Shown here in pieces: positions 1 to 26,652 of a DNA stretch of 26,652 bases. Numbering within the stretch: position 1 is the first letter of the stretch; every line of letters starts with the position of its first letter. Both the position numbers and the translations under genes were made by a program. Under the pieces are notes generated by a model, which saw only the letters and a program-made list of their open reading frames with translations, had not been told where the DNA came from and ran no database searches. The DNA is from an uncultured Eubacteriales bacterium (GTDB lineage Bacteria; Bacillota_A; Clostridia; Oscillospirales; Oscillospiraceae), in contig ONPY01000025.1 of assembly GCA_900319835.1 (NCBI GenBank), positions 1 through 26,652 of the forward strand, read 5' to 3'.

Positions 1-4
1 CAAG

Positions 5-52
5 CTAAAACTAAAGGGCCTGACACCTGCTCAACACAGATACCAGACCCTT
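5..52 (-). terminator. Rho-independent terminator of the minus-strand kinase-esterase-DUF624 operon
   Basis: Read on the minus strand, positions 52-37 pair with 29-14 in a 16-bp stem with a 7-nt loop, followed by a T-rich tail (TTTAGTTTTAG). Four of the pairs are G-U wobbles on the minus strand and would be A-C mismatches on the plus strand. The structure therefore favours minus-strand RNA, which matches the gene direction. Positions 53-118 hold nothing else I recognise. Confidence 0.7.
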
Positions 53-118
53 CAGGTCGCCTAATTCTATAAATGTCTAACTTTTGGGGTGCACTTCACG
101 TTTTTGGTCGGATGGGTT

Positions 119-721
119 TTATTCCTCAGGGGACTCATACCGCCGGAAGACCGGCTCCAAAAGCAGGGAGGCGTACAGCGCGAAGAGGGCCGGCAGCAGG
201 AACAGCGGCAGGAAAGCAAAGCGCAGCGTCAGCCACAGGCAGACCAGGGCGCCGAAGCCCAGCGCGAGGGTGGTCGGGACATGGCCCAGGGCCAGGCGGA
301 CGGCGTTTAAGTTGAGGGTTTTGAAGTCCAGCGTGAAGCGGGACAGGAGCGGGAACACCCAGCAGCAGATCCCGGCCGGCACCAGCAGCACCGCCAGCAC
401 CGCGCCGCGCAGCAGTGTGCCCAGTCCCGCGGCATAGCGGCGGTCCAGCCAGAGCAGCAGCGCCAGCACCGCCCCCCACAGCAGCGTGGGCAGCAATGCG
501 TCTTTGAGCTCCGCGCGCAGGGTCTGGAAAAAGCGCGGCAGCGTGTCCGTCTTGCCGGGGCGGAGGCTGCGGGCCACCGTGTCATAGAGCGCGGCGGAGG
601 CGGCCCCCGCGGTGAGCAGAGGCGCGGAGCACACGACCCAGAGCATGCTGAGAATCAGCAGATCCCCCAGCCAGCCCAGCGCCTTCCAGAGTCCGCTCTC
701 GGGGTTGAAGAAGCGGTTCAT
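119..721 (-). CDS. YesL/DUF624 family integral membrane protein
   Basis: 200-residue membrane protein of the YesL (DUF624) family. The family signature is in the N-terminal third: the GDLLILSMLWVVCSAPLLTA stretch (residues 19-38) followed by an AxxAALY motif. Further hydrophobic segments lie at about 76-92, 103-126, 148-166 and 168-187, giving four or five membrane spans. YesL-type proteins commonly accompany carbohydrate-uptake genes in Firmicutes, but their biochemical role is not established. The start codon lies 1 bp after the esterase stop with only a weak ribosome-binding site, so translation is probably coupled. It is the last gene of the three-gene minus-strand operon and is followed by a terminator hairpin. 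Confidence 0.85.
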   Translation of the reverse strand: MNRFFNPESGLWKALGWLGDLLILSMLWVVCSAPLLTAGAASAALYDTVARSLRPGKTDTLPRFFQTLRAELKDALLPTLLWGAVLALLLWLDRRYAAGLGTLLRGAVLAVLLVPAGICCWVFPLLSRFTLDFKTLNLNAVRLALGHVPTTLALGFGALVCLWLTLRFAFLPLFLLPALFALYASLLLEPVFRRYESPEE

Positions 722-722
722 C

Positions 723-1361
723 TTACAGCAATGTCGGGATCAGCCGGGCCAGTTCTCCGGCCAGCTGTGCGTGGCCGCGGCGGGAGAGATGCGTGAAGTC
801 CACACTGTTGAACTCGCAATCGCCGGCATTGAGATAGTGCACGCCGTTACGCTTGGCAACCGCCTCGAGATAGGGCGGAAGCGCCACAGACTTCGCCACA
901 CAGCCGGGACCCATAACTTCATCATGGAAGCCCTCGCCCAGCGGGGGCGGGCAGATGACCAGAATGTTCGGTGCTTTGGTGCCCCAGCAGGGTATGGTCT
1001 TGCATTTGAGCAGTAGCCGCTCCATGCCCACTGCGATGGCCGCAGCGTTGGCACCGAAGCGTTCTTTGGTGTCGTTGGTGCCCAGCATGATCACCAGCAG
1101 GTCAACCGGCTCGTGGCTCATCAGGCAGGCATAGGCGGTGTCGATGCCTGCCATGCTCTCATGCAGGGCATCGACAAAGACGGTCGTGCGGCCGGAGAGG
1201 CCTTCCTCCAGCACCAGATATTCCTCACCCAGCTGTTTCTGCAGCAGACAGGTCCAGCGCTCGTCCTCATTGAAGCGGTCGCCGCCGTCGGCGCAGTCGG
1301 CGGGGTCGGCACAGTAGCCGTGGGTGTTGGAATCACCAAAGCAGACAATGTGTTTTTTCAT
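723..1361 (-). CDS. SGNH/GDSL-family hydrolase (probable carbohydrate or aryl esterase)
   Basis: 212-residue cytoplasmic SGNH hydrolase with no signal peptide. All four SGNH blocks are visible: GDSN with nucleophile Ser11 (residues 9-12), the block II glycine in EGLSGRT (Gly57), GTND with Asn96 (residues 94-97), and the Asp188-x-x-His191 pair in VDFTHLS. This layout is typical of arylesterase/acetyl-xylan-esterase-like members that remove O-acetyl groups. The start is supported by GGAGG about 8 nt upstream. It lies 3 bp downstream of the kinase gene. Next to an AGE epimerase and a sugar kinase, an O-deacetylase acting on an acetylated sugar is a reasonable inference, but the substrate cannot be read from the sequence. 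Confidence 0.9.
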   Translation of the reverse strand: MKKHIVCFGDSNTHGYCADPADCADGGDRFNEDERWTCLLQKQLGEEYLVLEEGLSGRTTVFVDALHESMAGIDTAYACLMSHEPVDLLVIMLGTNDTKERFGANAAAIAVGMERLLLKCKTIPCWGTKAPNILVICPPPLGEGFHDEVMGPGCVAKSVALPPYLEAVAKRNGVHYLNAGDCEFNSVDFTHLSRRGHAQLAGELARLIPTLL

Positions 1362-1364
1362 GTT

Positions 1365-2747
1365 TCAGCCTCCGATCTCGGGCAGGGACGCCGCGACGGC
1401 GGACTGTCCCACGCGGCGGAATTTTTCATCAGGCAGGTTCAGGCTGAGCTTCTCCGCCAGGGCGGGATACTCGTCGGCCAGTACCCTCCGGCAGGTCGCC
1501 AGCAGCGTGTCGCCGCCCTTGCCGGACATGACCCTGCCCAGCAGCAGCGCGTTTTCGCAGCCGTAGAGGGCGTTGTAATAGGCCAGGGTGTGGGCCAGGT
1601 AGCAGCCGATGCTCTCAAAGACCTTGACTGCCCTGGGGTCGTCAGCCTCCATCAGCTTCTGCACCACCTTGAGCTTCTCCGCCGGGGATAGGCTCTCCTC
1701 CAGCTCAATGCCCGCGCGGGGCGCCAGCTTGATGACGCCGTCCTGGGAGAAGTACTTCACGCCGCAGCCGATGTCGCCGCTCCACTCGTCCCGCATGGCA
1801 GCAGGATTGGCGTCCACAGGGACAAAGGCCAGCTCGTTGAGCCAGCCGGTGATGCGCCCTTCGGGATCCACGAAGCCCACCGCCTCGCTGGTGCCCATGG
1901 CGATGCCCAGCATGTTGTTCTTGCCCAGGCTCAGCGCCCCGGCCAGGGCGGTCACGTCCCCGTCGTTGACCACGGCGTAGGGCACGTCCCCGAAGGTGTC
2001 GTGCACGGCGCGGATGTAGATGTCCTTGACCTTGGCCTCGAAGTCCGCCGGGGGCACCTTCAAAAACAGGGAGGCGTTCATGGTGCGGTTGTTGATGTAC
2101 ACGCCTGCCGAGGAGATGCCCACCGCGTCCACCCGGGGCATGTGCGCCGCGGCGGACTTGAAGGCCGCCACGATTCCGTCGTAGTGGTAGTCCGGATCGC
2201 TGTTGGTCTTGGGGAACCAGACCACCTCCTCGGAGTAGACCGGCTCGCCGTCGATGACCGCGGAGACCTTGCGGTCGCTGCCGCCGGCGTCAAAGCCCAC
2301 GCGGCAGCCGTCGGTGTGTCCGCCGATGGCCTTGGGGGCGTCCTTGGCGGCGGGGAGCACGTCCACAGAGACGATCTCAAAGGGGTGCTCAAAGACGTTG
2401 GCCATGTAATCCCAGTCAAATTCCTGCTTGCCGCCGGCACAGTAAATGCTGCGGAGGAACGCGGCGGTGTCCTCGTCGCCGCGGACATAGATCTTATACC
2501 CGCCCTTCATCCACAGCATGGTTTTCACCAGGCGGTCGATATAGTAGTGGTCGGCCTCACGCAGGGCGTCGGTGCCGTGGATGAAGGTCTCCACGGCGGC
2601 CATCTCGCCTCCGGCCCGCTCCACCGCGATGCCGACAGGCTTGGCCGCGTCCTTCAAAAACGCCTCGTTAAAGCGCTGCAGGGGCAGGAAACCGGGGTCA
2701 AGTTCGGGAGTGTTTTTTATCGAAAAAGAGATGCCCAAATGTTCCAT
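1365..2747 (-). CDS. ROK-type sugar kinase with a long N-terminal extension
   Basis: 460 residues. The C-terminal ~310 residues carry an ASKHA/ROK kinase fold: a phosphate-1-like motif GFDAGGSDRK (151-160), a VGISSAG segment (209-215), VVNDGDVTALAGALSL with the likely catalytic Asp262 (259-274), and a GIAMGTSEAVG phosphate-2-like loop (281-291). The usual ROK zinc motif (CxCGxxGC) is not evident. Residues 1-145 precede the kinase core and are not part of standard ~300-residue ROK kinases; I do not recognise this domain. The start at 2747 is chosen because AGGAGG lies 8 nt upstream; a longer reading from 2825 lacks such a site. It is the first gene of the minus-strand operon, with its promoter at 2797-2825. 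The substrate is unknown; the neighbouring epimerase suggests an N-acyl-hexosamine or related hexose. Confidence 0.8.
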   Translation of the reverse strand: MEHLGISFSIKNTPELDPGFLPLQRFNEAFLKDAAKPVGIAVERAGGEMAAVETFIHGTDALREADHYYIDRLVKTMLWMKGGYKIYVRGDEDTAAFLRSIYCAGGKQEFDWDYMANVFEHPFEIVSVDVLPAAKDAPKAIGGHTDGCRVGFDAGGSDRKVSAVIDGEPVYSEEVVWFPKTNSDPDYHYDGIVAAFKSAAAHMPRVDAVGISSAGVYINNRTMNASLFLKVPPADFEAKVKDIYIRAVHDTFGDVPYAVVNDGDVTALAGALSLGKNNMLGIAMGTSEAVGFVDPEGRITGWLNELAFVPVDANPAAMRDEWSGDIGCGVKYFSQDGVIKLAPRAGIELEESLSPAEKLKVVQKLMEADDPRAVKVFESIGCYLAHTLAYYNALYGCENALLLGRVMSGKGGDTLLATCRRVLADEYPALAEKLSLNLPDEKFRRVGQSAVAASLPEIGG

Positions 2748-2796
2748 GACAATGACCTCCTGTTTTTTGTTTACGGAAAGACCCGTCTCTCCCCGA

Positions 2797-2825
2797 ATTA
2801 TAGCATGGTCCCCCCTCCCTGTCAT
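2797..2825 (-). promoter_or_regulatory. Sigma-A-like promoter of the kinase-esterase-DUF624 operon
   Basis: On the minus strand, ATGACA (2825-2820) and a perfect TATAAT (2802-2797) are separated by exactly 17 bp. The resulting leader is about 45 nt and ends in the AGGAGG site of the kinase gene. Confidence 0.75.
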
Positions 2826-2862
2826 CCGTTTTTTTGAATTTTATTTTTTTCGCAAGAAGTTG

Positions 2863-2891
2863 TTGAAAATTACTTTCACCAATGCTACTAT
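2863..2891 (+). promoter_or_regulatory. Sigma-A-like promoter of the epimerase-rpiR-radical SAM genes
   Basis: TTGAAA (2863-2868) and TACTAT (2886-2891) are separated by 17 bp, in an AT-rich intergenic stretch that contrasts with the GC-rich genes. An alternative -10, TATAAA (2889-2894), would give a 20-bp spacer and is less likely. The -35 box is inside the palindrome at 2864-2878. Confidence 0.6.
2864..2878. promoter_or_regulatory. Candidate RpiR-family operator between divergent promoters
   Basis: The 15-bp sequence TGAAAATTACTTTCA is a near-perfect inverted repeat (TGAAA...TTTCA arms, with one symmetric mismatch pair). It overlaps the -35 box of the plus-strand promoter and lies about 40 bp upstream of the divergent promoter. 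The second plus-strand gene encodes an RpiR-type regulator, which makes it the natural binding partner. That pairing is inferred from position. Confidence 0.5.
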
Positions 2892-2926
2892 AAAATTATC
2901 AAAAAAATGCAAAGGAGAGGACTCTC

Positions 2927-4138
2927 GTGAATACAAAAAAGCTCGCGGAAAGCCGTCAATGGGTACAGGAGGAGCTGGATCGCTGCCAGCGCTTCTGGCT
3001 GGAGCACGGCATGGACAAGGTCAACGGCGGTATCTATACCTGCCTCGACCGGGAGGGCAGCATCTACTCCACCGACAAGAGCGTGTGGATGCAGGGCCGC
3101 TGCGGCTGGATCTACGCCTGGCTCTGCCATCTGTACGGCGTACGGGAGGAGTGGCTGGCCGCTTCGAAGAGCTGCCTGGACTTCATGGAAGCCCACTGCA
3201 TCAACCGTGAGGCCGGGGACCGGATGTATTTCACCGTCACCGGCGACGGCAAGCCCCTGCGTCAGCGCCGCTATTATTTCTCCGAGGCCTTCTACGCCAT
3301 GGCCAACGCCGAGTACTACGGCGTGACGGGCGAGCGGGTCTGCCTGGAGCGCGCCCGCCGGGCCTACGACCTGTACTGGGATCTCTGGCACGGCATGCCC
3401 GACCCCACCGGGCTCGGCCCCAAGACCATCCCCGAGACCCGCACCGGCCGGGCCTTCGGCATCCCCATGATCTTTCTGAACGTCACCAGCGTTCTGATGC
3501 GGGTCGACCCCGAGCAGAAGGCGCTGTATGACGAGCGCGCCAACGCCTGCGTGGAGGACATCTTCCGCTACCACGTCAAGGAGGAGCTGGGCTGCGTGCT
3601 GGAAAACGTCGGTCCCGACGGGGAGGCGCGGCTTGAGTTTACCGAGGGGCGCATCGTCAACCCCGGTCACGACATCGAGGGCGTCTGGTTTTTGCTGGAG
3701 CACGCCCGGCGCACCGGCGACAAGGCCCTGGTGGAGAAGGCCGCGGGCATCTTTGACCGCGCCATCAACGCCGGCTGGGACAAGGAGTACGGCGGGCTGC
3801 TGTACTTCATCGACTGTCTGGGCCGCCCGCCCGAGTCCTATGAGCACGACATGAAGCTCTGGTGGCCCCACGACGAGATCCTGATCTCCTCCCTCATGCT
3901 CTACCGCGACACGAAGCGCGAGGAGTACCTGGACTGGTTCTTCAAGACCCTGGACTACAGCAAAGCCTGCTTCTCCGACCCCGTCTACGGCGAGTGGTAC
4001 GGTTATCTCCGCCGTGACGGCCAGCCCACCCAGCCTGCCTGCAAAGGCTCCACCTTCAAGGGCCCGTTCCACCTGCCGCGTATGCTGTCCATGGTGGACA
4101 TGATGCTCGGCGAGCTGCTGGAGGGCGCGGACTGCTGA
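2927..4138 (+). CDS. AGE-family N-acylglucosamine / aldose-ketose 2-epimerase
   Basis: 403 residues, the normal length for the AGE (renin-binding protein/cellobiose 2-epimerase) (alpha/alpha)6-barrel family. Family motifs in order: VWMQGRCGWIYAWL (53-66, with conserved Arg58), YYFSEAFYAMANAEYY (116-131), GRAFGIPMIFLN (174-185), NPGHDIEGVWFLLEHA (245-260, with His248), KLWWPHDE (310-317), FSDPVYGEWYGYL (349-361) and KGPFHLPR (378-385, with His382). His248 and His382 correspond to the two catalytic histidines of characterised AGE enzymes. The family epimerises C2 of N-acyl-glucosamine/mannosamine or of reducing-end glucose. The sequence alone does not settle which, although the adjacent ROK kinase and RpiR regulator favour an amino sugar. 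The start is GTG, with AAGGAGAGG 6 nt upstream. Confidence 0.9.
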   Translation: MNTKKLAESRQWVQEELDRCQRFWLEHGMDKVNGGIYTCLDREGSIYSTDKSVWMQGRCGWIYAWLCHLYGVREEWLAASKSCLDFMEAHCINREAGDRMYFTVTGDGKPLRQRRYYFSEAFYAMANAEYYGVTGERVCLERARRAYDLYWDLWHGMPDPTGLGPKTIPETRTGRAFGIPMIFLNVTSVLMRVDPEQKALYDERANACVEDIFRYHVKEELGCVLENVGPDGEARLEFTEGRIVNPGHDIEGVWFLLEHARRTGDKALVEKAAGIFDRAINAGWDKEYGGLLYFIDCLGRPPESYEHDMKLWWPHDEILISSLMLYRDTKREEYLDWFFKTLDYSKACFSDPVYGEWYGYLRRDGQPTQPACKGSTFKGPFHLPRMLSMVDMMLGELLEGADC

Positions 4139-4181
4139 GTCCGGGAGAGCCCCGATTTTGTGCAGAAAGGTCAGGATTCAG

Positions 4182-5042
4182 ATGCCCAATTCTCATCCCG
4201 ACGTATTTGAAACCATCAGCCAGTCCTACTATGAATTGACGACGGCTGAGCGCAAAGCCGCGGACTATGTGATGAAAAACCGCGACAAGACGCAGTATCT
4301 CTCCATTGGGGAGCTTGCCGAGGAGAGCGGCGTGGCCGAGGCCACGGTCTCGCGCTTCTGCCGCCGGCTCGGCTACAAGGGCTACAACGCCTTCAAGCTC
4401 GCCATCGCCAACGCCGGCGCCCCTGCGCGCAGCCACGCGGCGTCGGCCCGGCCCGTTGAGGAGGGTGACGACGTGCCCGCCCTCGCCCAGAAGCTCTACG
4501 CTGCGGAAAACGACGCCCTGCTGCAGACCCTCTCCCTGCTCAAGCCCGCGGCCATCGAGCAGGCGGTGGAGATCCTGCGCGGCGCGCGCCGGGTGCTCTG
4601 CATGGGCCAGGGGGGCTCAATGATCCTCGCCTCGGAGGCCGCCCACCTGTTCTCCATCTGTGACGGGAAGTTTATCCCGGTCTCGGATTCCCACATGCAG
4701 ATCATCGCCTCCGCGACGCTGACGGAGGAGGACGCGGTGCTCTTTTTCTCCTACTCGGGGGCCACCCGGGATATGATGGAGACGCTCAACGTGGTGCGCA
4801 ATCAGGGGGCGAAGATCCTTCTGATCACCCGCTTCCCCCGCTCTCCGGGCGCGGCGCTGGCAGACGTGGTGCTCCAGTGCGGCTCCAACGAGAGTCCCCT
4901 GCAGCACGGCTCGGTCCCGGCGCGCATCGCCCAGCTGTTTCTGCTGGATATTCTCTTCACGCGCCTGTGCCTGCTGGACCAGGACCGCTGCGGTCAGAAC
5001 CGCCAGGTCATCGCCGCCGCCCTCGCGGACAAACACCTGTAG
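4182..5042 (+). CDS. RpiR/MurR-family transcriptional regulator
   Basis: 286 residues. The N-terminal HTH_6 domain (about 5-80) contains the helix-turn-helix SIGELAEESGVAEATVSRFC (41-60). The C-terminal SIS sugar-phosphate-binding domain (about 120-255) contains GQGGSM (142-147) and the SIS motif SYSGATRD (190-197). RpiR proteins sense phosphosugars and repress or activate neighbouring sugar genes. The ATG at 4182 is preferred; a TTG at 4158 would add eight residues but is not preceded by a better ribosome site. It lies 43 bp after the epimerase and 33 bp before the radical SAM gene with no terminator between, so the three are probably co-transcribed. Autoregulation through the palindrome at 2864-2878 is likely. 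Confidence 0.92.
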   Translation: MPNSHPDVFETISQSYYELTTAERKAADYVMKNRDKTQYLSIGELAEESGVAEATVSRFCRRLGYKGYNAFKLAIANAGAPARSHAASARPVEEGDDVPALAQKLYAAENDALLQTLSLLKPAAIEQAVEILRGARRVLCMGQGGSMILASEAAHLFSICDGKFIPVSDSHMQIIASATLTEEDAVLFFSYSGATRDMMETLNVVRNQGAKILLITRFPRSPGAALADVVLQCGSNESPLQHGSVPARIAQLFLLDILFTRLCLLDQDRCGQNRQVIAAALADKHL

Positions 5043-5075
5043 GTTTTTGCATTTCACTGGGAAGGAGCCCACGTC

Positions 5076-6188
5076 ATGGAAAACATCAACGAGAACTTTG
5101 ACCTCCAGGCCTATGTGACAAAGGGCGTGGAGAACGTGGTGCGCGACGCGCTCAAGGCCACGGTGAAGGACCCCAGGGAGAGCGCCTTCATGCTGCGCTT
5201 TGCCGCGGCGAGCAAGGCCGCCTCCAAAAAGCGCCGGGAGGCCGAAGACGCGGGCGAGCATATTCCGCCCTTCCTGATCGCCAGCATCACCAGCCAGTGC
5301 AATCTCCATTGCGCGGGCTGCTATTCCCGCTGCAACAACGCCACCGTGGACGCCGCTCCCGTGGAGCAGCTGAGCGACGCGGAATGGCTGCGCATCTTTG
5401 AGGAGGCGGACGCGCTGGGCGTGAGCTTCATCCTCCTGGCGGGCGGTGAGCCCATGCTTCGGCGGGACATCATTGAGGCCGCCGGGAAAAAGCCCAACAT
5501 TCTCTTCCCCATCTTCACCAATGGCACCTTCATCGACACGCGCTACTTTGAGCTCTTTGACCGCTGCCGCAACCTGGTGCCCATTCTGAGCATCGAGGGT
5601 GAAAAGGAGCTCACCGATTTAAGGCGCGGCAAGGGCGTGTACGAGAGTCTGATCCGCAACATGGACGAGTTCAAGCGCCGCGGTCTGATCTTCGGCGCCT
5701 CCGTCACCGTGACGACCCAGAATCTCAGGGAGGTCTGCTCCGACGCCTTTTTGCAGAAGCTGTCCGACCGGGGCTGCAAGGCGGTCATCTTTGTGGAGTT
5801 TGTCCCCGTAAGCGATGAGAGCAAGGAGCTGGCGCCCGGGGACAAAGAGCGCGAAACCCTGCGTCAGGAGATCGCGCGGCTGCGCGAGGAGCATCCTGAG
5901 ATGGTCTACATCTCCTTCCCCGGCGACGAGAAGAGCTCCGGCGGCTGTGTGGCGGCCGGGCGCGGCTTCTTCCACATCAACTCCCACGGCGGGGCAGAGC
6001 CCTGCCCCTTCTCCCCCTACTCGGACGTGAACATCAAGGACACTTCCCTGCGCGAGGCGCTGCACTCGCCGCTCTTCACCGCGCTGCGAAGCGGGGACAT
6101 CCTGCTGGACGACCACGAGGGCGGCTGCGTGCTCTACGAAAAGCGCGCCCAGGTGGAGGCGATCCTGGCCGGTGCCGGGCAGGGATAA
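5076..6188 (+). CDS. Radical SAM protein with C-terminal auxiliary-cluster cysteines
   Basis: 370 residues. The radical SAM signature C-x3-C-x2-C is at Cys75, Cys79 and Cys82 (QCNLHCAGC), and the SAM-binding GGEP is at 123-126. A partial TIM barrel follows. The C-terminal third has further cysteines (Cys291, Cys310, Cys351) arranged like a SPASM/twitch auxiliary Fe-S domain, including an AEPCPFSPYSD segment. An N-terminal helical region (1-60) precedes the core. The start is supported by AAGGAG upstream. The reaction is not predictable: SPASM/twitch enzymes modify peptides, proteins or sugars. No small precursor peptide is evident next to it. Its position after epimerase and rpiR hints at a link to sugar metabolism, but it may be a passenger. 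Confidence 0.85.
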   Translation: MENINENFDLQAYVTKGVENVVRDALKATVKDPRESAFMLRFAAASKAASKKRREAEDAGEHIPPFLIASITSQCNLHCAGCYSRCNNATVDAAPVEQLSDAEWLRIFEEADALGVSFILLAGGEPMLRRDIIEAAGKKPNILFPIFTNGTFIDTRYFELFDRCRNLVPILSIEGEKELTDLRRGKGVYESLIRNMDEFKRRGLIFGASVTVTTQNLREVCSDAFLQKLSDRGCKAVIFVEFVPVSDESKELAPGDKERETLRQEIARLREEHPEMVYISFPGDEKSSGGCVAAGRGFFHINSHGGAEPCPFSPYSDVNIKDTSLREALHSPLFTALRSGDILLDDHEGGCVLYEKRAQVEAILAGAGQG

Positions 6189-6259
6189 GGGAACAACGCG
6201 GCGCAGACGCCGCCGCAGCCGGACGCGAAGCGGATGAAAATTCTATCCCCCCGGGGGGC

Positions 6260-6288
6260 TTGCGCGGCGGGAAAACGACAGGTATACT
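6260..6288 (+). promoter_or_regulatory. Promoter of cbiMQO
   Basis: TTGCGC (6260-6265) and TATACT (6283-6288) are separated by 17 bp, 46 bp before the cbiM start. I found no cobalamin-riboswitch B12-box signature in the 145-bp gap (6189-6333). Confidence 0.6.
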
Positions 6289-6333
6289 GACCACGATGCA
6301 TCAAAACCCTTCAAAAAAGACGAGGTGTTCTCT

Positions 6334-7386
6334 ATGCATATGGCAGATGCCCTGCTGGCTCCCGCCGTGGCAGCCACCATGTATGTGGCCTCCGGCACCG
6401 CAGCCGGCGTTTCCATCCACAAACTGAAAAAGGACGACCAGGCCCAGAAGCTGCCCACCATGGCGGTCACCGCCGCCCTGGTCTTTGCCGGACAGATGAT
6501 CAACTACACCATCCCCGGCACCGGCTCCTCGGGGCACATGTGCGGCGGCATGCTGCTCTCGGCCCTGCTGGGGCCCCAGGCGGGCTTTCTGTCCATGATC
6601 GTGATTCTGGCGATCCAATGCCTCTTCTTTGCCGACGGCGGCCTGATGGCCCTGGGGGCCAACGTCTGGAACATGGCGTTCTACGGGTGCTTTGTCGGCT
6701 ACTATCTGATCTGGCGGCCCATCATGCACAGCCAGTGGTTCGGCAGTGACAAGAAGGCCCAGCGGGCCCGCATCGTCGCCGCCTCTGTCCTCGGCTGCGT
6801 GGTCACGCTGCAGCTGGGCGCCTTCTCCGTGGTGGTGGAGACCTCCCTCTCCGGCATCACCGAGCTGCCCTTCGGCGCTTTTCTGGCGCTCATGCAGCCC
6901 ATCCATCTGGCCATCGGTCTCATCGAGGGTCTGATCACCTCCGCCGTGCTGCTGTTTGTCTATGAGTCGAGACCCGAGCTGCTGATGGACGCCGTGCCCG
7001 CGGAGGGCGCGGGCGCCAAGCGCTCCCTGAAGGCGACGATCGCGGTCCTCGCGGTGGTGGCCCTGGTCGTGGGCGGCGGGCTGAGCCTGCTGGCCTCCTC
7101 CAACCCCGACGGGCTGGAGTGGGCGCTCTTCGGCAATGCCGAGGAGGGCTACGCGGAAAACATGGGTCTGGACGAGGAGGACTTCGGCGTCTCCTCCGCC
7201 GCGGCGGACACCGCCGCCGGCATCCAGGAGAAGACCTCCTTCCTGCCGGACTACGCCTTCCCAAACAGCGAATCCGCGGCCGGCACCAGCGTCTCCGGCA
7301 TTGTGGGCTCGGCCATGGTGGCGGGCGTGGCGCTGCTGATCTGCGCCGCCGGCGGCTTCTTCCGCAAAAAGAGTCACAAAGCATAA
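6334..7386 (+). CDS. cbiM: CbiM-type cobalt/nickel ECF transporter S component fused to a PDGLE (CbiN-like) domain
   Basis: 350 residues. The N-terminus MHMADALLAP matches the metal-binding N-terminus of CbiM/NikM (MHxxDGxLxP), in which His2 is a ligand. CbiM-like hydrophobic segments run through residues 10-210 (GHMCGGMLLSALLGP, PIHLAIGLIEGLITSA). A linker leads to a membrane-anchored C-terminal domain with the diagnostic PDGLEWA motif (258-264) and a final membrane span (about 320-342). The PDGLE domain does the job of a separate CbiN/NikN subunit, so this is a CbiMN fusion. The ATG at 6334 is chosen over a GTG at 6325 because it puts the metal-binding histidine at position 2 and has GAGG 8 nt upstream. 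Cobalt and nickel cannot be told apart by eye. Confidence 0.9.
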   Translation: MHMADALLAPAVAATMYVASGTAAGVSIHKLKKDDQAQKLPTMAVTAALVFAGQMINYTIPGTGSSGHMCGGMLLSALLGPQAGFLSMIVILAIQCLFFADGGLMALGANVWNMAFYGCFVGYYLIWRPIMHSQWFGSDKKAQRARIVAASVLGCVVTLQLGAFSVVVETSLSGITELPFGAFLALMQPIHLAIGLIEGLITSAVLLFVYESRPELLMDAVPAEGAGAKRSLKATIAVLAVVALVVGGGLSLLASSNPDGLEWALFGNAEEGYAENMGLDEEDFGVSSAAADTAAGIQEKTSFLPDYAFPNSESAAGTSVSGIVGSAMVAGVALLICAAGGFFRKKSHKA

Positions 7387-7411
7387 CCCGTTTCTTTTTC
7401 CATAAAGGCAA

Positions 7412-7448
7412 AAGGGGCATCTTTGGATGCCCCTTGTCTGTCGTTTTT
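7412..7448 (+). terminator. Intercistronic hairpin between cbiM and cbiQ (attenuator-like terminator)
   Basis: AAGGGGCATC (7412-7421) pairs perfectly with GATGCCCCTT (7426-7435) around a TTTG loop. The run of five Ts starts 7 nt after the stem, not directly after it, so termination is probably partial. It lies inside an apparent operon and could lower cbiQ/cbiO expression relative to cbiM, or stabilise the cbiM message. Confidence 0.55.
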
Positions 7449-7467
7449 AAGCAAAGGATTTCCGCCC

Positions 7468-8271
7468 ATGAACAAGATGGAAAAGGCCCTGCATGAGCTG
7501 AGCGAGATGGACGACCTGGCGGCCCAGGACTCTCCCATCCACCGCCTGCATCCGGCAGCAAAGCTCCTTGCGACAATTGCATACATCCTCCTGGTGGTCT
7601 CTTTTGACAAGTACGACCTTGACGGGCTGTTCCCCATGCTGCTCTGGCCGGTGCTGCTGTTTCAGCTCAGCGGCGTGCCGGTGCGCACCTGCTTTTACAA
7701 GCTCAGGATCGTGCTGCCGCTGGTGATGGCCGTTGGCCTCTTCAACCCCTTCTTTGACAGAGCTCCGCTGCTGATGCTAGGTCCGCTGCGCGTCTCAGGA
7801 GGCGTCGTCTCCATGCTGACGCTGATGGGAAAAGGGCTGCTGTGTCTGATGGCCTCCTTCCTGCTGATGGCCACCACGCCCATTGACTGTCTCTGTGCCG
7901 CGCTCAGGCGGCTGCACATGCCGAAGATGATCGTGACGCTGCTGCTGCTGACCTACCGCTATGTGGGCGTTATGACCCAGGAGCTCGCCGTCATGACCGA
8001 CGCCTACCACCTGCGTGCGCCGGGACAGAAGGGCATCCACGTCTCCGCCTGGGGCTCCTTTCTGGGCCAGCTGCTTCTCCGGAGCATGGACCGGGCCCAG
8101 GAGCTCTACAGCAGCATGCTGCTGCGGGGCTATCACGAGCACTTCCACTACGCGGGTATTCCGCGCTTTTCCCCGCGCGACGGGCTTTACACCCTGGGAT
8201 GCACGGCGGTGTTCCTGCTGCTGCGCTTTGTGCCGCTGGCCCAGGCGGTGGGCAGTCTCTTTGTGAGGTGA
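7468..8271 (+). CDS. cbiQ: CbiQ/EcfT-type energy-coupling transmembrane protein
   Basis: 267 residues with hydrophobic segments at about 33-50, 53-68, 78-92, 105-125 and near the C-terminus. The two EcfT coupling-helix motifs are recognisable: AYHLRAPG in the cytoplasmic region, and MLLRGY about 40 residues later. In ECF transporters these Ala/Leu-Arg-Gly-type motifs dock on the ATPase. The ATG at 7468 has AAAGGA about 9 nt upstream. It is preceded by the hairpin after cbiM and overlaps the cbiO ribosome site at its 3' end. It couples ATP hydrolysis by CbiO to metal uptake through CbiM. Confidence 0.92.
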   Translation: MNKMEKALHELSEMDDLAAQDSPIHRLHPAAKLLATIAYILLVVSFDKYDLDGLFPMLLWPVLLFQLSGVPVRTCFYKLRIVLPLVMAVGLFNPFFDRAPLLMLGPLRVSGGVVSMLTLMGKGLLCLMASFLLMATTPIDCLCAALRRLHMPKMIVTLLLLTYRYVGVMTQELAVMTDAYHLRAPGQKGIHVSAWGSFLGQLLLRSMDRAQELYSSMLLRGYHEHFHYAGIPRFSPRDGLYTLGCTAVFLLLRFVPLAQAVGSLFVR

Positions 8272-8276
8272 CCAAG

Positions 8277-8999
8277 ATGATCGAATTTCAGAATGTGAGC
8301 TTCTCCTACGAAAGCGGCCGCCCGGTGCTCCGGGATCTCTCCTTTACCATCCGGGACGGGGAGTGCGTGGGGCTGATCGGCGCAAACGGCGCGGGCAAGT
8401 CCACGGTGATGAAGCTGCTGCTGGGGCTTTTGAGCGGCGAGGGGAAGATCCTTGTCGACAATGTGGAGGTTCGGAAGGACACGCTGCCCCAGATCCGGAA
8501 GAAGCTGGGCTTTGTGCTGCAGAACTCCGACAACCAGATGTTCATGCCCACGGTCTATGAGGACATGATCTTCGGCCCGCTCAACTATGGGCTGAGCCGG
8601 GAGGAGACGGACAAGCGGGTCGACGCGGTGCTGGATGCGCTCGGGCTGCAGGAGCTCAAGCACCGGCACAACCACCGCATCTCCGGCGGTGAAAAGCGCA
8701 TGGCGGCCATCGCCACCATCCTCGCCATGGAGCCGGAGGCCATGCTGATGGACGAGCCCACCGCGGCCCTCGATCCCTACAACCGCCGCATCGTCATCAA
8801 CGCCATCCGCTCTCTGCCGCAGACCAAGCTCATCACCTCCCACGATCTGGACATGATCCTGGACACCTGCGGCCGGGTCATCCTCCTGTCCGAGGGGCGC
8901 GTCGCGGCCGACGGTCCGGCGGAGGAGATTCTCCGCGACAGGGCGCTGCTGGAGAGCCACCGCATGGAGCTGCCCTTCTGCCTGGCCGGGAGATCGTAA
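8277..8999 (+). CDS. cbiO: CbiO-type ECF transporter ATP-binding protein
   Basis: 240-residue ABC ATPase. Walker A is GANGAGKST (35-43), the Q-loop glutamine is Gln82 in FVLQNSDNQMF, the signature motif is ISGGEKR (135-141), Walker B is AMLMDEPTAALDP (155-167) and the switch is His189 in TSHD. The QNxDNQ(M/L)F sequence after the Q-loop is characteristic of ECF-type ATPases. The start lies 5 bp after the cbiQ stop, and its GAGGTG ribosome site is in the end of cbiQ. It is a single ATPase gene, so the transporter probably uses a CbiO homodimer. It is the last gene of the operon. Confidence 0.95.
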   Translation: MIEFQNVSFSYESGRPVLRDLSFTIRDGECVGLIGANGAGKSTVMKLLLGLLSGEGKILVDNVEVRKDTLPQIRKKLGFVLQNSDNQMFMPTVYEDMIFGPLNYGLSREETDKRVDAVLDALGLQELKHRHNHRISGGEKRMAAIATILAMEPEAMLMDEPTAALDPYNRRIVINAIRSLPQTKLITSHDLDMILDTCGRVILLSEGRVAADGPAEEILRDRALLESHRMELPFCLAGRS

Positions 9000-9006
9000 G
9001 CGCGAA

Positions 9007-9111
9007 AGATCTCCCGACTCGCTGCGCTCACTGGAAATCTCAAACGCCGCCTGTTGTACAGACTTCGACACTTGAGATCCTTCGGCTCGCTTTCGCTCGC
9101 TCAGGATGACA
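9007..9111 (-). repeat. Palindromic interspersed element, copy 1
   Basis: About 105 bp. Its reverse complement aligns closely with the element at 13262-13370: both share TGTCATCCTGAGCGAGCG, then GCGAG(C/T)CGAAGGATCTCAAG, a core with AGTCTGTACA, and TTTGAGATTTC. The arm nearest cbiO is a variant and lacks the terminal ATGACA-type end. It lies between cbiO and the following terminator and encodes nothing I recognise. The class resembles REP/MITE-like intergenic palindromes. Confidence 0.85.
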
Positions 9112-9135
9112 CGTACGGACTTTGCCGACAAATGG

Positions 9136-9164
9136 AAGCGCCCGCTTTTGCGGGCGCTTTTTTC
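9136..9164 (+). terminator. Rho-independent terminator after cbiMQO and the repeat element
   Basis: AAGCGCCCGC (9136-9145) pairs with GCGGGCGCTT (9150-9159) around a TTTT loop. The T-run spans 9158-9163. This is a strong canonical terminator, separated from cbiO by the palindromic element. Confidence 0.9.
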
Positions 9165-9172
9165 TTCCCCTC

Positions 9173-9201
9173 TAGGCAAATCGGCGCAGGCGTGGTATAC
9201 T
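9173..9201 (+). promoter_or_regulatory. Possible promoter of the TIR-LRR gene
   Basis: TAGGCA (9173-9178) and TATACT (9196-9201) are spaced by 17 bp. A start near 9208 would leave a leader of only about 5 nt before the GTG at 9213, and the GAGGA ribosome site at 9202-9206 would not be transcribed. Either the gene is nearly leaderless from this promoter, or this -10 is not the real one. Confidence 0.35.
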
Positions 9202-9212
9202 GAGGAAAAATT

Positions 9213-10655
9213 GTGGGATGGGAGGAAGCAGTCACGGAAACGCTGGTTCCCTATGAGGGCGCGGAGCCCTATGTCTTCATCAGTTACGCCCACGCCGATG
9301 CGGAGGCGGTTCTGGCCGTCGCCGCGCGGCTGCAGAAAGCGGGCTTTCGCGTCTGGTACGACGCCGGCATCGAAGTCGGCAGCGAATGGCCGGAGTATAT
9401 CGCCGCCCACCTCAAGGGCGCAGCCGTGATGCTGGCCTTTCTCTCCAACGCCTATGTCCGCTCGGACAACTGCAGGGCGGAGATGCACTACGCGCTGACA
9501 AAAAAGATCCCCTCCGTCAACATCTTTCTGGAGCGGACCGACATGACCCCGGGGCTTGAGATGCAGCTTGGGCACCGCTTCGCCCTGATGAAATATGAGA
9601 TGAGCGAGGAGCGTTTCTGGGAAAAGCTCCTCGCCGCGCCGCCCCTTGTCTCGCTCCTGCCCGACGGCGGCGGAAAGCCCCCCTTCCGCCCTGCGGCGGA
9701 GACTGTCCGGAAGGCCCGGCGGCCACTCTGGAAACGGATTTTGACCTGGCTGCTGGTTCTGGCGCTGCTGGGCGGACTGACCGCCGTGGGCATCGTAGGC
9801 TGGTCCACCGGGCTTGCCCAGCGGATCTATATCCGGCAGAGCCTGCCCACGCCCGGCATTCTGCCGGGGACGACGGAGATCGTCTTTACCGACCCCGCGC
9901 TGGAAAAAGCCGCGCGGAGCTACTGCGGCAAGGCGGAGGGCAGCGTTCTGGTCTCGGATCTGACGGGGCTGACCGAGCTGCGCCTGGAGGCGGCGGAGGA
10001 TCTCTCCGATCTGGCTTTTTTCCCGGACCTGCGGCAGCTGACCCTGGCCGTGCCGGAGCTTAAGTCTCTGGCCACGCTGCCGGTCTGCTCGCTGGAAACG
10101 CTGCGGCTGGAGGGCTGTTCTGTCGCCGATCTCACGGGTGTTGGCAATCTGCCCCTGCTGCGGGAGTTGGAGACTGCAGACTGCCCTCTGCACTCTCTGG
10201 GGGATCTCAGCCACTGTATTCAGCTCAGACGGCTCGCGCTGGACGGCGCTGACGTGGCGGACTTTTCCCCGGTCAAGCCGCTGACAAAGCTGGCGGAGGC
10301 GGAGATCTCCAACTGCGGCATCAATGAGCTGCGGCCCCTGCTGAGGCTGAGCAGTCTGACCGACGTGCGCTTTGTCCACTGTGATCTGCGCGGCGACTTT
10401 TTCTATGCGTTTGACCGGGAAAAGCGCATTGTGAGTCTGGCGCTGGTGGACTGTGATCTCAACTCCACCGCCAACATGGAGGATTTCCGGGGGCTGACCA
10501 CCCTGACCCTGATCCGCAGCGGCGCGATCCTGGACTGGTCGGTGCTGGCAGAGCTCCCCGTTCTGCGCACGGTCACCGTGGACGAGAGCATGGCCCGGGT
10601 CGTGGGCGAAGGATTGAAGGGAAGCGACGTGGAACTGACTGTGACGGGAGGCTGA
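9213..10655 (+). CDS. TIR-domain protein with a transmembrane segment and C-terminal leucine-rich-repeat-like region
   Basis: 480 residues. An N-terminal TIR domain (about 17-150) starts with YVFISYAHAD (20-29), continues with GFRVWYDAGIEVGSEW (44-59), and has the SNAYVRSDNCRAE segment whose Glu90 occupies the catalytic position of TIR NADases. A KARRPLWKR patch precedes one membrane span (about 175-197). Residues 245-455 then hold irregular ~22-residue leucine-rich units (LTELRLE, LRQLTLA, LETLRLEGC, LRRLALDGA, LTDVRFVHC, LTTLTLIRS). Positive charges before the span predict the TIR inside and the LRR outside. The start is GTG with GAGGA 6 nt upstream; no in-frame ATG precedes the TIR core. 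The gene has its own terminator-isolated context and is followed 6 bp later by a dehydrogenase. NADase signalling or defence is inferred from TIR biology and not shown here. Confidence 0.85.
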   Translation: MGWEEAVTETLVPYEGAEPYVFISYAHADAEAVLAVAARLQKAGFRVWYDAGIEVGSEWPEYIAAHLKGAAVMLAFLSNAYVRSDNCRAEMHYALTKKIPSVNIFLERTDMTPGLEMQLGHRFALMKYEMSEERFWEKLLAAPPLVSLLPDGGGKPPFRPAAETVRKARRPLWKRILTWLLVLALLGGLTAVGIVGWSTGLAQRIYIRQSLPTPGILPGTTEIVFTDPALEKAARSYCGKAEGSVLVSDLTGLTELRLEAAEDLSDLAFFPDLRQLTLAVPELKSLATLPVCSLETLRLEGCSVADLTGVGNLPLLRELETADCPLHSLGDLSHCIQLRRLALDGADVADFSPVKPLTKLAEAEISNCGINELRPLLRLSSLTDVRFVHCDLRGDFFYAFDREKRIVSLALVDCDLNSTANMEDFRGLTTLTLIRSGAILDWSVLAELPVLRTVTVDESMARVVGEGLKGSDVELTVTGG

Positions 10656-10661
10656 ACAACC

Positions 10662-11621
10662 ATGAAAATCGTGATTCTAGACGGCTATACGGAAAACCCC
10701 GGCGATCTGAGCTGGGACAATCTCGGCGCTTTTGGGGAAGTGACGGTCTATGACCGCACACCCTACGAGACGGCGGAGATCATCCGGCGCATCTCAGACG
10801 CTGAAATCGTCATTACCAACAAGACGCCCCTGGGCCGCGAGGTGCTGGACGCCTGCCCCTCGATCCGCTTCATCGCGGTGCTGGCCACGGGCTACAACGT
10901 GGTGGATGTGAAGGCCGCCCGGGATAAGGGTATCCCCGTCTCCAACGTCCCGGCCTACGGAACGGCCTCGGTGGCCCAGTACGCCATCGCCCTGCTGCTG
11001 GAGATCACCTCCCGGGTGGCCCACCACTCCGAGGCGGTGCACGCCGGCCGCTGGGAACACGCGCAGGACTGGACCTTCTGGGATTACCCGCTCATTGAGC
11101 TTGCGGGCAAAACCATGGGCATCGTGGGCTTTGGCCGCATCGGCCAGACCACGGGCAGGATCGCCAAAGCCCTGGGCATGACGGTGCTGGCCTCCGGCAG
11201 CCGGGAGACCGAGGCGGGCCGCGCCATCGCGGAGTATGTGGATCTGGATACGCTCTACGCCCGCGCGGACGTCATCGCCCTGCACTGTCCCCTCTTCCCG
11301 GAGACGAAAAACATGATCAACCGGGAGAGCATCGCCAAGATGAAGGACGGCGTCATCCTCATCAACAACAGCCGCGGCGGCCTGATCGTGGAGCAGGACC
11401 TGGCCGACGCGCTCAATTCCGGCAAGGTGCTGGCCGCCGGGGTGGATGTGGTCTCCACCGAGCCCATCCGGGGCGACAACCCCCTGCTCACGGCGAAAAA
11501 CTGCTTTATTACCCCGCACATCTCCTGGGCGCCGAAGGAGGCGCGCCAGCGGATTTTGGACTGCACGGAGGAAAACCTGCGCGGCTTTCTGGCGGGCAGC
11601 CCCGTCAACGTGGTCAACTGA
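10662..11621 (+). CDS. D-isomer-specific 2-hydroxyacid dehydrogenase (glycerate dehydrogenase/hydroxypyruvate reductase-like)
   Basis: 319 residues, the typical length for the family. The nucleotide-binding Rossmann motif is GFGRIG (156-161). The catalytic triad is Arg238 (NNSRGG), Glu267 (STEP) and His286 (TPHISW). The ATGYNVVDVKAARDKGIPVSN segment (75-95) and the GTASVAQYAIALLLE helix resemble glycerate dehydrogenases more than D-lactate dehydrogenases, so reduction of hydroxypyruvate/glyoxylate-type substrates is the best guess. The ATG has GGGAGG 10 nt upstream, inside the last codons of the TIR gene. The 6-bp gap to the TIR gene implies co-transcription. The 68-bp gap to malQ shows no convincing terminator. 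Confidence 0.92.
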   Translation: MKIVILDGYTENPGDLSWDNLGAFGEVTVYDRTPYETAEIIRRISDAEIVITNKTPLGREVLDACPSIRFIAVLATGYNVVDVKAARDKGIPVSNVPAYGTASVAQYAIALLLEITSRVAHHSEAVHAGRWEHAQDWTFWDYPLIELAGKTMGIVGFGRIGQTTGRIAKALGMTVLASGSRETEAGRAIAEYVDLDTLYARADVIALHCPLFPETKNMINRESIAKMKDGVILINNSRGGLIVEQDLADALNSGKVLAAGVDVVSTEPIRGDNPLLTAKNCFITPHISWAPKEARQRILDCTEENLRGFLAGSPVNVVN

Positions 11622-11689
11622 CCGATCGATTGTATTCCCGCGGGGACGGCCCCGCATTACATACGACAGTAAGAAAAGAGTGATGGATC

Positions 11690-13168
11690 ATGCAGCGAAG
11701 CAGCGGCGTTTTGATGCCCCTGAGTTCTCTCCCCTCCCCCTACGGCATCGGCAGTATGGGGAAGGATGCCTACCGTTTTGTGGATTTTCTGAAGGCGGGC
11801 GGCCAGACCTACTGGCAGCTTTTGCCCCTGTGCCCCACCGGCGCCGGGGACAGCCCCTATTCCTCCTTCTCCACCTTTGCCGGCAACCCCTATTTCATTG
11901 ACCTGGACACCCTGATCCGGGAACGGCTGCTGAAAAAGGCCGAGGTGGAGGCCATCGACTGGGGCAGGAACGCGGAAGCTGTGGACTACAGCAAGCTCTA
12001 CGCGGGGCGTGCGCCTCTTCTCCGCAAGGCCTTCGCCCGCGGCCGGGAGCGCTTTGCCGGGGAGCTTGGCGCCTTCCGAAAAGAGAACGCCTGGGTGGAG
12101 ACCTACGGGCTTTACATGGCTCTCAAGCAGCATTTTGATCAGCGCCCCTGGACCGAGTGGCCGGACGAGGCCATCCGCATGCACCGGCCCGACGCCGTGC
12201 GCGCATGGCGCGAGGAGCTCAAAGACGAGATGGACTACCACATCTTTGTGCAGTTTCTCTTCTTCCGCCAGTGGGACAAGCTGAAAGAGTACGCGCATAA
12301 AAAGGGCGTCTCCTTCATCGGGGATATCCCCATCTATGTGGCGCTGGACTCGGCCGACGTGTGGAGCGAGCCGCACTACTTCCAGCTGGATTCCGAGAAT
12401 GTGCCCAAGGCCGTGGCGGGCGTACCCCCTGACCCCTTTACGGCAGACGGTCAGCTCTGGGGCAACCCCCTCTACGACTGGGACGCCATGGCCAAGGACG
12501 GCTTCGGCTGGTGGATCCGCCGCATCGAGGGCGCCAAGAAGCTCTACGACATGATCCGTATCGACCACTTCCGCGGCTTTGAGAGCTACTGGTCCGTGCC
12601 CTACGGAGAGGCCACCGCGAAAAACGGCGAGTGGATGCCCGGCCCCGGCATCAAGCTGGTGGGCATGCTGACGCAGTGGTTCCACGATCTGGACTTTATC
12701 GCCGAGGATCTGGGCTATGTGACGCCCGGCGTCAAGAAGCTGGTGGAGGACTCCGGCCTGCCCGGCATGAAGATTTTGCAGTTTGCCTTCGACGCCCACG
12801 GGGATTCCGACTACCTGCCCCACTGCTGCCCCTACAACAGCGTCTGCTACATCGGCACCCACGACAACGACACCGTCATGGGCTGGCTGAAAAAGACCCG
12901 CAAGGTCGACCGGGAGTTTGCCTCCCGCTACATGCACATCACCGACGACGAGGGCTGGTGCTGGGGCATGATCCGCGCGGGCATGGCCTGTGCTGCAGAC
13001 CTCTTTGTGGTGCAGATGCAGGATCTGCTGGAGCTGGGCGGCTGGGCCCGGACCAACACCCCCGGCGTCCCCACCGGCAACTGGCGCTGGCGTATGAAGG
13101 AAGGCGCCGCGGACAAGGAGCTGGCCCAGAAGCTCAAGCTCTACACCAAGACCTTCCGCAGATGCTGA
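11690..13168 (+). CDS. malQ: 4-alpha-glucanotransferase (amylomaltase, GH77)
   Basis: 492 residues, full length for bacterial GH77. The N-terminus has the family start SGVLMPLSSLPSPYGIGSMG (5-24). The three catalytic carboxylates are in place: nucleophile Asp292 in IRIDHFRG, acid/base Glu339 in IAEDLGYV, and Asp392 in GTHDNDT; this spacing matches Thermus amylomaltase. The 250s-loop sequence VAGVPPDPFTADGQLWGNP is present. The enzyme transfers 4-alpha-glucan chains and releases glucose during maltodextrin or glycogen breakdown in the cytoplasm. No glycogen phosphorylase or maltose transporter is in the window, so the gene is isolated from its pathway. The ATG at 11690 has an AGAAAAGAG-type ribosome site. 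Confidence 0.96.
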   Translation: MQRSSGVLMPLSSLPSPYGIGSMGKDAYRFVDFLKAGGQTYWQLLPLCPTGAGDSPYSSFSTFAGNPYFIDLDTLIRERLLKKAEVEAIDWGRNAEAVDYSKLYAGRAPLLRKAFARGRERFAGELGAFRKENAWVETYGLYMALKQHFDQRPWTEWPDEAIRMHRPDAVRAWREELKDEMDYHIFVQFLFFRQWDKLKEYAHKKGVSFIGDIPIYVALDSADVWSEPHYFQLDSENVPKAVAGVPPDPFTADGQLWGNPLYDWDAMAKDGFGWWIRRIEGAKKLYDMIRIDHFRGFESYWSVPYGEATAKNGEWMPGPGIKLVGMLTQWFHDLDFIAEDLGYVTPGVKKLVEDSGLPGMKILQFAFDAHGDSDYLPHCCPYNSVCYIGTHDNDTVMGWLKKTRKVDREFASRYMHITDDEGWCWGMIRAGMACAADLFVVQMQDLLELGGWARTNTPGVPTGNWRWRMKEGAADKELAQKLKLYTKTFRRC

Positions 13169-13203
13169 TAGAACTTGCCTCTCCCGGTAAGGGGAGCCTG
13201 AAG

Positions 13204-13229
13204 CCCGGCCGCCCATGCGGCCGGGTTTT
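13204..13229 (+). terminator. Terminator after malQ (first of two near-identical hairpins)
   Basis: CCCGGCCGC (13204-13212) pairs with GCGGCCGGG (13217-13225) around a CCAT loop and is followed by TTTT. It lies 36 bp after the malQ stop. Confidence 0.85.
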
Positions 13230-13261
13230 GGTATCGGCAAAGCATGCCGGCTGCTCCTTTG

Positions 13262-13370
13262 TGTCATCCTGAGCGAGCGCCAGCGAGTCGAAGGATCTCA
13301 AGCGTTGTAGTCTGTACAGTGGGCAATGTTTGAGATTTCTCGACTCCGCTTCGCTCCGCTCGAAATGACA
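13262..13370 (+). repeat. Palindromic interspersed element, copy 2 (intact)
   Basis: A 109-bp element with inverted ends TGTCAT...ATGACA. The left arm (13262-13300, ending GGATCTCA) and the right arm (13331-13370, starting TGAGATTTC) are imperfect reverse complements over their whole ~39-bp length, around a ~30-bp core with AGTCTGTACA. It is the same element as 9007-9111 in the opposite orientation, and no coding capacity is visible. The 321-bp gap between malQ and degV is filled by this element, two terminators and the degV promoter. Confidence 0.88.
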
Positions 13371-13398
13371 TACGGTGGGATTTGTCTGCAGTCTGACG

Positions 13399-13426
13399 CC
13401 CGGCCGCTTGTACGGCCGGGTTTTTC
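13399..13426 (+). terminator. Second terminator-like hairpin upstream of degV
   Basis: CCCGGCCG (13399-13406) pairs with CGGCCGGG (13413-13420) around a 6-nt loop, then TTTTTC. Stem and tail nearly duplicate the hairpin at 13204-13229; the palindromic element lies between them. Confidence 0.8.
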
Positions 13427-13455
13427 TTGCCCTTTTTCCCAGAACGTGGTAAAAT
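13427..13455 (+). promoter_or_regulatory. Promoter of the first degV gene
   Basis: TTGCCC (13427-13432) and TAAAAT (13450-13455) are separated by 17 bp, immediately after the second terminator and 35 bp before the gene start. Confidence 0.6.
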
Positions 13456-13489
13456 GCGCCGTACCGAAATTATACAATTGGAGGCGTCT

Positions 13490-14374
13490 ATGTCCGATAC
13501 CATCATCGCCACCTCCTCCACCTCGGATCTGCCCAGGACCTGGCTGGAGGCGCACGGCGTTCCCTTCATCCCCTACACCTACACCGTGGGCGACAAGCTC
13601 TATGAGGACGACTGCCGGGAGGAATCCCGCGCCGCGGTCTACAAAGGCATGCGTCAGGGTGACCGGCTGAAAACCTCAATGATCAACGAGTTTGTCTACT
13701 ACGATTTCTTCAAAGAGCTGCTGGACCAGGGCAAGGACGTGATCTTTCTCGACATGTCCAAGGAGATGTCCGTCTCCTTTGCCAACGCCAACAAGGCCGC
13801 CGCTGAGATCCGCCCCCTGTACCCGGAGCGCCGTCTCTATGTCATGGACACGTTCTGCATTTCCGGGGGCCTCGGCACCCTGGTTGAAAACATGGTGGAG
13901 CGCATGGAGGCCGGTGAGAGTTTTGACGAGCTGGTGGCCTGGGGCGAAGCAAACAAGCTCAAGATCGCCCACCGCTTTACCGTGGATGATCTCAACTATC
14001 TCAAGGTCGGCGGCCGGGTCTCCAACAGCGCGGCGCTGGTGGGCTCGCTGCTGAGTATCAAGCCGGTGCTCTACGTCCCCGACCGGGGCACCCTGGACGT
14101 GGTGAAGAAGGCCCGGGGCCGCAAGGCGGCGCTCAAGGCCATCGTTGACGGCGTGCTCCACGACATGAGCAAGATCGACCCCACCGGCGTGAGGTTCCAC
14201 ATCCTGCACGCCGACTGCCTTTCCGACGCTGAGCAGGTGCGTGACGCCATCCGCGCGGCCTATCCCCAGGTGGGCGAGATCACCATCACCTCCCTCGGCG
14301 TGGTCATCGGCGCCCACTGCGGCCCCGGTCTGCTGACGGTCTTCTACCTCTGCGACAGCCGCCAGCCGGAGTAA
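13490..14374 (+). CDS. DegV-family fatty-acid-binding protein (FakB-like), first paralogue
   Basis: 294 residues. It begins IIATSSTSDLP, the family's D/S-rich first strand and loop. KTSMIN (61-66) is at the position of the lipid-headgroup-binding TSQPS motif. The classic segment FTVDDLNYLKVGGRVSNSAA (163-182) and the C-terminal VVIGAHCGPG are present. DegV/FakB proteins bind a fatty acid and present it to the kinase FakA, which is not in this window. The start at 13490 has TTGGAGG about 7 nt upstream; an in-frame ATG-independent start at 13427 would overlap the promoter. A second, diverged DegV gene lies at 25699-26586. Confidence 0.93.
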   Translation: MSDTIIATSSTSDLPRTWLEAHGVPFIPYTYTVGDKLYEDDCREESRAAVYKGMRQGDRLKTSMINEFVYYDFFKELLDQGKDVIFLDMSKEMSVSFANANKAAAEIRPLYPERRLYVMDTFCISGGLGTLVENMVERMEAGESFDELVAWGEANKLKIAHRFTVDDLNYLKVGGRVSNSAALVGSLLSIKPVLYVPDRGTLDVVKKARGRKAALKAIVDGVLHDMSKIDPTGVRFHILHADCLSDAEQVRDAIRAAYPQVGEITITSLGVVIGAHCGPGLLTVFYLCDSRQPE

Positions 14375-14381
14375 AGCCCTC

Positions 14382-14411
14382 TTGCGCCCGGGACGGGCCA
14401 TCGTGTATAAT
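14382..14411 (+). promoter_or_regulatory. Promoter upstream of the GH3 gene
   Basis: TTGCGC (14382-14387) and a perfect TATAAT (14406-14411) are spaced by 18 bp, placed between degV and the hairpin at 14419-14457. Transcription would begin at about 14418, the base before the hairpin. Confidence 0.6.
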
Positions 14412-14418
14412 GAAACAG

Positions 14419-14457
14419 GGTCCGGCGATGGATGCCATCGCCGGACCTTTACTTTTT
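14419..14457 (+). terminator. Perfect 13-bp hairpin with T-rich tail between the GH3 promoter and its start codon
   Basis: GGTCCGGCGATGG (14419-14431) pairs perfectly with CCATCGCCGGACC (14435-14447) around a 3-nt loop, followed by TTTACTTTTTG. It looks like an intrinsic terminator for degV, yet it lies downstream of the only visible promoter for the GH3 gene and 20 bp before its start codon. It may act as an attenuator or as a 5' stabilising hairpin. Confidence 0.75.
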
Positions 14458-14477
14458 GTGACAAAGGGCGGAACGCC

Positions 14478-16829
14478 ATGAACAGACTGCAAAAGACCTT
14501 CGGCAAGGTCGTCAAGCGCGTCATGGACCGCGTCATGGGCGCGGGACTGATGCAGGAGGAGAACACCCCCGAGGGGGAGCGCTATCTCAATCCCGGCATG
14601 CCGGCGCTGATCCGTCAGGCCGCGGCGGAGAGCTGCGTGCTGCTGAAAAACGACGGCACGCTGCCCCTGGATCTCAGGGACGAGGTGGCGGTGTTCGGCC
14701 GCTGCCAACTGGACTGGTTCTATGTCGGCTACGGCAGCGGCGGGGACGTACACCCGGCCTACCGCCGGAACCTGATGGACGGGCTGCGCCTGGCGGACGC
14801 CCGCGTAAACGAGGAGCTGGCTGAGACCTACCGCGCCTGGACAGCGGGAAAGGACAACGCCGCCGAGCAGGGCTGGTGGGGGCACTGGCCTTACAGCTAC
14901 CCGGAGATGCCGCTGACAGACGCCCAGGTCCAAAAGGCCGCCCAGAGCGCCAAAACCGCCCTGGTGGTGATCGGCCGCGCTGCGGGCGAGGATCGGGAGA
15001 ACACCCTCACCCAGGGCAGCTACTATCTCACCGAGCTGGAGCGCGACATGCTGGACGCGGTGACCGCGGCCTTCCCCAAAACCGTGGTGCTCCTAAACAC
15101 CGGCAGCGTCATGGATCTGGCCTGGACGGAGGAGTACGGCGACAAGCTCTCAGCTCTGCTGCTGCTCTGGCAGGGCGGCATGGAGAGCGGCTGCGCCGCG
15201 GCGGATGTGCTCTACGGCAAAACCAGCCCCAGCGGCAGGCTTGCGGATACGATCGCGCGCTACTATGTGGACTACCCGAGCGCTGCAAACTTCGGCGGCA
15301 AGGAGTTCAACGCATACCAAGAGGGCATCTTTGTCGGCTACCGCTACTTTGAGGCCAAGGCTCCGGACTGTGTGCTCTTCCCCTTCGGCTTCGGGCTGAG
15401 CTACACCGCGTTCGACGCCCAGCCCGTGGGCTTTGCCCACCGGGAGGCGGGCGTGGAGGTGGCACTCAAGATCACCAACACCGGCGCGCGCCCCGGCAAG
15501 GAGGTGGCGCAGCTCTGGTGCCATGCCCCGGCGGAGGGGCTGGAAAAGCCCCTGCGGGTGCTGGCCGCCTTCGGCAAGACCCGGGAGCTCAAACCGGGCG
15601 AGAGTGAGACGCTGACCCTCTCCTGCACGGAAAAGGACTTCGCCTCCTTTGACGAGGCGCGCCGCGCCTGGGTGCTGGAGGCCGGGGAATACCGCTTTGA
15701 GGCAAACGGCCGCGAGATCGGCTCCTTCCGCCTCTATGAGGCGAAAGTGCTGGAGGCCTGCGAGCCCATCTGCGTCGACTCCGACACGCTGAGAAAGCGC
15801 ATCCTCTCCCGCCTGCCCGCGGCAACCGACGCCGTGCCCGCCGAGGGCGCAACCCTGGAGGACGTGAGGGCGGGCCGGGTCAGCCTTGCGGCTTTTGTGG
15901 CCGCCCTGACCCTGCCGGAGCTGGAGGCTCTGACAAGGGGCGAGGGCATGATGAACACCCCCTTCGGCACCCCCGGCAATGCCGGCGCCTTCGGCGGCGT
16001 GATCGAGAGCCTGCGGCAAAAGGGCGTGCGGCCCCTCATCACCTCCGACGGCCCCGCCGGGCTGCGTCTGCAGCGCTTCACCTCGCTGATCCCCTGCGGC
16101 ACGGCCCTGGCCTGCACCTGGAACACCGCGCTGGTGGAGGCCCTGCACCGGAAACTGGGCGAGGAGATGGGCTACTACGGCATCGACGTGCATCTCGCGC
16201 CCGGCATGAACCTCCACCGCAATCCCCTCTGCGGGCGAAACTTTGAGTACTACTCCGAGGACCCGCTGCTCTCCGGCAAGACGGCGGCCGCCGCCGTGCG
16301 CGGCGTGCAGAGCACGGGCCACGCCTCCTGCCCGAAGCACTTTGCCTGCAACAACCAGGAGACGAAGCGCAACACAAACGACTCCCGCGTTTCTGAGCGC
16401 GCCCTGCGGGAGCTGTACCTGCGAAACTTTGAGATCTGCGTCAAGGAGGCGCAGCCGCTCACGCTCATGACCTCCTACAACAAGGTCAACGGCGTCTGGA
16501 GCCACTACCACTATGATCTGGTCACCACCGTGCTCCGGGGCGAGTGGGGCTGGGAGGGCACCGTGATCACCGACTGGTGGATGCAGCGCGCTCACAGCCC
16601 GGAGTTTCCCCAACTGCGGGACAACGCCTACCGCGTACGCGCCGGCGTGGACGTGCTGATGCCCGGGGACATGGGCCACACCGCCAGGAGCTACCGGCCC
16701 GACGCCTCCCTGCTGGAGACCGTGGGCAGGCCCGACGGGCTCACCCGCGGCGAGCTGGAGCGCACCGCCCGCCGGGTGCTGCGTCTGGAGCTGGCCCTCC
16801 ACCCCCCAACAGCAGACGGCGCAGACTGA
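14478..16829 (+). CDS. Glycoside hydrolase family 3 beta-glucosidase with permuted domain order
   Basis: 783 residues. The order is reversed relative to ordinary GH3 enzymes. The (alpha/beta)6 domain comes first (about 20-300, starting with AAESCVLLKNDGTLPL). A fibronectin-III-like domain follows (about 320-420, ALKITNTGARPGKEVAQLW). The (beta/alpha)8 catalytic barrel comes last (about 430-775). In the barrel are GRNFEYYSEDPLLSGK, the substrate-binding KHFACNNQE segment (about 620-628) and nucleophile Asp699 in VITDWWM. Such permuted GH3 enzymes are known from rumen and gut Clostridia (Butyrivibrio and Ruminococcus types). No signal peptide is seen, so the enzyme acts on imported oligosaccharides. 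The ATG at 14478 has AAGGGCGG upstream. The exact glycoside is unknown. Confidence 0.92.
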   Translation: MNRLQKTFGKVVKRVMDRVMGAGLMQEENTPEGERYLNPGMPALIRQAAAESCVLLKNDGTLPLDLRDEVAVFGRCQLDWFYVGYGSGGDVHPAYRRNLMDGLRLADARVNEELAETYRAWTAGKDNAAEQGWWGHWPYSYPEMPLTDAQVQKAAQSAKTALVVIGRAAGEDRENTLTQGSYYLTELERDMLDAVTAAFPKTVVLLNTGSVMDLAWTEEYGDKLSALLLLWQGGMESGCAAADVLYGKTSPSGRLADTIARYYVDYPSAANFGGKEFNAYQEGIFVGYRYFEAKAPDCVLFPFGFGLSYTAFDAQPVGFAHREAGVEVALKITNTGARPGKEVAQLWCHAPAEGLEKPLRVLAAFGKTRELKPGESETLTLSCTEKDFASFDEARRAWVLEAGEYRFEANGREIGSFRLYEAKVLEACEPICVDSDTLRKRILSRLPAATDAVPAEGATLEDVRAGRVSLAAFVAALTLPELEALTRGEGMMNTPFGTPGNAGAFGGVIESLRQKGVRPLITSDGPAGLRLQRFTSLIPCGTALACTWNTALVEALHRKLGEEMGYYGIDVHLAPGMNLHRNPLCGRNFEYYSEDPLLSGKTAAAAVRGVQSTGHASCPKHFACNNQETKRNTNDSRVSERALRELYLRNFEICVKEAQPLTLMTSYNKVNGVWSHYHYDLVTTVLRGEWGWEGTVITDWWMQRAHSPEFPQLRDNAYRVRAGVDVLMPGDMGHTARSYRPDASLLETVGRPDGLTRGELERTARRVLRLELALHPPTADGAD

Positions 16830-16841
16830 GAAAATTTGAGA

Positions 16842-16879
16842 AAATCGGCCCTCGCCTCTTTTCCGGCGGGGGCCGATTT
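16842..16879. terminator. Long hairpin between the GH3 gene and the his promoter
   Basis: Positions 16842-16856 pair with 16865-16879 in a 15-bp stem (one T-G pair) with an 8-nt loop. On the plus strand no T-run follows; on the minus strand the stem is followed by TTCTCAAATTTTCTC. It may end GH3 transcription weakly. Its right arm abuts the -10 box at 16882. Confidence 0.5.
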
Positions 16880-16887
16880 GGTATAAT
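16879..16887 (+). promoter_or_regulatory. Possible upstream his promoter (extended -10)
   Basis: TGGTATAAT (16879-16887) is a consensus extended -10. No good -35 lies 17 bp upstream, since the hairpin occupies that position. Extended -10 promoters can work without one. Confidence 0.4.
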
Positions 16888-16911
16888 CTATGAAAGAAGT
16901 GGAAAATGGGC

Positions 16912-16940
16912 TTTACTTTAGCATGATAGTGTGGTAATAT
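16912..16940 (+). promoter_or_regulatory. Promoter of the histidine operon
   Basis: TTTACT (16912-16917) and TAATAT (16935-16940) are spaced by 17 bp, and TG lies one base before the -10 (extended -10). The predicted leader to hisZ is about 38 nt. There is no T-box or histidine-rich leader peptide in the gap 16830-16984. Confidence 0.55.
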
Positions 16941-16948
16941 GCTAAAGT
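16915..16948. promoter_or_regulatory. Candidate operator over the his promoter
   Basis: ACTTTAGCAT (16915-16924) and ATGCTAAAGT (16939-16948) are a perfect 10-bp inverted repeat with a 14-bp spacer. The repeat covers the promoter from the -35 to just past the -10, an arrangement suited to repression by a dimeric regulator. A TrpR-like HisR/YerC protein is a possible ligand, since such regulators control his operons in other Firmicutes. No regulator gene is adjacent. Confidence 0.6.
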
Positions 16949-16984
16949 CATCAGAGACCATTCTTTTTCTCACCGGAGGCCCAC

Positions 16985-18094
16985 ATGGATTTCGACACCG
17001 CGATCCTCAAGAACGAAGAGAGGATCCCCTTTGCGCTCCGCTCCCTCTATGCCCGTCTCGGCTATGTCCAGTACAAGATGAGCAAGTTTGAGGAGTACGA
17101 GCTGTATTTGAACAACAAGGACTTTCTCATCTCCTCGGACATCATCAGCTTTACCGACACGAACGGGCGGCTGATGGCCCTGAAGCCGGACGTGACCCTG
17201 TCCATCGTCCGCGCCTCCCGGCCTGGCCCCGGGCAGGTGCAGAAGGTCTATTACGACGAGAACGTCTACCGCATCTCCAAGAGCTCCCGCAGCTTCCGGG
17301 AGATCCGGCAGGTGGGGCTGGAGTGCATCGGCGCCGTGGACGACTACTGCGTCGGCGAGGTGCTGGCTCTCGCCTGTGAGAGCCTGCGGCTGATCTCGCC
17401 GGAATGCCGTCTCAATATCTCCCATCTGGGGATCGTGGGCGCCATGCTGGACAATCTGGGTCTCCGGGGGGAGACGCGCAAAAAAGCCGTCAAGTTCATC
17501 GGGGAGAAAAACCTGCACGAGCTGGCCGCCCTGTGCCGCGAAAGCGGCGCTCAAGAAGCCGCGCTGCAGAAGCTTGAAGCGCTGGTGCGCTGCTCCGGGG
17601 CGCCGGAGAGCGTACTCCCCGCGCTGCGCGCGCTCGGCTGTGGCGCGGAGGCCGTGGGGCAGTTGGAAACGCTCGCCGCCCTGCTGGAGGCCGCCGGCGT
17701 TGCGGAGCTGGTCAACATCGACTTCTCGGTGCTCAGCGATATGCGCTACTACAGCGGCATCACTTTCAAGGGCTTTGTCGCGGGCGTGCCCGCCGCCGTC
17801 ATCTCCGGCGGGGAGTACGACAAGCTGCTCGACCGGATGGGCAAAAAAGGCAGGGCCATCGGTTTTGCCTGCTATCTGGATCAGCTGGAGCGGCTGGCTG
17901 ACGGCGAGGCGCCGGTGGACGTGGACACGGTGCTGCTCTATGACGCGGGCTGTGATCCCCTGCGCGTGGCCGCGGCGGTGCGGGCCATCCAGGCCGAGGG
18001 CCGCAGCGTCACCGCCCAGAAGGCGCTGCCGGACAAGCTGCGCTATCAAAGGGCGCTCCGTCTCACGGAAAGCGGGGTGAGTGAGCTTGTTTAA
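16985..18094 (+). CDS. hisZ: ATP phosphoribosyltransferase regulatory subunit HisZ
   Basis: 369 residues, a histidyl-tRNA-synthetase-like paralogue without the anticodon-binding domain. Recognisable class II features are MALKPDVTLSIVRAS (motif-2-proximal, MxLxPDxT...R), the YYDENVYRISKS and REIRQVGLECIG segments, and ISGGEYDKLLDRMGKKGRAIGFA near the C-terminus. HisZ has no aminoacylation activity; it assembles with short-form HisG into a hetero-octamer and gives it catalysis and histidine feedback control. The ATG at 16985 has CGGAGG 6 nt upstream. It is the first gene of the his operon, and its 3' end overlaps hisG by 14 bp. The short HisG encoded next supports the assignment. Confidence 0.93.
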   Translation: MDFDTAILKNEERIPFALRSLYARLGYVQYKMSKFEEYELYLNNKDFLISSDIISFTDTNGRLMALKPDVTLSIVRASRPGPGQVQKVYYDENVYRISKSSRSFREIRQVGLECIGAVDDYCVGEVLALACESLRLISPECRLNISHLGIVGAMLDNLGLRGETRKKAVKFIGEKNLHELAALCRESGAQEAALQKLEALVRCSGAPESVLPALRALGCGAEAVGQLETLAALLEAAGVAELVNIDFSVLSDMRYYSGITFKGFVAGVPAAVISGGEYDKLLDRMGKKGRAIGFACYLDQLERLADGEAPVDVDTVLLYDAGCDPLRVAAAVRAIQAEGRSVTAQKALPDKLRYQRALRLTESGVSELV

Positions 18095-18710
18095 CATTGC
18101 GCTGCCCAAGGGGAGACTTGGCGAAAAGGTCTACGCCATGTTTGAGCGCGCGGGCTTTGAGTGTCCCGCCATTCACGAGGAAAACCGCAGGCTCTTTTTT
18201 GAAAACGAGGCACTGGGCCTGCGCTACTTCTGGGTCAAGCCCTCGGACGTGGCCATCTATGTTGAGCGCGGCGCGGCGGACATCGGTGTGGTGGGCAAGG
18301 ACATCCTGCTCGAGTACGAGCCGGAGGTCTACGAGCTGCTGGATCTCGGCTGCGGCAAGTGCCGCATGTGCGTGGCCGCCCCCGCCGCTTTCCGGGACGA
18401 TCCGAGGCGCACCCTGCGGGTGGCCACGAAGTTTTCCCACATCGCCTCCGGCTATTACGCCTCTTTGGGCCGGGATATCGACATCATCCCCCTCAACGGC
18501 TCGATCGAGCTGGCGCCGATTCTGGGCCTCTCGGACGTGATCGTGGACATTGTGGAGACCGGCACCACGCTCAAGGAAAACAATCTCGCGGTGATGGAGA
18601 CCGTGGTCCCCATCTCGACGCGGCTGATCGCCAACAAGGCGAGCTTTGAATTCAAAAAATCCCGGATTGAGGAGATCGTCCGGGGTCTCAGAGAGGAGGT
18701 CGAAGCATGA
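18081..18710 (+). CDS. hisG: ATP phosphoribosyltransferase, short-form catalytic subunit HisG
   Basis: 209 residues, the length of the short form that lacks the C-terminal histidine-binding domain. It catalyses the first step, ATP plus PRPP to phosphoribosyl-ATP. Visible motifs are NIALPKGRLGEKV at the N-terminus, KPSDVAIYVERGAADIGVVGKD, and the PRPP-binding GLSDVIVDIVETGTTLKENN. The GTG at 18081 is annotated; a TTG at 18087 has better spacing from the GGGGTGA ribosome site at 18074-18080 and would give the N-terminus MFNIALPKGR, so the true start may be there. The 5' end overlaps hisZ, and an ATGA overlap joins it to hisD. Confidence 0.95.
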   Translation: MSLFNIALPKGRLGEKVYAMFERAGFECPAIHEENRRLFFENEALGLRYFWVKPSDVAIYVERGAADIGVVGKDILLEYEPEVYELLDLGCGKCRMCVAAPAAFRDDPRRTLRVATKFSHIASGYYASLGRDIDIIPLNGSIELAPILGLSDVIVDIVETGTTLKENNLAVMETVVPISTRLIANKASFEFKKSRIEEIVRGLREEVEA

Positions 18711-19993
18711 TCCGAATCTATCGCGACGGTGAGCTCAACGATGCCGAGCTCTTAAAGCGCAGCGAGCCCAGGGCGGACGTGGCCGGCGTGGTCGCCGCCA
18801 TTCTGGAGGACGTGAGAGCAAACGGCGACGCCGCAGTTTTGAAGTATACCGAGAAATTTGACGGGGCGAAGCTTACCACCATGCTGGTGTCCGAGGCGGA
18901 GATCGAAGAGGCCATGGCCGAGACCGAGCCCGAGTTTCTCGACACCCTGCGTCTGGCCGAGCGCAACATCCGGGAGTACCACGAAAAGCAGCTGAGAAAC
19001 AGCTTTTTCTTCACCCGCCCCGGCGGCGTGGTCATGGGGCAGAAGGTGCTGCCCATCGAAAAAGCGGGGCTCTACGTCCCCGGCGGCACGGCCCCCTACC
19101 CCTCCACGGTGATGATGGACGTGGTGCCGGCGAAGATCGCCGGCTGCAGCGAGATCATCATGTGTACCCCCTGCGGCAGAGACGGCAGGGTCAACGCCGC
19201 CATCCTCGCCGCGGCGAAGATCGCCGGCGTCACCCGCATCTTCAAGGCGGGCGGGGCCCAGGCCATCGCCGCCATGGCCTTTGGCACCGAGTCCATCCCC
19301 CGGGTGGACAAGATCGTGGGCCCCGGCAACGCCTATGTGGCTGAGGCCAAGCGCCAGGTCTACGGCAAGGTCGCCATTGACACCATCGCCGGGCCCAGCG
19401 AGGTGCTGGTGCTGGCAGACGGCAAGGCCGATCCCCGCTTTGTGGCGGCCGACATGCTGGCCCAGGCCGAGCACGACGTGCTGGCCTGCGCGGTGCTGGT
19501 GACGGACTCCGAGGAGCTGGCAAAGGCGGTGCAGGCGGAGATCGAGCTCCAGCTTGCCTCCCTGGAGCGCCGGGACATCGCCCGCGCCTCCATCGAGGAT
19601 AACGGCAAGATCATCGTGGCATCCGACCTCGCCCGCGGCATCGAGATCGCAAACGCCGTTGCCCCCGAGCATCTGGAGATCTGCGTGGACAACCCCTTCG
19701 ATTATCTCGACGCCGTGAAGAACGCGGGCTCCGTCTTCCTCGGCCGCAATTGTCCCGAGCCCCTGGGCGACTATCTGGGCGGCACCAACCACACCCTGCC
19801 CACCACCGGCACCGCCCGCTTCGGCAGCCCCCTGTCGGTGGACGATTTCATCAAGAAGATCCAATACACCTATTATCCCGCGGAGGCCTTCAGGAAGCTG
19901 GCGCCGGACATTGCGCGCTTTGCGTACAAGGAGGGTCTCACCGGTCACGCCAGAAGCGCGCTGATCCGGCTGGAAGAGGAGGAGAGCAAATGA
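18707..19993 (+). CDS. hisD: Histidinol dehydrogenase
   Basis: 428 residues, full length. It oxidises L-histidinol to histidine in two NAD-dependent steps, the last reactions of the pathway. Zinc and catalytic residues are conserved: Gln253 and His256 (LAQAEHD), Glu321/His322 (APEHLE), Asp355 (GDYLGGTNH) and His414 (LTGHARSA). The family signature IDTIAGPSEVLVLADG is at 224-239, and VGPGNAYVAEAKR contributes to the NAD site. ATGA overlaps join it to hisG upstream and hisC downstream, which indicates coupled translation. Confidence 0.97.
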   Translation: MIRIYRDGELNDAELLKRSEPRADVAGVVAAILEDVRANGDAAVLKYTEKFDGAKLTTMLVSEAEIEEAMAETEPEFLDTLRLAERNIREYHEKQLRNSFFFTRPGGVVMGQKVLPIEKAGLYVPGGTAPYPSTVMMDVVPAKIAGCSEIIMCTPCGRDGRVNAAILAAAKIAGVTRIFKAGGAQAIAAMAFGTESIPRVDKIVGPGNAYVAEAKRQVYGKVAIDTIAGPSEVLVLADGKADPRFVAADMLAQAEHDVLACAVLVTDSEELAKAVQAEIELQLASLERRDIARASIEDNGKIIVASDLARGIEIANAVAPEHLEICVDNPFDYLDAVKNAGSVFLGRNCPEPLGDYLGGTNHTLPTTGTARFGSPLSVDDFIKKIQYTYYPAEAFRKLAPDIARFAYKEGLTGHARSALIRLEEEESK

Positions 19994-21054
19994 GCAGATT
20001 TTTCAGTGAGAAGTACCGGGACCTGACCCCCTACACCCCGGGCGAGCAGCCCAAGGTGATGAATGTAGTCAAGCTCAACACCAATGAGTGTCCCTTCCCG
20101 CCCTCCGAGCGGGCCAAGGCCTACGCCCTCGCCCACACCCGGGAACTGAACCTCTACCCCGAGCTGCAGTGCATCGACCTGAGAACCAAGATTGCCGAGA
20201 TGCACGGCGTGTCGCCGGAGAACATCATCCTGGGCAACGGCTCGGACGAGCTGTTGAACTTTGCCACCATGGCCTTCTGCGACAGGGACACCCCCGCGGC
20301 CTTTGCCAACATCACCTACGGCTTCTACCCGGTCTATGCCGCGGTGAACCTCGTACCCTATGTGGAGATCCCCCTGCGCTCTGACTTCTCCATCGCGCCG
20401 GAGGACTACTTTGATCTCGGCGAGACCATCTTCCTGGCCAATCCCAACGCCCCCACCGGCATGTGCCTGTCGGTCGCGCAGATCGAGGAGATCCTCAAGC
20501 ACAACCGAAACAACGTCGTGGTGGTGGACGAGGCCTATGTGGACTTCGGCGGTGAGACCTGCATCCCGCTCATCAAGCAGTACGACAACCTGCTGGCGGT
20601 GCAGACCTTCTCCAAGTCCCGCTCCATGGCGGGCGCGCGCCTGGGCTTTGCCGCGGGCAATGCGGCGCTGATTAATGACCTCAACGCCATGAAGTTTTCC
20701 ATCAACCCCTACAACATCAACTCCATGACCATGGCCATGGGACTCGGCATTCTGGAGGACGAGGCGCAGACACAGGCCAACTGCCGCGCCATCATGGAAA
20801 ACCGGGAATACACGGTATCCGAGCTTGAGAAGCTGGGCTTCCGGGTCCTTCCCTCCTCAGCAAACTTCATCTTTGCCGTCTCCGAGAAGATCGGCGGCAA
20901 GGAGCTCTACCTGAAGCTCAAGGAGCGCGGCGTGCTGATCCGGCACTTTGACAGGCCGGAGATCGCCGCCTGGAGCCGCATCACCATCGGCACGAGAGAA
21001 CAAATGGACGTGTTTCTCAAAAACGTCCGCGAGATTCTGGAGGAACAGACATGA
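19990..21054 (+). CDS. hisC: Histidinol-phosphate aminotransferase
   Basis: 354-residue fold-type I PLP enzyme. It converts imidazole-acetol phosphate plus glutamate to histidinol phosphate. Key features are [12 protein letters not shown] at the N-terminus, [10 protein letters not shown] (81-90), NPNAPTG (151-157), [10 protein letters not shown] (177-186) and the PLP lysine Lys209 in [16 protein letters not shown]. The ATG at 19990 overlaps the hisD stop. hisC between hisD and hisB, as here, is a common Firmicutes order. The gene ends in an ATGA overlap with hisB. Confidence 0.96.
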
Positions 21055-21641
21055 GACAGGCCACCATCAGCCGCAAGACCGGCGAGACCGATGTGGAGCT
21101 GACCCTGAATCTGGACGGCACCGGCGAGAGCGACGTCAACTCCGGCGTCGGCTTTCTCGACCACATGCTGACGCTCTTTGCCCGCCACGGGCGCTTTGAC
21201 CTGGCCCTCTCCTGCCAGGGGGACACCCGCGTTGACGACCACCACAGCGTGGAGGACATCGGCATCTGTCTCGGCAAAGCCCTGGCGGAGGCGCTGGGCG
21301 ACAAGCGCGGCATCTGCCGCTACGGCGACACCACCCTGCCCATGGACGAGGCTCTGGTGCTGACGGCGGTGGATCTCTCCGGCCGGAGCGTGCTCTGCTT
21401 TGATCTGGACATCCCCGCTGAGAAGGTCGGCAGCTTTGACACGGAGCTGGTGGAGGAGTTCTTCACCGCCCTGTGCTCCAACGCCGGGCTCACCCTGCAT
21501 GTCAGAAAGCTCGCCGGGCGCAACAGCCACCACATCATCGAGGGCTGCTTCAAGTCCTTTGCCCGCTCGCTGCGCAAGGCCGTGGCCATCGACCCCGCCT
21601 TTGCCGACGAGGTGCCCTCCACGAAGGGGGTCCTCGCATGA
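21051..21641 (+). CDS. hisB: Imidazoleglycerol-phosphate dehydratase
   Basis: 196 residues, monofunctional: no HAD phosphatase domain precedes it, unlike enterobacterial HisB. Diagnostic metal-binding repeats are FLDHML (35-40), [10 protein letters not shown] (62-71), MDEAL (98-102) and [11 protein letters not shown] (158-168). It dehydrates imidazole glycerol phosphate to imidazole-acetol phosphate. ATGA overlaps are present at both ends. With no phosphatase domain, the histidinol-phosphate phosphatase must come from a gene outside the window. Confidence 0.97.
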
Positions 21642-22249
21642 TCGCCATTGTCGATTACGGCGTAGGAAACCTCTTTTCCCTCAAGAGCTCCTTCGCGGCC
21701 ATCGGGGCGGACGCCGTCGTTACAAGTGACCCAGAAGCCCTGCGCCGGGCCGACAAGATTCTGCTGCCGGGCGTGGGCGCCTTCGGCGACGCGGCGGACA
21801 AGCTGCGCGAGCGCGGCCTGGATCAAGTCGTCATTGAGCAGGTCAATGCGGGCAAGCCGCTGCTCGGCATCTGTCTCGGCATGCAGCTGCTCTTTGACCG
21901 GGGCTTTGAGTACGGGGAGCACGAGGGGCTGGGACTCATCCCCGGCAGCGTACGCCCCATCGCGGACGTGATCGGCCCGGGGCTGAAAATCCCCCACATC
22001 GGCTGGAACGCCCTGCATCTGGTACAGGGCGGCGGCCCCCTGCTGCGCTATACCAAGGAGGGGGACTGCGTCTACTTTGTCCACTCCTTCTATGCCGCTG
22101 AGTGTGACGAGGCCGTCATTGCCACGGCGGAATACGGCGCCGAGCTCACCGCCGCCGTGCAGCGGGAAAACGTCTTCGGCTGCCAGTTTCACCCCGAGAA
22201 GAGCGGCCCCGTGGGCCTGAACATTCTCCGCGCCTTTTCTGAACTGTAA
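21638..22249 (+). CDS. hisH: Imidazole glycerol phosphate synthase, glutamine amidotransferase subunit
   Basis: 203-residue class I glutamine amidotransferase with the triad Cys79 ([10 protein letters not shown]), His185 and Glu187 (CQFHPEKSG). The N-terminus [12 protein letters not shown] and the oxyanion-region LPGVGAFGD are typical for HisH. It releases ammonia from glutamine and channels it to HisF. It overlaps hisB by 4 bp. It is followed by the only real gap inside the operon (56 bp), which holds a small hairpin and a fresh ribosome site for hisA. Confidence 0.97.
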
Positions 22250-22254
22250 GCTGT

Positions 22255-22272
22255 CCGGCTCTTTCGAGCCGG
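22255..22272 (+). other. Small intercistronic hairpin between hisH and hisA
   Basis: CCGGCTC (22255-22261) pairs with GAGCCGG (22266-22272) around TTTC. No T-run follows, so it is not a convincing terminator. It could be a stabilising or processing element in the 56-bp gap. Confidence 0.4.
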
Positions 22273-22305
22273 TTCGAATCATTTCTATCAACAGGAGGGA
22301 GCACC

Positions 22306-23019
22306 ATGCTGATTTTTCCGGCGATTGATCTCTATGAAGGCAAGGCCGTGCGCCTGTACAAGGGCGACTACGAGCAGATGACCGTCTACAGCGACAGCCC
22401 CATTGAGCTGGTGGAGGACTTTGTGGAGCAAGGGGCCAAGCACCTGCACCTGATCGATCTGGAGGGCGCCAAGACCGGCAAGACCCCGAACCTGGAGCTG
22501 ATCCGCGACATCCGCGCGCTCTCGCCGCTGTTTACCCAGGTGGGCGGCGGCATCCGCAGCATGGACGTCGTCGACGCCTATCTCGGCGCGGGCGTGGACC
22601 GGGTCATTCTCGGCACCGCCGCGGTCACCGACCCGGTGTTTCTGGAGGAGGCCATCAAGGAGTTCGGCGATAAGATCGCCGTCGGCGCCGACATCAAAAA
22701 CGGCTACATCGCCATCAGCGGCTGGACCGAGAGCTCCGGCATCGACGCCTTCTCCTTCTGCCGCCGTATGCAGGATCTGGGCGTCAAGACCCTGATCTGC
22801 ACCGACATCTCCCGCGACGGCGCCATGCAGGGCACCAACCGCAACCTCTACCGCACCCTGTCCAAGCGGCACAATATGAACATCATCGCCTCCGGCGGTG
22901 TCTCCTCCATCGAGGATATCCGCGCCCTGCGCGACATGGAGCTGTACGGCGCGGTCATCGGCAGGGCTTATTACACCGGCGCCATCAAGATCTCCGAGGC
23001 GCTCGAGGTGGCCAAATGA
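22306..23019 (+). CDS. hisA: ProFAR isomerase (phosphoribosylformimino-AICAR-P isomerase)
   Basis: 237-residue (beta/alpha)8 barrel that carries out the Amadori rearrangement of ProFAR to PRFAR. Catalytic Asp8 is in [14 protein letters not shown], and the second acidic position is Asp129 in VGADIKNG. The two half-barrel phosphate-binding loops are QVGGGIRS (78-85) and IASGGVSS (194-201). The ATG has a strong AGGAGGGAG site 6-7 nt upstream, consistent with independent initiation after the intercistronic gap. It overlaps hisF by 4 bp. Confidence 0.96.
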
Positions 23020-23777
23020 TCACCAAGCGCATCATCCCCTGCCTGGACGTGAAAAACGGCCGGGTGGTCAAGGGGGTCAATTTTCAGGGGCTCAGCGACG
23101 TGAGCTCCCCCGTGGAGCTGGGCAAGTACTACAGCGACAACGGGGCCGACGAGCTGGTGTTCTATGACATCACCGCCTCGGCTGAGGGGCGGCGGCTCTT
23201 CACCGGTATCCTGACAAAGGTGGCGGAGACCATCTTTATTCCCCTCACCGTGGGCGGCGGCATCAACACCCTGGACGACTTTGACCGCGTGCTCAAGTGC
23301 GGGGCCGACAAGGTCAGCGTCAACTCCGGCGCCATCCGCAATCCGCAGCTCATCTTTGAGGCCGCCAAGCGCTACGGCGACCAGTGTGTGGTGTTGTCGG
23401 CGGACGTGAAACGGGTGGACGGGGTCTTCCGCGTCTTTGCCAAGGGCGGGCGGGAGAACACCGGCATGGAGGCCATCGAATGGATCCGAAAGGGCGTGTC
23501 CCTCGGCGCGGGCGAGATCGTGGTCAACTCCATTGATACCGACGGCGTGAAGCAGGGCTTTGACCTGGAGATGCTGGACGCGGTGTGCTCCGCCGTCTCC
23601 GTGCCCGTGATCGCCAGCGGCGGCGCCGGCTGCATTCAGGACTTTGTCACGCTCTTTGAGACCCTGCCCCGGGTGGACGCGGGTCTTGCCGCCTCCATCT
23701 TCCACTTTGGCGAGGTCGCCATCCCCGATCTCAAGCGTGAGCTCAAACGACACAACATCCCCGTAAGAGAGGTTTAA
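23016..23777 (+). CDS. hisF: Imidazole glycerol phosphate synthase, cyclase subunit
   Basis: 253 residues, a (beta/alpha)8 barrel homologous to HisA. Catalytic residues Asp11 ([14 protein letters not shown]) and Asp130 (VLSADVKRV) are at their usual numbers. Phosphate loops TVGGGINT and IASGGAGC are present. It uses ammonia from HisH to convert PRFAR to imidazole glycerol phosphate and AICAR, which returns to purine synthesis. Its start overlaps the hisA stop (ATGA), and it lies 3 bp before hisI. Confidence 0.97.
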
Positions 23778-23780
23778 TTT

Positions 23781-24428
23781 GTGGTAAATATCGACCAACT
23801 GAAATTTGACGAGCGGGGGCTCATCCCCGCCATTGTGGTGGACGCCGCCTCCCGGCGGGTGCTGACCCTGGCCTACATGAGCCGGGAGAGTCTGCAGATT
23901 TCCATGGAAAAGGAGCTGACGTGCTTCTTCTCCCGCTCCCGCCAGGAGCTCTGGCTCAAGGGAGAGACCAGCGGCAACTGGCAGCACATCGTCTCCATCA
24001 CCGCCGACTGCGACATGGACGCGCTGGAAGTGGTCGTGGAGCCCGATGGCCCGGCCTGCCACCTGGGGACCTTCTCCTGCTTTGAAAACCCCGTCTGGCA
24101 GTCCGAGACCAGAAACGACTTCACCCTGGAGGGCCTCTATCAGCTTCTGGAGGGCCGCAAGCGCGACATGCCCGAGGGCTCCTACACCAGCTATCTCTTT
24201 GAAAAGGGTCTGGACAAGATCCTCAAAAAGGTGGGCGAGGAGTGTACCGAGGTCATCATCGCCGGCAAAGCGGAGGACCGGCGCGAGACGGTCTATGAGA
24301 TCGCGGATCTGGCCTACCATGTAATGGTTTTGATGGTTGAGGCCGGCATCCCGCTCAAAGAGGTAATAAGGGAGCTTGCCTCCCGGCATGTGATCGACCA
24401 CAAGGTCAAGCAGGAAAAGATGGTGTGA
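23781..24428 (+). CDS. hisI: Bifunctional phosphoribosyl-AMP cyclohydrolase / phosphoribosyl-ATP pyrophosphatase
   Basis: 215-residue HisIE fusion. The N-terminal cyclohydrolase (1-110) has FFSRSRQELWLKGETSGN (49-66), the metal motif DCDMDAL (76-82) and cysteines Cys77, Cys93 and Cys100. The C-terminal pyrophosphohydrolase (about 115-205) has SYLFEKGLDKILKKVGEEC and the all-alpha MazG-like metal residues EECTEVI and EIADLAYHVMVLM. It performs steps 2 and 3 of the pathway. The start is GTG with AGAGAGG about 8 nt upstream. It is followed after 1 bp by the S66 peptidase gene. Confidence 0.95.
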   Translation: MVNIDQLKFDERGLIPAIVVDAASRRVLTLAYMSRESLQISMEKELTCFFSRSRQELWLKGETSGNWQHIVSITADCDMDALEVVVEPDGPACHLGTFSCFENPVWQSETRNDFTLEGLYQLLEGRKRDMPEGSYTSYLFEKGLDKILKKVGEECTEVIIAGKAEDRRETVYEIADLAYHVMVLMVEAGIPLKEVIRELASRHVIDHKVKQEKMV

Positions 24429-24429
24429 C

Positions 24430-25476
24430 ATGGCGACCTGGAGAATACGCTGCATCAGCATTGTCTCCCTCTCCCACGGCATGCTGGGTGAGCCCTACGC
24501 CAGGCACGAGCTGGAGCTGGGGCTGAAACGGCTGGAGAGTTACGGGGTCAAGGTGAAGTTTACCGACCACGCCCTGGCGGGGGCCCGGTATCTCGCGGCG
24601 CACCCCGAGGCCCGGGCCGCGGACTGGCTGCAGGCCTTCCGGGACGAGGAGACGGACATGATCCTCACCGCCATCGGCGGCGACGACACTTACCGCCTGC
24701 TGCCCTATCTCTTCGGAAATGACGAATTGAAAGACGCCCTGGAGCAGAAGGTCTTCCTGGGCTTTTCCGACACCACCACCAATCACTTCATGCTCCAGAA
24801 GCTGGGTCTGCCGAGCTTCTACGGCCAGGCCTTTCTGCCGGATGTATGCGAGCTGGGGTCCGGGATGCTGCCCTACTCCCGACGGTATTTTGAGGAGCTG
24901 CTCGCCACCCGGCAGATCCGGGAGATCACCCCCAGTCCCGTCTGGTATGAGAGCCGGAAGGCCTTCGGCCCCGACGCCCTGGGTACCGTGCCTGTCGAGC
25001 ATGAAAACCGCGGCTTTGAGCTGCTGCAGGGGCCGGCGGTGTTCTCCGGGACGATCCTCGGCGGCTGCATCGACACGATCTTTGACTACTTTGATCCCAC
25101 GCGCTACCCCGACTCCCCCGCCCTCTGCGAAAAGTACGGCCTCTTCCCCGCCGCCGAGGACTGGGAGGGCAAGATCCTGCTGCTGGAATCCAGCGAGGAA
25201 AAGCCCGCGCCGGAGAAGGTCCGCGCTGCGCTGGAGCATCTCAAGCGCCGCGGCGTGTTCGAGGCCGTCAGCGGCATTCTTGTGGGCCAGCCCCAGGATC
25301 TGGCCTACGATCAGGAGTACCGCGCGATTCTGAAAGAAACCGTGGCAAACCCCGATCTGCCCATTCTCTGCAATCTGCCCGTCGGCCACAGCACGCCCCG
25401 CTTCATCATGCCCTTCGGGGTTCAGTGCGCCGTGGACGCGGGCAAGCAGAAGCTCAGCTTTGACTGGGACGCCTGA
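24430..25476 (+). CDS. S66-family serine peptidase (LD-carboxypeptidase/MccF-like)
   Basis: 348 residues with the S66 fold. The N-terminal domain has ILTAIGGDDTYRLLPYL (78-94) and nucleophile Ser113 in GFSDTTTN. The C-terminal domain supplies Glu253 (LLLESSEE) and His320 (PVGHSTPR), completing the Ser-Glu-His triad. The GFSDTT motif and overall length are closer to MccF-like members, which hydrolyse aminoacyl-nucleotide antibiotics and related amides, than to classical murein LD-carboxypeptidase LdcA; both remain possible. The protein has no signal peptide and so acts in the cytoplasm. The ATG lies 1 bp after the hisI stop with no good ribosome site of its own, so it is translated as the tenth gene of the his operon. 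No histidine-pathway role is known for this family. Confidence 0.88.
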   Translation: MATWRIRCISIVSLSHGMLGEPYARHELELGLKRLESYGVKVKFTDHALAGARYLAAHPEARAADWLQAFRDEETDMILTAIGGDDTYRLLPYLFGNDELKDALEQKVFLGFSDTTTNHFMLQKLGLPSFYGQAFLPDVCELGSGMLPYSRRYFEELLATRQIREITPSPVWYESRKAFGPDALGTVPVEHENRGFELLQGPAVFSGTILGGCIDTIFDYFDPTRYPDSPALCEKYGLFPAAEDWEGKILLLESSEEKPAPEKVRAALEHLKRRGVFEAVSGILVGQPQDLAYDQEYRAILKETVANPDLPILCNLPVGHSTPRFIMPFGVQCAVDAGKQKLSFDWDA

Positions 25477-25482
25477 AAAGAG

Positions 25483-25566
25483 GGGCTGTCTCATACCGAT
25501 ATCTGATAGAAAGGCCGGAAAGAATTTCCGAGATTCTTATCGGGTATCCGTTTCAGAAGGCAGCCC
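25483..25566 (+). repeat. Imperfect palindromic element, MITE- or IS-remnant-like
   Basis: GGGCTG (25483-25488) and CAGCCC (25561-25566) bound an 84-bp imperfect palindrome. The arms keep pairing inward (CCGATATCTGATAGAA against TTCTTATCGGGTATCCG) down to a central CGGAAA-GAA-TTTCCG hairpin (25516-25530). The GGGGCTGTCTCA left end resembles the terminal repeats of some Firmicutes insertion sequences. No coding capacity is present. Confidence 0.55.
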
Positions 25567-25585
25567 GAAAAAAGTGAAGAAATAA

Positions 25586-25625
25586 CGACAGCCGGCTCTT
25601 GAGAAAGAGTCGGCTGTCGGTTTAT
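25586..25625 (+). terminator. Terminator of the his operon, probably bidirectional
   Basis: Positions 25586-25600 pair with 25605-25619 in a 15-bp stem (one G-T pair) with a GAGA loop, followed by GTTTATTG. On the minus strand the stem is followed by TTATTTCTTCACTTTTTT, so it can also end the convergent degV transcript. The stretch 25626-25698 shows nothing further. Confidence 0.85.
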
Positions 25626-25698
25626 TGTGCACAGCAGCTTGAATGGGTCGCAGGAAAGGGGGGCATCACAAAACGCCGTTCTTGTTTCTTTGCCTGTA

Positions 25699-26586
25699 TC
25701 AGTCGACGCGCTCGTCGCCCCAGAAGAAGAGGGCCACGGTGCCGGGGCCCGTGTGGGCGCCGATGAGGCCGCCGATGTTGTTGATGAGTACCTTGCCGCT
25801 CAGCTTGGGGAACTTCTCCTCCACCAGCGCGGCCACAGCCTCCGCGTCCTCGCGGCAGGCGGACATGGAGATGAAGCACTTGCCGCTGTAGTCGGTGCCG
25901 TTTTCCGCGTGCTCCACCATGCGCGCCACGATCTCCCGGATGACGTTTTTCTTGGTGCGGATCTTGCTGCGGGGGATGAGCCGGCCCAGGTTGTCCATGT
26001 TCAGCAGCGGGCAGATCTGCAGCACGCCGCCGAAGAAAGCCGCGGTCTTGGAGATGCGGCCGCCGCGGACGTAGCTGGACAGGTCCGTGGAGAAGAACCA
26101 GTGGTGCAGCTTGAGGCGGTTTTCCGTCACCCAGTCGGCAAGCTCTTTGGCGCTCATGCCGTTGTCGCGCATGGCGGCGGCGGTATCGAGGATCAGGCCG
26201 TAGCCGGAGGAGGCGCCCAGCGAGTCGACGACGTAGATCTCCCTCTCGGGGAAGCGCTCCTTGACGATCAGAGCGGCGTTGGCCGCGGAGCCGTAGGTGC
26301 CTGAAATGCCGGAGGAGAGGGAGACATGGACGATATCCAGCCCCTGTTCGCAGAAGGCGCTGAAGTAATCCACATACTCGCCGATGCTGATCTGCGAGGT
26401 GGAGGTGGATGCGCCCTTGGCCATGCGGGCGTACATCTCGTCGGCGGGCATGGACTGGCCCAGGTCATCCGGGTAGACGACGCCGTCGAGGGTGAAGTGC
26501 ATGCAGATGTACTTGACATCGATGCGCTCAAAGTGCTCCTTGCTGAGGTCGGCCGAGGAGCAGCCGGATAGAACATAAGAAGCCAT
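25699..26586 (-). CDS. DegV-family fatty-acid-binding protein (FakB-like), second paralogue
   Basis: 295 residues. Family motifs are STSQIS (61-66, the lipid-carboxylate-binding TSQxS motif), SSGISGTYGSA (92-102), a DSLGASSGYG segment, FSTDLSSYVRGGRISKTAAFFGGVLQICPLL (written as FSTDLSSYVRGGR followed by the ISKTAA helix), and GGLIGAHTGPGTVALFF at the C-terminus. It binds a fatty acid for the FakA kinase system, as presumed for the first paralogue, from which it differs substantially, including a canonical TSQ where the other has TSM. The start has AAAGGAAAA upstream on the minus strand and its own promoter at 26622-26650. It is monocistronic and convergent with the his operon. Confidence 0.93.
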   Translation of the reverse strand: MASYVLSGCSSADLSKEHFERIDVKYICMHFTLDGVVYPDDLGQSMPADEMYARMAKGASTSTSQISIGEYVDYFSAFCEQGLDIVHVSLSSGISGTYGSAANAALIVKERFPEREIYVVDSLGASSGYGLILDTAAAMRDNGMSAKELADWVTENRLKLHHWFFSTDLSSYVRGGRISKTAAFFGGVLQICPLLNMDNLGRLIPRSKIRTKKNVIREIVARMVEHAENGTDYSGKCFISMSACREDAEAVAALVEEKFPKLSGKVLINNIGGLIGAHTGPGTVALFFWGDERVD

Positions 26587-26621
26587 GATTCGTTTTCCTT
26601 TCTCGTTCTGGATTTGATCCT

Positions 26622-26650
26622 ATTATACAGGACAGGCGGGCAGAGGTCAC
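26622..26650 (-). promoter_or_regulatory. Promoter of the second degV gene
   Basis: On the minus strand, GTGACC (26650-26645) and a perfect TATAAT (26627-26622) are separated by 17 bp, 35 bp upstream of the start codon. The -35 box is 2 bp from the window edge. Confidence 0.65.
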
Positions 26651-26652
26651 TC

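Follow-up and report, generated by a model that had tools for sequence, protein, structure and literature searches.

The question raised by this locus is what a bacterium might do with a protein that joins a TIR domain, a membrane helix and an LRR in one chain. The gene lies in a window of 26,652 nucleotides, by which we mean the whole stretch of DNA analysed, and its features are collected in Table 1. The sequence-only reading had proposed the order TIR-TM-LRR, with a single membrane span and an LRR in the C-terminal half. Its overall observation is confirmed and its interpretation is supported in part, as follows. Pfam and the structure model of ORF 9213-10655 agree on the order, and the TIR, the one membrane helix (residues 172-199) and an internalin/SDS22-like LRR are all modelled with confidence. 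The Pfam TIR_2 match scores 80 bits (cut-off 28). The TIR fold is supported by the predicted structure and by its structural matches, at the top of which stands Hydra TRR-2, an animal Toll-related protein, tied with SPARTA; the TIR of TLR15 is also a fold match. The LRR matches internalins by sequence and by structure.

Table 1. Features of the TIR-TM-LRR gene and its surroundings in the window
Feature	Position	Strand	Basis or remark
TIR-TM-LRR protein, 480 aa, GTG start (start uncertain)	9213..10655	+	ORF, Pfam, structure model
TIR domain, residues 14-146, predicted cytoplasmic	9252..9650	+	
Glu90 codon, aligned with AbTir Glu208 and Cat1 Glu	9480..9482	+	
Asn86 codon, Glu90 minus four; Trp there in AbTir, Cat1, TLR15	9468..9470	+	
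Single transmembrane helix, residues 172-199, predicted N-in/C-out	9726..9809	+	
LRR N-terminal cap, internalin-like, residues 216-250, contains FTDPALEKAA	9858..9962	+	
LRR solenoid, 11 strands, repeats mostly 20-24 residues	9963..10652	+	
C-terminal LRR patch, residues 390-446, conservation nearly that of the TIR	10380..10550	+	
Promoter-like site TAGGCA-17-TATACT, TG before second hexamer	9173..9201	+	1 found vs 0.6 expected by chance; weak
Terminator-like hairpin, between cbiO and the TIR-TM-LRR gene	9143..9156	+	4 in region vs 2.9 expected; weak
CbiO-type ECF transporter ATPase, upstream neighbour	8199..8999	+	
D-2-hydroxyacid dehydrogenase (HADH), downstream neighbour	10662..11621	+	local synteny, not obligate partner
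MalQ 4-alpha-glucanotransferase	11690..13168	+	local synteny

Membrane topology and the LRR

The 135 family proteins of 440-600 aa, among them the query, average 7.0 Lys+Arg in the 15 residues ahead of the helix and 2.4 in the 15 that follow it. Every one of them (135/135) has more Lys+Arg ahead of the helix than behind it, and the mean hydropathy of the helix is at least 2.1 in all. Because this bias follows the usual positive-inside pattern, we predict a single span with an inner TIR and an outer LRR, which is the topology drawn from the sequence at the outset. The asymmetry runs the same way in 33 of the 42 other loci with a helix, several of which are multi-span. In the structure model, the LRR cap begins about 17 residues past the helix, so the LRR should lie near the membrane. 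Thus, the earlier description of a "surface" sensor holds as to the predicted side, and "membrane-proximal, extracytoplasmic" fits its position better.

A peripheral or re-entrant helix would instead leave both domains in the cytoplasm. Cytoplasmic LRR proteins belong to the same fold class, no TM is predicted in 6/7 BspA-LRR and 3/4 Sel1 superfamily proteins, and the LRR part of the family proteins is Cys-rich (mean 7.3 Cys). The cysteines occupy LRR ladder positions 302 (106/120 family proteins), 324 (114/120), 368 (46/120), and 390 and 414 (120/120 each). However, excerpts of PMC7291126 describe InlJ, a Listeria surface internalin, as having Cys-containing LRRs with a cysteine ladder, and its structure (3bz5) is a precedent for Cys at ladder positions, so Cys alone is no argument for an LRR inside. 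Exclusion of Cys from the outside was likewise not upheld as proof of an inner LRR, since nearby secreted proteins, by a crude calling (18 and 31 proteins), are not Cys-free. With the hydropathy and the one-sided charge of all 135 proteins also against it, an inner LRR is very improbable.

The likeness to internalins, in sequence and in structure, suggests another role, that of an adhesin whose LRR binds host mucin, plant fibre or other bacteria while the TIR serves as a cytoplasmic anchor or minor signaller. Like the Listeria internalins, and InlJ especially, the protein has an N-cap, an LRR solenoid and Cys at ladder positions, and many of the locus record titles, which give Ruminococcaceae, Oscillospiraceae, Clostridia or Clostridiales, name the ruminant gut. 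Unlike the internalins, it shows no signal peptide or LPXTG, and its N-terminus is a TIR joined to a membrane helix. The translation of ORF 9213-10655, inspected by eye, has no LPXTG and no long stalk, the LRR follows close behind the helix, and the most conserved part of the protein is the TIR, not the LRR. An adhesin is, in our judgement, improbable.

The catalytic position and the expected product

Glu90 lies at the NADase position, and its conservation among homologues, which the sequence-only reading had made a point of, is complete: it is invariant in the 120 aligned full-length family proteins (query included), and its equivalent is kept in all 79 TIR heads of a wider set. It shares a column with Glu208 of AbTir, as numbered in excerpts of PMC11374754, and with the Glu of Cat1 and TLR15, on helix C. 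Four residues before the Glu, the family has Asn in 118/120 proteins and Ser in the other 2, and the wider set has Asn in 74/79; that is, the cADPR-type Trp is absent from the family. According to the same excerpts, AbTir needs this Trp to make its cyclic product, TIRs with a cyclic product conserve it strongly, and TcpC has the Trp, yet its product is linear ADPR. SpbK is given in excerpts of PMC12847820 as a NADase with Tyr188 four before Glu192, so the Trp would be dispensable for NAD cleavage as such. Since Asn, not the cyclic-ADPR-linked Trp, precedes Glu90 by four, mainly linear ADPR is expected if the enzyme is active, and the cyclic ADP-ribose signal offered earlier as an option becomes less likely.

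A conserved Glu is no proof of activity. In a published screen, 28/152 TIRs were active, its authors cautioning about false negatives (excerpts of PMC9092222), and, according to excerpts of PMC7075850, the Glu is common in some TLR groups for which no activity is reported. The TIR could thus be a non-catalytic scaffold that, once a ligand is bound outside, draws in further TIR proteins of the same cell by TIR-TIR contacts, in the manner of animal TLRs. The inactivity of most TIRs in that screen is consistent with this, as are the Asn in place of Trp, the place of Hydra TRR-2 among the structural matches, and the 1-7 TIR_2 matches in each of 15 genomes searched. On the other side, Glu90 is invariant in both protein sets, and 4 of the 15 genomes (G001, G002, G012 and G014; MAGs, possibly incomplete) have only one TIR_2 match, so that a partner from this family was not found in them. 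We consider a scaffold rather unlikely.

The bacterial NADase TIRs AbTir, Cat1, SPARTA TIR and SpbK are soluble and sense inside the cell, as does bacterial TIR immunity as described so far. The protein studied here is like these four in fold and Glu position, and differs in its membrane helix and predicted outer LRR. It also differs in the residue four before the Glu, which is Trp in AbTir and Cat1, Tyr188 in SpbK (excerpts of PMC12847820) and Asn here. PADLOC profiles of defence TIRs at 1e-5 match many of 44 TIR heads (PDC-S66, 39/44; Aga TIR, 35/44; SAVED-TIR, 28/44; one ThsB model, 26/44), and these matches reflect kinship of the TIR domain, not function.

A family of single genes

Out of 5.8 billion proteins searched, 347 of the 7998 best-sharing candidates proved to be relatives at E <=1e-3, and the relatives listed are the best 120 of the 347. 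Across 120 aligned full-length proteins, one of them the query, conservation is highest in the TIR. Of the 101 genomes that make up G006's genus-level group, 39 match at 1e-30 and 16 have a full-length protein (E <1e-200); this last figure is not an unbiased rate, as the group includes the previously known carriers G001-G013. A 17th genome, G606, has the two halves of the gene on two contigs. The family-level sample has 18/200 genomes matching at 1e-20, five with full-length proteins, three of these more distant; the class-level sample has 9/391 at 1e-30, with a full-length protein only in G006 itself; absences are uncertain throughout because many genomes are MAGs. The homologue search that had been called for thus found a real family, mostly in one genus-level group of gut and rumen Clostridia.

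There was no full-length match in phages, plasmids or IMG/VR, the last scanned by two peptide patterns only, and carriage by mobile elements was rejected on these grounds. The mobile-element search did return Listeria LRR matches and one TIR-only match, in phage record MT836178 (39% over 23% of the query). A search for TIR-less ectodomains gave 21 matches of limited length, 17 on contigs <5 kb, which we read as fragments of the TIR-TM-LRR family. Rfam gave no match above its gathering score.

The gene order in the window is the CbiMQO transporter upstream and HADH, MalQ, DegV, GH3 and his genes downstream. The CbiQ (7423-8271) and CbiO (8199-8999) ORFs as called overlap by 73 bases, and one start is probably too far upstream. 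Farther off, the ORF at 5076-6188 (+) encodes a Radical SAM/SPASM-type protein with a PADLOC viperin match (pVip, 2.2e-12) and an NCBIfam viperin score of 40 bits, far under the cut-off of 180. The ORF at 25627-26304 (+) has no Pfam or NCBIfam match and has a 62% relative in L004. Because that relative lies opposite a 295-aa DegV-like ORF, the 295-aa minus-strand ORF 25699-26586 (-) is probably the real gene here, rather than 25627-26304 (+).

Among the relatives L001-L009, a divergent ROK-like gene adjoins the TIR gene in L001-L004, L006 and, in two pieces, L009. HADH-MalQ lies downstream in L006-L009, and L005 has neither. The order in L006 and L009 is ROK-like/TIR-LRR/HADH/MalQ. In L108 (G675) and L111 (G664) it is ROK-like/HADH/MalQ, and the roughly 240 and 140 bases, respectively, between ROK-like gene and HADH leave no room for the TIR gene. 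Both genomes lie outside the 39 genus-level genomes with a family match. We read this comparison as one gene gained or lost at one site.

More distant members adjoin RecA, an FMN dehydrogenase, a solute-binding protein, an ArgZ-like protein and others; at 9 such loci, 10 neighbours were scanned, and 4 of these have no Pfam match. Since these neighbours differ, the gene, judged by its sequence contexts, has no constant partner and behaves as a single gene. Excerpts of PMC12847820 present SpbK as a TIR defence protein outside any multi-gene system, and the present gene is like it in having no partner, with presence or absence at one site and no constant neighbour. The sequence-only reading was thus right that partner genes are missing here; its view that bacterial TIR systems need them is not general for TIR defence, as the SpbK precedent shows. 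The 30 window ORFs scanned gave no ThsA match, as would mark Thoeris, and the TIR gene's neighbours are CbiMQO, HADH and MalQ; Pfam matches of the same ORFs included no APAZ domain or short Argonaute (SPARTA) and no STING, SAVED or cyclase (TIR-STING, CBASS TIR).

HADH and MalQ were considered as operon partners and rejected. HADH has no match at 1e-40 in 7/17 genomes (G001-G004, G013, G117 and G168) and only weak matches in G012 and G094; MalQ is found in 17/17, in several at another place. HADH occurs in 46/101 genus-level genomes. At 30 HADH loci, the TIR gene is upstream in 4 (L105, L106, L107 and L109), HADH-MalQ stands without it in 2 (L108 and L111), and in 24 both TIR-LRR and MalQ are missing from the flanks, which cover about 1.5 kb on each side.

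The metabolic neighbours, with the HADH and MalQ synteny shared by L006-L009 and the window, suggest a further alternative, in which a catalytic receptor monitors nutrients or the condition of the envelope and adjusts the level of NAD or ADP-ribose as a housekeeping function with no defence role. The weak promoter-like site, which would be the gene's own, and purifying selection also fit. Selection was gauged from 8 pairs by a crude Nei-Gojobori method with some dS saturated, and none of the 8 has dN/dS >1, that is, a sign of positive selection. Values of dN/dS are 0.09-0.40 for the sensor LRR, 0-0.24 for the C-terminal patch and, in the 7 pairs giving a TIR ratio, 0.014-0.20 for the TIR. Selection is purifying, and in 6 of these 7 pairs it constrains the sensor LRR less than the TIR, L001/L002 being opposite. 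Against a housekeeping role, the HADH synteny is not obligate, as the 7/17 genomes attest, and the gene is present or absent at one site and patchy across the genus-level group; we think this role unlikely. Identity to the query in L001-L021 is 58-77% for the TIR, 38-62% for the sensor LRR and 49-74% for the C-terminal patch, and the leading candidate for a functional surface is this conserved patch (CDLRGxFF...).

One TIR head with many C-termini

A profile scan of genome contigs gave 295 relatives, from which 79 loci were kept, and Pfam names for the C-termini were sought in 20 of the 79. On the same TIR head, these are long LRRs (L029, L034), PepSY (L025, L027), DUF6273 (L037, L073), Sel1 (L066, L067), BspA-LRR (L035, L057) and, below cut-off, an X25-like domain (L042). 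PepSY and X25-like domains are usually located outside the membrane, in keeping with an outer sensor. Hydropathy gives multi-span C-terminal regions in L040, L058, L062 and L075; those of L040 and L058, the two scanned, have no Pfam name. Several loci stand out singly. L042:1170-2927 is a TIR-TM protein whose C-terminus weakly matches a pullulanase X25 / SusF-SusE domain, perhaps a starch-sensing TIR. L051, L054, L059, L060 and L065 are TIR-TM proteins with look-alike C-termini, which in L051 and L054 have no Pfam name. L029, L033 and L079 are TIR-TM-LRR proteins from Zoogloeaceae and Desulfovibrio records, distant from the Firmicutes in the TIR tree.

The TIR-head tree has 79 rows, i.e. 78 loci and the query; L056, whose TIR start is missing, was left out. 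Its support is modest (20/74 inner branches starred, some long branches). With L001-L021 and L024 assigned by hand to the short TM-LRR family and 6 truncated rows unlabelled, the C-terminal class changes 17 times on the tree, against a shuffled mean of 42.4, and none of 200 shuffles was as low. The heads without a TM (10/69 counted) are largely separate from those with one (4 changes against a shuffled mean of 9.5 and a lowest of 6 in 200 shuffles). The TIR-TM-PepSY proteins L025:2831-3679 and L027:8917-9840 have heads within the TIR-TM-LRR clade: their rows fall in the 29-row short TM-LRR clade (99*) and adjoin L014 (support 83), an apparent exchange of ectodomains. From these sequence comparisons, the protein would be modular, with exchangeable sensors that seem to have been swapped. 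Rather than a one-off, it is therefore one member of a TIR family whose modules include C-termini of many kinds.

We propose, giving it somewhat less than an even chance, that the protein is a stand-alone single-pass membrane receptor, most likely directed against phages or competitors. Its computed support consists of the TIR fold with the catalytic-position Glu, the one helix with its charge topology, the LRR, the modularity, the presence or absence at one site, the patchy distribution, the matches to profiles of defence TIRs and the purifying selection; the ligand sensing, the NAD cleavage and the defence outcome we infer. The LRR, just outside the membrane, would bind a ligand, which might be a phage or rival protein, an envelope fragment or a stress product. 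Binding would cluster the receptors, and the cytoplasmic TIRs would assemble like other TIR NADases and cleave NAD, giving nicotinamide and, for the most part, linear ADP-ribose. The loss of NAD would then arrest or kill the cell and so protect its kin, a phage or a competitor being the most likely threat.

A wider proposal, which we put forward more tentatively, as possible though appreciably short of even odds, is that gut Firmicutes use a family of TIR receptors, each encoded by one gene, crossing the membrane once and bearing an extracytoplasmic sensor that can be exchanged. As a bacterial counterpart of Toll-like receptors, they would need no adaptor to convert a cue from outside into loss of NAD, most likely as a defence against phages or rivals. 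The TIR-TM-LRR form would be one branch of this proposed family (LRR, PepSY, DUF6273 and others). The sequences themselves are already known, under the public database name "TIR domain-containing protein". Among the papers listed in our searches of open-licence literature, there was no bacterial TIR-TM-LRR receptor, and excerpts of PMC7075850, PMC13142454, PMC8195603 and PMC8866957 describe no such protein; as far as the literature searched goes, the architecture, its modularity and the empty site for a single gene seem not to have been described before.

The predicted layout, with the LRR outside, one helix and the TIR inside, is that of animal Toll-like receptors, and the fold matches of the TIR include TLR15 and Hydra TRR-2. 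In contrast, the order there is LRR-TM-TIR and here TIR-TM-LRR, the LRR here is of the internalin/SDS22 type, and there is no sign of common descent of the architecture. Because the layout is similar but the domain order fails, the protein is an analogue of Toll-like receptors, not a member of their family. If this TIR receptor does look outward, bacteria would have arrived at a parallel to Toll-like receptors through another order of domains, and TIR suicide modules would be able to respond to more kinds of threat.
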